Shown: positions 1-55,402 of the stretch, one piece after another | How positions within the stretch are numbered: position 1 is the stretch's first letter | How the letters are laid out: each line of letters opens with the position of its first letter | From: Candidatus Nitrotoga sp. BS | GTDB taxonomy: Bacteria > Pseudomonadota > Gammaproteobacteria > Burkholderiales > Gallionellaceae | NCBI RefSeq assembly: GCF_927797785.1 | Contig: NZ_CAKMLL010000040.1 | Span: 1 to 55,402, forward strand | Length of the DNA stretch: 55,402 nucleotides | Direction: 5' to 3' | Translations under genes and position numbers: made by a program | Notes under the pieces: model-generated | Databases searched by the model: none | The model's input: the letters and a program-made list of their open reading frames with translations, nothing else | What the model was told of the DNA's origin: nothing

Positions 1-28
1 TCTCGCCCCATCATTCTGTTAGAAAAAG

Positions 29-51
29 TTGCACTTCGTTGTTGAATCCGC
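29..51. repeat. IS30-like terminal sequence, copy 1
   Basis: This stretch matches the copy at 24106-24128 at 21 of 23 positions; a shorter related copy lies at 31572-31591. Read on the minus strand, it has the form GGATTCAA, then a spacer, then AAGTGCAA, which resembles terminal inverted repeats of IS30-family elements. No transposase is visible in the window, so the rest of the element would lie upstream of position 1 or be lost. It coincides with the point where the neighbouring GGDEF domain loses its normal start. The IS30 assignment comes from memory of the family's ends. Confidence 0.5.
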
Positions 52-476
52 GGAGTAATGAGATCTCGCGTACAGATCGTTATTTACATCCGTTTGTGGT
101 GATGCTGGTCGATGTTGATTATTTTAAACGAATCAATGATGGCTATGGTCACCAAGAGGGTGACAAAGTTTTGATATGCCTCTCTTCCCTTTTAAGTAAA
201 GCATTTCGCCGTACCGATAGCGTCGGTCGTTGGGGCGGTGAAGAGTTTTTGGTTGTTTGCCCTGAGCTGGATCAGCAGACCGCACTGAAGTTGGCTGAAC
301 TATTTCGAGAAAAAATTGAGCAGTATGATTTTGGAGTGGCTGGAAAAGTGACAGTAAGCATAGGGCTAGCGATTTACGAGAAGGGCGGGACTATGGATAG
401 GCTGATTATGCGTGTTGATAATGCGTTATACCAAGCGAAGGATGGTGGGCGAAACAGAGTGGTGATGAGTGACTAG
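39..476 (+). pseudogene. Diguanylate cyclase GGDEF-domain fragment, 5' end lost
   Basis: This is the catalytic part of a diguanylate cyclase, which makes cyclic di-GMP from two GTP. Counting from a TTG at 39, the domain shows the metal-binding VDVDYFKRIND region (residues 24-34), an inhibitory RxxD site (RRTD, 57-60) and the GGEEF active motif (66-70), and it ends in the usual DNALYQAKDGGRNRV. The opening D-x-LTGLxNRR segment is not recognisable and the spacing to the first metal site is about seven residues short. The frame is open to the window edge, but the first 17 or so codons overlap an IS30-like end. The fragment therefore probably lost its sensory N-terminus to an insertion. Enzyme activity is doubtful without the full domain. 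Confidence 0.75.
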
Positions 477-530
477 GTTTTCGTTTGATAAAAAGGATAG
501 TCAGCAACGCAACGGGGCCGGGTCTTTCAA

Positions 531-760
531 TTATGCATTCTTGAGCGAAGTTTGATGGATCGCTCTATTGACAGTGGGATAATGCACCACAAAAGTATCG
601 GCAATTTGCTGCATCGTAATCACCGGACTCATGTGCCTTTTTTAGAATTTGGAAGGCTTCAACATAAAAATCGAGCGGTTTCCCCCAACGGGTGGCAAGC
701 CAATACCAGTGCGGATAAATCCCTTTTTGATGCTGTATTGCAAGTCCTGCCGAATTGCGT
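531..760 (-). pseudogene. Broken helix-turn-helix (transposase-type) remnant
   Basis: On the minus strand the C-terminal part reads ITMQQIADTFVVHYPTVNRAI and ends at a TAA at 531-533. This is a helix-turn-helix of the kind found at the C-terminus of REP-associated (IS200-like) tyrosine transposases. A frameshift at about 590-600 separates it from an upstream stretch in another frame containing WYWLATRWGKPLDFYVEAFQ. No start codon or catalytic domain is visible further up. I therefore read it as a decayed gene tail. The family assignment is tentative; any HTH protein with this ending would fit. Confidence 0.4.
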
Positions 761-857
761 GTGACCCCTCGGCGTATATTACCCGCAACATGCCTCCAAG
801 ACTGTGAACAACTTTGTTTGCTTGGTGTGTGAGAGTTTCTACGATGGCCTCATCCGG

Positions 858-2051
858 TCACACCAAAATTCCCACCAGAATTGCCATGCTTAAGAAAAAT
901 AAAGCGCCCGCCGCTATCCATTTGAGATTGCCGCCATAAAACAACTGTCCGCGCACCTGACGGATGATGATAGCGGTGCGTTGTGCTGACAAGCCGGGGT
1001 AGGTTTGCCAGCCAGCATCATCGGGTGGCAGCGCTTCCGAAAAGAGTGTCGTCTCAGCTCTGTGCAAATAATGCCGTACGATTTCAGCGTTGCCTTCTGT
1101 ATGGTCGAGCAATAGTCGTCGGCGCTGGGCGGGCGATAGCCAGGTTGCGATTGTGCTGCCATGTTCTGCTGCTACGCCTGGACTGAACGCGGTCGTTGCA
1201 TCGAGTATCTGTGCTCGGCGTATCAGCGGCCAGCCAAACCAGCGATGCCGATGCAGCTGCCGGATCAGCTCCACTTGATCGCGTCCTGGCGTGGCATTGA
1301 CCGATTCCCGCTCTGGCGCTGGCGTCACCCATGCGGGTGAAATCGTTTGTTGCAATGCGTGCTCGAAAAAGTCGACCACAATGCCAGTTGGCATCGTGGC
1401 GCGCTCATAAGGACGTATCAACATAGCCTCTGAGCCGAATTCAGCCGCCCAGCAAGCCAGTAGATGGTGCGTATTCAGCCTGGGAGTAAAAGCGCGCGCG
1501 AAGGTTTTAAACTCGATAGTCGGATCGCTGCTGCCTTTGACGTACTGCACGTAATGCGCGCCCAGCAGGTAATCCTGACGGCGGACATATGCGATTACGA
1601 AAGGCTGATATTGAAATGCCTGAGCCAGCCCGGACAAAATTTTCACCCCAGCCGTCAGGTAATCCATATTAAGATCAATCTGGTGCGCGGTTTGCATGTC
1701 GAATAAATCCTCGGCTGACACGACGATGGTATCGGCACCGATGCGGCGGCGCTCATCCTCAATCGCATCAAACATGGCGCGCGAGCAATCGTAGGGACGA
1801 CAAATAGCACGTTGCCTGCGCCAAAAATGCTGCGCCGCGTCTGCTTGTCCGCAATTGTGCATGGCTTCATGGCGCAGCAAGGCAAACATGCGGTAGTGAC
1901 TGATCCGGTATGCGCGCACCTTTTGATGCACGGTTTGATCGACGGGATACAAAATGCCGCGTTGCGCAAGAGCGGCGCTGTGCAGGTGCAAAAATGACTG
2001 CAGTGCTTTCGACCCGGTTTTGTGCTGACCAATGTGAATAATGATTTTCAC
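858..2051 (-). CDS. Sulfotransferase-like protein with C-terminal membrane anchor
   Basis: The protein starts MKIIIHIGQHKTGS, the 5'-phosphosulfate-binding loop of PAPS-dependent sulfotransferases (HIGxxKTGTT type), at residues 6-14. A central stretch (VIAYVRRQDYLLGAHYVQYV) resembles the 3'-phosphate-binding region (R..R...S/Y) of the same fold. The last 20 residues form a hydrophobic helix, suggesting a tail anchor. I chose the GTG at 2051 because it puts the loop at the very N-terminus and leaves 11 nt after the upstream methyltransferase stop. An ATG at 2114 would overlap that gene. Length is 397 aa. The substrate is unknown; a surface glycan is plausible given the neighbouring methyltransferase. 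It appears intact, but its operon has lost its front. Confidence 0.6.
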   Translation of the reverse strand: MKIIIHIGQHKTGSKALQSFLHLHSAALAQRGILYPVDQTVHQKVRAYRISHYRMFALLRHEAMHNCGQADAAQHFWRRQRAICRPYDCSRAMFDAIEDERRRIGADTIVVSAEDLFDMQTAHQIDLNMDYLTAGVKILSGLAQAFQYQPFVIAYVRRQDYLLGAHYVQYVKGSSDPTIEFKTFARAFTPRLNTHHLLACWAAEFGSEAMLIRPYERATMPTGIVVDFFEHALQQTISPAWVTPAPERESVNATPGRDQVELIRQLHRHRWFGWPLIRRAQILDATTAFSPGVAAEHGSTIATWLSPAQRRRLLLDHTEGNAEIVRHYLHRAETTLFSEALPPDDAGWQTYPGLSAQRTAIIIRQVRGQLFYGGNLKWIAAGALFFLSMAILVGILV

Positions 2052-2062
2052 TTTTGCTACAG

Positions 2063-2485
2063 TCACAATTTGCGCCCCGATCCGATGAAACGTGGCGGCT
2101 GCATCACCGTGCATACAGAAATATCAACCAAGCCAGCAAGAAAGATTTCGCGCACCGCTTGTTCCGAAAAACGGTGATAGTCGCCCGGAAAAAGATGCTC
2201 ACCCAAAGTGACCGTGCTAGCACGTAATACATCACTGTTGACGAGGCGCGCAAAGGCCTTCAGCAGCCATCCCGTTACCGGCTTATTGCGCAGAAAAGAT
2301 TGTGCGCCCATACCTTCATATCCCGGTACGCCGATCATAATCAGGCCGCCCGGTGCCGTAACCCGATGGATTTCAGCCAGCGTTTTCCAGAAATATGGAT
2401 CGTGCTCCAATGTGGCGTTGCAAAGCACGGCCTCGAACTGTCCGTCGACAAAATCGGGCATGTGGTTGGCGTTGCCATGAAGCAA
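2063..2485 (-). pseudogene. Class I SAM methyltransferase, N-terminus lost
   Basis: The 140 aa preserve the later half of a Rossmann-fold methyltransferase (Methyltransf_11 type). This covers the DGQFEAVLCNATLEHDPYFWKTLAEIHRV segment with the post-motif II acidic and histidine residues, followed by TAPGGLIMIGVPG. Motif I (the glycine-rich SAM loop), which should lie some 60-80 residues earlier, is absent. An in-frame TAA lies five codons before the first possible start (TTG, 2485). The sequence upstream becomes AT-rich and non-coding. It therefore looks truncated by recombination rather than mis-started. It probably once formed a glycan-modifying pair with the sulfotransferase-like gene that follows it on the same strand. 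Confidence 0.7.
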
Positions 2486-3234
2486 TAATGGGTCAAGTTA
2501 TTTGATTAATAATAAATTTATAAACCTCTTCTACATCATTCGTCAATTAGATAATTATACGTATATGCACTCAAGCGACTTGATCCGTTACTTTTGCAAA
2601 TGTCCTATTGAAATAGTATTTGTGGTCGCGGGATTCGCCAGATTCGCCTACTGTAACCCATGACGCGCTTTAATAGCGTCTACCTTGTGGGCACAGAAAA
2701 TTCTCTGGTAGTTAGCGTTTGCTTGGAAATCATAACAAATTGATTTTGTGTAACAATTATTCTATCTATGATAAAGTAATGCAAGCAAAACAACCAATCT
2801 TCCCAATTGCAGGTATGTTTGGGTAAGGTAAGAATGGTTGTAACTTGAGTTTCGTTCGGGCAAAAAATGCACGTACCACTTAAGCATGCATCAACAGAAT
2901 CTTTATTAAGCGAACAGAGCCATATTTGTACGTCCTAAATTGCCATTTAGCATCTGCCAAAAATAGCCATACTTTGGGTACTGAATGTCTAAAGTTGAGC
3001 ATGCGGTACCTGTCCCGACAGTTTATTTGCTTGCTTCACTTTTGGTTGACTGAAAGGGCTGCTTTAGGCTATTCTGAAGCGAGTAGCGTAGCTTAAAAAC
3101 AACCGAAAATTTCATATGGCATGGCTGAAATGTTTCCATAAAAAAGAGAAGATTTCACCGAGTTGTGACTTTTGGCCGAGTGCCTGCGGGAATGTCAGCC
3201 CGTGCGATTACCTATATTAAGCCACGGAGATATT
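2486..3234. other. 749-bp AT-rich stretch without a recognisable gene
   Basis: This separates the truncated minus-strand methyltransferase from the plus-strand FGE-like array. No reading frame here resembles a protein family. A loose promoter-like pair (TTGATT at 2740-2745, TATCTA at 2763-2768, 17-bp spacing) is present but weak. The first array gene is preceded by a good ribosome-binding sequence (CGGAG, about 3226-3230). The stretch could hold the array promoter and the scar of the deletion that removed the methyltransferase start. Confidence 0.5.
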
Positions 3235-4161
3235 ATGAATAGTGATCAAAAAATTGAGGAGTTGAATCAGTCTGTGGGTATAGAGTGCTGGTCGGCGGAA
3301 CAAATGCAACAAGCACGAGCCGCGGCAGCAAAGGAAGTTGGATTTGAAAAAATTGTATTCCGCGATAAATTAGATACTCCTGAAATGGTGGTGCTACCGG
3401 CAGGAAGTTATGGCATGGGTGAAGCATTTGAGAAGCATAAGGTTACCTTTTCTCGTCCCTTTGCGGTAGGGAAGTATCCGGTTACGGTGGCAGAATGGAA
3501 GCGTTTCGTTGATAGGTTGCGGCCCGAAGAAGAAGTGTTGCCAGGTGTTGGAGCGGGATATTTGGCGGGTACAGGAACAGTACGCGGGCATCACCAGACT
3601 TTACTCAAATCCCCTACGAAGGCAACTGATTTGCATCACGAAGTTTTAAGTGATGTTAAAGAGACTAACAGTGACTTGCCGGTAACCAATATCAATTGGT
3701 TTGATGCGCAGGATTATGTGCGTTGGCTATCGACTCAGACAGGTCATACCTACCGTTTGCTGACCGAGGCAGAATGGGAGTACGCATGTCGTGCAGGGTC
3801 AGTGACAGAGTACTACTGGGGTGATGAGATAGGGCAGAATAATTGCAATTGCCAATATAGCGAGAGCGAATGGAGCTGTAAAAGTGCCTCGCCCGTGGGC
3901 AGTTTTAAACCGAACGCTTTTGGCTTGCATGACATGCTTGGAAATGCATGGGAGTGGGTAGAGGATCCATGGCATGAAACTTACGAAGGGGCACCGGATA
4001 ACGGAACGGCTTGGATGTCCGAAGGCAACCGACAGTGGCGCGTGTTACGCGGGGGGTGCTGGGATAGCGATCCGCGGGATGCGCGATCTGCCCTTCGTTT
4101 ATGGATTGAACCTTCAATTCGGAACTATGGTATTGGATTCCGAGTTGCCAGGACGCTGTAA
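3235..4161 (+). CDS. FGE-sulfatase (SUMF1-like) domain protein, array copy 1
   Basis: This 308-aa protein is almost entirely an FGE-sulfatase domain. It has PEMVVLPAGSYGMGE near residue 47, KYPVTVAEWKRFV, LPVTNINWFDAQDYVRWL, LTEAEWEYACRAG, FGLHDMLGNAWEWVED, then RVLRGGCW and a final GFRVARTL. ATG 3235 has a well-placed CGGAG site; the longer frame from 3172 lacks one. Formylglycine-generating enzymes need a cysteine pair in the C-terminal segment. Here the region after GGCW has none, so sulfatase activation is unlikely and a ligand-binding C-type-lectin-like fold is more probable. It has no signal peptide or membrane helix. Unlike copies 2-4 it lacks the N-terminal PEGA-like domain, and it carries a roughly 35-residue loop insertion around residues 110-145. 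Confidence 0.85.
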   Translation: MNSDQKIEELNQSVGIECWSAEQMQQARAAAAKEVGFEKIVFRDKLDTPEMVVLPAGSYGMGEAFEKHKVTFSRPFAVGKYPVTVAEWKRFVDRLRPEEEVLPGVGAGYLAGTGTVRGHHQTLLKSPTKATDLHHEVLSDVKETNSDLPVTNINWFDAQDYVRWLSTQTGHTYRLLTEAEWEYACRAGSVTEYYWGDEIGQNNCNCQYSESEWSCKSASPVGSFKPNAFGLHDMLGNAWEWVEDPWHETYEGAPDNGTAWMSEGNRQWRVLRGGCWDSDPRDARSALRLWIEPSIRNYGIGFRVARTL

Positions 4162-4381
4162 GTAAGACGACGGCATAGTGATTGAATTTAAATTTGCACT
4201 TTCCCTACACTGCTGGATAATGGATTGCATCACGTCAGTCGTAGATATGGAAGCCGTCCTAAGAAACTAAACCTGGGCGGAGATGCCCACTCTGGTTTGT
4301 CACACCCAGCCTGTTGCCTTGTTTGCCACGGTAATCTGCTGGGCGTTATTAAAATGTGAAGTCTGAAAGGGAGATGATTGG

Positions 4382-5566
4382 GTGATTGATCAGGAAGAGC
4401 AAAAACATCAGGAAACCGAACATGGTCAGGTAGCTACTTTGCTGCTAGAGACGGATATGGACTGTTGCATCACGATCGATGGTGAGGATCAGGGCATTCT
4501 AAAAAGAGATTACCCCCGCAGTTTCCTTTTGCCGTTGGGGTATCCTCTTATTCATGCCGCTACGCAAGATGGATTGATGGGAAAAGAATGGGTGCAGCCA
4601 CTTTATCGGGAAGAAGATATCGAGCATTTTATTAATCTGGCGGAAGAGCATACCCAAGCAAGAGTCGCACTTGAAGAGGAAATGCGGAAGCCGTTGGGCA
4701 TAGAATGTTTGTCAGTGGAGCAGATACGGCAGGAGCAACTGGAGGCTGCGAAGTCTGCGGGGCTTGATATAGAGTTCCGTGATGGGTTGGATCATCCGGA
4801 AATGGTGGTGATACCGGCAGGCAGCTATCGAATGGGAGAGGTATCTGATAAACATAAGGTCACTATCACTCGTGCTTTTGCCGTAGGTAAATATCCAGTT
4901 ACGGTGGAGGAATGGAGAAGATACGTTATGGCGAAGAGCGTAATCAAAGAAGAGCCGATGAGCGTTCACTTTGGTGCTGCAGGTGATGGCAGCGATGTGA
5001 AGCCGTACATCGAGCCGGAAGACCCTCCCCATTGTCCTTCTAATAATGGCTGGATAGGCACTACGCTGCCGGTTACTAACGTTAGTTGGTTTGATGCACA
5101 GGATTATGCGCGTTGGCTAACTGCCGAAACTGGCCAAGCCTATCGTTTGTTGACTGAAGCGGAATGGGAATACGTCTGTCGTGCTGGCTCTGTGACCGAG
5201 TATTATTGGGGTGATGAAATAGGCAATATGAATTGCAACTGCCAGGATAGCGGTAGTAAATGGAGTTGTAAGCGTGCGTCGCGAGTAGGCAATTTTGCGC
5301 CTAACGTTTTTGGTGTGCATGACATGTTGGGAAATGTGTGGGAATGGGTGGAAGACCACTGGCATAATAATTACGAGGGTGCTCCCTCAGACGAGACTGC
5401 TTGGACTTATGGAGGTAACCAGCAGGGACGCGTAGTGCGTGGTGGCTCTTGGGATTGCAGCCCTAAACTTGCTCGCTCTGCCAGTCGCGCGCGAGCCGTA
5501 ACGTCAAGCCGATACGACGATTTTGGGTTTCGTGTTGCCAGCACGTTGGATGTCCCATCCGTTTAA
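4382..5566 (+). CDS. PEGA-like plus FGE-sulfatase domain protein, array copy 2
   Basis: The 394-aa protein has three parts. Residues about 20-85 form a small beta-rich domain (LLLETDMDCCITIDGEDQG, then a basic and proline segment, then LPLGYPLIHA) resembling a PEGA domain. A charged helical linker at about 90-125 follows. An FGE-sulfatase domain runs from PEMVVIPAGSYRMGE to GFRVASTL. The GTG start lies about 8 nt after GGGAG, and copy 3 has the same layout. A cysteine follows GGSW at the position of the first FGE catalytic cysteine, but the partner is missing, so I do not infer FGE activity. The tail runs eight residues past the usual end. No export signal is visible, so it is probably cytoplasmic. 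Confidence 0.85.
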   Translation: MIDQEEQKHQETEHGQVATLLLETDMDCCITIDGEDQGILKRDYPRSFLLPLGYPLIHAATQDGLMGKEWVQPLYREEDIEHFINLAEEHTQARVALEEEMRKPLGIECLSVEQIRQEQLEAAKSAGLDIEFRDGLDHPEMVVIPAGSYRMGEVSDKHKVTITRAFAVGKYPVTVEEWRRYVMAKSVIKEEPMSVHFGAAGDGSDVKPYIEPEDPPHCPSNNGWIGTTLPVTNVSWFDAQDYARWLTAETGQAYRLLTEAEWEYVCRAGSVTEYYWGDEIGNMNCNCQDSGSKWSCKRASRVGNFAPNVFGVHDMLGNVWEWVEDHWHNNYEGAPSDETAWTYGGNQQGRVVRGGSWDCSPKLARSASRARAVTSSRYDDFGFRVASTLDVPSV

Positions 5567-5592
5567 CTGCTTCCCTTCTGTTTTTGACCTTT

Positions 5593-5845
5593 GAGCTTCT
5601 TGCAAAACTATTTTTGCTAAAAATGCTTAAAAAAGTAGCAAATTTTTGATGTTAATTGATGAAAGTTGTAGTTTTATAGCCGGGTAAACGGTTGCTGAAA
5701 GTGCGCAATAATTCACAACCCCTCCCAATCGCGTCAAATGGGCTTTTGGTGAGTTTTGGGCTATTTTGACCACATGTAACGATGTCACTGTTTCAGCGCA
5801 GACAAGGCTGGTTTTAAAAATTCCGACTACTTTTGCAAGAGGCTC
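5593..5845. mobile_element. 253-bp MITE-like element with 4-bp target duplication
   Basis: Terminal inverted repeats are visible: the left end reads GAGCTTCTTGCAAAACTA, and the right end, reverse-complemented, reads GAGCCTCTTGCAAAAGTA (16 of 18 identical). The element is flanked on both sides by CTTT (5589-5592 and 5846-5849), a 4-bp target-site duplication. It has no coding capacity. This is the structure of a non-autonomous miniature element mobilised by a full-length relative elsewhere; the 4-bp duplication would suit an IS5-like transposase. It sits in the gap between array copies 2 and 3, which explains why that gap (452 bp) is much longer than the others. Confidence 0.8.
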
Positions 5846-6018
5846 CTTTATGTATATTAATCTCACTTTAAGTGACGAAAAGTTTCGGAGTAATCTCAAT
5901 TTAGTCTTGGCGCGATAGGCCAGCTATCACTTTTGTAAAGTCTCAGAAGATTGCGCTGAAAGCAAAGGCTGATTTAATTCATCATTAGAATTGGGGTAAG
6001 CAGCGAGAGGTGATTGGG

Positions 6019-7107
6019 GTGTCTAATATGGAAGAACAGAAACCTAAGGAGATTGAGCGCAGTCGTAAAGCTATCTTGCTGCTCAAGACTGACATGGACT
6101 GTCGCCTCATGGTGAATAGTGATAATCATGGCGCACTGCAGAAAAATACGCCACTCAGTATCGAGTTGCCCTTAGGTAGTCATCTTATCAACGTCATCTC
6201 GCAAGATGGCCTGCTGGAGAAGGAATGGACACAGGATTTAAACCATGAAGTGCAGGTTGTCTGTTTGATTCAACTGAAGGAAGAGTTTGCCCAGCTTCAA
6301 GCAAAACGTAAAGAGGAAGTGGGCGAACCGCTGGGCATAGAATGTTGGTCGGTGGATCAGATACAACAAATACAAATGGCGGCGGCAACCGAAGTTGGAC
6401 TTGCCAAAGTTTTCCGCGATGGGCCGAATTCTCCTGAGATGGTTGTAATACCGGCAGGTGGCTATCGCAGGGGGGAGGCCTTTAATAAATACAAGGTTGT
6501 CATTACTCACCATTTTGCAATAGGTAAATACCCGGTTACGGTAGCGGAATGGAAGTGTTATGTTGAAACGGGCGAAGTATCCTATTCCCCCTCGGATAAC
6601 GATTGGGAAGGCGATAACTTACCGGTGACCAATGTTAGTTGGTTTGACGCACAGAACTTCGCGCGCTGGCTGTCAACCCAGACAGGTAAGACCTATCGCT
6701 TGTTGTCTGAAGCGGAATGGGAGTACGCCTGTCGTGCCGGATCGATAACAGAATATTATTGGGGTGACGAGATAGGGCATAACAATTGCAACTGTCAAGA
6801 TAGCGGGAGCGAATGGAGTCGTAAACGTGCATCGCCAGTGGGTAGCTTTGCGCCCAACGCTTTCGGGCTGCATGACATGCTGGGTAACATATGGGAATGG
6901 TTAGAGGATATATGGCATGATAGTTACGAAGGGGCTCCGGCCGATGGCAAGCCTTGGTCGTCTGAAGGTAACCAACTGGGTCGCGTGATGCGCGGCGGCT
7001 CTTGGAGTAGCTTTCCGAGATACGCTCGTTGCGCCCATCGTCATGGAAGTGTGCCGACAATAAGAAATTTTAATTTCGGCCTTCGTCTGGCCAGGACGCT
7101 GCCGTAA
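6019..7107 (+). CDS. PEGA-like plus FGE-sulfatase domain protein, array copy 3
   Basis: The layout is the same as copy 2: a PEGA-like domain (ILLLKTDMDCRLMVNSDNHG to LPLGSHLINVISQDGL), a charged linker ending PLGIECWSVDQIQQ, and an FGE-sulfatase domain from PEMVVIPAGGYRRGE to LRLARTL. Length is 362 aa from the GTG at 6019, which lies 8 nt after GAGAGG, as in copy 2. GTG 6010 and ATG 6028 are alternatives. The NCNCQD segment is shared by all four copies; the SCK that follows it in the others is SRK here. The C-terminal variable segment (7006-7077) contains one cysteine in ARCAHR, not in the FGE position. Catalytic FGE activity is therefore not supported. Confidence 0.85.
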   Translation: MSNMEEQKPKEIERSRKAILLLKTDMDCRLMVNSDNHGALQKNTPLSIELPLGSHLINVISQDGLLEKEWTQDLNHEVQVVCLIQLKEEFAQLQAKRKEEVGEPLGIECWSVDQIQQIQMAAATEVGLAKVFRDGPNSPEMVVIPAGGYRRGEAFNKYKVVITHHFAIGKYPVTVAEWKCYVETGEVSYSPSDNDWEGDNLPVTNVSWFDAQNFARWLSTQTGKTYRLLSEAEWEYACRAGSITEYYWGDEIGHNNCNCQDSGSEWSRKRASPVGSFAPNAFGLHDMLGNIWEWLEDIWHDSYEGAPADGKPWSSEGNQLGRVMRGGSWSSFPRYARCAHRHGSVPTIRNFNFGLRLARTLP

Positions 7108-7189
7108 ACAGTAGCTATTTTATTTTAATTTTTTTAAAAAAATATAAATTTGTGAACCCTCTCCATTTTTTTCAACTCTTCAACACTGG

Positions 7190-8347
7190 ATGGTATTTAT
7201 GAGTAACGAACAACGCGAAGACCATCTCAAAAATCCAGATTGCGGTAGTGAGTCTACAACTAATTCTAACGCTTCACCTCGGCAGATTTCTTTGTTGTTG
7301 GAGTCCGACATGGACTGTTATCTCGAGGTGAATGGCGAAGATCAGGGTCAACTGGATAAAAACACGCCCCGTCAGTTTTTTCTGCCCGTAGGTAGTCACC
7401 TTATTAATGCCATCACGCAAGATGGATTAGTGGAAAAAGAATGGGTGCAGGCATCTGGTGATGAAGAGGTTACCAATTTCATCTGTCTGGCGGAAGAGCA
7501 TGCACAGGCTCAGGCAAAGCTTAGGGAGCAGAAAGAAGAGCTGAGCCGACCGCTGGGCATCGAGTGCTGGTCTGTAGAACAAATTCAACAGAAACAAATG
7601 GCGGCGGCAACCGAAGCTGGGCTTGCCAAAGTTTTTCGCGATGGCCCGGATATGCCTGAGATGGTGGTGATACCGGCAGGTAGTTACCGTATGGGCGAAG
7701 CGTCTAACAAACATAAGGTTGCCATTGCTCGCCCTTTTGCAGTAGGAAAGTACCCGGTTACAGTGGCGGAATGGAAGCGTTTCGTCGCATCCGGCGAGAC
7801 AACCTACTCTCCTGTAGATAACGGTTGGACAGGCGACAATCTGCCAGTGACCAATGTTAATTTTATTCACGCACAAGCCTATGTGCGCTGGCTATCAAAG
7901 CTGACAGGCAAGAGCTACCGCTTGTTGACAGAGGCTGAATGGGAATACGCGTGCCGTGCCGGCTCGATGACGGAATATTACTGGGGTGATGAGCTGGGCA
8001 AAAACAATTGCAACTGCCAAGACAGCAAAAGTGAATGGAGTTGTAAGCGCGCCTCGCCAGTAGGTAGTTTTGCGTCTAACGTGTTTGGGCTGCATGACAT
8101 GCTGGGAAACGTATGGGAATGGGTTGAGGATGCATGGCATGACACTTATAGAGGGGCTCCGGCAGATGGCAAGGCTTGGTCGACTGGCGGTGCAATAAGC
8201 ACCCTTAGCAATCAAGAATGGCGAGTGCTACGTGGCGGTTCCTGGATCATTGATCCGAGGGACGCGCGCTCTGCTGTGCGTTTCATGAGCGATCAATCGA
8301 GCCGCGACTCGTATACAGGCATCCGCGTTGCCAGGACATTGCTATAA
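7190..8347 (+). CDS. PEGA-like plus FGE-sulfatase domain protein, array copy 4
   Basis: This 385-aa protein has the same PEGA-like domain (SLLLESDMDCYLEVNGEDQG to LPVGSHLINAITQDGL), a helical linker and an FGE-sulfatase domain. It is 82 bp downstream of copy 3, so co-transcription is likely. The start could also be the ATG at 7199. WFDAQ of the other copies is replaced by FIHAQ, and a small insertion (GGAISTLS) precedes the NQEWRVLRGGSW motif. The C-terminal variable segment has no cysteine, so FGE chemistry is excluded by the usual criterion. I infer a binding rather than catalytic role; the ligand is unknown. Confidence 0.85.
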   Translation: MVFMSNEQREDHLKNPDCGSESTTNSNASPRQISLLLESDMDCYLEVNGEDQGQLDKNTPRQFFLPVGSHLINAITQDGLVEKEWVQASGDEEVTNFICLAEEHAQAQAKLREQKEELSRPLGIECWSVEQIQQKQMAAATEAGLAKVFRDGPDMPEMVVIPAGSYRMGEASNKHKVAIARPFAVGKYPVTVAEWKRFVASGETTYSPVDNGWTGDNLPVTNVNFIHAQAYVRWLSKLTGKSYRLLTEAEWEYACRAGSMTEYYWGDELGKNNCNCQDSKSEWSCKRASPVGSFASNVFGLHDMLGNVWEWVEDAWHDTYRGAPADGKAWSTGGAISTLSNQEWRVLRGGSWIIDPRDARSAVRFMSDQSSRDSYTGIRVARTLL

Positions 8348-8807
8348 GAAGAGATTGCAGCTTGCTTTATCGAAAAAATACGTTGGCCGAATGAAAAATA
8401 TAGGCCTGATGCGTAAATTACGGCATTGTGGCAAAAGATATTGTAGACCAGTTCTTCCTGTTACCTCAGTAGTCTAAATGGGCTTAGAAGAGAATAACGC
8501 CGCGTTGCGCGGCGTTATATGTCGATATATGGGTTACCGACCTAACCGGTTTGATGCCGGTAAAATATTTACTTTAGATTGTATTTATTGCAGTCTCGAT
8601 AAGCGTCTCCCAAATGGTTTACGTTCTGATCGTACCCAATCCTACTGTCTGTTTTATACACTCGACTTGATGCAAAGACAAGCTCTTTTTAAAACTATGT
8701 AAATAAAGTGCCCTGCCTCAAGCAGCGGGATCTTAACTGCGCTCTTACAATTCACTGACAGTCAGCCAGCTTTTGCGCCAAGAAGTAGGGAATTAAACCT
8801 GCGGAGA
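8348..8807. other. Intergenic stretch after the FGE-like array
   Basis: The 460 bp between array copy 4 and the convergent rubredoxin gene contain a perfect GC-rich hairpin (8494-8518) and no convincing gene. A 74-codon frame at 8478-8702 has no family resemblance and overlaps the hairpin. I looked here for a DGR template repeat resembling the 3' ends of the array genes and for a reverse-transcriptase start; neither is present. Confidence 0.6.
8494..8518. terminator. Perfect 11-bp stem, 3-nt loop hairpin
   Basis: The sequence ATAACGCCGCG is followed by the loop TTG and the exact reverse complement CGCGGCGTTAT. It lies about 150 bp after the last array gene. No clear T-run follows on either strand, so it may be a factor-assisted terminator or an mRNA-stabilising hairpin rather than a classical intrinsic terminator. 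It lies between convergent genes. Confidence 0.55.
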
Positions 8808-8990
8808 TTAGAATTCAATCATTTCAAAATCTTCTTTACGCGCCCCGCATTCCGGGCAAGTCCAGTTAATAGGCACATCTTCCCAGCGCGTGCCGGGCAA
8901 GATGCCATCTTCCGGGGATCCGGTGGCTTCGTCGTACAGCCAGCCGCAAATCAGGCACATATAGGTTTTATATTCAGGGTTCGGGGTCAT
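8808..8990 (-). CDS. rubA: Rubredoxin
   Basis: This 60-aa protein carries one iron on four cysteines in the classical CLICGWLYD (residues 12-20) and [11 protein letters not shown] (45-55) motifs, with the conserved proline/tryptophan core ([12 protein letters not shown]). Rubredoxins are small cytoplasmic one-electron carriers. The length is slightly above the 52-55 aa norm because of a short N-terminal extension. It is divergent from thiD, with the two starts about 46 bp apart. In many betaproteobacteria a rubredoxin gene sits directly beside thiD, which supports the assignment and explains the compact shared promoter region. Confidence 0.95.
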
Positions 8991-9036
8991 GGAGAGTAAT
9001 TTCAGTTAAAATTGCATTTTAATTTTGTATTTTACA

Positions 9037-9891
9037 ATGACACATACTGCCATGTCTGATATCCCGCCTATTGTCCTTGCTTTTGGTGCCACTGATCCCA
9101 GCGGAGGGGCAGGTTTGCAGGCCGACATTCTTACTATTGCCAGCATGGGTTGCCATCCCCTGTCCGTTGTGACAGCAGTCACGGTACAAGACACAGGTGG
9201 AGTAGATGACATATTGCCAATTGATGCTGAGTGGGTATCTGACCAGGCACGTGCAGTGCTGGAAGATATGCCCGTGGCAGCGTTCAAAATCGGCCTGCTG
9301 GGCAGCGTAGAGAATATTGCGGCGATTGCTGAAGTCATTTCAGATTATCCCGATATTCCGTTGGTATTCGATCCGGTTTTGGCATCCGGCCGCGGCGATG
9401 AACTAGCCGATGAGGACATGTTGGACGCACTGCGTGAGCTGTTACTGCCGCAGACCACTATCCTGACACCGAATAGCATAGAGGCACGTCGCCTTATTCA
9501 AGATGAAGATAATGACGATGATAATCCAGACTTGGCCGAGTGTGCCAAGCGCATTGTGCATCTCGGTTGTGAATACGTGTTGGTGACGGGCACGCACGAA
9601 CATTCGACCAAGGTGATTAACACTCTTTACGGCGAGAGTGGCGTAATAGTGCGTAGCGATAGCTGGACACGACTATCCAGTATTTACCATGGCTCTGGCT
9701 GTACATTAGCTTCTGCCATTGCCGCTTTGCTGGCAAATGGTCTATCGATGAATGAGGCGGTGAAGGAGGCTCAAGAATTCACATGGCAGGCATTGCAATA
9801 TGCCTTCCGACCCGGCATGGGACAGCACATTCCAGATCGTTTATTTTGGGCCCGTGATGACGAAGAGGATGAATCCAGCGTACGCCATTAA
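9037..9891 (+). CDS. thiD: Hydroxymethylpyrimidine/phosphomethylpyrimidine kinase
   Basis: ThiD phosphorylates HMP and HMP-phosphate, giving the pyrimidine half of thiamine. The protein shows the ribokinase-fold signature GATDPSGGAGLQADI near the N-terminus and the anion-hole segment HGSGCTLASAIAALLANG near residue 220. The start is uncertain between ATG 9037 and ATG 9052, as neither has a clear ribosome-binding site. About 284 aa is normal for the family. The 3' end overlaps the start of thiE, indicating a two-gene operon. No TPP riboswitch fits in the very short upstream gap. Confidence 0.93.
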   Translation: MTHTAMSDIPPIVLAFGATDPSGGAGLQADILTIASMGCHPLSVVTAVTVQDTGGVDDILPIDAEWVSDQARAVLEDMPVAAFKIGLLGSVENIAAIAEVISDYPDIPLVFDPVLASGRGDELADEDMLDALRELLLPQTTILTPNSIEARRLIQDEDNDDDNPDLAECAKRIVHLGCEYVLVTGTHEHSTKVINTLYGESGVIVRSDSWTRLSSIYHGSGCTLASAIAALLANGLSMNEAVKEAQEFTWQALQYAFRPGMGQHIPDRLFWARDDEEDESSVRH

Positions 9892-10528
9892 AGGTGTGTA
9901 TGCCGTTACGCCAGACTGTGTAAATACCGCAGATTTGCTGTATCGCGTACGACTGGCACTGAAAGGCAACGTCAAAGTTCTGCAGTATCGCAATAAATCA
10001 GCAAATACTGCCCTGAGATTAGAACAGGCTCTCGCCTTACGCAAAGTAACGCGTGAATATGCCACAACGTTTATAGTAAATGACGATGTACAGCTGGCGG
10101 CCCACGTGGATGCAGATGGCGTGCATTTAGGCATAGCAGATGTTAGCGTTTCGACGGCGCGTGCAGCACTGGGAATGCATAAAATAATCGGCCTGTCTTG
10201 TTATAACCGTCTGTCACTAGCTCAAGACGCTGTTGATGCAGGTGTGGATTACGTGGCATTCGGAGCATTTTTCCCCTCATTCATAAAACCCAACGCTGAA
10301 GTGGCAGACATTGAACTTTTGCATCAGGCGCGTGACAAACTTACAGTGCCACTGGTAGCAATAGGTGGCATCAACCTGCACAATGCCGCATCGTTAGTGC
10401 ATGCTGGCGCAGATGCGCTAGCGGTAATTTCGGTTTTGTTTGGCTCGGGAGATATAATGGCGACAGCAAAAAAACTGTCCAAACTATTTAATTCAAATCG
10501 GTCGTTGACTGGAAGGCTTACTCGCTAG
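9857..10528 (+). CDS. thiE: Thiamine-phosphate synthase
   Basis: ThiE joins HMP-pyrophosphate to thiazole phosphate to form thiamine monophosphate. Motifs seen in order are QYRNK (pyrophosphate and Mg binding), FIVNDD, DGVHLG, then VDYVAFGAFFPSFIKPNA in place of the usual GPxFPTxTK segment, and VAIGGI. Length is 223 aa from ATG 9857; ATG 9869 is possible but would leave the GAAGAGG ribosome site touching the start. It overlaps thiD by 35 nt, so translation is probably coupled. The thiazole-making genes are not in the window. Confidence 0.93.
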   Translation: MTKRMNPAYAIKGVYAVTPDCVNTADLLYRVRLALKGNVKVLQYRNKSANTALRLEQALALRKVTREYATTFIVNDDVQLAAHVDADGVHLGIADVSVSTARAALGMHKIIGLSCYNRLSLAQDAVDAGVDYVAFGAFFPSFIKPNAEVADIELLHQARDKLTVPLVAIGGINLHNAASLVHAGADALAVISVLFGSGDIMATAKKLSKLFNSNRSLTGRLTR

Positions 10529-10542
10529 CAGAACTATCACTG

Positions 10543-11520
10543 ATGCTCAAAAAAAGCGTATTTGTGTACTTGGGGATAGTTATGCTTTTTTTGGCAGGAT
10601 TCGCTTACAGCAAAAATGAGAATTCAGCACCCGTTCTGGAAGCCTCGGTTGCAACTCCCATTGAAGAGACACAGGCTACCACACGGCATACTACCGCGCT
10701 GGTGGGTGAGCAATTTGAATACGCTGTGCAACGAGGCGATTCCCTGACCAGAATCGGCGCCCGTTTTGGTATAGAAGTGTCCGCTCTTGCGCGGATGAAT
10801 GGGATAAAAAAAGACGCCCTGCTACAACTGGATCAGCTGTTGCAGGTTGATAACCGTCATATCATTCCGGAATATTTGGCAGACGGCATACTGATTAACC
10901 TGCCGCAGCGGATGCTGTATTATTTTCAAGCTAACAAGCTTATGGCTCATTATCCAGTGGGACTAGGACGCCCAAACTGGAAAACGCCAACAGGTACCTT
11001 TAATGTAATTAATCTCCAGGAAAACAAGACATGGTATTTGCCCAAGTCAATCCAGGAAGAATTGCGGCGAGAAGGAAAGGTTGTCATTACCCAAATGCCG
11101 CCTGGGCCAGAGAATCCATTAGGCAAACACTGGATAGGCCTTAGCCTTCCAGCAATTGGCATTCACGGCACTATCGCACCGGCGAGCATCTATCGTTTTC
11201 TGAGTCATGGCTGCATACGTCTGCATCCAGATGATATTGCCACCCTTTTTGAGCAGTTACGCGAAAATCTGCCCGGCAAGATCATTTATGCCCCTGTATT
11301 GCTTGTGCGACTTAAGGGTGGCCGCATATTTTTTGAAGTCAACCGAGACACTTATAAGAAAAGTATTGACCCGATAACCATTGTAGAAAATTTAGCTAAG
11401 ACCCAGGGAATTAGCGAATTTATAAACTGGGACAAAGTGAAAGCAGTCATTCAACTGAAAGAAGGTCTGGCTCGTGAAGTGGGATTGCCAGCCTCAATTT
11501 TAAATGGAGATCTCCAATGA
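10543..11520 (+). CDS. LysM and L,D-transpeptidase (YkuD) domain protein
   Basis: This is a periplasmic peptidoglycan enzyme that forms 3-3 crosslinks or attaches proteins to the wall. An N-terminal hydrophobic segment (residues 5-22) serves as signal or anchor. A LysM murein-binding motif lies at about 59-103 (YAVQRGDSLTRIGARFG). The YkuD domain follows at about 113-255, with His208 in GIHGT and the catalytic SHGCIRLHP (221-229; nucleophile Cys224). It starts 14 nt after thiE and overlaps the next gene by 4 nt, so it is probably translationally coupled to the DUF882 peptidase. Confidence 0.92.
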   Translation: MLKKSVFVYLGIVMLFLAGFAYSKNENSAPVLEASVATPIEETQATTRHTTALVGEQFEYAVQRGDSLTRIGARFGIEVSALARMNGIKKDALLQLDQLLQVDNRHIIPEYLADGILINLPQRMLYYFQANKLMAHYPVGLGRPNWKTPTGTFNVINLQENKTWYLPKSIQEELRREGKVVITQMPPGPENPLGKHWIGLSLPAIGIHGTIAPASIYRFLSHGCIRLHPDDIATLFEQLRENLPGKIIYAPVLLVRLKGGRIFFEVNRDTYKKSIDPITIVENLAKTQGISEFINWDKVKAVIQLKEGLAREVGLPASILNGDLQ

Positions 11521-12083
11521 AAGACACAATAAAAGATAAAAACCGCCGACAGTTTCTAAAATTAGGGATAATTGTTGCCGCAGCTGGACTGTCTCCCTTT
11601 CCGGCGCATGCCCTACTGCGAGGCACTGTTGCCAGAGAACGGACACTAGCCTTTTATAATACGCATACCGGTGAAAGCGTAAGAACCGTCTATTGGGCAG
11701 AGGGTGGCTATATCCCCGAAGCATTGGCTGATATCAATCACGTGTTGCGTGACCACCGAAATAACGAAATAAAAAATATGTCTCCTGTGCTGCTTGATTT
11801 GCTGTATGACATCAACAGCACGATCGAGGCTCGCCAGCCTTTCCATATTATTTCTGGATATCGCTCGCCCGCCACCAATGCCAAGCTCGCGGAGAGAAGC
11901 AGTGGCGTAGCCAAACACAGTATGCATCTGGACGGCAAGGCGACTGATATCCGTGTTCCAGGGCATGATCTTATCCATGTGCGTCGTGCGGCATTAAAGC
12001 TGCATGGCGGCGGCGTTGGCTATTATCCTGGCTCTGATTTTGTCCATGTTGATGTGGGTAGGGTGCGGCAATGGAGGGGGTGA
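11517..12083 (+). CDS. DUF882 / YcbK-type murein peptidase with Tat signal
   Basis: The protein begins with a twin-arginine signal (NRRQFLK, residues 9-15, then a hydrophobic run ending in AHA). It is therefore exported folded, probably with its metal bound. The M15-like fold is shown by ISGYRSPATNAKL, the zinc-ligand segment SMHLDGKATDI and the closing FVHVDVGRVRQW. Relatives (E. coli MepK/YcbK) cut 3-3 crosslinks in peptidoglycan. Here it overlaps an L,D-transpeptidase, an enzyme that makes such crosslinks, by an ATGA. The pair would make and trim the same bonds. The 188-aa length is typical. Confidence 0.9.
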   Translation: MKDTIKDKNRRQFLKLGIIVAAAGLSPFPAHALLRGTVARERTLAFYNTHTGESVRTVYWAEGGYIPEALADINHVLRDHRNNEIKNMSPVLLDLLYDINSTIEARQPFHIISGYRSPATNAKLAERSSGVAKHSMHLDGKATDIRVPGHDLIHVRRAALKLHGGGVGYYPGSDFVHVDVGRVRQWRG

Positions 12084-12258
12084 TCATTGAAAAGCGGTTT
12101 ACGCAATATTTGGGCTAGAAATATGAAAGTAGTAAAATTGTAAACATGTAGTAATTCACAAAGACATCCACTCTTGACCCGGTATATTTGATTCTTAGAT
12201 TCGATTTCACAACGTTAGAAGCCTTCTGACAGTATGACTGCCAGTATGCAGGCTACGC

Positions 12259-13440
12259 TTACTGATTTCCCTGCATCAACGCCATTGCTTTCTGAAAATA
12301 CTTATATGCCGCGTCTGGTTGCTGCAATTTCTCAGATAATTGACCAAGCGCGGTATATGCAGCGCTGCTGGGTGTGATGCTGTTGCTGGCATCTAAATAG
12401 TTCTGCGCTTTACTCCACAACCCGTGATGTAAACACAATTTTCCCAGCACCAGCAGCAATCCGGAATCGTCAGGATGCTGCTTGAGCCAACGTTCTGTCT
12501 GTTCAATATCGCTCCCAGCTTCTCCCGTCAGGCATTCCCCGTATAGCAATACCAAGTCGCTATCCCATTCCGCGTTCAGTCTGTCAGTTATAATTTGCTT
12601 CGCACTACGGCAATCCCCCTGAAGGATAAAGGCACGTGCAGCCGCCGCCGCAACTTTGGGGCGTTTTCTGAATTCACCAGGAGTACTTTTCCAAAGAGTC
12701 AGCAACGCTGGAGCGTCCAGTGAGTGTATACGGATTTTTTCCAGCCAAGCCTGTTGGCGTATCTGCGCAGCAGTGGCGTCATCCATTGCACCGCGTTTTT
12801 TCAACTGATCTACGAGATCTAGTACCGCATCCCAATTTCGCGCCTGTTGTTGTGCTCTAAGCTCAAGATGAAGTGCACCGACATGTCCTTTTACTCCGCT
12901 TTCGCGCAATTTTTTCAGTGCTTGAAGTGCGGCCTGAGGTTGATGCTGATCGAGGTTGAATTTGGCTTGCGCCATCAAGCGCATGGTAGGCCCGCCTGCC
13001 GATTTATTCTCGGCTGTAGCCAGGTAAGCATCTCGCCTGTCGAATTCACGCAGTTCATGCGCTGCGCGTGCTGCAATGACAGAGTTGAGATCAGCGCTTT
13101 CGGCAAGCTCCATCGCACGTACCGCAGCCTTTTCCGCCACCGCGTAGCGCCCTTCGAAGAACGCGTTAAGTGCTTCCGTCATGGCTGAACGTCCTTTGCT
13201 GAGAGCACGTTCAATGCGAAACTGGCGCACGTAAGCGGGGAGGTGGATGGCGGATAACGCCAAGCGCACCGCGAAATATCCCAACACGAACAAGGCTAAC
13301 AGCATCAGTACAAACAAGGTGAGTGACATTTCAATTCGGTAGGGCGGATAAACTAGCAGCAAGTAGCCGGGATTGTGTGCCGCCAACTTCAGCGCCACTG
13401 CTAGCGAGAATAATCCTAGTAGCCACACCAGGAATTTCAT
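12259..13440 (-). CDS. hemY: HemY-like TPR membrane protein
   Basis: Two N-terminal membrane helices (residues about 4-20 and 40-62) are followed by TPR-like helices to the end. This is the HemY_N plus TPR layout of the protein encoded last in proteobacterial hemCDXY clusters. It is not the protoporphyrinogen oxidase of the same name in Gram-positives. The role is thought to be organising late haem synthesis at the membrane; no catalytic motif is present. Its start overlaps the end of hemX by 4 nt. The 393-aa length is normal. Confidence 0.88.
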   Translation of the reverse strand: MKFLVWLLGLFSLAVALKLAAHNPGYLLLVYPPYRIEMSLTLFVLMLLALFVLGYFAVRLALSAIHLPAYVRQFRIERALSKGRSAMTEALNAFFEGRYAVAEKAAVRAMELAESADLNSVIAARAAHELREFDRRDAYLATAENKSAGGPTMRLMAQAKFNLDQHQPQAALQALKKLRESGVKGHVGALHLELRAQQQARNWDAVLDLVDQLKKRGAMDDATAAQIRQQAWLEKIRIHSLDAPALLTLWKSTPGEFRKRPKVAAAAARAFILQGDCRSAKQIITDRLNAEWDSDLVLLYGECLTGEAGSDIEQTERWLKQHPDDSGLLLVLGKLCLHHGLWSKAQNYLDASNSITPSSAAYTALGQLSEKLQQPDAAYKYFQKAMALMQGNQ

Positions 13441-14534
13441 CGTGACTCCTTGCCGAGCGATGAGCGATAGTTACGCGCAGCTTCCAGGCTCGTACTGACA
13501 TCCGGCAGCTCAATGTTGATGTTGGAAGACTCCCGCAGCTTCTGCAAGGTAGTTACAGCCAACGCACCACTGGTGGATTGAACATCAAAATAACGTACTA
13601 TCCATTCCTGTGCCGACTGCAGGTCATGTTTAAAGCTCATATCGTCGCGCGACAATAAGCTAAGTCGCGCCGACAATAGGCGCAACTTCAAATTTTCACG
13701 TAAAAAGAAAGTTTGCGTAGGGGGTAGTAGCGGCAATTCACGCTTTTGCGTATTTTGGATGCGAACCAAGCGACTCACATCTTCCCGGATTTCGCGCAGT
13801 AACCTTCGCCATGCGGCCTCATTACTCACTGGTGTGATCGTGGCGATATTTTTTTCCTGCGGCACATGAGCAATGTCCTGTACTAGCTGCAAGGTGTCTA
13901 CCTCCGCGATGAGATTGTCGAGGCGGAACTTGAAATCTTGTATATCTACATCTGGCAATATACGTAACTTGTCTATGTCGCGATTGATGGCCTTACGCAA
14001 TCCATTTAAGGCAGCACGATCCATACGCTTAAGTCGATCATCGGCTTGTTGCATGGCGATTAATGCCGCTTTCACATTGGCGGAAAGTTGTAATTGCTGC
14101 TCAGCGATCAGCAGTAGCTGTTCCACTTCAGCCAGGACTGTCTCATCACGGCTGCCGGACAGGTCATGATACAGAGACTCCAGCGCAGCTCGCTGATTTT
14201 GCGCTTCGGCAGAATGGGCGTCCAGCACGCCAACTTTGACAGACAGTTCGCGCATAGTCTCCTGCACTTGCGTCGTTAACACTTGGTTTGCCTTGTTGTT
14301 GCCGTCCATTTCAGCCAAGCGGCGCGCCAAATCATGTTGCATATTATTAAGCTGGAGGCGAGTGTCAAACCACTGCCATAGGAACGCTGCCAGAACTATA
14401 ATCAACACTATCTGCATAATATTAATGTGTGAAATGAAATTTCCCACACGATTATGCGACGCCTCGGCAGGCGCTATTACGGCCTCCGGCTTAACGGGAT
14501 CGACTGGTTCGGAGGGGGGCTCTTGGTTGGTCAT
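13437..14534 (-). CDS. hemX: HemX-like membrane protein (uroporphyrinogen III methyltransferase-related name)
   Basis: A proline-rich cytoplasmic start is followed by one membrane helix (about residues 37-55, IMQIVLIIVLAAFLWQWF) and a long helical, coiled-coil-rich periplasmic part. This is the HemX family. It has no SAM-binding motif despite the old annotation as a methyltransferase. ATG 14534 overlaps the hemD stop as ATGA, which decides the start; an upstream ATG at 14576 would overlap hemD further. It is probably co-expressed with hemD and hemY. Confidence 0.88.
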   Translation of the reverse strand: MTNQEPPSEPVDPVKPEAVIAPAEASHNRVGNFISHINIMQIVLIIVLAAFLWQWFDTRLQLNNMQHDLARRLAEMDGNNKANQVLTTQVQETMRELSVKVGVLDAHSAEAQNQRAALESLYHDLSGSRDETVLAEVEQLLLIAEQQLQLSANVKAALIAMQQADDRLKRMDRAALNGLRKAINRDIDKLRILPDVDIQDFKFRLDNLIAEVDTLQLVQDIAHVPQEKNIATITPVSNEAAWRRLLREIREDVSRLVRIQNTQKRELPLLPPTQTFFLRENLKLRLLSARLSLLSRDDMSFKHDLQSAQEWIVRYFDVQSTSGALAVTTLQKLRESSNINIELPDVSTSLEAARNYRSSLGKESR

Positions 14535-15436
14535 AGTTTCTTTCCAATTCTGTTTGGAGCTTTTTTCTTTGCCCATACTGCCAAATCTGAGATCAAACCG
14601 TCATCCCCTTCTCCAGTCAGAACCACCTCACTCCAACCCAGCTTATGCGCGGTTTCGGCAATGCGTGCATGCGATACGAATAACGGCACCGCGGCAAGCC
14701 GCTTTTTCGCTACAGCATCCAGCATGTCCCACAAATAACCTAAAGCTTCGCTGCTGGTCACTGTAATGGCATCTGGATTGGCAGTAAGCAACATGGTTGC
14801 GTCTTGATGCGGTTTGGTGCGCTGGTAGCATGTGACATATTCGACCTTGGCACCACGTGCTCTAAGGGTATCGCCCAATAACTTACGTCCGCCATTGCCG
14901 CGAAAAATCACCACACTCCAGCCTTCGATATTATTCAATTCCGGCATCGTCAGCAAGGCTTCGCTATCGAAACGATCCTGTGGCGCGATGACAGTTGTTA
15001 CACCGTAATCATGCAGTGCGCGAACACTACCTTGTCCTATCGTCGCAATTTTTAAGGTCGCGGGCAAAGCATGGTGTTGTTCAATTGAAACACTAACGTT
15101 ACCATTTCCAGCTTGACTGCCCAAATCAGTTTCATTTGTTAGAGGAAAGGGGCGTGAAGTGCTGGGCTGACTACGGGAAAGAAATTTGCTTGCAGCAATA
15201 ATAGCTTCCATACCATAAAGCACGGCATTGGGGCTAATAAAAATAGCAAGATTAAATTCGTGCAGACGGGCAATAAGCGCATGCAAAGACTGCGAGTCAG
15301 GTACTGGGCTGATTTCCAACAAGGGAAATAGAGTGGCTTGCCCACCGGCCAGTGCGATGCGATTTGCCAAATTTCCCGCCTGCTCGCGCGGGCGAGTCAC
15401 CACGATGTTCAGTCCGGCTAATGGCTGCTGTTGCAT
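14531..15436 (-). CDS. hemD: Uroporphyrinogen-III synthase with an internal insertion
   Basis: HemD closes hydroxymethylbilane to uroporphyrinogen III. The sequence shows the N-terminal NIVVTRPREQAGNLANRI, the FISPNAVLYGM segment, IATIGQGSVRAL and the late VTSSEALGYLWDML. At 301 aa it is about 40-50 residues longer than typical. The excess lies around residues 90-125 (about 15065-15170), a low-complexity serine/proline/threonine-rich stretch. It sits where relatives have only a short turn, so function is probably kept. It overlaps hemX by 4 nt and lies 144 bp downstream of hemC. Confidence 0.9.
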   Translation of the reverse strand: MQQQPLAGLNIVVTRPREQAGNLANRIALAGGQATLFPLLEISPVPDSQSLHALIARLHEFNLAIFISPNAVLYGMEAIIAASKFLSRSQPSTSRPFPLTNETDLGSQAGNGNVSVSIEQHHALPATLKIATIGQGSVRALHDYGVTTVIAPQDRFDSEALLTMPELNNIEGWSVVIFRGNGGRKLLGDTLRARGAKVEYVTCYQRTKPHQDATMLLTANPDAITVTSSEALGYLWDMLDAVAKKRLAAVPLFVSHARIAETAHKLGWSEVVLTGEGDDGLISDLAVWAKKKAPNRIGKKL

Positions 15437-15580
15437 AATGTCAAAATAAATTTTTTTTTAATACAGGCCTGCTGCGGTATAACGTTAAATAAAACTGTCT
15501 AAAATATAGTAAGTTAATATTATTTGAAAAGGGCTGTGCCCGCCGAAAATAAATTGTATTTTCTATCGTGGTGTCGAGTT

Positions 15581-16525
15581 TCATAGAGCCGCAAGAATCT
15601 CATCTGCACCCTGCGCCCGTAATGATTGCGCCACAGCATTACCCAATGCTTCTGGATCGGTAGTTGTACCAGATAGTTCGGCATGTGCCATGCGCGTGCC
15701 ATCCGGGTGGCCGACAAAACCTCGTAAGTGCAGTACGTTGCCAACTATTTCTGCGAAACCACCTAGCGGTACCTGGCAACTACCCGCCAGCGCACGGCTT
15801 AAGGCACGCTCCGCTCGCACACAAACAGCGGTGTCCGCATGATGCAGTGGGCGCAACAGCACTTCCAGGTCGGGGCGGGAAGTAAGACATTCAATGCCAA
15901 GCGCACCCTGACCAACTGCCGGCAGGCTGTCTTTAGTAGAAATTAAATCGCGGATACGATCATCTAATCCCAAACGCTTCAAACCCGCAGCGGCGAGAAT
16001 AATGGCAGCATATTGGCCTTCGTCCAGTTTGCGCAAACGGGTCTGTACATTACCTCGCAGTGACTCAACTTTTAAATGAGGAAAGCGTGCACGCAGCTGA
16101 CTTTCACGGCGTAAGCTCGAAGTGCCTACCACACTGCCCGGTGGAAGTGATTCGAGATTGGCATGGAGGTTGGAAACGAAGGCATCGCGCGCATCGTCAC
16201 GTTTATCAATGCAGGCCAACATAAATCCCTGTGGCATATGCATTGGCATATCCTTCAACGAGTGCACCGCAATATCAGCACGTCCATCTTCCAACGCAGT
16301 CTCAAGTTCTTTTACGAATAAACCCTTGCCACCGATTTTAGACAGCGTTACATCAAGAGTTTGATCGCCTTGCGTGGTCATGCCTAATATGCTGATTTCG
16401 GTTTTTTGGTATAATACGGTCAGTCGGTCACGGATAAATTCTGCCTGCCACATTGCCAACGCGCTTTCACGCGATACGATGACTAGTTTTGCGGGAACGG
16501 CTTGTACCTGAAATACTTGATTCAT
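15581..16525 (-). CDS. hemC: Porphobilinogen deaminase (hydroxymethylbilane synthase)
   Basis: HemC polymerises four porphobilinogens on a dipyrromethane cofactor. Visible motifs are [53 protein letters not shown] and LRGNVQTRL. The cofactor cysteine lies in [16 protein letters not shown] 16525 has AGGA seven bases upstream and gives 314 aa, the usual length; the longer frame from 16591 adds an atypical extension. It is divergent from ppc, with about 112 bp between the starts, and heads the hemC-hemD-hemX-hemY run. Confidence 0.96.
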
Positions 16526-16637
16526 TGGTTTTCCTGAATCCATAGTTGTAAATACGATTGCGCTGCATTCTAACATGAGCATATTGCGCACGCGTTATAC
16601 CGTATGCTGAAGATACCTATTTTAGAAGATAAATACT

Positions 16638-19409
16638 ATGAACTTGCTTGCCACGCCTGCCGATATTAACTTGAAAGACACGCCATTACGTGAAGACATT
16701 CGTCTGCTCGGACGTATCCTTGGTGACACCTTACGCGAGCAGGAGGGTGATAAAACCTTCGATTTGGTCGAGAACGTGCGTCGCTGTGCAGTACATTTCC
16801 GCAAGACTCAGGACGAGAGCGATCGCGATCAACTGGAACAAATCTTGGATGCGTTATCACCGCAGGATACGGTGTCCGTAGTTCGTGCTTTCAGTTATTT
16901 CTCGCAACTAGCTAATATTACTGAAGATCTGCATCACAATCGTCGCCGTCGCGCGCATCTTATTGCCAACTCCCCTCCGCAGGAGGGAAGTGTGCAACTG
17001 GCTTTCGACCGTATACAGGAAAAGAATATTACCATTGAGGCGGTGCAGGCTTTTTTTGACAAGGCACTGATCTCCCCGGTGCTCACAGCACATCCTACTG
17101 AGGTGCAGCGTAAGAGTATCCGCGACTGCCAGCTCATTATCGCCAGTTTGCTATCAGACCGCGATCGGATCGCAATGACGCCAGACGAGTTGGCCGACAA
17201 TGAAGAAGCATTGCGCCGTTTTGTGCTGATTATGTGGCATACACGTATGTTGCGCACTTCGAAATTATCAGTGCTGGATGAAGTGAAAAATGGCCTAGCC
17301 TATTATCGCTATACCTTTTTCAGGGAAATCCCCCATATTTATGCTAGCCTCGAAAAGCAGATCGAAGCACGTTTTGGCAAGCGCCTGCGCATTCCGCCAT
17401 TTTTGCGCATCGGCAGCTGGATCGGGGGCGACCGTGATGGCAACCCATTTGTCACGCATCAAGTCATGCTGGATACCGCAATGCGGCATTCGGCTACAAC
17501 ACTGGAATATTATCTGTCGGAAACCCACCTGCTCCGTAAGCGACTCAGCCTTTCTACTCGGTGGGTAAATGTCAGCAAGGAATTGGAAGAATTTTCCTCC
17601 CGGTCGCCAGACAAAGCGATCAACCGTAAAGACGAACCCTATCGCCGTGCTCTGATCGCCATCTACTCGCGTTTGGTAGCGACTACGGCCCAGCTTGGAT
17701 ATCACGTCAAACACTTGCAACCGGTTAGCCGAAATGCCAAACCTTACGCGAATGCGCAAGAATATATAGCTGACCTTGATATTATTATCAATTCGCTTGA
17801 ACAACATGGTGCGATATATCTGGCACGCGGGCGAGTGGGTTGCCTGCGCCGCGCAGTCGAGTTATTTGGCTTTCATCTTGCACCGTTGGATATGCGCCAG
17901 CACAGCGGCGTGCATGAGCAAGTAGTGAGCGAAATACTCGCCAATGCCGACAACACTAATTATCCCAAGCTGGATGAAGCAAATCGCTGCGACGTATTAA
18001 TTACAGTGCTGCAGGCAGGCAAGATATTGCTCGGTGACATTGAACAATACTCTGATCTCGTAAAAAGCGAGCTTCAACTGATGCAAGCGGCTGCAAAAAT
18101 CCACTCCCAATTTGGTCATGTTGCGTTACCCAACTACATTATTTCCAAGGCTGATGCAGTAAGCGACCTGCTCGAAGTGGCACTGATGCTGCAACAGGTC
18201 GGTTTGCTGGAAAACGATCATAAGCTACATCTCAACATCATTCCGCTATTCGAGACTATCGCCGATTTGCGTATTTGCGGCGTGATCATGAACGAATTAT
18301 TCTCCATTCCGTTCTACCGTGAATTATTAAAGAGCCGCGGCGATACACAGGAAGTAATGCTAGGTTACTCCGACAGCAATAAAGATGGTGGTTACCTTAC
18401 CGCCAATTGGGAGCTATATAAGGCTGAACTCGAGCTGGTTAAGGTGTTCGAAAGCCATGGTGTTGAATTGCGACTTTTCCACGGCCGTGGTGGCACAGTG
18501 GGGCGCGGTGGTGGTCCAAGTTACGAGGCTATCCTGGCACAGCCGCCGGGCAGCGTAAACGCTCAAATTCGCATTACCGAGCAGGGCGAAGTTATTTCCA
18601 GCAAATACTCTGATCCTGAAATCGGACGGCGCAATTTGGAAATTCTCATCGCCGCCACCATGGAAGCTACATTGCTGCACCACCATGGCGATGATAATGA
18701 CAGCACCATGCCGGAGTACCTCCGTATTGCGGAAGCGCTCAGCTTGGATGCCTTCGCCGCCTACCGCAAGCTGGTGTATGAGACGCCCGGTTTTACCGAT
18801 TATTTTTTCGCGGCTACACCAATCCGAGAAATTGCCGAACTCAACATTGGTAGTCGTCCCTCCTCGCGCAAGGCATCCAACAAAATCGAAGACCTGCGTG
18901 CTATTCCTTGGGTGTTCAGTTGGAGCTTGAGCCGTGTAATTTTGCCTGGCTGGTATGGCTTTGGAAGCGCGATACAACAATTTATTGAGCGTGAAGGCGA
19001 ATCTGGGATGCAGCAACTACAATCCATGTATAAAAACTGGGCGTTTTTTCGCGGCCTGCTTTCCAATATGGACATGGTTCTATCCAAAACGGACTTGGGC
19101 ATCGCCTCTCGTTATGCCGAACTGGTACCTGACGAAACCTTGCGTCACACCATCTTCGACATGATAGAAACGGAATGGCAACGTACGGTGGACATGCTGT
19201 TCGCCATCACCGGCGCGACCACCTTGCTGGAAGGTAATCCAACCTTGGCGCGCAGCCTCACTACGCGCACTCCCTATATCGACCCGCTTAACCACCTGCA
19301 AGTGGGGTTATTGCACCGCCACCGCTCGGGCGATAATCACTACTTAGTTAAACGTGGGATACACCTGACAATAAACGGAATTGCGGCGGGATTGCGGAAT
19401 AGCGGATAG
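16638..19409 (+). CDS. ppc: Phosphoenolpyruvate carboxylase
   Basis: This enzyme adds bicarbonate to PEP to make oxaloacetate, replenishing the citric acid cycle; in autotrophs it supports biosynthesis. Signatures visible are LTAHPTEVQRKS (catalytic histidine), GSWIGGDRDGNPFVT, the HGRGGTVGRGGGPSYEAI loop (catalytic His and Arg), and the C-terminal LRNSG end used in inhibitor binding. The 923-aa length is typical. It lies between hemC and the LytTR pair, as in several betaproteobacteria. No frameshift is seen. Confidence 0.97.
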   Translation: MNLLATPADINLKDTPLREDIRLLGRILGDTLREQEGDKTFDLVENVRRCAVHFRKTQDESDRDQLEQILDALSPQDTVSVVRAFSYFSQLANITEDLHHNRRRRAHLIANSPPQEGSVQLAFDRIQEKNITIEAVQAFFDKALISPVLTAHPTEVQRKSIRDCQLIIASLLSDRDRIAMTPDELADNEEALRRFVLIMWHTRMLRTSKLSVLDEVKNGLAYYRYTFFREIPHIYASLEKQIEARFGKRLRIPPFLRIGSWIGGDRDGNPFVTHQVMLDTAMRHSATTLEYYLSETHLLRKRLSLSTRWVNVSKELEEFSSRSPDKAINRKDEPYRRALIAIYSRLVATTAQLGYHVKHLQPVSRNAKPYANAQEYIADLDIIINSLEQHGAIYLARGRVGCLRRAVELFGFHLAPLDMRQHSGVHEQVVSEILANADNTNYPKLDEANRCDVLITVLQAGKILLGDIEQYSDLVKSELQLMQAAAKIHSQFGHVALPNYIISKADAVSDLLEVALMLQQVGLLENDHKLHLNIIPLFETIADLRICGVIMNELFSIPFYRELLKSRGDTQEVMLGYSDSNKDGGYLTANWELYKAELELVKVFESHGVELRLFHGRGGTVGRGGGPSYEAILAQPPGSVNAQIRITEQGEVISSKYSDPEIGRRNLEILIAATMEATLLHHHGDDNDSTMPEYLRIAEALSLDAFAAYRKLVYETPGFTDYFFAATPIREIAELNIGSRPSSRKASNKIEDLRAIPWVFSWSLSRVILPGWYGFGSAIQQFIEREGESGMQQLQSMYKNWAFFRGLLSNMDMVLSKTDLGIASRYAELVPDETLRHTIFDMIETEWQRTVDMLFAITGATTLLEGNPTLARSLTTRTPYIDPLNHLQVGLLHRHRSGDNHYLVKRGIHLTINGIAAGLRNSG

Positions 19410-19566
19410 TTGAGGCAATGTTATGCCATTCAATTGGTATATGGGGATTGGACTGGTTTCGGATACATACAAGTAGCTCGATAACACCTGCATGTATTCT
19501 GGTTGCAACAAACATTAATGTTTGGTTAGTCTAGTATGATGCATGAAGTTTTGAGCAACCAACCAG

Positions 19567-20331
19567 CTAACCAAACTTTTTCACTATAAACCGCTGTCTG
19601 CGGCTAATCGGTAACGTCTCGTTCAATCCCTTGAGATTGACCGTCCAGTGTGATTCGCCGCCTTTCTCATCGACAACTTTTTCAAAGCCGACGACCTCAT
19701 CTTTTGCCACCAAACAATTGCGGTGGATACGCATGAAACGTGCGGAAAATTCCTTTTCCAGCGCGCCGAGCGACTCTTCAATCAGGTACTCGCGTTCTAC
19801 TGTGCGTACAGTAACGTATTTCAGCTCGGCACGTAGATACAGCACTTGATCGATGGGAATAAGATGGATCTTGCCACGCTCGTGAATCGCAATATTTTTG
19901 CGCGGCTCGGGGGTAAGTTCCTGCAGTTTTTCACTTCGTAAAGGCACAGCAGAACGCGCACGCGTGAGGGCGTCGGATAAACGGCCGAGCCGAATAGGTT
20001 TGAGCAGATAATCAACGGCATGCAACTCAAAAGCCTGAATGGCGTAAACGTCATAGGCGGTAGTGAAAATGATTGCTGGCGGTTTAGGTAACTTGTTGAG
20101 GTGCTGCGCCAACTCAATACCATCCATTTGCGGCATCCGGATATCAACCAGCACCACATCAACTTGCACTTCGGATAACTTATCCAGCGCCTCGTATCCG
20201 TTGCCTGCTTCGCCCATCAGTTGCAGTGGCAATTGTTCGGCGCAATCGTTAAGCAGATCCTTAAGGCGATTACGTGCAGGCGGCTCGTCATCCACTATAA
20301 AAACAGTGAGTGGAATTTCAACATCGTTCAC
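19567..20331 (-). CDS. LytTR-family response regulator (AlgR-like)
   Basis: A receiver domain (residues 8-125) carries the acidic pocket VDDEPP, the phosphoryl acceptor Asp63 (VLVDIRMPQMDG), TTAYD and LLKP. It is followed by a LytTR DNA-binding domain (about 150-250), with FMRIHRNCLVA typical of that fold. The sensor kinase lies 46 bp upstream on the same strand, so the two form a system. The position beside argH and the hemCD genes matches the AlgZ-AlgR locus of pseudomonads and relatives. The regulated genes here are unknown; the symbol is left blank because target genes cannot be inferred. Confidence 0.92.
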   Translation of the reverse strand: MNDVEIPLTVFIVDDEPPARNRLKDLLNDCAEQLPLQLMGEAGNGYEALDKLSEVQVDVVLVDIRMPQMDGIELAQHLNKLPKPPAIIFTTAYDVYAIQAFELHAVDYLLKPIRLGRLSDALTRARSAVPLRSEKLQELTPEPRKNIAIHERGKIHLIPIDQVLYLRAELKYVTVRTVEREYLIEESLGALEKEFSARFMRIHRNCLVAKDEVVGFEKVVDEKGGESHWTVNLKGLNETLPISRRQRFIVKKFG

Positions 20332-20377
20332 TGGACTCTCCTTAAGTCAAAACTGGACAACATACCCTCCCTTCCCT

Positions 20378-21457
20378 TCACGCAAAAGTTTGACCTTTGT
20401 TTTTATCACGCGAAAGATGTGACTTTGGGGGCTCCTTAACATATGGCAGCTTGATATGCACTCGGTAAAAATCCTTGCCGATCTCAACCGTATAACTTGC
20501 CTCAACGTCGAATTGCAACGCTAAACGCTCACGAATATTGCTCAATGCCATTTTGTTTCCTACATGGTGACTGCCTTGTTCCCGACGCGGGTTATACATT
20601 TCGAGGTGCATTTCATTGCCGTTGCGATACAGCTTGATATCGACAAACCCGCCCTCGGTCAGTGGTTCTATTCCGTGATATACGGCATTTTCAAGTAACG
20701 GCTGCAATATCAGGGGCGGCAGCAGCGCATCATCCGGCATATTTTCGGTGTACCAGTTCACCTTTAGACGTTCGCCCAAGCGTAATTGTTCCAGCGCAAG
20801 ATACTGACGCGCAAGGGCCACTTCTTGTCGCATAGCCACTAAATCGCCATCGTGTGCCATCGCCATGCGGAATAGGTCAGCCATATCTTCCAATGCAGTT
20901 TCAGCACGTTTGGGGTTGGCGCGAATGATACCGAGTACAGCATTAATAGTGTTAAACAGGAAGTGTGGGCGGATGCGAGCCTGCAAAGCCTGCAAACGCG
21001 CCTCATCAAAAGCGGGGGAATAAACTCCGACATTAAATCGAAAATAGACTAACAAAAGGCCGGCAACAACAATGCCGAGCAAGGCGTTACGCACAGAATA
21101 GAAATACCCATGCGCTATGGTGTCAAAGAACAACTTTCCCCCCAAATGGTAAATTATCAGGGTGACAGTCATCGCCATTAGCAGCACAGCAGTGATGCCC
21201 TGCTTGTAGGTCAGTCGTTTTAGCCAGGGGTTAAGCACAAACAATAGCGACAAGTTCAACAACAACACGGGTTGCAGCAACGCTGAAATGTCTATCATGC
21301 GCTTTACAATATCCTGCCAAGATGATGCCTCTGCAATGGCAACCAACAATACCATGCCATTGACTAGCAACAGACTCCGCAACATGACACCCAATTTACG
21401 AAAATCGGGTAACGCAACGGACAGCCTGTTTTGATTTATACTTTGCATATTTGGCAT
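20378..21457 (-). CDS. LytS/AlgZ-type sensor histidine kinase
   Basis: The N-terminal half has several hydrophobic helices (about residues 25-135). The His_kinase domain follows, with [20 protein letters not shown] providing the phosphorylated His. An HATPase region ([16 protein letters not shown]) and a final VHIKLPY segment complete it. ATG 21457 is preferred: the longer frame from 21643 runs back into the divergent argH. The family usually senses at the membrane and signals through a LytTR regulator, which here follows directly. Length is 359 aa. Confidence 0.9.
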
Positions 21458-21502
21458 GACAGATACATCTCTGTATATACCGCACATTCTGGACAAGAGA
21501 CG

Positions 21503-22897
21503 ATGACTATGCAAGACAATAAAACCTGGTCGGGACGGTTTGCCGAACCGGTAGCGGAACTGGTGAAGCGGTATACAGCTTCGATAGAGTTTGATAAGCG
21601 ACTGGCACCGTTCGACATTCATGCATCGCTGGCTCATGCGCAAATGCTGGAGGCATGTGGCATCATCGCCACGCAGGACTTAGCTGATATCCGTCGTGGC
21701 ATGACGCAAATCGAACATGAAATTGTCAATGGCAAATTCGCCTGGTCTCTCGATCTGGAAGATGTGCATCTCAATATCGAAAAGCGCCTGACCACTCTAG
21801 TAGGCGATGCAGGCAAGCGCTTGCACACCGGGCGCTCGCGCAACGACCAAGTGGCAACCGATGTGCGCCTGTATTTGCGCCACGCCATCGACGATCTGCA
21901 CGAACTCATACGTAGTTTGCAATCTGCAATCATTGATCTTGCCATACAGCACACGCAAACCATAATGCCGGGCTACACCCATTTACAGGTAGCGCAACCA
22001 GTGAGTTTCGCACATCACCTGATGGCGTATTTCGAGATGCTTAAACGCGATGCTGAACGCATCATCGACTGTAGAAAGCGCGTTAACCGCCTGCCACTTG
22101 GTGCGGCCGCATTGGCAGGCACCAGCTATCCGATTAAGCGTGAGATGGTAGCGGAACTTCTTGGTTTCGACGGAGTATGTGAAAACTCACTAGACGCAGT
22201 ATCAGATCGCGATTTCGCCATTGAATTTACCGCTTGCGCAGCGCTCACCATGACACACTTATCACGCCTGTCAGAGGAACTGATTCTGTGGATGAATCCG
22301 CGCTTCGGTTTTATCGACATTTCTGACCGATTCTGCACTGGGTCATCCATCATGCCGCAGAAAAAAAATCCAGACGTGCCGGAACTGGTGCGCGGCAAGA
22401 CCGGCCGTGTGAACGGTAATCTAGTAACGTTATTGACACTGATGAAAGGCCAGCCACTGGCCTATAACAAGGACAACCAGGAAGATAAAGAACCTTTGTT
22501 CGATACGGTAGATACACTAACGCAAACCTTACGTATCTACGCTGACATGGTGGGCGGCATCACTGTCAAACCGGCCGCCATGCGCGACGCTGCTTTACAA
22601 GGTTATGCTACGGCCACAGATTTGGCCGATTATCTGGTAAAGAAGGGGATACCGTTCCGTGATGCGCACGAAGCGGTTGCGCTGGCGGTGCGCTTTGCTG
22701 AGCAGCGCAATTGCGACCTGAGCGAGCTAAAGCTGGAAGAATTACAACAATTCTCGTCACTCATTGCAAATGACGTCTACTCTGTGCTCACACTGGAAGG
22801 TTCGTTAGCCAGTCGCAATCACATCGGCGGCGCCGCACCTCAACAGGTTGAAGCTGCCATCGCGCAAGCTCGTAAATACCTCGCAGGGCCAACTTAA
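21503..22897 (+). CDS. argH: Argininosuccinate lyase
   Basis: ArgH splits argininosuccinate to arginine and fumarate, the last step of arginine synthesis. Visible motifs are WSGRFAEP at the start, [24 protein letters not shown] and the fumarase-superfamily signature [12 protein letters not shown] (catalytic serine). ATG 21503 follows AAGAGA and gives 464 aa, as usual; the upstream extension from 21431 would overlap the divergent kinase gene. The 45-bp gap to the kinase must carry both promoters. Confidence 0.97.
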
Positions 22898-22902
22898 ATA
22901 TT

Positions 22903-22925
22903 AAAAAGGCGACCTTACGGTCGCC
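22903..22925 (-). terminator. Intrinsic terminator for grxD
   Basis: A 7-bp perfect stem GGCGACC / GGTCGCC with a TTAC loop (22908-22925) is preceded on the plus strand by AAAAA. On the minus strand it is therefore a GC stem followed by TTTTT, ending grxD. On the plus strand the stem is followed by CAAAAAA, so its effect on argH is less clear. It lies between the convergent genes. Confidence 0.75.
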
Positions 22926-22953
22926 CAAAAAATGCACTACCTAAACCATTGCT

Positions 22954-23262
22954 CTATGAATGGAGTAATGTCTTCAACTCTCCGTTGTTATACATCTCGC
23001 TCACGATGTCGCAGCCACCGATAAATTTGCCATGCACATAGAGCTGAGGAACCGTTGGCCAATCAGAATACTCTTTGATACCTTGGCGTATTTCTGGATC
23101 AGAGAGCACGTCAACAGTGACAAGATTTTGCAAACCGCATGCTTTGAGAGTTTGTACTACATTGGCAGAAAATCCACATTGTGGAGATTCTGCTGTGCCT
23201 TTCATATACAACACCACAGGATTACTGGTTACCTGTTCTTTGATAAGCGCTTGTATGTCCAT
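22954..23262 (-). CDS. grxD: Monothiol glutaredoxin (Grx4 family)
   Basis: This small protein carries or delivers 2Fe-2S clusters as a glutathione-ligated dimer and is not mainly a disulfide reductase. It shows [13 protein letters not shown] with the CGFS active site, then [19 protein letters not shown], which forms the glutathione site. ATG 23262 lies 7 nt after AGGGG and gives 102 aa, the family norm; the longer frame from 23421 adds an unrelated extension. It ends at the terminator at 22903-22925. Confidence 0.95.
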
Positions 23263-23694
23263 GTTATAGCCCCTGAAATTAGTTGAGTGATTCACTGGGT
23301 ATATTAGCAGCACGTTCATTGCCGGGTCAAGGATAAAGCAGGTGCCGGACAAATTCTTTGCGCTGACGCTTGCCTTGGCAGCAATGCAGGGCGCTAACCT
23401 TTGCGTGCTAGAGCGCGTCACTTACGACTTGCTCATGCGGGCGGTATGGTTGGAAGATGGAATATACCTTCAGCCAGAACGACAAGCCGCTATATGGCAT
23501 GCTCAGCTCCATTGCAGTGCTGCATTTGAGCTGGACAGATAGGTGATAGAGTCAATCGTTACGGTGAGAGGTGAAATGTTGGGCTGCACTATATTCAACC
23601 CAACTTACCGGGCTGGTTTGAAAAAGGTGTCTTAATTGTGTTTAAATATAGCTTGCAACGCATGCAAATTTTAAAATAATCAGGGGATAAAACA
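23263..23694. other. 432-bp stretch without a convincing gene
   Basis: This lies between the divergent grxD and the parvulin gene. Both a plus-strand 66-codon frame (23342-23542) and the minus-strand frame extending grxD upstream are open over part of it. Neither resembles a known family nor has a good ribosome site. The last 60 bp are AT-rich and contain the parvulin ribosome site (CAGGGGAT). It may hold a decayed gene, but I cannot identify one. Confidence 0.5.
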
Positions 23695-23976
23695 ATGGCA
23701 AAAGCCAATGCACGTCATATTTTGGTCGAAACAGAAGAGCAATGTAACAGCCTAAAGGATGAAATTAGTAATGGCGCAGAATTTTCAGACCTGGCCGCGA
23801 AACATTCAAGCTGCCCTTCCGGAAAACAAGGTGGAGATTTGGGTGAATTCGGTCCAGGGCAAATGGTCAAAGAGTTTGATGAGGTGGTTTTTAGTGCCCC
23901 CGTTGGTGTAGTACAAGGCCCTGTTAAAACGCAGTTTGGTTATCATCTGCTTGAAGTAACAAAACGTAGCGACTAG
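23695..23976 (+). CDS. ppiC: Parvulin-type peptidyl-prolyl isomerase
   Basis: This single-domain, 93-aa cytoplasmic parvulin catalyses cis-trans isomerisation at proline. The rotamase domain is complete: ARHILVETEEQC, FSDLAAKHSSCPSGKQGGDLGEFGPGQMVKEFDEVVF and GYHLLEVT. It has no signal peptide, so it matches E. coli PpiC (Par10) rather than SurA or PpiD. A strong ribosome site (AGGGGAT) precedes the ATG and a clear intrinsic terminator follows, so it is a one-gene unit. Confidence 0.95.
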   Translation: MAKANARHILVETEEQCNSLKDEISNGAEFSDLAAKHSSCPSGKQGGDLGEFGPGQMVKEFDEVVFSAPVGVVQGPVKTQFGYHLLEVTKRSD

Positions 23977-24002
23977 ACTTAGATGCATACCTAATCGCTG
24001 GT

Positions 24003-24030
24003 AAAGGGAGCGGATAGGCTCCCTTTTGTA
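24003..24030 (+). terminator. Intrinsic terminator of the parvulin gene
   Basis: A perfect 9-bp stem AAAGGGAGC / GCTCCCTTT with a 6-nt GGATAG loop is followed by TTGTATT. It lies 27 bp after the parvulin stop. Confidence 0.9.
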
Positions 24031-24105
24031 TTGCATATTTTGCAAGAATAACTCATGACAACTCCGCTGTCCTTGAGATGCGTTACACCGAGCCAGTATT
24101 AGCTG

Positions 24106-24128
24106 TTGCACTTCGAGCTTGAATCCGC
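24106..24128. repeat. IS30-like terminal sequence, copy 2
   Basis: This is the best copy of a tag of the form TTGCACTTCGA, then GCTTGAATCCGC. It shares 21 of 23 positions with 29-51 and its core with 31572-31591. It lies alone between the parvulin terminator and the iron-sulfur protein gene, with no transposase nearby. It may be a solo end or a footprint left after loss of an element. Confidence 0.5.
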
Positions 24129-24305
24129 CAGTCTTATATACTGATGCATTAAGAGTCATTTTTTCAAATGGCCAGGAAGGCCTCGCGAAGATGAAGCGTT
24201 TACTGGAGTAAATGACAAATCGAGCTTGTTCTTGACGCGGTATTTTTGGGAAAAAACTTCATGCAATAGTCTCGACAATTATGAGCGTTAGATGATGAGG
24301 ATATT

Positions 24306-24932
24306 ATGACAGTCGAAAAACATGAATCAAAAGATGGTGTTTTATATTTTGATGGCAGCAAGTGTATTCATTCACGAAACTGTGTGCTTCATCGCCCTGA
24401 TGTTTTTGTGCCCAATGTCGAGGGCGAGTGGATACATCCTGAAAATGCCGATGGCGGCGAGCTGAATGCATTAGCTGAAAACTGTCCATCGGGAGCGATA
24501 CGTTTTGTGGGCAACAGTAAATCAGAGCGCAAGCCTTTGGTTAATACTTTGCACATCCGTGAGAATGGACCCTATGCCCTTAGCGCTGAGATTGAATTTA
24601 ACGGTCAAGAGCTTGGGTCACGATTAACGCTATGTCGCTGCGGTGCTTCGGCCAATAAGCCCTATTGCGATGGTTCGCATTCTGCTATAAATTTTCAAGC
24701 GACTGGTGAGCCTGCTACAAAAGAATCCGATGTGCTCGAACAAAGAAACGGTCAGTTAAAAATATCCCCGCAAACAGATGGGCCTTTGATGCTTGAAGGG
24801 AATTTAGAGATTTGTTCAGGCACTGGCCGCACTATTAATCGAGTACAAAAAACGTTTTTATGCCGTTGTGGTGCTTCAGCCAATAAACCTTATTGCGATG
24901 GTAGCCATGCAAAAATAGATTTTAAGGCTTAA
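24306..24932 (+). CDS. Three-cluster iron-sulfur protein: Fer4_19 plus two CDGSH domains
   Basis: The 208-aa protein has three predicted cluster sites. The N-terminal divergent ferredoxin domain (residues about 8-70) has FDGSKCIHSRNC and ENCPSGAI. Two CDGSH domains follow, each with the same CRCGASANKPYCDGSH core (about 114-129 and 184-199), giving 3Cys-1His 2Fe-2S ligands twice. There is no signal peptide or membrane anchor, so it is cytoplasmic. Relatives occur as such fusions in bacteria and are thought to carry electrons or clusters; no enzyme domain is present. The duplicated 16-residue core suggests an internal duplication of the CDGSH unit. It has no operon partners. Confidence 0.9.
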   Translation: MTVEKHESKDGVLYFDGSKCIHSRNCVLHRPDVFVPNVEGEWIHPENADGGELNALAENCPSGAIRFVGNSKSERKPLVNTLHIRENGPYALSAEIEFNGQELGSRLTLCRCGASANKPYCDGSHSAINFQATGEPATKESDVLEQRNGQLKISPQTDGPLMLEGNLEICSGTGRTINRVQKTFLCRCGASANKPYCDGSHAKIDFKA

Positions 24933-25064
24933 CCTTGATCCCGTTGCTCGTTTTCGAGCCTGGCGAAATCGCTCATTTCACTTTATGTGAGGGTGGTTAA
25001 CGCGTCGATGAGCGGCGCTGAACTGCGCAGCACGAAGGCGTCAGCTCGATTGGCTTGTTGGACG

Positions 25065-25598
25065 TCATCTCGAGGAACCTGTCATTCTCTTGGTTCCAAC
25101 GTTGCAGGGACCCCGGCCGAATCTTTTTCGAAAATAGTACGACCCACCAAATCGCATTTCCCATCCACCTTTCCTGTCAAAAGAGAGGCTTCCGACGCCG
25201 CCGCGTTGCACAAAATGGTGGAGATAGTTAACTTTCTCCTTGTAGCCTTCGTCGATTCCGGCTCCCCCGATGTAGTACAGAACAAAGAGTGGGCGTTGCG
25301 GTACTTGTTTGGGAGGAGCAATTTCGCTGTAGGAATACGCCACGCACTGCCATAGTAGATCTTTCGCTTTAGTGTCGTGCTTTGTCTTGTCCGTTTCGTT
25401 GAACAGCTTAAGTTCGATGACGATATAACCTTGGTCAAAACCTTGCTCTATCAGGTGCTGGCGCGGGACCAGAACCAAGTCGTAGAAAACGGCTTCCCCG
25501 GAATGCTTGTGGGCACCTGTCCAGCCTTCGAATACGCCGAAATCGCCAAGGAGTCTCGCGCGAATCTCTTCACGGAGTGGCCGTTCTGGATCACTCAT
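25065..25598 (-). CDS. Small PD-(D/E)XK nuclease-like protein, otherwise unrecognised
   Basis: I do not recognise a named family. The 177-aa protein shows the ordered motif set of the PD-(D/E)XK fold: Asp40 (AVFYDLVLVP), Glu62-x-Lys64 (YIVIELKLF), then Gln84-x-x-x-Tyr88 (QCVAYSY). The latter is the extra motif of RecB/Cas4-like members. A predicted strand (PLFVLYYIG) follows. The basic C-terminus is glycine- and arginine-rich and may be frameshifted or unstructured. It begins 9 bp after the hemerythrin-like gene on the same strand. Codon use is more GC-rich than its neighbours, which hints at transfer. A catalytic role is inferred from motif spacing only. Confidence 0.55.
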   Translation of the reverse strand: MSDPERPLREEIRARLLGDFGVFEGWTGAHKHSGEAVFYDLVLVPRQHLIEQGFDQGYIVIELKLFNETDKTKHDTKAKDLLWQCVAYSYSEIAPPKQVPQRPLFVLYYIGGAGIDEGYKEKVNYLHHFVQRGGVGSLSFDRKGGWEMRFGGSYYFRKRFGRGPCNVGTKRMTGSSR

Positions 25599-25607
25599 CT
25601 ATGATGT

Positions 25608-26147
25608 TCAATATGTATTGGAAAACACAGCCCCGCGCCGTGCCGCCATGCTTCTACCCAGTGCTTCCAGTTGGATAGGCCCCAGCAACTTTGCCACTTG
25701 TGGCAATAGCTGCGTATTCTCCAGAGAGATGTGGTGTTCATGCACTGTGATGAAATGTTCCACCGATTGAATATCTAACTCCGTCGCTCGGCCTTCTGCA
25801 ATAGCAAGCAACAAAGGACGTAACTGCTGCCATGCCGAATCCAGCAGCGTGTGCTCGTCCAGCAAGCGCGCTATTAATTCGTGCATCTCTACGTTTGGAG
25901 TGGCGAGCAGGCGAGGAAATAGATCCTGTTCCTCGTCATCATGGTGATCCTGTCCGGCGGTATCGAAATAGCGCAGAATGGCTTGCGTGGCTTGTTGTGC
26001 CTGCACATCGCAGCCATGAGATGGCAGATATTGCAGTAGCTTGCTTAGCGTGGCGCACTGTGTCTGTATTTTGCCGTGACAGGCTAACAGCATTTCCAGT
26101 GGATTATCGAAACTGGGAACGGATGCGCTATCCAATAAGTCGCTCAT
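25608..26147 (-). CDS. Hemerythrin-like (HHE) domain protein
   Basis: This 179-aa four-helix protein has the histidine and acidic ligands of hemerythrin-like domains: His24 (ACHGKIQ), the QDHHDDEEQDLFP segment in helix 2, LLDEH, and HEHHISLENTQLLP near residue 150. Such domains hold a di-iron site and bind O2 or NO, or act as iron-sensing or repair proteins. It is cytoplasmic with no fused output domain. It lies 49 bp after the HPP-family gene on the same strand, so a shared transcript is likely. Confidence 0.85.
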   Translation of the reverse strand: MSDLLDSASVPSFDNPLEMLLACHGKIQTQCATLSKLLQYLPSHGCDVQAQQATQAILRYFDTAGQDHHDDEEQDLFPRLLATPNVEMHELIARLLDEHTLLDSAWQQLRPLLLAIAEGRATELDIQSVEHFITVHEHHISLENTQLLPQVAKLLGPIQLEALGRSMAARRGAVFSNTY

Positions 26148-26196
26148 CTTGTTCCCTTTGTATTACAAGTAATCACAAGTTCGTTAGCGCAACGGA

Positions 26197-26907
26197 TCAA
26201 GCGTTAACTTTGCCATCAGGATTCCTGACATGCTCAACAGCCAACTGGTAGATCTCGACAAGGTCTTCTTCGCTGACGTCGATCACACCATCCATTTGAG
26301 TCAGTGCCCATTCGATATCAGCTCGCTCGAGTTGGACATGCTTCGGCGGAGTGTATTTCGGTGGAGGGGGTTGGGAGGCATGCCGCACCGGGTAATACCG
26401 GCCAGGTACAAGGTTATTGACCAACATCGCCAGCACCATGGAGATTCCGGCATTCGCCAGCACGATGCATACTACCCATGGCCAACCCATCGGGTGGAAT
26501 TGTGCGCTGAGCAATACTAACGTGAGCGCTGTGGCTGCACCCGGTGGGTGCAGGCAATTAAAGTAATGCATCAGAAGTATTGCAAATCCCACTGCGCAGC
26601 CTGCGGCTACTAAAGGGTCACTGATGTTTTGGCTGCATAGCCAACCCGCTATTGTCGAAATAAAATGACCACCCATTAAAGGCCACGGTTGCGCCAAAGG
26701 ACTGTGCGGTATAGCAAAGAGAAGCACGGCAGAGGCTGCTATTGAGCTCAGCATGACAAGTGGATAATTGAAGTGTGGCAAATATTTGAACGCAATCCCC
26801 AAGAGCAGGATGGCAATGCCAGCTGCTAAGCTGCTGCGAATTTTCTCGGTGTGCGAAACGGGTGCAGTATGTGTCTTAAAAGACAGGAAAAATTCTTTAA
26901 AATCCAT
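26197..26907 (-). CDS. HPP-family membrane protein
   Basis: Four to five membrane helices (about residues 25-170) carry the family signature CLHPPGAATALTL. A soluble tail contains VQLERADIEWALTQMDGVIDVSEEDL. HPP proteins are poorly studied; a plant and cyanobacterial member has been reported to transport nitrite. A nitrogen-oxide role here is therefore possible but only inferred, helped slightly by the hemerythrin-like gene that follows. It appears intact at 236 aa. Confidence 0.8.
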   Translation of the reverse strand: MDFKEFFLSFKTHTAPVSHTEKIRSSLAAGIAILLLGIAFKYLPHFNYPLVMLSSIAASAVLLFAIPHSPLAQPWPLMGGHFISTIAGWLCSQNISDPLVAAGCAVGFAILLMHYFNCLHPPGAATALTLVLLSAQFHPMGWPWVVCIVLANAGISMVLAMLVNNLVPGRYYPVRHASQPPPPKYTPPKHVQLERADIEWALTQMDGVIDVSEEDLVEIYQLAVEHVRNPDGKVNA

Positions 26908-26980
26908 TACGTTTGGTTGCTCCTCTGGCTATTTGAAAAGTTTAAAGTTTGTGTACTGTGTTTAATAAGGGATAAAGTAT

Positions 26981-27817
26981 TTAGTCGGCAAACAAATTCA
27001 CCAAACCATCCAGCCCCACAAAGTTAAACGCATAACTGGCCTGCGCGAGCACTACCGGTTTTGCGTGATAGGCGATACTGACGCCAGCTTGCGCCATCAT
27101 CTTGAGATCGTTGGCACCATCGCCCATAGCTATAATCTGTTCTGCCTTAAGCTTCAATTCATCGCGTATACGCACCAACCAATCAGCTTTACCTTGTGCG
27201 TCGAGGATATGTCCGAGTACTTTGCCAGTCAGTTTGCCGTTGATGATTTCCAAAGTACTGGCATGGGCATAGTCGAGACCTAGACGTTGCTTCAAGCGGT
27301 CGGCGAAAAAGGTAAAGCCACCTGACACCAGCATGGTCTTGATGCCGTGTTCTTTTAGTTTGGCCAACATGATTTCGGCACCGTTATTGAGTTGCAGACG
27401 TTCGTCATACACGCGTTGCAATGCGCTTTCTTCCAGCCCAGCCAGCAACGCCACGCGGCGACTCAGGCTCTCACTGAAATCAATCTCCCCGCGCATCGCC
27501 GCTTCGGTGATGGACGCAACTTGGGGTTTAATTTGGAGCATATCGGCGACTTCGTCAATACATTCTATGGAAATGAGGGTGGAATCCATGTCCATCACTA
27601 CCAGGCCAAAGTCCGATAAATGCTGGTTTGGGCGGACAAAGCCATAGTCGAGTTGGTGTTCATAACAGTAGGCAGCAACGGCATCATGCGGCTTGGCATC
27701 ATATAGTCGGAAGGTGTGCGCCGAGGTTTGTTCAATACGGGATGCGGTGGTCAGCCCAGCAAGGTAGTTTATATGGGTAGGGGCGATCTTTTGGGTGCCT
27801 TGGATAATGAAGTTCAT
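26981..27817 (-). CDS. serB: Phosphoserine phosphatase
   Basis: SerB makes serine from phosphoserine. HAD-family motifs are clear: DMDSTLISIECIDE (nucleophile and acid aspartates), SGGFTFF, the conserved Lys region and MGDGANDLKMM. An N-terminal ACT-like part (residues 1-70) is present, as in E. coli-type SerB. The 278-aa length is normal. It is 73 bp from the HPP gene and shares its strand, but probably has its own promoter. Confidence 0.96.
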   Translation of the reverse strand: MNFIIQGTQKIAPTHINYLAGLTTASRIEQTSAHTFRLYDAKPHDAVAAYCYEHQLDYGFVRPNQHLSDFGLVVMDMDSTLISIECIDEVADMLQIKPQVASITEAAMRGEIDFSESLSRRVALLAGLEESALQRVYDERLQLNNGAEIMLAKLKEHGIKTMLVSGGFTFFADRLKQRLGLDYAHASTLEIINGKLTGKVLGHILDAQGKADWLVRIRDELKLKAEQIIAMGDGANDLKMMAQAGVSIAYHAKPVVLAQASYAFNFVGLDGLVNLFAD

Positions 27818-27860
27818 GTGCTTATAGAATTTTAATTTGGTGCGATGAATAATGGTGATT

Positions 27861-27888
27861 TGTCATGCTCTCGAAAGAAGGAATGACA
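27861..27888. repeat. Short imperfect inverted repeat between serB and mfd
   Basis: TGTCAT at the left and ATGACA at the right bracket an imperfect stem (GCTC TCGAAAGA AGGA). It sits in the 95-bp gap between mfd and serB, which are on the same strand. It resembles intergenic REP-like hairpins. No T-run follows, so it is a weak terminator at best. Confidence 0.35.
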
Positions 27889-27912
27889 ATGGCTGCAACG
27901 AAGCTAAACGAT

Positions 27913-30900
27913 TCACGATAGCTCATTAAAAAAGTTCTTGATCGCCAACACGCGCTGGCTGACGTCGCCGTATTTTAATTCAATTCTCAGTTTGTCCTGA
28001 CCACTCAGTTTGTACTGGCGCTTGCTCTGGATAAGCGTGATTATGCGCATCGGATCGATGGGCGGATTTGCCATGAACTGAATTTGAATCGCCTCGCTGG
28101 AAGCATCCACCTTGATAATGCCGAGCTGCTTAGCTGCGATGCGCAGACGGTGGCAATCAAGCAGTGTATGGGCAGGCGGTGGCGGCAATCCGAAGCGGTC
28201 TACCAGTTCCTGATGCATGTCGTCCAGTTCTTCTGGCGTGGTACAGTTAGCTAGACGTTTGTATAGCACCAGCCGTTGGTGGATGTCGCCGCAGTATTCG
28301 TTGGGCAGTAAGGCGGGAGTATGCAGGTTAATCTCAGTGGTTACTCCAAGCGGGTGAGCCATGTCTGGTTCTTGGCCCAATCTTAGCGAGGTAATGGCCG
28401 CGTTGAGCATGTCCGTGTAAAGCGAAAAACCAATCTCGTGCATTTCGCCGCTTTGTGATTCGCCCAGAACTTCGCCCGCGCCGCGAATTTCCAGATCATG
28501 CATCGCAAGATAGAAACCGCTGCCCAGTTGTTCCATGGCCTGAATTGCTTCCAATCTTTTTTTCGCCTGCGCGGTAAGTCCTTCCGAATTGTCTACTAGT
28601 AAATAGGCATACGCTTGATGGTGCGAGCGCCCAACTCGGCCGCGCAATTGATGTAGTTGCGCCAATCCAAAGCGGTCTGCGCGGTTCATGATGATGGTGT
28701 TGGCACTGGGTATGTCGATGCCGGTTTCAATTATGGTGGTGCATAGCAACACATTGAAACGCTGTTGGTAAAAATCACGCATGACTGCTTCCAAGTCGCG
28801 CTCTCCCATCTGGCCGTGCGCCACCCGAATACGAGCTTCAGGCAGTAAGGTTCCCAGCTTTTCCGCCATATTGGCGATGGTGGCTACTTCGTTGTGCAGG
28901 AAATAGACTTGTCCGCCGCGCTTTAGTTCGCGCAGCACCGCTTCGCGGATGACGCCCTGGCTGTAGTCGCTAACGAAGGTTTTGATTGACAGGCGGCGTT
29001 GCGGTGCAGTGGCAATCACCGAGAAATCGCGCAGCCCCTCCAAAGACATTGCCAGCGTGCGCGGGATTGGCGTGGCGGTCAGCGTGAGCACGTCAACTTC
29101 GGCGCGTAGTGCCTTGAGGCGCTCTTTTTGCTGCACGCCGAAACGGTGTTCCTCGTCGATGATGATTAACCCAAGGTTGTGGAATTTGATACCCTTCTGG
29201 ATCAGTTTGTGCGTACCGATGATGATGTCAAGCTTGCCATCTTCCATGTCTTTCAGTGTTTGAGTCTGCTCCTTGGCAGAGCGGAAGCGTGACAGTTCGC
29301 CTATTTTAATAGGCCAGTCGGCAAAGCGATTGCAGAAGTTCTGGAAATGTTGTTCTGTGAGCAACGTGGTGGGTACCAGCACTGCTACTTGTTTACCATC
29401 CATCGCCGCAACAAAGGCTGCGCGCAGAGCGACTTCCGTTTTACCAAAACCCACATCGCCGCAGATTAGCCGATCCATTGGTTTTCCGCTCTGCAGATCA
29501 GTCACTACCGACTCAATGGCGGCTGCTTGATCAGGTGTTTCTTCAAAACCAAAGCCAGCGGCGAACGCTTCGTAATCATGTTGCGACAATTTGAATTGGT
29601 GACCTTTGCGAATGGCGCGCTGGGCATACAGATTGAGCAATTCGGCAGCGGTATCTCGGACCTGCTGCATGGCGCGACGCTTGGCCTTGTCCCAAGTGCC
29701 GCTACCCAGCTTATGCAACGGTGCGGTTTCCGGGGCGCCACCACTGTAACGACTTATTACATGCAGCTGTGCAACTGGAACATATAATTTGTCTTCACCA
29801 GCATACTCCAGCAGCAAAAATTCGTTCTCGCCTTCGCCGAGATCAAGGTTTATCAGGCCATGATAACGTGCAATGCCATGCTGTTCATGCACCACGGGAT
29901 CGCCCGGCTTGAGCTCGGACAGGTCACGCAGCATTCCTTCCATGTTGCTTTTTTTTGTGGCGCGCAAAATCCGGCTGCGTGGCTGCGCGGCATACAGTTC
30001 ACTTTCTGTAATAATCGCCAATTGTTCATCTGGCAATATGAAACCATTCAGCAGTGTCCCTACGGCAAGCATGAAGTGATTGTCACCGGCGAGAAATTCC
30101 GCATAGCTCTCACACAGCGCCGGCGCCAGGCCGTATTCGCGTAAATACTCGGCCATTATTTCGCGCCGCCCCAAACTGTCGGCGAGCAACAACACCCGGC
30201 CAGCATAATTTTGCAGAAAGCTCTGGAGTGCATGTGTCGGAATGTCGGCGCGCCTATTTACAGCGATGTCGGGCAGTTTTTGGGTAGCGCAAGGCGTATG
30301 GGTTTTATATCCCCTTTCCTCTTGGGAAAGGGCAAGGGGAGTCTCGCCCACATTTTCTTTCTCCTCGGAATTGTCAATCTGGGAGGAAGGGGGAGTGTCT
30401 GCGATGAGATCGACCCGTTTGAAATTTTTTGCAGCAATAAAGAAACTTTCTGCGCTCAGGAACAGTTCGTGCGGTTCCAGCAAGGGACGTTGTGGGTCAC
30501 CTCGAAGCAGGTTATAGCGCGACTGCGCATCCTTCGCAAAAGTGGCAATGGCAGCATCCACATTGTGATGCAGGCATAGCGTGGCATGTGCAGGCAAATA
30601 ATCAAACAACGTGGCAGTACGCTCGAAAAATAATGGGAGGTAATATTCGATGCCTGCGGGCGCGATGCCACGGCTCACACCTTTGTAAATACTTGCTTTG
30701 GAAGGATCGCCTTCGAAACGATCGCGAAAGTTTTGACGAAAACGAGCCTGTCCGGCCTCGTCCAGTGGAAACTCGCGCGCCGGTAACAGGCGAATATCCC
30801 GCACCGGATAGATGGTACGCTGGGTATCCACATCGAAGGTCGCGATAGAATCAATTTCATCATCGAACAGGTCAATACGGTAAGGCACACTACTGCCCAT

Positions 30901-31419
30901 CGGGAAAAGGTCAATCAAACTACCCCGCACGCAGTACTCGCCTGGTGTCAGCACCTGCTGAACATGGGTATAACCAGCCAAAGTCATTTGCTCACGCAAT
31001 TTGGCGATGTCCAGTTTCTCAGCGCATTTAAGAAAGAAAGTGAACGCAGCCAGATATTCCACTGGTGACAACGGATATAGCGCGGTGGTTATCGGGACGA
31101 CTATCACATCACATGACTGGCTGTGAATGTGATGTAGTGTAGCAAGTCGCTCAGAAATGAGGTCTTGATGCGGCGAGAAGTGATCATAAGGCAGCGTTTC
31201 CCAATCCGGCAGCAGATGTACGCGAAGCTCTGGGGAAAAAAATGGAATTTCATCCACTAACCGTTGCGCTTCCAGCGCGCTGGCGGCAATAACTACCAGC
31301 GGAACATTTAGCTTGGCATATTGCGCCAGAGCCAAAGCATCGGACGAGCCATTCAGATTGGTATAACGTGGACGGGTGTGTAATGAAGAAAACAGCATCG
31401 GAAAATTAGGTACAGCCAA
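27913..31419 (-). CDS. mfd: Transcription-repair coupling factor
   Basis: Mfd removes RNA polymerase stalled at DNA damage and recruits UvrA, whose gene is also in this window. In order it has a UvrB-like N-terminal module (PDWETLPYDHFSP), the polymerase-interaction domain (LKPGDPVVHEQHGIARYHG) and a RecG-like helicase core. The core has GDVGFGKTEVALRAA (Walker A), IIDEEHRFG (Walker B) and TATPIPRTLAMS, followed by the TRCF C-terminal domain. At 1168 aa it is slightly long because of an in-frame, palindrome-derived insertion of about 35 residues (30290-30400) before KLPDIAV. Confidence 0.96.
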   Translation of the reverse strand: MAVPNFPMLFSSLHTRPRYTNLNGSSDALALAQYAKLNVPLVVIAASALEAQRLVDEIPFFSPELRVHLLPDWETLPYDHFSPHQDLISERLATLHHIHSQSCDVIVVPITTALYPLSPVEYLAAFTFFLKCAEKLDIAKLREQMTLAGYTHVQQVLTPGEYCVRGSLIDLFPMGSSVPYRIDLFDDEIDSIATFDVDTQRTIYPVRDIRLLPAREFPLDEAGQARFRQNFRDRFEGDPSKASIYKGVSRGIAPAGIEYYLPLFFERTATLFDYLPAHATLCLHHNVDAAIATFAKDAQSRYNLLRGDPQRPLLEPHELFLSAESFFIAAKNFKRVDLIADTPPSSQIDNSEEKENVGETPLALSQEERGYKTHTPCATQKLPDIAVNRRADIPTHALQSFLQNYAGRVLLLADSLGRREIMAEYLREYGLAPALCESYAEFLAGDNHFMLAVGTLLNGFILPDEQLAIITESELYAAQPRSRILRATKKSNMEGMLRDLSELKPGDPVVHEQHGIARYHGLINLDLGEGENEFLLLEYAGEDKLYVPVAQLHVISRYSGGAPETAPLHKLGSGTWDKAKRRAMQQVRDTAAELLNLYAQRAIRKGHQFKLSQHDYEAFAAGFGFEETPDQAAAIESVVTDLQSGKPMDRLICGDVGFGKTEVALRAAFVAAMDGKQVAVLVPTTLLTEQHFQNFCNRFADWPIKIGELSRFRSAKEQTQTLKDMEDGKLDIIIGTHKLIQKGIKFHNLGLIIIDEEHRFGVQQKERLKALRAEVDVLTLTATPIPRTLAMSLEGLRDFSVIATAPQRRLSIKTFVSDYSQGVIREAVLRELKRGGQVYFLHNEVATIANMAEKLGTLLPEARIRVAHGQMGERDLEAVMRDFYQQRFNVLLCTTIIETGIDIPSANTIIMNRADRFGLAQLHQLRGRVGRSHHQAYAYLLVDNSEGLTAQAKKRLEAIQAMEQLGSGFYLAMHDLEIRGAGEVLGESQSGEMHEIGFSLYTDMLNAAITSLRLGQEPDMAHPLGVTTEINLHTPALLPNEYCGDIHQRLVLYKRLANCTTPEELDDMHQELVDRFGLPPPPAHTLLDCHRLRIAAKQLGIIKVDASSEAIQIQFMANPPIDPMRIITLIQSKRQYKLSGQDKLRIELKYGDVSQRVLAIKNFFNELS
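30290..30400. repeat. Palindromic repeat inserted in frame in mfd
   Basis: The segment contains CCCCTTTCC TCTTGGGAAAGGGCAAGGGG and a second arm with CTCCTCGG and GGGAGGAAGGGGGAG. On the coding strand it gives LALSQEERG, a peptide often produced when such dispersed repeats are translated. Relatives of Mfd pass straight from the VDL region to KLPD here. The insertion keeps the frame and lies in a linker between domains, so it is probably tolerated. Confidence 0.65.
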
Positions 31420-31571
31420 GTTTCATGGTGCAACATTATATAAGGGAAGCTGCGCAGTTGGCATGGATTGAGAAATTCTCATGGTTTGTGCGGGGCTAGT
31501 AACTTGAATTTTTATTCATTCAATATCTTCGTAACAGGTATTCTTTGATCAAACGAGTATAGGGAATGGGG

Positions 31572-31591
31572 TTCTTCGAACTTGAATCCGC
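31572..31591. repeat. IS30-like terminal sequence, copy 3
   Basis: TTCTTCGAACTTGAATCCGC is a partial copy of the tag seen at 29-51 and 24106-24128. It lies in the 228-bp gap between mfd and dgt, with no transposase nearby. Confidence 0.45.
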
Positions 31592-31647
31592 TATAGTTTA
31601 GAAGTTTTTGGTATGGCGCAGACTTTATTTTTGAAATAGAGAGGGAG

Positions 31648-32769
31648 TCATCCTTCTTCAATTGCAAACAACCTTCGGTGCTCTTTGATGGCGTAGCGAT
31701 CAGTCATGCCAGCGATGTAATCAGATACGGTGCGGGCTCGGTCGGCTTGTGCCTGTTGCTGGAATTGCGGAGGCAGCAGGCGGTTATCTTCCATGAATAT
31801 TTTAAATAGGTCGGTGATAATGCGCCGTGCCTTGGCACTCATGCGCATGACGCGGTAATGACGGTATAAATGCGTATGCAGGAAGGATTTGAGTTCGCGC
31901 TGCTGCTCATGTATCTCGGCACTGAATGCTGCCAGCGGCGGCGCGGCACGTACTTCGGAGATGTCACACACAGCATGAGTCCGAATGTTTTTTTCCGTTT
32001 CATGGATTAAATCTGTAGCAAGTGTATTGATAATGCGCCGTATCGTTTCGTGAATCTGGCGACGCTCGGCTAGGCTGGGGTAGGCTAGTCGCACGGCATC
32101 AAGATGGACGGTAAACAAGCGCACCGAGGTAAATTGCTCCAGCGTAATTAATCCTGAGCGTAGTCCATCATCCACGTCATGGTTGTTGTAGGCGATCTCA
32201 TCGGCCAAATTAGCAATTTGCGCTTCCAGCGAAGGACGCTGCTGCTTAAGGAAACGTTCGCCCACAGCACCCAGCTTTGCGGCATTTACCGGCGAGCAAT
32301 GTTTGAGAATGCCTTCGCGCGTTTCGAAGCATAGATTGAGTCCATTAAAGGCAGCATAATGATCTTCGAGTACGTCCACCACACGTAACGATTGCAGGTT
32401 GTGCTCGAAGCCACCGTAATCCTTCATGCAGGCATTGAGCGCATCCTGTCCGGCGTGGCCGAATGGTGTGTGACCGAGATCGTGAGCGAGCGAAATAGCT
32501 TCCACCAGATCTTCATTTAATTTCAGGTAGCGTGCGATGGAGCGGGCAATTTGTGCTACTTCCATGCTGTGAGTTAATCTGGTGCGGAATAGGTCGCCTT
32601 CATGGTTAACAAATACCTGCGTCTTATATTCCAGACGACGGAAGGCGGTGGAATGGATGATGCGATCACGATCACGTTGAAATTCGCTGCGCCCAAAAGG
32701 GGCTTCTTCGTGCTCAATCCTGCCACGTGAATTGCCCATTGTTACCGCATAAGGTGCAAGTTCAGCCAT
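31648..32769 (-). CDS. dgt: dGTPase-like HD-domain triphosphohydrolase
   Basis: This cuts dNTPs to nucleoside plus triphosphate. The HD metal site is visible as [13 protein letters not shown] and [15 protein letters not shown], with a later YNNHDVDDG segment. At 373 aa it belongs to the shorter bacterial dGTPase-like group, not the E. coli Dgt type, so its exact substrate range is uncertain. Its start overlaps the 3' end of aroB by 8 nt, so they share a transcript; this pairing is common in betaproteobacteria. Confidence 0.93.
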
Positions 32770-33850
32770 GTGCGCTGTTCGCCACTAAAGTTTGCAGTAA
32801 TAGTTCCGGCTCCACGTTCCCACATATCACCGCATTACCAATGCTTTTAAGCAGCACGAAACGGATTTTGCCGCCAACCACTTTTTTGTCCAAACCCATC
32901 AATTGCAGGTATTTTTCCACGCCCAAATCAGGCGCGACAATTGGTAGGTCAGCGCGTTGAAACAAGCTTTGGATGCGATTTACATCTTCCTTGTTTAGCC
33001 AACCCAAGCGGCACGATAGATCTGCGGCCATAATGGTACCCGCAGCGACTGCCTCGCCATGCAGCCATGCACCATAACCCATGCCTGTCTCGATAGCATG
33101 ACCGAAGGTATGGCCGAGGTTAAGCAGGGCACGTTCTCCATTTTCACGCTCGTCTGCAGCGACTACCTCGGCCTTATTCTGGCAACTGCGTGCGATTGCA
33201 TATTGCAGCGCATCTGCATCACGCGCCAATAATTTTTCCATGTTTTTTTCTAGCCACTCAAAGAAAGGGAGATCGCGGATAAGGCCATATTTTATGACTT
33301 CTGCAATGCCCGCGCGTAATTCCTGATCCGTCAAAGTATTCAAAGTGGTGATGTCGGCAAGCACAACTTGCGGCTGGTAAAATGCACCTATCATATTCTT
33401 ACCCAACGGGTGGTTGATGCCGGTCTTGCCACCGACCGATGAGTCCACCTGTGCCAGCAGAGTGGTGGGAATCTGAATGAACGGCACGCCGCGCAAATAG
33501 GTTGCGGCTGCATAGCCCGTCATGTCGCCTATCACTCCCCCGCCTAATGCAATCAATGGTGTGGTGCGTTCGCACCGATGGGAGAGTAGTGCATCGTAAA
33601 TTAACCCTAGCGTTTCTGCATTCTTGTATTGCTCACCATCTGGCAATATGACGGGTATTATGTCCACGCCATGAGCTTGTAGCATGGTTCGTAATGGTTC
33701 CAAGTATAGCGGTGCCACAGTAGTGTTGGTCACCACTGCTGCTTTTTTGCTAGGTAAGTGCGGCAATAGTAATTCTGCACAAGCAAGTAAGTCACTGCCT
33801 ATATAAATAGGATAGCTGCGCTCCGCCAGCCCGACGGTTAATGTTTGCAT
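32762..33850 (-). CDS. aroB: 3-dehydroquinate synthase
   Basis: AroB makes 3-dehydroquinate in the shikimate pathway, using NAD and a metal. Motifs are LPDGEQYKN, the cofactor loop [32 protein letters not shown], and the metal-binding residues in GHTFGHAIE and WLHGEAV. The 362-aa length is typical. In relatives aroK precedes aroB; here the upstream space is instead filled by mobile-element debris, so aroK is either elsewhere or was separated by insertions. Confidence 0.96.
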
Positions 33851-33967
33851 AAGTTTTGAGAGCTTCTATTTGAAGACTGTATATTGAGAGGCAGGCAATG
33901 CTATATCATTTTGAACGATCACAAATCGCAGATTGAGTGGTTTGCTGCCTTTTTCCTGTGACTCTAT

Positions 33968-34139
33968 CAGCCTGTCAGATTTAAAGGAAATCGAATCGGC
34001 TGCAAATTTAGCTGAGCGGTGTATTTTTCGCCGGTTTTTTGGGCAATAGAACAACTGCTGCCCAGCAAAATATACCAAATTTATACTCGCTTAGTTAAAC
34101 TTTTGCTATTCGCTACGATTCTTTAAGTCCGACAGGCTG
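33968..34139. mobile_element. 172-bp inverted-repeat (MITE-like) element
   Basis: The left end CAGCCTGTCAGATTTAAAG matches the reverse-complemented right end CAGCCTGTCGGACTTAAAG at 17 of 19 positions. Flanks are CTAT on the left and CTAG on the right, so a 4-bp duplication is only imperfect (3 of 4). The interior has no gene, though a minus-strand 70-codon frame overlaps it by chance. The ends differ from those of the 5593-5845 element, so two distinct miniature families are present. It sits directly upstream of aroB. Confidence 0.65.
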
Positions 34140-34174
34140 CTAGTCTTGTTGTGTCACAAACGAATTTTTTGCTT

Positions 34175-34245
34175 AACCAATTTCAATATAGGCAATGACC
34201 CAAGGCACTTGCGAGCTTTCGAAGTGGCTCAACGTCTGAGAAATA
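34175..34245 (-). mobile_element. Insertion-sequence tail fragment related to the one at 54926-54970
   Basis: On the minus strand the sequence CTCGCAAGTGCCTTGGGTCATT and what follows aligns with only short gaps to 54926-54970, where it forms the C-terminal ASALGHYLHCKL of an IS701-type remnant. Here it reads ASALGHCLY then stop. Only the last few dozen bases are alike, so this is a scrap of the same element type. Confidence 0.5.
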
Positions 34246-34387
34246 ATCAAATTTTTCTTCGGCGCATCCTAAAGGAAGCTACTGCCAGCAAATGGCCATC
34301 AGATTTAGGATGCAGAATTTTGTCCAATCGATGATTTTATTGCGCTAACTCAAGTTGATTACCCTCTTTTTTACTCCTTATTCTCCC

Positions 34388-35159
34388 TCATCCTGTTATT
34401 GCAGGCATTGCGGACGCACCTGTACCTATACCCAATAATTGCGGTGCCAGTTTTCCCATGCGTATGAAGTTGTGCGCCAGCACAAACCACAACGCGACGC
34501 ACTTGACCTTCGCTCTGCCCCGAACCGGCAATAAAACCAATCTGCAGTTGCGTGCTTGCGCGTTCACACATTCAGCCACGCTTGCGCGAAGCTTGTAAAT
34601 CGCTTTAGCTTCCTCTGTCGCCATACGCGCGCGCCACTCTGCAATCGCTGCACGATCAATCGCCTTGGGGGCGTGCTTGTCGATGGTTTTATCTGCTTTG
34701 TCATCGCCATCGGTTTTGGCCTTTTTTGTTTTCTTTGCCTCTGGCACCGGCGCGTATACTGTGGTTTTGTCTGATACCGCATCGATCTGTTCGTGCTTGG
34801 TGTAACCCCCGTTTACGAGCCACTCGTCGGGCGTGCATTCACAATGTTTCTGCACTTGTTCAACCATCGGTGCAAGTTGGCCCATATCGCTGCCAATACA
34901 CACGACATCCACGCCAATAATGACCTGGCTGTCACAATCCGTGGCAAACCGGGCATTGTAGGCCGGACAGAATCCACCGTCTCCCAATTCCATGACCGTT
35001 GCCTACGCATCGGTGCTGGAGGCGCGTGCCGCTGCCTGTTTGCGGCTGAGTGCACCCGGGTCGATTTCGGTTTGCTGTTTCAACGCTTGAACGTGTTCGC
35101 GGGCTGTTATCGGATGTTTGTTTAATTTGTCATATTGAATTCGAGACAAAGAAGGCATG
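34388..35159 (-). pseudogene. IS1182-family transposase remnant
   Basis: The last 201 codons read MELGDGGFCPAYNARFATDCDSQVIIGVDVV to VNAQARNCRL and WFVLAHNFIRMG, which is the C-terminal DDE part of IS1182-type transposases. Upstream in the same frame HPITAREHVQALKQQTEIDPGALSRKQAA continues the family sequence. An in-frame TAG at 35003-35005 stands just before ATVMELGDGGF, and the helical segment usually found there is deleted. The N-terminal domain is absent and no inverted repeats are found at the edges. It is a dead, internally deleted copy. Confidence 0.85.
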
Positions 35160-35172
35160 GCACTTTATTGCC

Positions 35173-35361
35173 TTATTTTTTGTCAGAACTTCCAACAACT
35201 GCTTTCACGCCAGCCGCCGCAACATCGACGGTCGTACTAACCACCGTGGCACCGACCTTAACGGTTGTTGCAACCACGGTAACCGCAGCATCAGCGACAG
35301 TAACCACCGCACAGCCGTTACAGAGAGCGCAAGTTAGGGCGAGCAGAAGATGGGCACGCAT
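35173..35361 (-). CDS. Small putative lipoprotein
   Basis: This 62-aa protein has a hydrophobic start ending in a cysteine (LLLALTCALCNGCAVV). That resembles a lipoprotein signal, although the lipobox is imperfect. A repetitive valine/alanine/threonine stretch (TVADAAVTVVATTVKVGATVV) follows, with a charged end GSSDKK. Similar small proteins of unknown function occur in betaproteobacteria. If exported it would be membrane-bound and very small. It stands among mobile debris and could itself be a leftover of a larger locus. Function is unknown. Confidence 0.5.
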   Translation of the reverse strand: MRAHLLLALTCALCNGCAVVTVADAAVTVVATTVKVGATVVSTTVDVAAAGVKAVVGSSDKK

Positions 35362-35944
35362 GGAGGAGGTTGGGTTGAGGCATTGAGCAAATACGGTTGC
35401 AAAATGGTTGCATTAAATCATGTAACGATATATTTTTACATAACAATATTAGTGCAATTATATGTTTTTGCGGAACATGGTAGTTATTGAATAATTGTAA
35501 TTCCATTTCTTCAATTTATTTTCTATCAATTGGTAAAAACCACCAGCTTTAGCCGGTGCATTTAAGATTTTAAACACTATGAGTTTCATCATACGTTCTG
35601 TGAATACGGTTTTAGCGGAGTCCGACTATTTTAAAGAGGCAGCCTTCTTTCTACTTGCTCGGAAGATAGCCATTTAACCTGCACCACCACAGCAAGATAA
35701 CCTGAAAGCCGCTCTATCGCTTTGCTTTATGGTTATTTATCGAACATGCACCGTCAATCGCTTTTGCAGGGTGTTAGGTGAAGAGTTCTGCGAGAGCATT
35801 CTATCAGCTACTGAAACGCATTCATGGGGTCGTTTTCACAAGTCGCGCGCATATACACAGGTACGGGTGAAATTCCGTAAGTTTGATAGCAATTAAGTAT
35901 GCACAACGGTTGCCAGATTTTATTCTGTTAACGTTCATGGTGCG
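35362..35944. other. 583-bp stretch with no recognisable gene
   Basis: The stretch is AT-rich in its first half. At about 35540-35560 CACCAGCTTTAGCCGGTG forms an imperfect hairpin like those at the ends of IS200/IS605 elements, but no TnpA or TnpB sequence lies beside it. No frame gives a recognisable protein. It is likely a mix of old insertion scars. Confidence 0.4.
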
Positions 35945-36420
35945 CTACCAAAGTACGCGTTGTTGCCAATTCGGTTCAAACCCAAGGCGATTTGTACGTG
36001 GTTTGCATGGTTCGCCAGTAAGACAGGCAGACGGTAGCTCCAATCAGAATCAAGCAACACCACTTTCAACACACTTCAATCGATGCTGCCCGAGTGCAAA
36101 ATTGGCTTGGGTCGCCAGTTCGATGGCATATCGCTTGGCGGCAATCGGCTTTTAGTGTAGCTATGGTTGCACAGACGCTGATGGTGGGCGACCCAGTGCC
36201 GGAGATAAGTAATGGCGTGGAGCCACGAAGCAAGTATGCTGCCATAGAGTTGAAAGTCTTTTGCAACTGGTTTCTGATGCTCCCGCAGTCGATTTTTCAA
36301 CACTTGCGACATGGCGTCTAAGGGCAGCACCCTAAATACCATCCAGAAAACGTGGTGGCAAAGCGTCAATAGATGGATTTCAGCAGAACAAATACCGATG
36401 TTGTGGTGCGCGACTGTCAC
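35945..36420 (-). pseudogene. Abi_2-family abortive-infection gene remnant
   Basis: The main frame contains SQVLKNRLREHQKPVAKDF and SILASWLHAITYLRHWVAHHQRL, the helical core of Abi_2 (AbiD/AbiF-like) proteins, including the RNxxAHHxRL-type motif. After about 36150 the match continues in other frames and ends GFEPNWQQRVLW at a stop at 35945-35947, which is the typical Abi_2 C-terminal signature. At least one frameshift separates the two. The N-terminal half (KPPLT region) is missing. It is a dead phage-defence gene. Family members are thought to cause phage-induced growth arrest. Confidence 0.75.
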
Positions 36421-36628
36421 GGGGGAAACGATTGATTATGGTTTGCCAAGTGAAATGCACAGCAGGTCGAATTAATCTCAATAAATTGATTAATAAGTTT
36501 GAATGAGGATGTGGCACACCCGTACAAGACAATCGCCCAATATGAAGAGGGCGCTCACCGCCCGTTAATGTTACCGCAGGTAAGTCGATGATAGGCGGTA
36601 CCTCGACTGGCACAGGTGAGTGCGACAT
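36380..36628 (-). CDS. Short unrecognised frame after the DUF3106 gene
   Basis: I do not recognise this 82-codon frame. It has a possible AAGG ribosome site before the ATG and starts 10 bp after the DUF3106 stop, where a fourth operon gene (often an RDD protein in relatives) would be expected. The first 30 residues are proline- and valine-rich. The later part resembles nothing and overlaps the Abi_2 remnant, so the gene may have been cut by that insertion. A GGGCG-rich inverted repeat lies at about 36530-36570. Confidence 0.25.
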   Translation of the reverse strand: MSHSPVPVEVPPIIDLPAVTLTGGERPLHIGRLSCTGVPHPHSNLLINLLRLIRPAVHFTWQTIINRFPRDSRAPQHRYLFC

Positions 36629-36637
36629 AGCCTTTCC

Positions 36638-36952
36638 CTAATGAGTTTTTCTAACTGCTTGGAATTTTTCGCGGGCACGGTCACGCTGTGCAGGTGTCAG
36701 TTTGCTCCATTTATCCAGTCTATTATGCAAGCGTTTTCTCTGCACTGCATCAAGCTCTGGGTAGTGTTTCGCTAAATTGATAAGACGTTGCTGCTGCTGT
36801 ATTTGCAGTGTATTCCATTCCTTAGAGAGCGGAGCTAGTGCCTCTTGTTGCACTGGAGTGAGACTCTCCCATGCCTGTGCCCCAGCTATCGCTGGCAGAA
36901 ACAAAAGTACAGCGACGCTAAATGCGAACAGGCGATGGCGGATCAAGTACAT
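36638..36952 (-). CDS. DUF3106 periplasmic protein
   Basis: A signal peptide (residues 1-25, ending AGAQA) precedes a small helical domain with repeated LTPVQQEALAPLSKEW and LTPAQRDRAREKFQ units, the DUF3106 hallmark. The protein is probably periplasmic. Its function is unknown; its constant place behind a sigma factor and DUF3619 gene suggests a role in that envelope-stress-like circuit. Length is 104 aa. It is 8 bp after the DUF3619 gene. Confidence 0.88.
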   Translation of the reverse strand: MYLIRHRLFAFSVAVLLFLPAIAGAQAWESLTPVQQEALAPLSKEWNTLQIQQQQRLINLAKHYPELDAVQRKRLHNRLDKWSKLTPAQRDRAREKFQAVRKTH

Positions 36953-36960
36953 GATTTGAA

Positions 36961-37305
36961 TTAGTCAACGTAAAAGTGTATAGGTAGCTCACCAGTCAGA
37001 ATGGCAATATCAACATCAGCAGTATCGGATTTTGCATTTTGATTCCAATAAACTGTAGCGCTGAACAGAATGGTCGCAACCAGCAAAGTGGTAGCCCACC
37101 AGCGCGATTTGTGTCGCGCGTCGAAAGCGTGCCATATAACATGTCCAGCCCGAGCAGACACCGACTCTCCACAGCATTCGTCATAGCGTGCCAAGGCTTG
37201 TTCCCGTGCATGCTGCAGGCGTGTCAGCGTAGGTCGTTCAAGCTGAGCGACAGAGCGGTTTAGCAATTGTTTAATATTTTCATGGCTTAGTTCCTCTTCT
37301 TTCAT
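36961..37305 (-). CDS. DUF3619 membrane protein (possible anti-sigma factor)
   Basis: A cytoplasmic N-terminal half (LLNRSVAQLERPTLTRLQHAREQALARY) is followed by one membrane helix at about 69-86 (WWATTLLVATILFSATVYW) and a short periplasmic tail ending in LPIHFYVD. The ATGA overlap with the sigma factor stop indicates coupled translation. The topology and location fit an anti-sigma role. That is inference; DUF3619 has no proven function that I know of. Confidence 0.85.
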   Translation of the reverse strand: MKEEELSHENIKQLLNRSVAQLERPTLTRLQHAREQALARYDECCGESVSARAGHVIWHAFDARHKSRWWATTLLVATILFSATVYWNQNAKSDTADVDIAILTGELPIHFYVD

Positions 37306-37871
37306 GACAAGTGAACTCCTTTTTTTCTTAAAATGGCCGCGAGGCTATGGGTAGCGCGCGAACAGTGTGTTTTGACGCTGCCCTCCGTGCAACCCATGAT
37401 CGCTGCTGTTTCTGTAGTATCCCTATCCTCCCAGTAACGCAACAGAAAGGCCTCACGTTGACGTGCAGGGAGAATAATTAATGCTTCTTCAATCAGAGCA
37501 ATAAGTTGGGATTGCTCAAACGATGCGTCAGGAGCAAGACCTTGGCTGTTGTTGTCTTCATCCTGAAGGCTATCCAGTGGCTCATAATCCGCTTCCTCGT
37601 GTTGCGGAACGAGCGAAGACATTAGAGAAACCCACTTGGAACGGACTTTCTGTCTTCGGCAATGGTCGCGAATGGTGTTTTGCAGGATACGCTGAAATAA
37701 CATGGGCAATTCATTTTCGGGCTTACCACCATATTTTTCAGCAAGTTTAAGCATGGAGTCCTGAACGATATCTAGCGCTACAGTTTCGTCGCGTATTGAA
37801 AATAGCGCCTGCTTGTATGCGCGACGTTCGGTTGCAGCGAGAAATTTGGAAAGTTCGTCGTGGCTGGCCAG
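37302..37871 (-). CDS. ECF-type RNA polymerase sigma factor, probable CTG start
   Basis: Region 2 (SIRDETVALDIVQDSMLKLAEKYG) and region 4 (LPARQREAFLLRYWEDRDTTETAAIMGCTEGSVKTHCSR) are both present, so this is a complete two-domain sigma factor of the RpoE/ECF group. The first ATG (37754) would delete most of region 2. Reading back, the family-like ASHDELSKFLAATERRAYKQALF follows a CTG at 37869-37871, preceded nine bases upstream by GGGGAG. I therefore take CTG as the start, giving 189 aa. It heads a DUF3619-DUF3106 operon. Confidence 0.85.
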   Translation of the reverse strand: MASHDELSKFLAATERRAYKQALFSIRDETVALDIVQDSMLKLAEKYGGKPENELPMLFQRILQNTIRDHCRRQKVRSKWVSLMSSLVPQHEEADYEPLDSLQDEDNNSQGLAPDASFEQSQLIALIEEALIILPARQREAFLLRYWEDRDTTETAAIMGCTEGSVKTHCSRATHSLAAILRKKGVHLS

Positions 37872-38200
37872 TTTGAAATACTCCCCTAATGAGTGGTAAC
37901 TACTGTGTAACCTTGAAAAATAAAAGGTTACAAAAATTCCAAATTCGAGGTGCGAAAAAATTATATGGCGCTATATGTCGTTAGTCTGTATGTGCAAATA
38001 TATTTACGAACAACATTGCAATTTGGATATTGCTAATAATTCAATAAATGCTACTAAATGAATGAGTGTTGAATACTAACAAATTTAACCATAAATCAAT
38101 AGATAATTTTTAATCCAACCCTAGCGTAGGGGTTGACCAAAATGCGGCTAACCTTTATCTTGCACGGTTCTTTAATTATTGTTTGCTAAGGTAGTTTGAC
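37872..38200. promoter_or_regulatory. Divergent sigma-factor / ilv upstream region with hairpin
   Basis: This 329-bp AT-rich region lies between divergent transcription units. CAACCCTA, then GCG, then TAGGGGTTG (38116-38135) form a stable stem about 65 bp before ilvB. It could act in an attenuator or as an operator, but there is no leader peptide rich in Leu, Ile or Val codons that I can see. The ribosome site for ilvB (AAGGTAG) lies close to the ATG. Confidence 0.4.
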
Positions 38201-39907
38201 ATGGAACTGACGGGCGCGGAAATAACCATTAGGTGTTTGCAGGAAGAGGGAGCCGAATATGTGTTCGGGTACCCTGGTGGTGCGGTCTTGCACATTTATG
38301 ATGCGTTGTTCACTCAAGACCAGGTTAAACATATATTAGTTCGTCACGAGCAGGCCGCAGTACATGCTGCCGACGGGTACGCACGTTCCACTGACAAGGT
38401 CGGGGTCGCGTTAGTCACCTCTGGCCCCGGCGTGACTAATGCAGTCACAGGCATTGCTACTGCCTATATGGATTCTATTCCGATGGTAATTATCAGTGGC
38501 CAAGTGCCGACTTATGCCATCGGTGAAGATGCTTTTCAGGAGGTGGATACTGTCGGCATAACGCGACCTTGTGTGAAGCATAATTTCCTGGTTAAAGATG
38601 TTAAGGAAATCGCCAATACCATTAAAAAGGCATTTTATCTCGCCAAAAGTGGCCGCCCTGGGCCGGTGCTGGTGGATATTCCAAAAGATATATCCAATCA
38701 AAAGACAGAGTTCAGCTATCCATCATCGGTGAATATCCGTTCTTATCATCCGGCGCAGCATAGCTGCATGGAGCAGATCAAGAGTGCATTGCAGTTGCTG
38801 CTAGCAGCCAAAAGGCCGATGATTTATGCGGGCGGCGGCGTGATTCTTGCTGATGCGTCTAAGCAGTTGACCGAGCTTGTGCATTTGTTGGGTTTCCCCT
38901 GTACGAACACCTTGATGGGTTTGGGGGGCTATCCGGCGACAGACAAACAATTTGTTGGAATGTTAGGCATGCATGGCACGTACGAGGCAAACATGGGGAT
39001 GCAGTATTGTGATGTGTTGCTGGCCGTGGGAGCGCGCTTTGATGATCGGGTGGTTGGCAATGTTAAGCACTTTAATCAGGAAAAACGCAAGATCATCCAT
39101 ATCGACATTGATCCTTCCTCCATTTCCAAGCGGGTGAAGGTGGATTTGCCTATCGTAGGTGATGTGGCACATGTGTTGGGCGATCTGCTGGCAGAATTGC
39201 ACGGTAGCAAGGAAAAGCCCGATCAGCAGGCGATTGCGCCTTGGTGGGCGCAAATTAAGGAATGGCGCTGCAAGAATAGCTTAGTCTATAAAAATTCGGA
39301 TGAGATAATTAAGCCGCAGTTCGTAATCGAAAAGCTGTATGAAGTTACCCAGGGCGATGCTTTCATCACCTCCGATGTCGGACAGCATCAGATGTGGGCG
39401 GCGCAATACTACAAATTTGATAAGCCGCGTCGCTGGATTAATTCCGGCGGACTGGGCACCATGGGCTTCGGTTTGCCCGCCGCAATGGGCGTGCAGCTTG
39501 CTCACCCAAATGAGCAAGTTGCTTGCGTTACTGGCGAAGGCAGTATCCAAATGTGTATTCAGGAGCTCTCCACCTGCAAACAGTTTCAATTACCGCTCAA
39601 AATTATCATGCTGAATAATCGTTATCTAGGGATGGTGCGCCAGTGGCAGCAGTTCTTCCATGGCAACCGTTATGCCGAATCCTATATGGATGCGCTACCC
39701 GATTTCGTGAAGCTGGCGGAAGCTTATGGTCATGTTGGTATGCGCATTGAGAAGCCATCGGATGTGGAGCCAGCATTGAAAGAAGCATTTGAGCGTAAAC
39801 AACAACTGGTATTCATGGATTTTATAACGGACCAGACTGAAAACGTGTTCCCCATGGTGCAGGGTGGTAAAGGCTTGTCTGAAGTGATTCTGGCGGAGGA
39901 TTTGTAA
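38201..39907 (+). CDS. ilvB: Acetolactate synthase large subunit
   Basis: The enzyme condenses pyruvate with pyruvate or 2-oxobutyrate, the first shared step of valine, leucine and isoleucine synthesis. N-terminal catalytic glutamate region YVFGYPGGAVLHIYD and RHEQAAVHAADGYAR are clear. The FAD and TPP domains follow, with the metal site in VTGEGSIQM (usually GDGS). Length is 568 aa, typical. The ATG of ilvH overlaps its stop as TAATG, so the two subunits are translationally coupled. Confidence 0.97.
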   Translation: MELTGAEITIRCLQEEGAEYVFGYPGGAVLHIYDALFTQDQVKHILVRHEQAAVHAADGYARSTDKVGVALVTSGPGVTNAVTGIATAYMDSIPMVIISGQVPTYAIGEDAFQEVDTVGITRPCVKHNFLVKDVKEIANTIKKAFYLAKSGRPGPVLVDIPKDISNQKTEFSYPSSVNIRSYHPAQHSCMEQIKSALQLLLAAKRPMIYAGGGVILADASKQLTELVHLLGFPCTNTLMGLGGYPATDKQFVGMLGMHGTYEANMGMQYCDVLLAVGARFDDRVVGNVKHFNQEKRKIIHIDIDPSSISKRVKVDLPIVGDVAHVLGDLLAELHGSKEKPDQQAIAPWWAQIKEWRCKNSLVYKNSDEIIKPQFVIEKLYEVTQGDAFITSDVGQHQMWAAQYYKFDKPRRWINSGGLGTMGFGLPAAMGVQLAHPNEQVACVTGEGSIQMCIQELSTCKQFQLPLKIIMLNNRYLGMVRQWQQFFHGNRYAESYMDALPDFVKLAEAYGHVGMRIEKPSDVEPALKEAFERKQQLVFMDFITDQTENVFPMVQGGKGLSEVILAEDL

Positions 39908-40398
39908 TGCGGCATATTATTTCCTTGTTGATGGAAAATGAGGCGGGCGCATTATCGCGTGTTTCCGGGTTGTTTTCAGCGCGCGGCTACAACATCGAGT
40001 CGCTCACTGTGTCACCCACAGAAGATGCCACCCTGTCGCGCATGACTATAGTAACCAGTGGTTCTGACGAAGTGATCGAGCAGATTTACAAACAGCTCAA
40101 CAAGCTAATTGAAGTAGTCGCGGTGATGGATCTGAGCGAAGGCGAACATCTGGAGCGCGAGTTAATGTTGGTGAAAGTGCGTGCGGTGGGTGCAGTGCGT
40201 GAGGAGATGAAGCGCATGACGGATATTTTCCGTGGGTGCATTATCGATGTATCTGACAAAACTTACACCATTGAACTAACCGGTACCGGTCACAAATTGG
40301 AAAGTTTCTTGCAGGCCATTGACCGTAATCTAATTCTGGAAACAGTGCGTACAGGCGCGTCGGGTATTGGCCGCGGCGATCGCATTTTAAAATTTTAA
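39907..40398 (+). CDS. ilvH: Acetolactate synthase small subunit
   Basis: This is the regulatory subunit that gives valine feedback inhibition. An N-terminal ACT domain (MRHIISLLMENEAGALSRVSGLFSARGYNIESL) is followed by the ALS_ss C-terminal domain with GDRILKF at its end. Length is 163 aa, as usual. It sits between ilvB and ilvC in one operon. Confidence 0.97.
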   Translation: MRHIISLLMENEAGALSRVSGLFSARGYNIESLTVSPTEDATLSRMTIVTSGSDEVIEQIYKQLNKLIEVVAVMDLSEGEHLERELMLVKVRAVGAVREEMKRMTDIFRGCIIDVSDKTYTIELTGTGHKLESFLQAIDRNLILETVRTGASGIGRGDRILKF

Positions 40399-41451
<1,053 letters not shown>

Positions 41452-41466
41452 GAATGATGGGGGCTG

Positions 41467-41526
41467 GGATTGAGAGTTTGAATGGTAAGTTCTGGACCGC
41501 TCTCAATCCTAAGCTACACTTTTTTG
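41467..41526 (+). terminator. Probable terminator of the ilv operon
   Basis: GGATTGAGAG (41467-41476) pairs perfectly with CTCTCAATCC (41500-41509) across a 23-nt loop. A T-run (TTTTTTG) begins about 10 nt after the stem. The distance from stem to T-run is larger than ideal, so it may be partial, and the next genes (psd, pssA) may receive some read-through. Confidence 0.6.
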
Positions 41527-41572
41527 TTCTTTAATCCTGCATCTAAAATTCACTCTTCGTTTCTCCCTTCTA

Positions 41573-42223
41573 ATGTCTAATTATCCCCACCCAATCATTG
41601 CCCGCGAAGGTTGGCCATTCTTGGCTATCGCCGTATCCATCGCAAGTTTGGTATCATACTTGGGCGGTGGTATGTGGTCGCTCCTGTTTTGGTTAGTGGC
41701 ACTATTTGTGCTGCAATTTTTCCGCGATCCGCCGCGTGAAATTCCACAAGATGCCGATGCAGTGTTATCACCTGCTGATGGCCGCATTGTCGCGGTGGAG
41801 CGCACGCAGGATCCCTATGTTCAGCGCGATGCCATCAAGATAAGCGTATTCATGAATGTATTTAATGTGCATTCCAATCGTAGTCCCATAGATGGCTTGG
41901 TAAAGCGCATCCAATATTTCCCTGGCAAGTTCGTGAATGCTGATCTGGCTAAGGCTTCGCTGGAAAATGAGCGCAATGCCGTATGGATTCAAAGAGCTGA
42001 TGGGCAAGACGTAACCAGTGTGCAAGTGGCTGGGTTGATCGCGCGCCGTATACTCTGTTACGTAAAAGAAGGCAGTGTTCTGACACGTGGCCAGCGATAT
42101 GGCTTCATCCGTTTCGGCTCGCGCGTGGATGTGTACCTGCCACTGACGGCTACCGTAAAAGTGGCTATTGGTGATAAAGTGCAGGCAACTACTACGATAT
42201 TGGCGGTTTTGACCAAGAGCTAA
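41573..42223 (+). CDS. psd: Phosphatidylserine decarboxylase proenzyme
   Basis: This makes phosphatidylethanolamine and cuts itself to create a pyruvoyl group. The cleavage site is seen as FIRFGSRVD, with Ser as the new N-terminus of the small chain. The N-terminal membrane segment (residues 15-45) and [13 protein letters not shown] are as in the short (about 215 aa) form common in betaproteobacteria. pssA, the preceding pathway step, follows at 30 bp. A probable terminator separates it from ilvC. Confidence 0.94.
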
Positions 42224-42253
42224 AGGCCAATATGATGAGAGTCTTTCAAAATC

Positions 42254-43006
42254 ATGACTGACCCGAATGACAGAAAGCCGATGAATCTGCGCAGGCGCAG
42301 TATCTACCTGCTACCCAACTTATTGACTACAGCGGCGTTGTTTGCCGGTTTTTACGCTATCGTGCAGGCAATGAATAGCAAGTTTGAGTTTTCTGCTGTC
42401 GCAATTTTTATTGCTATGGTGCTAGACGGCTTGGATGGTCGCGTGGCGCGATTGACCCGAACCCAAAGTGAATTTGGAGCGGAATATGATAGTTTGTCCG
42501 ACATGGTTTCGTTCGGTGTGGCACCCTCTTTGCTTATGTATGAATGGGCGTTTAAGGACTTAGGTAAATTGGGTTGGTTCGCAGCTTTTATATATTGCGC
42601 TGGCACGGCATTACGGCTGGCACGTTTCAACGCTAATATTGAAACGGTAGATAAGCGTTTTTTTCAAGGTCTGCCCAGCCCTGCTGCTGCTGGAGTGATC
42701 GCAGGCTTCGTTTGGGTGGTGCTAGATAACCATTATAGCGGCCAAGAGGCACGTTGGTATGCTGTCGCCATCACGGTATTTGCCGGCTTGAGTATGGTGA
42801 GCAACGTGCGCTTCTACAGCTTCAAAGATTTCAATATGCGCAAGAGCGTTCCGTTTACCGTCATTATCTTGGTTGCGTTATTTTTTATACTGATTTTCAG
42901 CTATCCGCCCGGAGTATTGTTTGTGCTTTTCTTATGCTACGCCCTATCTGGTTATGTGCTGTTGCTGCTCAGTTTTCGAAAAAAAACTTCCAGCCCCCCC
43001 ACGTAG
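42254..43006 (+). CDS. pssA: CDP-diacylglycerol-serine O-phosphatidyltransferase
   Basis: This joins serine to CDP-diacylglycerol to give phosphatidylserine, the substrate of the neighbouring psd product. The CDP-alcohol phosphotransferase signature DGLDGRVARLTRTQSEFGAEYDSLSD is complete. Six to eight membrane helices span the rest. Length is 250 aa, matching the membrane (Bacillus-like) PssA and not the peripheral E. coli type. Confidence 0.94.
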   Translation: MTDPNDRKPMNLRRRSIYLLPNLLTTAALFAGFYAIVQAMNSKFEFSAVAIFIAMVLDGLDGRVARLTRTQSEFGAEYDSLSDMVSFGVAPSLLMYEWAFKDLGKLGWFAAFIYCAGTALRLARFNANIETVDKRFFQGLPSPAAAGVIAGFVWVVLDNHYSGQEARWYAVAITVFAGLSMVSNVRFYSFKDFNMRKSVPFTVIILVALFFILIFSYPPGVLFVLFLCYALSGYVLLLLSFRKKTSSPPT

Positions 43007-43148
43007 TGACTCACGAAAGAGATTATGTAGCAGTGGGAGGGAGTACGCATGATCCGCCTTTTTGTTTGGAGTGATACTAAAGCTTCTGAACATAGATCCA
43101 TAGTTTGATTCAATCTAAGATTCATTCCATATTGGAAGAGGCGGCTAG

Positions 43149-43177
43149 TTGGGAATTTGATGTAAGCTTGGTAGAAT
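43149..43177 (+). promoter_or_regulatory. Probable sigma-70 promoter of acpP
   Basis: TTGGGA (43149-43154) and TAGAAT (43172-43177) are spaced 17 bp, a good match to -35 and -10 boxes. Transcription would start about 35 bp before the acpP ATG. A GGGAGAG ribosome site precedes the ATG. Confidence 0.6.
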
Positions 43178-43219
43178 GCCAAGGCTTTTTTGAACTTTAA
43201 CCAGAGTAGGGAGAGTTAC

Positions 43220-43456
43220 ATGTCTAATATCGAACAACGCGTCAAGAAAATAGTTGCTGAACAACTTGGTGTAAACGAGACTGAAGTGAAGAATGAGTCC
43301 TCGTTCGTTAATGATTTGGGTGCCGATTCATTGGATACAGTTGAACTTGTTATGGCGCTGGAAGAAGAGTTCGAATGCGAAATTCCAGACGAAGACGCTG
43401 AAAAAATCACTACAGTGCAACAGGCGGTCGATTACGTTAACGATCATCCCAAGTAA
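43220..43456 (+). CDS. acpP: Acyl carrier protein
   Basis: This 78-aa carrier holds growing fatty acids on a phosphopantetheine attached to the serine of [18 protein letters not shown]. The acidic helix-2 recognition surface is intact. ATG 43220 follows GGGAG. The fabF gene follows at 40 bp, so the two form the usual acpP-fabF unit; the promoter at 43149-43177 drives both. Confidence 0.98.
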
Positions 43457-43496
43457 TTCATTCTTTCGCTTTTCCCTTAAAATAACGGAGTTCAGT

Positions 43497-44735
43497 TTGG
43501 CAAAACGCAGAGTCGTCATTACTGGCTTGGGTATTGTTTCGCCTGTTGGTACAGGAATTACCCAAGCATGGCAAAATATCATTGATGGCAAATCTGGAAT
43601 TACCCGCATCACCCGTTTTGATGCCAGTCTATTTACGTCGCAGATTGCCGGAGAGGTGCAAGGGTTTGATGTGAACCAATACATCTCAGCTAAGGATGCT
43701 CGACGTATGGATTTATTTATTCATTACGGCCTGGCAGCTGGTATAGAAGCAATTAAAGACGCCGGGATCGAGGTAACTGAAGAAAATGCCGAACGCATCG
43801 GTGTCAATATTGGATCTGGTATCGGTGGGCTGCCGATGATTGAAGATAGCCATAACGACTATCTGGCGGCAGGTTCACGCAAGATTTCACCGTTCTTTAT
43901 TCCCGGTACAATTATAAACATGATTTCTGGCAATCTGTCCATTAAGTATGGCTTTAAAGGACCAAATCTGTCCATGGTGACAGCCTGTTCCACAGCCACT
44001 CATTGCATAGGCGAATCTGCCAGGTTGATCGAATATGGTGATGCCGATATTATGATTGCAGGCGGCTCAGAAGGGTCAATTTGTGCACTAGCGTTGGGGG
44101 GCTTTTCTTCTGCGCGGGCGCTTTCCGCTCGCAATGACGATCCTGCTACCGCTAGCCGTCCATGGGACAAAGGGCGCGATGGCTTTGTGATGGGAGAGGG
44201 TGCTGGAGTTTTAGTTCTGGAAGAACATGAACATGCCAAATCTCGTGGTGCAAGAATTTATGCCGAAGTGGTGGGTTATGGCATGAGTGCCGATGCATAC
44301 CACATGACCGCACCACGCGAGGACGGCGAGGGTGCCGCGCGCTGTATGAATAATGCCTTGCGTAATGCTGGACTTAATGTGGATCAGGTGGATTATATTA
44401 ATGCGCATGGCACTTCCACCCCGCTGGGCGATTTGGCTGAAACTATGGCAATGAAGCGTTGCTTGGGCGAACATGCGAAAATGGTCAAGGTCAGTTCCAC
44501 CAAATCCATGACAGGGCATTTGCTGGGTGCTGCGGGCGGCGTAGAGGCTATATTTTCAGCACTTAGCATTTACCATCAGATTGCCCCACCTACCATAAAT
44601 ATTTTCGAGCAAGATGAGGCATGTGATATGGATTATGTGCCCAATATTGCGCGCGACATGACAATTAATGTTGCCATGTCTAACTCATTCGGCTTTGGCG
44701 GCACCAATTCTACTTTGGTGTTTCGTAAGCTTTAA
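43497..44735 (+). CDS. fabF: Beta-ketoacyl-ACP synthase II, TTG start
   Basis: FabF extends acyl chains by condensation with malonyl-ACP. The Cys-His-His triad is visible in MVTACSTATHC, INAHGTSTPLGD and KSMTGHLLGAAGG. The family-like start (M)AKRRVVITGLGIVSPVG falls at a TTG (43497-43499) five bases after ACGGAG, so TTG is the likely start; the frame is open further back through acpP but in the wrong phase. Length is 412 aa, as usual. pabC follows 29 bp downstream. Confidence 0.96.
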   Translation: MAKRRVVITGLGIVSPVGTGITQAWQNIIDGKSGITRITRFDASLFTSQIAGEVQGFDVNQYISAKDARRMDLFIHYGLAAGIEAIKDAGIEVTEENAERIGVNIGSGIGGLPMIEDSHNDYLAAGSRKISPFFIPGTIINMISGNLSIKYGFKGPNLSMVTACSTATHCIGESARLIEYGDADIMIAGGSEGSICALALGGFSSARALSARNDDPATASRPWDKGRDGFVMGEGAGVLVLEEHEHAKSRGARIYAEVVGYGMSADAYHMTAPREDGEGAARCMNNALRNAGLNVDQVDYINAHGTSTPLGDLAETMAMKRCLGEHAKMVKVSSTKSMTGHLLGAAGGVEAIFSALSIYHQIAPPTINIFEQDEACDMDYVPNIARDMTINVAMSNSFGFGGTNSTLVFRKL

Positions 44736-44764
44736 AACGCTTGCACATCTCATCAGGGAGCCAC

Positions 44765-45577
44765 ATGCTGATTAATGGCGTGCCGGGAGATCAGGTTAGT
44801 ATCCACGACCGCGGGTTACTATATGGGGATGGCGTATTCCGTACGCTGCGTGTGCTCGATGGATACATACAGTGTTGGCCACGTCATTATCGCAAGTTGC
44901 AACAGGATTGTATTGCATTGCGCATCACTTGCCCAGAATATGCGCTGTTGTTTGAAGAGTTGCGGAGTTTGATTGAACATCAGTCCGATGGTGTGGCCAA
45001 AATTATCATCACACGCGGCGAACAAACGGCTCGCGGCTATACTCCAGCTGAAAACATGATTTCGAAACGTATCTTGAGTCTCGCTCCTCCACTTGACTGT
45101 CCAGGCAGAAATTATTCGCACGGTGTCAGACTCCGAATATGCGATTTACGCTTGGCACATCAATCGAAACTGGCTGGCATTAAGCACCTGAACCGTTTGG
45201 AAAATATTCTCGCTGCTGCGGAGTGTAGTGACCCGGACATCGCAGAAGGGCTATTGCTGGATATTGTTGGTAATGTGATTGAAGGTATACGCAGCAATTT
45301 GTTCATGGTCCGGAACGGTGAATTGTTTACACCGAATTTGTCGAGCTGTGGCGTGGCTGGTATACAGCGTGAACGCGTGATAGAGTGGGCTAACATGCAT
45401 GGCGTACCGTGTTGTGTCAGGCAGTTTGGACTGGCGGAATTGCTTGTTGCGGACGAAATATTTATAGTGAATAGCGTGATTGGGTTATGGCCTGTGCGTG
45501 AGCTATCAGGCATTGACTGGAGCCATTTCCCGATTTCCATGCAAGTGCAAGAATGGCTGAACTGTGCGCGTGATTAA
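44765..45577 (+). CDS. pabC: Aminodeoxychorismate lyase
   Basis: This PLP enzyme releases pyruvate from aminodeoxychorismate, making p-aminobenzoate for folate. It has the fold-type IV start GVPGDQVSIHDRGLLYGDGVFRTLRV and the PLP lysine in AGIKHLNRLENILAAAE. ATG 44765 follows CAGGGAG; the TTG at 44741 is less likely. At 270 aa it is typical. Its 3' end overlaps mltG, matching the widespread fabF-pabC-mltG order. Confidence 0.92.
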   Translation: MLINGVPGDQVSIHDRGLLYGDGVFRTLRVLDGYIQCWPRHYRKLQQDCIALRITCPEYALLFEELRSLIEHQSDGVAKIIITRGEQTARGYTPAENMISKRILSLAPPLDCPGRNYSHGVRLRICDLRLAHQSKLAGIKHLNRLENILAAAECSDPDIAEGLLLDIVGNVIEGIRSNLFMVRNGELFTPNLSSCGVAGIQRERVIEWANMHGVPCCVRQFGLAELLVADEIFIVNSVIGLWPVRELSGIDWSHFPISMQVQEWLNCARD

Positions 45578-46550
45578 ACGTTTGTTGCTCATCGTGATGC
45601 TTATGGCTATGCTGCTAGCGAGTACTATTGGATATTATGTTATTCGTCCGTTGACCTTTTCCACGCTTCCTTTGGAATTTTCCCTCAAGCAGGGCAGCAG
45701 TCTGAAGACTGCTGCCCTGCAAATGCAACAGGCTGGTGCGTTGCCAAACGATTGGATGTTTGTCTTGTTGGCGCGCATGTTGGGTAAATCTACACAGATA
45801 CAGGCTGGTAACTATGAGCTGGAAACTGCGGTCACGATGTTGCAATTGTTAGCTATCGTGACAGAAGGGCAAACTGCCCAGAGTAAGTTCAGCGTAATTG
45901 AAGGTTGGACGTTCAATCAATTCCGCGCAGCATTGAATGCCAATCCAGCCATACGGCATGATAGCGTGGCCCTGTCCGAATCGGAGATTCTGCAGCGTAT
46001 CGGCGCAATGGAGGCGTATGCGGAAGGGCAATTTTTCCCCGATACCTATTATTTCGTTAAAGGCACAGGCGACCTAGCCTTGCTTACGCGCGCCTACAAA
46101 ACTATGCAAGTACATTTGCAGAAAAGTTGGCAAGACCGTGCCTCAGATTTGCCTTTTAAGTCAGCTTATGAAGCGTTAATTTTGGCCTCTATTGTGGAAA
46201 AAGAGACGGGGCAGGCAAGTGATCGAGGCATGGTAGCGGCAGTATTTATCAACCGTCTGCGCAAGGGCATGCTGCTGCAAACTGATCCGACCGTAATTTA
46301 TGGGTTAGGGGAGAATTTCGATGGCAATTTGCGCAAGCGTGATTTACTAGCTGATACGCCGTACAACACCTATACCCGCGCAGGCATGCCACCCACTCCG
46401 ATTGCACTGCCAGGGCTAGCTTCGATACTAGCAACTCTTCACCCGGCTTCAACCGATGCACTGTACTTCGTGGCGCGCGGAAATGGAAGTTCACAATTTT
46501 CGAATACATTAAATGAACACAACAATGCAGTGAATCGTTACCAAAAATAA
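45564..46550 (+). CDS. mltG: Endolytic murein transglycosylase
   Basis: MltG cuts nascent glycan strands and sets their length. One N-terminal membrane helix (residues 5-27) is followed by a LysM-like region and the YceG/MltG domain with the catalytic glutamate in ILASIVEKETG. YNTYTRAGMPPTPIALPG is the conserved end. A GTG start at 45564 or 45570 overlaps pabC by 8-14 nt. In many relatives tmk and holB follow; here ccmA comes next, so that order is broken. Confidence 0.93.
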   Translation: MRVIKRLLLIVMLMAMLLASTIGYYVIRPLTFSTLPLEFSLKQGSSLKTAALQMQQAGALPNDWMFVLLARMLGKSTQIQAGNYELETAVTMLQLLAIVTEGQTAQSKFSVIEGWTFNQFRAALNANPAIRHDSVALSESEILQRIGAMEAYAEGQFFPDTYYFVKGTGDLALLTRAYKTMQVHLQKSWQDRASDLPFKSAYEALILASIVEKETGQASDRGMVAAVFINRLRKGMLLQTDPTVIYGLGENFDGNLRKRDLLADTPYNTYTRAGMPPTPIALPGLASILATLHPASTDALYFVARGNGSSQFSNTLNEHNNAVNRYQK

Positions 46551-46601
46551 TTGGGTGGTTAATACGCTTCCCCTAATCCATATTTTTCCATGAATCTAAC
46601 T

Positions 46602-46615
46602 TGCGATATATCGCA
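46602..46615. promoter_or_regulatory. 14-bp perfect palindrome before ccmA
   Basis: TGCGATATATCGCA is a perfect palindrome about 93 bp upstream of ccmA, in an AT-rich gap. Such sites often bind dimeric regulators, but I cannot name one. A plausible -10 (TATACAATT) lies about 50 bp further on. Confidence 0.4.
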
Positions 46616-46707
46616 GTAGTAGTCACCTTAATTTTTTGGCTAACATGCACTGGTGCAATCGTATACAATTCCGCGCTATTTTATATTGAGCGAAAACTGA
46701 TCACGTA

Positions 46708-47322
46708 ATGCTGGAAATTAGCAATCTTGCTTGTAGTCGCGGAGATCATCTGCTATTTTCTGATCTGAATTTTTCTCTGTCAGCAGGCGAGTTGCTACAG
46801 GTGCAGGGTGCCAACGGTAGCGGCAAAACCAGCCTGCTGCGTACTTTATGCGGTTTTATGATGCCTGTTGCGGGCGAGATTTGTTGGCGTGGGCAGAACA
46901 TCCGTGAGTTGGGTGATCAATTTTATGCTGAGATGATTTATCTTGGCCATTTGAATGCCATCAAGGATGAATTGAATGCGCTTGAGAACTTGCGTATTGG
47001 CGCTGGGCTGGCTGGCTGCAAGGTGGACGACAAACAGGTAATCGCTGCGTTACGTCGTATGGGTTTGCGCGGCCGGGAAACTTTATCGGTCAAAGTACTG
47101 TCACAGGGGCAGCGTCGGCGCGTGGCATTGGCGCGTTTGCTGCTTTGCAATGCCTCTTTATGGATACTGGATGAGCCGCTCACTGCACTAGATGTGGGCG
47201 CGGTTGAGCTGATGCAGGATTTGATTGGCGAGCATCTTGTGAATAACGGTATGGTAATCTACACAACTCATCAGCCACTGGAAGTGGTGGGAGTTGCAAC
47301 GCGGCGGCTTACGTTGTCATGA
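46708..47322 (+). CDS. ccmA: Haem exporter ATP-binding protein CcmA
   Basis: This is the ATPase of the CcmABCD complex that frees holo-CcmE in cytochrome c maturation. It shows Walker A GANGSGKTSLLRTL, the signature LSQGQRRRVALARLLL, and Walker B LWILDEPLTALD. Length is 204 aa. The ccmB start overlaps its stop by 4 nt. It heads a five-gene run that stops at ccmE. Confidence 0.95.
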   Translation: MLEISNLACSRGDHLLFSDLNFSLSAGELLQVQGANGSGKTSLLRTLCGFMMPVAGEICWRGQNIRELGDQFYAEMIYLGHLNAIKDELNALENLRIGAGLAGCKVDDKQVIAALRRMGLRGRETLSVKVLSQGQRRRVALARLLLCNASLWILDEPLTALDVGAVELMQDLIGEHLVNNGMVIYTTHQPLEVVGVATRRLTLS

Positions 47323-48002
47323 ACAAGTTGTCGTTGATTGGTTTGTTAAGCCTAGTGATTCGTCGCGATCTAGTGCTGGCTATGCGGCGTCGTGCCGATG
47401 TGCTGACGACACTGATTTTCTTCATCATAGTGGTCAGCCTGTTTCCTCTAGGTGTGGGTCCCGAAATGGATATGTTGCGCAAAATGGCTCCCGGCGTAAT
47501 TTGGGTGGCGGCTTTGCTAGCTTCAATGCTATCACTGGGTCGTATGTTCTCGGCGGATCATCTGGATGGTACTCTGGAGCAGATGATGCTAGTACCGCAG
47601 TCGCTGTCGGTACTCGTGTTAGCTAAGATTTTGGCGCACTGGATGGTCTCCGGTTTGCCGTTGGTAATTATGGCTCCAGTGCTGGGCTTGCAGTTTGATA
47701 TGACGACGCAGGCCATAGGGGTATTGATTGTTGCGCTACTGCTTGGCACGCCGATACTCAGTATGGTAGGTGCGGTCGGTGCGGCGCTGACTCTGGGGCT
47801 GCGCGGCGGCGGGGCGCTGGTGTCGCTACTGGTGTTGCCATTGTGCATCCCAGTGTTGATTTTTGGAGCAGGGGCAGCGGAGGCCGTTGTAAGTGGCACA
47901 AGTGTGAGTTCTCATTTATCGTTGCTAGGCGCGCTACTGGTGATGGCATTGATCTTTACACCATGGGTTACGGCTCTCGCTCTGCGTATTTCGATGGAAT
48001 AA
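47319..48002 (+). CDS. ccmB: Haem exporter permease CcmB
   Basis: The membrane partner of CcmA has six helices over 227 aa, with the family features RRDLVLAMRRRADVLT at the start and GGGALVSLLVLPLCIPVLIFG near the end. It overlaps ccmA by 4 nt and is followed by ccmC at about 31 bp, so the genes are co-transcribed. Confidence 0.94.
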   Translation: MNKLSLIGLLSLVIRRDLVLAMRRRADVLTTLIFFIIVVSLFPLGVGPEMDMLRKMAPGVIWVAALLASMLSLGRMFSADHLDGTLEQMMLVPQSLSVLVLAKILAHWMVSGLPLVIMAPVLGLQFDMTTQAIGVLIVALLLGTPILSMVGAVGAALTLGLRGGGALVSLLVLPLCIPVLIFGAGAAEAVVSGTSVSSHLSLLGALLVMALIFTPWVTALALRISME

Positions 48003-48033
48003 AGCACATTGCGTATTTTTAATTGAGTAGATA

Positions 48034-48771
48034 TTGGCTATAAACTGGTTTAAATATTCCTCGCCGAGTTCCTTTTATAAGGCGGCAGGTAAGATGGTGC
48101 CGTGGTTCGCATGCTCGGCCGCAATCATGTTTGTTGCGGGTCTTTATATCAGTTTTTTTGTGGCACCGACTGATATCCAGCAAGGCGAAGCTTATCGCAT
48201 CATGTTCATACATGTGCCTGCCTCTATCCTATCCATGTTTATTTATCTGGTCATGGCAGGTTATGCCGCGCTAGGTCTGATTTTCAATACGCGCTTGTCT
48301 TCCATGATGGCTTCTGCGCTGGCACCTACGGGCGCGCTGCTTGCCTTTCTTTCGTTATGGACTGGCGCGTTGTGGGGCAAGCCGATGTGGGGTGCATGGT
48401 GGGTATGGGATGCGCGACTGACTTCTGAACTTATCTTACTATTTCTTTATCTTGGCTTTATCGCGTTGCATGCCTCGATTGATGATCCTCGTCGTGCCGA
48501 CCGAGCCAGCGCACTACTCGCCATAATAGGCTCGGTTAATGTTCCTATCATCTATTTTTCAGTGCAATGGTGGAACACCTTGCATCAAGGAGCTTCAGTC
48601 AAGCTCACCGGCACTAGTATGCATGTGGCTATGCAGCAGGGGATGTACACCATGATGCTAGCGGTCTGGCTATATGCCATTGCGGTATCTTTACTACGTG
48701 TGCGTAGCATCATTTTAGAGCGCGAAAGCAAAACCCAGTGGGTATCTGAGCTCATGGAGATTAAGCGATGA
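48034..48771 (+). CDS. ccmC: Haem-handling membrane protein CcmC
   Basis: CcmC loads haem on CcmE. The tryptophan-rich periplasmic haem-binding motif WGKPMWGAWWVWDARLTSEL is clear, flanked by six membrane helices. The likely start is a TTG, giving MAINWFKYSS at 245 aa. Its TGA overlaps the ATG of ccmD. All histidines expected for the axial sites appear to be in place. Confidence 0.94.
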   Translation: MAINWFKYSSPSSFYKAAGKMVPWFACSAAIMFVAGLYISFFVAPTDIQQGEAYRIMFIHVPASILSMFIYLVMAGYAALGLIFNTRLSSMMASALAPTGALLAFLSLWTGALWGKPMWGAWWVWDARLTSELILLFLYLGFIALHASIDDPRRADRASALLAIIGSVNVPIIYFSVQWWNTLHQGASVKLTGTSMHVAMQQGMYTMMLAVWLYAIAVSLLRVRSIILERESKTQWVSELMEIKR

Positions 48772-48932
48772 ACTGGGGTGAATTTTTTGCCATGAATGGC
48801 TATGCTTGGTACATATGGGGTTCGTTCGGCATGGCACTGCTGGTATTCATTGTTGAAATTGTGATGGTGCGCCACAGAAGAGCGCTTATCTTGCAGCAAT
48901 TGCACCTGATGGGTAATGCAGAAGATTTATGA
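48768..48932 (+). CDS. ccmD: Haem exporter subunit CcmD
   Basis: This short protein (54 aa) has one membrane helix (WGSFGMALLVFIVEIVMV) and the characteristic basic stretch RHRRALILQQL after it. CcmD stabilises the CcmABC complex and is needed to release holo-CcmE. The ATGA overlap with ccmC identifies the start. It is too short for many gene finders. Confidence 0.88.
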   Translation: MNWGEFFAMNGYAWYIWGSFGMALLVFIVEIVMVRHRRALILQQLHLMGNAEDL

Positions 48933-49167
48933 CGTAACGTTTCAAGGCTAGATTTGTAAGCTATCCTGATCGTTTAAGCAGTTCGTGCGATGATTGCGAA
49001 AAACTCTTCGAATTGGACAAGAATTCCTGTCGATGCAAACACAAATGTGGAGCACTCATTTACCCGATGGAACAAAATGTTACAAAACCAACTCGAAGCA
49101 ACCAAAGCCGTGTCAATTCATAAAAATATTTAAACTGAAATAATATTAATATTGGAAATAAAATATC

Positions 49168-49644
49168 ATGAAACCGCGTCAGAGAAAATTTGTATTTATA
49201 ATTCTTGCTCTCGTTGCTTTGGCTACTGCTACAGGTTTAGTGTTATATGCACTGACGAATAATATCAGCTTGTACTTTACCCCGACCCAAGTGTTTAACA
49301 AAGAGGCGCCACAGGGGCGCGGTTTCCGCATGGGTGGATTGGTTGTTGTGGATAGTGTCCAGCGACAGGCCGATGGTTTGACAGTACATTTCAGCGTAAC
49401 CGATACCGCTAAGAGTATGCCGGTTGTGTACAAGGGTTTCTTGCCCGATCTTTTCAAGGAAGGGAAAGGGGTGGTGGTACATGGAAAGATTGAGCCTGGG
49501 GGAGTGTTCCGTGCGGATGAGGTGCTGGCTAAGCATGATGAAAACTACATAGCTCCGGAAGCAGAATATGCTATGAAGCAGGCCGCTAAAGAGCGGGCTA
49601 AGGTGGATGCAGCATCATCCGTTAGCGCACCTGCTACAAAATAA
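49168..49644 (+). CDS. ccmE: Periplasmic haem chaperone CcmE
   Basis: CcmE covalently carries haem through the conserved histidine of LAKHDENYI and hands it to the CcmFH ligase. It has one N-terminal anchor helix (residues 8-28) and an OB-fold beta barrel with RMGGLVVVDSV and VVYKGFLPDLFKEGKGVVV. Length is 158 aa. It is 235 bp after ccmD, much farther than usual, and ccmF does not follow. Confidence 0.95.
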   Translation: MKPRQRKFVFIILALVALATATGLVLYALTNNISLYFTPTQVFNKEAPQGRGFRMGGLVVVDSVQRQADGLTVHFSVTDTAKSMPVVYKGFLPDLFKEGKGVVVHGKIEPGGVFRADEVLAKHDENYIAPEAEYAMKQAAKERAKVDAASSVSAPATK

Positions 49645-50112
49645 TCTAATAGTTACAGCTTAATTTTCAGGAGCTCTTGGTCATACATGGTTGCTTCCCT
49701 TTCCTTCCCTTCGCGTGCGGGGCATCGGCCAGCAAATCGTTCCACCTGGAAAATGTTTGGATAATTTGTGAACATTGTCACGCCATGAGCTTTAAGTAGT
49801 TGCTTATTAGCTTAATGTGTATATTTATATGTGTTAATTTGCATTGTCGGAATCATGCTTATCCGGTTAGCACCCACAGTATCCTGAACTGAATTGATGC
49901 TGGCCAGAGGATCTAATCGAAGCGACCTGCAAACTAAACTTTTCGCGTAAACCAAAACGCTGCCTGCGTGACATGCGCTATACCATGCGACTGCATGGGC
50001 CGTCAGTGCATCTTATACGTACTTGTGATCACTAATAAGCACGGGTATAAATATTAAACCCCTGTTTGCAGGGGCTTAATTTTGATGCATTTACAATGCA
50101 GTCATGGTATTT
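49645..50112. other. 468-bp gap where ccmF would be expected
   Basis: After ccmE the sequence is low in coding signal. I see no CcmF, CcmG or CcmH fragment in any frame. It ends at the terminator of the convergent ssb gene (50059-50074). It may have been created by a deletion or rearrangement of the later ccm genes. Confidence 0.5.
50059..50074 (-). terminator. Intrinsic terminator of ssb
   Basis: CCCCTG and CAGGGG form a 6-bp GC stem with a four-base loop. On the minus strand it is followed by TTTAATATTT. It lies 38 bp after the ssb stop. Confidence 0.75.
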
Positions 50113-50571
50113 TCAGAATGGTATGTCGTCATCGAAGTTATCGAAACCACCACTCTTGACCGGTGCCGGTTTACTGGTAGCAGGTGCACCAGATGGTGAT
50201 GATGCAGCTGGATTATTCGCCATGTCAAAATTACCGCTGCCAGACTTACTGGACAACATCTGCATTTCATTGACAATGATGTCGGTGGTATAGCGGTCTT
50301 TGCCTTCTTTATCCTGCCATTTGCGCGTGGCAAGTTTGCCTTCAACGTAAATCATCGAACCTTTTTTCAGATACTCTCCGGCAATTTCTGCCAGGCGACG
50401 GTAGAAAGTCAAGTTATGCCATTCTGTTTTTTCTTGTTTTTCGCCACTTTTGTCCTTCCAGTTTTCTGAGGTTGCCAACGTAACATTGGTCACTGCTTCG
50501 CCATTGGGCATGTAACGCGTTTCAGGATCCTTGCCCAGCCGCCCCACTAAAATTACTTTGTTTACAGACAT
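50113..50571 (-). CDS. ssb: Single-stranded DNA-binding protein
   Basis: SSB protects and organises single-stranded DNA in replication and repair. The OB-fold starts [19 protein letters not shown] and includes [22 protein letters not shown] flexible linker leads to the acidic tip FDDDIPF, which binds partner proteins. Length is 152 aa. It follows the MFS gene by 1 bp on the same strand, so they share a transcript. Confidence 0.97.
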
Positions 50572-50572
50572 G

Positions 50573-51952
50573 TCATTCTCCTTTTACTAAATTTTCTACC
50601 GCGATTTCGTCAAAGCCACTCATATCTACTTTAAGGCAAGCCATACCTTCGGCTGGTACCACCATTACTTCGCGTACCCCATTTAATTGCGCCAGGCGTT
50701 GTTGTAAAACAGCGCCCGCGCGCCCATCCATTTCAGGTAATGGGTACATTTTGGTACGCACCGCTGCAGGTGGCTGCATGGTGCTGGCAACTAGCAACCA
50801 CAGCAATAACAAACCTACTGCAAATGCAAACACAGCATTGCCACCATAATATTGCATCAGAAAACCGCCCACAATCGCACCTAGGAATGCGCCGAGAAAT
50901 TGCACGCTGCTATATATGCCCATCGCCGTTCCCTTAGCCGCTAGCGGGGCAATCTTGCTGATCATGGAAGGCAATGTTGCCTCCAATACGTTAAATGCTG
51001 TGAAGAACAACAACAGCGACAGCATTACGCCCCATACACTGTTCTGCATTAGCATTAATGATAATTGTCCTAGCGCTGCCAGTGCAATCGCGCCCATAAA
51101 CACCTGCTTCATCTTTGCTTTTTTCTCGGCGACTATTATGGGTGGCACCATCAATACGAGGGCTAGCAACATAACCGGCAGATATACTTGCCAATGTTGC
51201 GCAATTTCCAGCCCATTCTTTTTTAGTACGAATGGCACTTGCATGAATACCGACATTAGAATTGCATGCAAGGAAAAAATGCCGAAATCGAGCCTCAGCA
51301 AATCCATGTTTCGCAGCACATCGCCAAATCGTTTGCTGCTCGCCCCGGAACCAGAATGAAAGCGCGTGATAGCAGGATTAGGAATTATAAAGGCCACAAA
51401 CAACATGGCCAGAAGAGCCAATACGCCAGTTAGTGCAAAAATTCCGGGCACATCTATCGCCTGATACAACATCGGTGCCAGCACCAGCGATATCGAAAAT
51501 GTAATACCAATGGTGATACCTATCATCGCCATTGCCTTGGTGCGGACTTCCTCGCGTGTCAGATCGGCGGTTAGCGCCATCACTGCAGCATTAATTGCGC
51601 CCGCACCCTGGATTGCGCGCCCAGCAATGACCCAATAAATGTTGTCTGCCGAAGCTGCGATAAAACTACCGATAGCGAATAGAAGAAGTCCAGCATAGAT
51701 CACAGGTTTGCGCCCGTAATGGTCGGAAATCCAGCCAGCTGGAATTTGCAATACAGCCTGGGTCAAACCGTAAGCACCGAGGGCAATGCCAATCAAGATA
51801 TGGTTTTCACCGCCGGGCAGTCGCTCGGCGGCATACAGCGCAAATACCGGCAGAATGATGAACAGCCCCAGCATGCGCAAACCATAAATACCGGCTAAGC
51901 CCATGCTGGCGCGGCGCTCAAGTTGAGTCATTGAATCAGGCTTGTGTTCCAT
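50573..51952 (-). CDS. MFS exporter with C-terminal cytoplasmic domain (YajR-like)
   Basis: This major-facilitator protein has 12 membrane helices. Helix 2-3 motif A is [12 protein letters not shown]. After the last helix, about 65 residues form a small soluble domain ([16 protein letters not shown] to [15 protein letters not shown]), comparable to the ferredoxin-like YAM domain of E. coli YajR. Its substrate is unknown. ATG 51952 or 51931 is the likely start; the frame to 52090 would run into the divergent uvrA. The arrangement with ssb and divergent uvrA is common in betaproteobacteria. Confidence 0.9.
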
Positions 51953-52019
51953 ATTGAAGTATTGAAAGCGCGAAAAATCGCGTATATTAGCAGGTTTAGC
52001 GCAACCTACGGTAACCGGC

Positions 52020-54845
52020 ATGGACAGTATCAAAATACGTGGCGCACGCACGCACAATCTGAAAAACATCAGCCTCGATTTGCCGCGCAATCAACTTGTG
52101 GTTATTACCGGATTGTCAGGATCCGGCAAGTCTTCCCTAGCCTTCGATACTTTATATGCTGAGGGGCAACGACGCTATGTCGAGTCACTTTCTGCTTACG
52201 CGCGCCAGTTTTTGCAATTAATGGCAAAGCCAGATGTAGACTTGATCGAAGGTTTGTCACCTGCTATCGCCATAGAGCAAAAAGCCACCTCGCATAACCC
52301 GCGTTCTACCGTTGGCACGGTGACGGAAATTCATGACTACCTGCGCCTGCTGTTTGCGCGTGCAGGTGACCCCTATTGCCCACAGCATGATCTGGGGTTA
52401 CAGGCCCAAAGCGTTGGGCAGATGGTCGATCATGTGCTGCAACTGCCGCAAGACACGCGCATCATGATTCTTTCTCCATTGGTCATTGAGCGCAAAGGCG
52501 AACAAGTCGATTTGTTTGACGAGTTGCGTGCGCAAGGTTTTATGCGGCTACGCGTAAACGGTACCGTGCACGAGATAGATAAACTGCCCGCGCTGGCAAA
52601 AAACAAGAAACATACTGTTGAAATTGTGGTGGATCGTCTGAAGGCCAACGCAGACAATCAGCAACGCTTGGCGGAATCATTCGAGACTGCATTGCGTCAT
52701 GCCGACGGACGCGCATTAGCAGTGGAAATGGATAGTGGCAAAGAGCATATCTTTTCAGCTAAGTTTGCCTGCCCAATCTGCAGTTATTCATTGCCTGAGC
52801 TGGAACCGCGCTTGTTCTCATTCAACAACCCGATGGGTGCCTGCCCGAAATGCGACGGGTTGGGCAGTACCAGTTTCTTCGACCCGAAACGAATTGTGGC
52901 TTTCCCACAATTATCATTAAGCTCTGGGGCAATAAAAGGTTGGGATCGGCGCAATCAGTTTTATTACCAGATGCTGGACAGCTTGGCCAAGTATTACGAT
53001 TTTGATCTGGAACGTCCGTTCGAAAGCCTGCCGGAAAAAATACAGGGAATTGTTTTGTATGGTAGCGGCAAGGAAGAAATCCCATTTAGCTATTTCAATG
53101 AGCGCGGCAAACCCACGCTACGCGAGCATGCATTCGAAGGCGTCGTTAATAATTTCGAGCGGCGCTACAAAGAAACCACGTCACCTGCCGTGCGCGAGGA
53201 GCTTGCGAAACATCTCAACACCTGCGTCTGCCCTGAATGCAAGGGTACGCGCCTGCGCTTGGAGGCCCGCAACGTGCGTATCGCAGACCATGCCATTTAC
53301 GAGCTTAGTGCATTACCCTTGAAGCAAGCGCTCACATTCTTTCAGCAGGTGCAGCTACCAGGTCACAAGCAGGCCATTGCGGAAAGAATCGTGCATGAAA
53401 TTGCCAGCCGCCTTACTTTCCTCAACAACGTTGGCTTGGAATATCTTTCGTTAGATCGTTCGGCAGAGACCCTGTCTGGCGGCGAATCACAGCGCATCCG
53501 CCTAGCTTCGCAAATTGGCTCGGGCCTGACTGGTGTGATGTATGTATTAGACGAACCTTCCATCGGCCTGCATCAGCGTGACAATGATCGTTTGCTGGGT
53601 ACGCTGAAACGCCTGCGCGACATGGGTAACAGTGTAATCGTGGTAGAACATGACGCGGATGCCATCCATGCTGCTGATCACGTAGTGGACATGGGTCCCG
53701 GTGCGGGTGAGCATGGGGGCATGATCGTCGCGCAAGGCACGCCGCAAGAAGTGTGTGCCAACCCGCAATCACTGACGGGTGATTATCTTTCCGGTCGGCG
53801 CAACATTGAAGCACCAAAAAAATATCTCCTCCCCGATCCGGAACGCATGCTGCAAATTCAAGGCGCATGTGGCAACAATCTGAAAGAAGTCACACTTGAT
53901 TTACCTGTCGGCCTGCTGGTGTGCGTAACAGGCGTGTCTGGTTCCGGTAAGTCCACCCTCATCAACGACACGCTGTATAAGGCTGTCGCACAGCACTTGT
54001 ACGGAAGCAACGCCGAGCCTGCGCCGTTCGTAAAAATCGACGGGCTGGAATTTTTTGACAAAGTTATTAACGTAGATCAATCGCCTATCGGACGCACCCC
54101 ACGTTCCAACCCCGCCACTTATACCGGCTTGTTTACTCCCATCCGCGAGCTATTCGCCGGCGTGCCGCAATCGCGCGAGCGCGGCTATGGTCCGGGGCGA
54201 TTCTCATTCAACGTAAAAGGCGGACGCTGCGAATCCTGTCAAGGTGATGGTGTGATCAAGGTTGAAATGCATTTCCTGCCCGACCTTTATGTGCCATGTG
54301 ACGTGTGCCACAGCATGCGCTACAACCGCGAAACGCTAGAGGTGCAATACAAAAGTCGAAACATCCACCAGATTTTGCAGATGACAGTGGAGCATGCACA
54401 TGAGTTTTTTAAGCCGATACCAATCATTGCACGTAAATTACAAACGATGCTCGACGTGGGGCTCGGCTACATTACATTGGGGCAAAGCGCGACCACACTA
54501 TCTGGAGGCGAAGCGCAACGTATCAAATTGTCGCTTGAGCTTTCCAAGCGCGATACCGGACGTACTCTGTATATCCTGGACGAACCCACAACCGGCCTGC
54601 ATTTCCATGATATCGCTCTGCTTCTAAAAGTCATTCAGAAGCTGCGTGACCAAGGAAACACCGTCGTAGTAATCGAACATAACCTCGACGTAATAAAGAC
54701 CGCCGACTGGATAATAGACCTCGGGCCTGAGGGCGGTGAAGGCGGCGGACTTATCATTGCGCAAGGCTCGCCAAAAGACATCGCTGCCAATTTGGAAAGC
54801 GTGACTGGCACTTATCTGAAGCAAGTATTGAATGTAATCAAGTAA
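52020..54845 (+). CDS. uvrA: Excinuclease ABC subunit A
   Basis: UvrA finds bulky DNA lesions and loads UvrB. It has two ABC ATPase halves with [14 protein letters not shown] and [13 protein letters not shown] (Walker A), two signatures [12 protein letters not shown] and [11 protein letters not shown], and zinc modules CPECKGTRL and [16 protein letters not shown]. The insertion domain that contacts UvrB is present. Length is 941 aa. The start is 67 bp from the MFS gene. Mfd, the other half of transcription-coupled repair, is also encoded in this window. Confidence 0.98.
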
Positions 54846-54859
54846 CATAAGTTTGAGGC

Positions 54860-55348
54860 CCTCAATCACCTGCTTGATCCATTCCTTAAATTACGTTGTA
54901 TCACGCTCTATCCGCAGCATATCGCTACCTAATTTGCAATGTAGGTAATGTCCCAAAGCACTTGCGCGAGCGACACTCAAGTACAGGCGTAGTGTTGTGA
55001 TCGAGTCAGGTATGTGACGCTGCGCGCAGCTGGGCTGTCCCGAGGGATGTACGCTTTGGGAACGGCAGGTACTTGGCGTTCGGCGAAGTTTTTACCGCTG
55101 CTATCGCGTCCGGCCTTGAGTCGTTTCGTCATCAGGAATCAATAAGCTGTAATGCTCAGCGTGGCGTGATGGTGAACCCAGCGCCACCTCCTTCCTGCGA
55201 AGTGACACTCAGTCCGACGCCCTGTTTCAAGTCCTGATAGTCCCGCTCGGTACGCCAGCGCATCTTGGTGACAAATACCATTTTCTCCAGTGTGGCGTAG
55301 CTTGGGGTGGTAGTGAGGAAGTATTTTGTCGGCTCGGTTTCATCTTCA
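54860..55348 (-). pseudogene. IS701-type (IS4-superfamily) transposase remnant
   Basis: On the minus strand ETEPTKYFLTT, then VTKMRWRTERDYQDLKQGVGLS (with the catalytic Glu in ERDYQ), then in another frame HFAGRRWRWVHHHATLSITAY, match the C-terminal DDE region of IS701-family transposases. At least two frameshifts and internal stops follow. The tail ASALGHYLHCKL also occurs in degraded form at 34175-34245. It is a dead fragment. Its upstream side ends at 55348, where another element's end begins. Confidence 0.8.
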
Positions 55349-55402
55349 GGGCACCTCTAAAAATCCCCTATCTCTGTAATCGAATTTGCTGTGTTTTGCG
55401 TT
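55349..55402. mobile_element. End of a second insertion sequence (runs past the window)
   Basis: Directly where the IS701-type coding match stops, GGGCACCTCTAAAAATCCCC begins, which looks like a terminal inverted repeat of an insertion sequence reading into it. The rest lies beyond the window. It suggests a nested insertion that cut the older transposase. The family cannot be named from 54 bases. Confidence 0.5.

Follow-up and report, generated by a model that had tools for sequence, protein, structure and literature searches.

Four tandem genes in the window, a 55,402-nucleotide stretch of DNA from the nitrite-oxidising bacterium Candidatus Nitrotoga sp. BS, are probably old paralogs with an FGE/C-type-lectin fold, each holding its own fixed version of a 24-residue segment, which were duplicated before the sampled species split and on which no diversity-generating retroelement (DGR) is acting now. 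A first-pass annotation of the same DNA had read this segment as hypervariable and as resembling a DGR variable region. That reading stood as regards positional homology, but neither as regards hypervariability nor as regards a working DGR target. Each version of the segment is nearly constant within the genus and the searches run turned up no mutating machinery, which suggests that the genes are specialised copies of some age and that a DGR probably does not rewrite them at present.

All four encoded proteins belong to the FGE-sulfatase family, with PF03781 scores of 175-191 bits that exceed the Pfam gathering cut-off of 23.3, and copies 2, 3 and 4 are respectively 60%, 64% and 67% identical to copy 1 (Table 1). 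The small N-terminal beta domain of copies 2-4 matched no Pfam family above its cut-off, and its fold matches were weak (best E 5e-4). The alignment confirmed that exactly 24 codons follow GGSW or GGCW in each of the four genes, at the coordinates first proposed, and that all copies have just six segment residues in common, namely Pro4, Ala7, Arg8, Ala10, Arg12 and Arg20. The count of pyrimidine-ending codons (NNY) at sites 1-3, 6, 11, 15 and 21-24 was also reproduced (10 + 10 + 10 + 7, i.e. 37 of 40).

Table 1. Array genes and their 24-codon segments, in positions of the window.
Feature	Position	Strand	Description	Remark
Copy 1	3235..4161	+	FGE-sulfatase (PF03781) domain protein without N-terminal beta domain; GGCW precedes the segment	
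Copy 2	4382..5566	+	PF03781 domain and N-terminal beta-sandwich domain	
Copy 3	6010..7107	+	PF03781 domain and N-terminal beta-sandwich domain	
Copy 4	7190..8347	+	PF03781 domain and N-terminal beta-sandwich domain; AlphaFold2 mean pLDDT 89	
Copy 1 segment	4063..4134	+	DSDPRDARSALRLWIEPSIRNYGI	21/24 residues invariant, 14 distinct orthologs
Copy 2 segment	5453..5524	+	DCSPKLARSASRARAVTSSRYDDF	19/24 residues invariant, 15 distinct orthologs
Copy 3 segment	7006..7077	+	SSFPRYARCAHRHGSVPTIRNFNF	17/24 residues invariant, 15 distinct orthologs
Copy 4 segment	8246..8317	+	IIDPRDARSAVRFMSDQSSRDSYT	13/24 residues invariant, 13 distinct orthologs

The segment is divergent between copies and only between them. 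Among 199 24-column windows along the FGE domain it ranks fifth from the bottom in conservation between paralogs, and the four windows that are less conserved overlap one another at a single length-variable loop. Between copies, identity is 0.36 in the segment versus 0.71 in the other 198 columns of the domain, whereas within copies it is 0.935 versus 0.908. Sites that are fixed (at least 90%) within copies and different between copies account for 11 of the 24 segment sites versus 27 of the 198 elsewhere (Fisher P 0.0005). Pairwise dN/dS within copies 1 to 4, calculated on 14, 15, 15 and 13 distinct sequences that differ synonymously at 44-51% of sites, was 0.022, 0.041, 0.033 and 0.070 in the segment and 0.060, 0.067, 0.083 and 0.077 outside it. 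The pattern is least marked in copy 4, with 13 of 24 residues invariant and a segment value barely below that of its rest. When genus orthologs were compared, as the first-pass annotation had suggested for strains, the segment varied no more than the rest of the domain, and the differences were mostly synonymous and without concentration in the segment. Under rewriting by a DGR, orthologs should differ most in the segment; since they do not, fixed specialisation rather than hypervariation is indicated. The label "hypervariable" thus has to be withdrawn: a segment that is 93.5% identical within copies, at dN/dS of 0.02-0.07, and conserved inside each ortholog group reflects paralog divergence.

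Array genes are present in 15 of 19 genomes of Candidatus Nitrotoga, the genus to which relatives at 79-89% identity point. Rubredoxin, thiD and thiE lie downstream of the array in nine of 11 relatives' loci, as they do in the window; the two others (L047 and L056) gave no match, the contigs of both being without these genes in the stretch examined. When the segment was left out, a quick maximum-likelihood tree search grouped the array into one clade and every copy into its own supported clade, each of which takes in the distant loci L055 and L056. The duplications are therefore older than the sampled species.

The positional side of the first reading rests on real DGRs found in more distant organisms. 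Two of 77 loci (L065 and L085), both outside the genus, hold complete DGRs with a target, bAvd, an RT with the motif GLPxGxLxSQ and a template with Asn codons, and the targets of both use the same 24-residue segment as the array. Further target/template pairs occur at the order-level loci L123, L125 and L129 (L150 and L125 being one locus). In these pairs the mismatches fall largely at template adenines: 15/16 and 19/21 in L065, 18/22 in L085, 16/16 in L123, 14/14 and 10/10 in L125, and 11/11 and 14/14 in L129. All five templates have Asn at segment sites 1, 2, 6, 13, 15, 19, 21 and 23, and four of five have it at sites 3 and 22, site 3 being Lys in the L065 template. The Asn codons of real templates thus occupy the same 24 residues as the sites picked out by the first-pass annotation (1-3, 6, 11, 15 and 21-24), so that in position the segment corresponds to the region that DGRs vary in this fold. 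PF03781, the template register and a structural model together place a C-terminal segment on an FGE/C-type-lectin fold, as in a DGR target. FGE-type domains targeted by DGRs are known from other systems, according to passages of PMC7159879.

The AlphaFold2 model of copy 4 shows an FGE/C-type-lectin domain in which the segment comprises residues 353-376; it comes after a strand at 344-348, includes the strand 364-368 and stops before the strand 380-383. Its nearest solved structure is PvdO of Pseudomonas aeruginosa (5hha), which is both the best sequence match of the array (E 6e-53) and the best fold match (Foldseek E 9e-24, 36% identity). PvdO shares with the array segments the spacing W / 24 residues / GFR as well as P4, R8, R12 and R20. 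In contrast to PvdO, three of the four array copies have an additional N-terminal beta domain, and the copies score 157-174 bits against an NCBIfam equivalog cut-off of 500, so they are not true PvdO orthologs. PvdO is not known to be diversified. The DGR variable protein TvpA (2y3c) has the same fold as copy 4 (Foldseek E 6e-13), and the array shares its C-terminal segment, and the register of that segment, with the Accumulibacter target in L065. Unlike in DGR variable proteins, the array segment is fixed within each copy genus-wide, and RT, Avd and template were not found in the searches described below. Formylglycine-generating enzymes (6muj, 1y1e) belong to the same fold family, PF03781. 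At the position of the segment, 6muj has a CHDSYC stretch, which has a copper role in that enzyme; none of the four copies has a corresponding Cys pair, and the array proteins were thus rejected as catalytic formylglycine-generating enzymes.

The check for RT and template put forward in the first-pass annotation was run on the genome carrying the window, where all RTs proved to be of other kinds and a template-like repeat was not found. PF00078 gave five matches there: a group II intron (C70), group-II-type fragments (C79 and C2:36126), a Drt8 RT (C2:20487), whose motif GLPVGGQCSR is close to the DGR form yet different, and a retron type VIII RT (C115), which adjoins its DUF626 partner. The DGR form GLPxGxLxSQ was itself seen in both complete DGRs and in nine of 11 order-level RT loci. 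A real DGR RT used as a query against the 19 genus genomes gave 11 rows in seven genomes at E ≤ 0.001 (best E 1.5e-25). RTs with a QG motif accounted for seven of these rows, one of them an RT-Cas1 fusion; the others were an RT_UG17-like protein (L137), two Drt8 RTs (L140 and L143) and one weak row (E 5.6e-4) that had no locus and was not read. Among the matches read, neither PF00078 in the own genome nor this query in the 19 genus genomes revealed a DGR RT. The bAvd profile (PF22296), which does detect Avd in L065 and L085, had no match in the 19 genus genomes and likewise none in 14 control genomes; some DGRs lack Avd. As for the template, one pattern search of the own genome gave no match, the single match of another sat inside a different PF03781 gene, and a DNA search of that genome with the 3' end of copy 4 returned only copy 4 itself and copy 1. 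Neither the window nor the 11 Nitrotoga loci L046-L056 yielded template pairs with the ungapped detector that had found those of the real DGRs. With a DGR RT found neither in the own genome nor in the 19 genus genomes, and with ortholog differences not concentrated in the segment, the array can hardly be maintained as a working DGR target.

These results bear differently on the idea that the segments are the frozen output of a former DGR, which is possible but, in our opinion, rather unlikely. According to this idea, a DGR in the ancestor of the genus diversified several target paralogs and later disappeared with its RT, Avd and template, and purifying selection has since preserved four useful variants that had become fixed as specialised binders. 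There is a precedent, since PMC4891356 describes Treponema denticola isolates that are without RT and template and retain the target genes. The shared register with five real templates fits such a history, although PvdO, a biosynthetic enzyme, has the same spacing and Arg pattern. In the tree, the branch leading to the array and its neighbours has four rows of confirmed DGR targets on either side, but the search was quick, 54 of 147 inner branches, deep ones among them, are open, and the midpoint root is arbitrary, its position depending on a single false and very long row (L166_RALSPTMREFVD), which was retained. At the thresholds applied, the 19 genus genomes gave no DGR RT or Avd, and the own genome and the 11 Nitrotoga loci no template, which speaks against this history, with the reservation that the Avd controls were empty too.

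The codon evidence on this question is mixed. At the eight sites where all templates have Asn, NNY codons numbered 29 of 32 in the array, 375 of 416 in outgroup rows with the same motif and 127 of 176 in DGR-negative rows with the same motif. Here a genome counts as DGR-negative when nothing in it matches one query RT at E ≤ 1e-20; G067, with its group II type motif, is placed in that group, and the mis-framed L092 is left out. The array exceeded the DGR-negative rows by resampling (P 0.017), as it did at the ten sites with Asn in at least four templates (36 of 40 versus 157 of 220, P 0.010), both values ignoring the kinship of the four copies. Rows whose segment was not exactly 24 residues long, or whose ORF failed a GN.EW-type context check, were excluded from the counts, and the 60 comparison stretches were chosen among the matches listed. 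Against a DGR origin, third-base classes at differing codons agreed no better in the segment (68 of 88 cases) than in the rest of the array genes (262 of 368, P 0.29). The pyrimidine-ending signature noted initially is thus weakly informative: it exceeds that of DGR-negative genes, but is not accompanied by better third-base agreement.

A point against simple paralogy comes from the flanks. Where flank identity is 0.65-0.75, segment identity averages 0.36 between array paralogs (494 pairs), which resembles pairs with a confirmed DGR target (0.35, 13 pairs) and not DGR-negative pairs (0.63, 22 pairs), a contrast that is imperfect as the pairs are not independent and the controls are mostly orthologs. 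Outgroup pairs average 0.28 (72 pairs), a mean depressed by the inclusion of L092. Since G067 has a group II type motif and G075 no readable motif, both were excluded and nine of 11 DGR-positive genomes were used in this comparison. Decoupling from the flanks as in DGR targets is not predicted by ordinary duplication alone, and a retired DGR repertoire is therefore possible.

Two other explanations fare far worse. An active DGR operating in trans from DNA absent from the assembly, where its RT and template would lie, is extremely improbable: although still a draft, in 121 contigs, the own assembly is 99.23% complete, the segments are almost constant over 13-15 distinct orthologs per copy, and the single-contig genomes G001 and G009 carry such orthologs and have no match to the DGR RT query. 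As no DGR RT or template was found in the own genome, the window or the genus searches, an active DGR was rejected. Relaxed constraint in an unimportant loop, which would also produce strong paralog differences in the segment, can be dismissed with the same firmness because the segment's dN/dS within copies is not above that of the rest of the domain in any copy.

We therefore favour old and specialised paralogs over a frozen DGR. Tandem duplication of a gene with the FGE-sulfatase fold would have given rise to four paralogs before the sampled Candidatus Nitrotoga species split, and purifying selection would now hold every copy's own 24-residue segment. In solved DGR proteins the variable residues form the ligand-binding site, as described in passages of PMC6328139 and PMC5006420. 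By analogy, the array segment is presumably ligand-binding and might line a ligand or substrate pocket, serving as the binding face as in the DGR variable proteins of this fold. Binding is here inferred from the fold, and the array proteins may be enzymes or binders. The four copies might then recognise four different fixed ligands, substrates or partners, and the divergence between them would represent a fixed division of labour with no ongoing diversification.

A full-text literature search returned no paper for Nitrotoga together with formylglycine, and none of six related terms occurs in the main text of the paper on the first isolate (PMC6050957). Our study flags for Nitrotoga a set of four uncharacterised proteins occurring in 15 of the 19 genus genomes. 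It also calls for caution in DGR calls, since what looks like a variable region in a single genome can be divergence that has become fixed among paralogs, and it is the orthologs that decide. With four orthologous loci and 13-15 distinct sequences for each, the array offers a tractable case for asking whether DGR-made diversity can become fixed and persist after loss of the retroelement. To conclude, what we describe is probably an ordinary yet well-defined specialisation of paralogs, in a fold that is also used by DGRs.

Outside the genus, three PF03781 (FGE-sulfatase) paralogs, L182, L214 and L215, lie in genome G042, which belongs to another genus of the same family. Flank identity (domain outside the 24-codon segment) is 0.72 between L182 and L214 and 0.69 between L214 and L215, with an identity of 0.21 over the 24-codon segment in both pairs. 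These paralogs are a second instance of the pattern seen in the array, namely similar flanks and divergent segments. A search with one query reverse transcriptase (RT) of the diversity-generating retroelement (DGR) type gave no match in this genome at E <= 1e-20.

A further PF03781 gene (L006, L066, L070) is retained through much of Candidatus Nitrotoga; its open frames measure 486-549 aa, its segment starts with KVNSLFM, KNHSLFM or KVHSLFM, and it groups separately from the array. Within the array, copies 2 and 3 are separated by a MITE-like insertion, bounded by 18-nt imperfect terminal inverted repeats. It has two further matches in the array's own genome, one almost full-length (92% identity), the other of 54 bases close to a contig end.

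RTs of other types were found in Candidatus Nitrotoga (Table). For the Drt8-type RT, part of a relative is visible in G006 (L140; Drt8 E 5e-37), and the retron RT (RT_VIII, E 2e-170, PADLOC) is accompanied by a convergent DUF626_VIII partner (E 3e-124). The RT-Cas1 fusion, present in one Nitrotoga (G014), matches Cas1_IIIb (E 1e-114, residues 13-642) and Cas1 (E 8e-86, residues 349-670) in PADLOC, and the RT of L137 is a candidate defence RT.

Table. Positions of the inserted element and of the reverse transcriptases
Feature	Location	Positions	Strand	Details
MITE-like element	window	5593-5845		253 bp
Drt8-type defence RT	L002 (G000:C2)	1090-2733		547 aa; PADLOC E 8e-148
Retron type VIII	L003 (G000:C115)	1240-3494		RT + DUF626_VIII partner
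RT-Cas1 fusion	L134 (G014)	301-2346	minus	681 aa; PADLOC
RT nearest RT_UG17	L137 (G005)	1501-2067		PADLOC E 4e-59, over the 189 residues analysed

Two more PF03781 domain sets come from a single gammaproteobacterial record (L083, L103) and a single Rubrivivax MAG (L091, L098). A motif scan of the sequence stretches analysed found no RT at these four loci. Their listed pairs show a flank identity of 0.79-0.91 against 0.29-0.54 in the segment, and both sets are possibly remote DGR targets.
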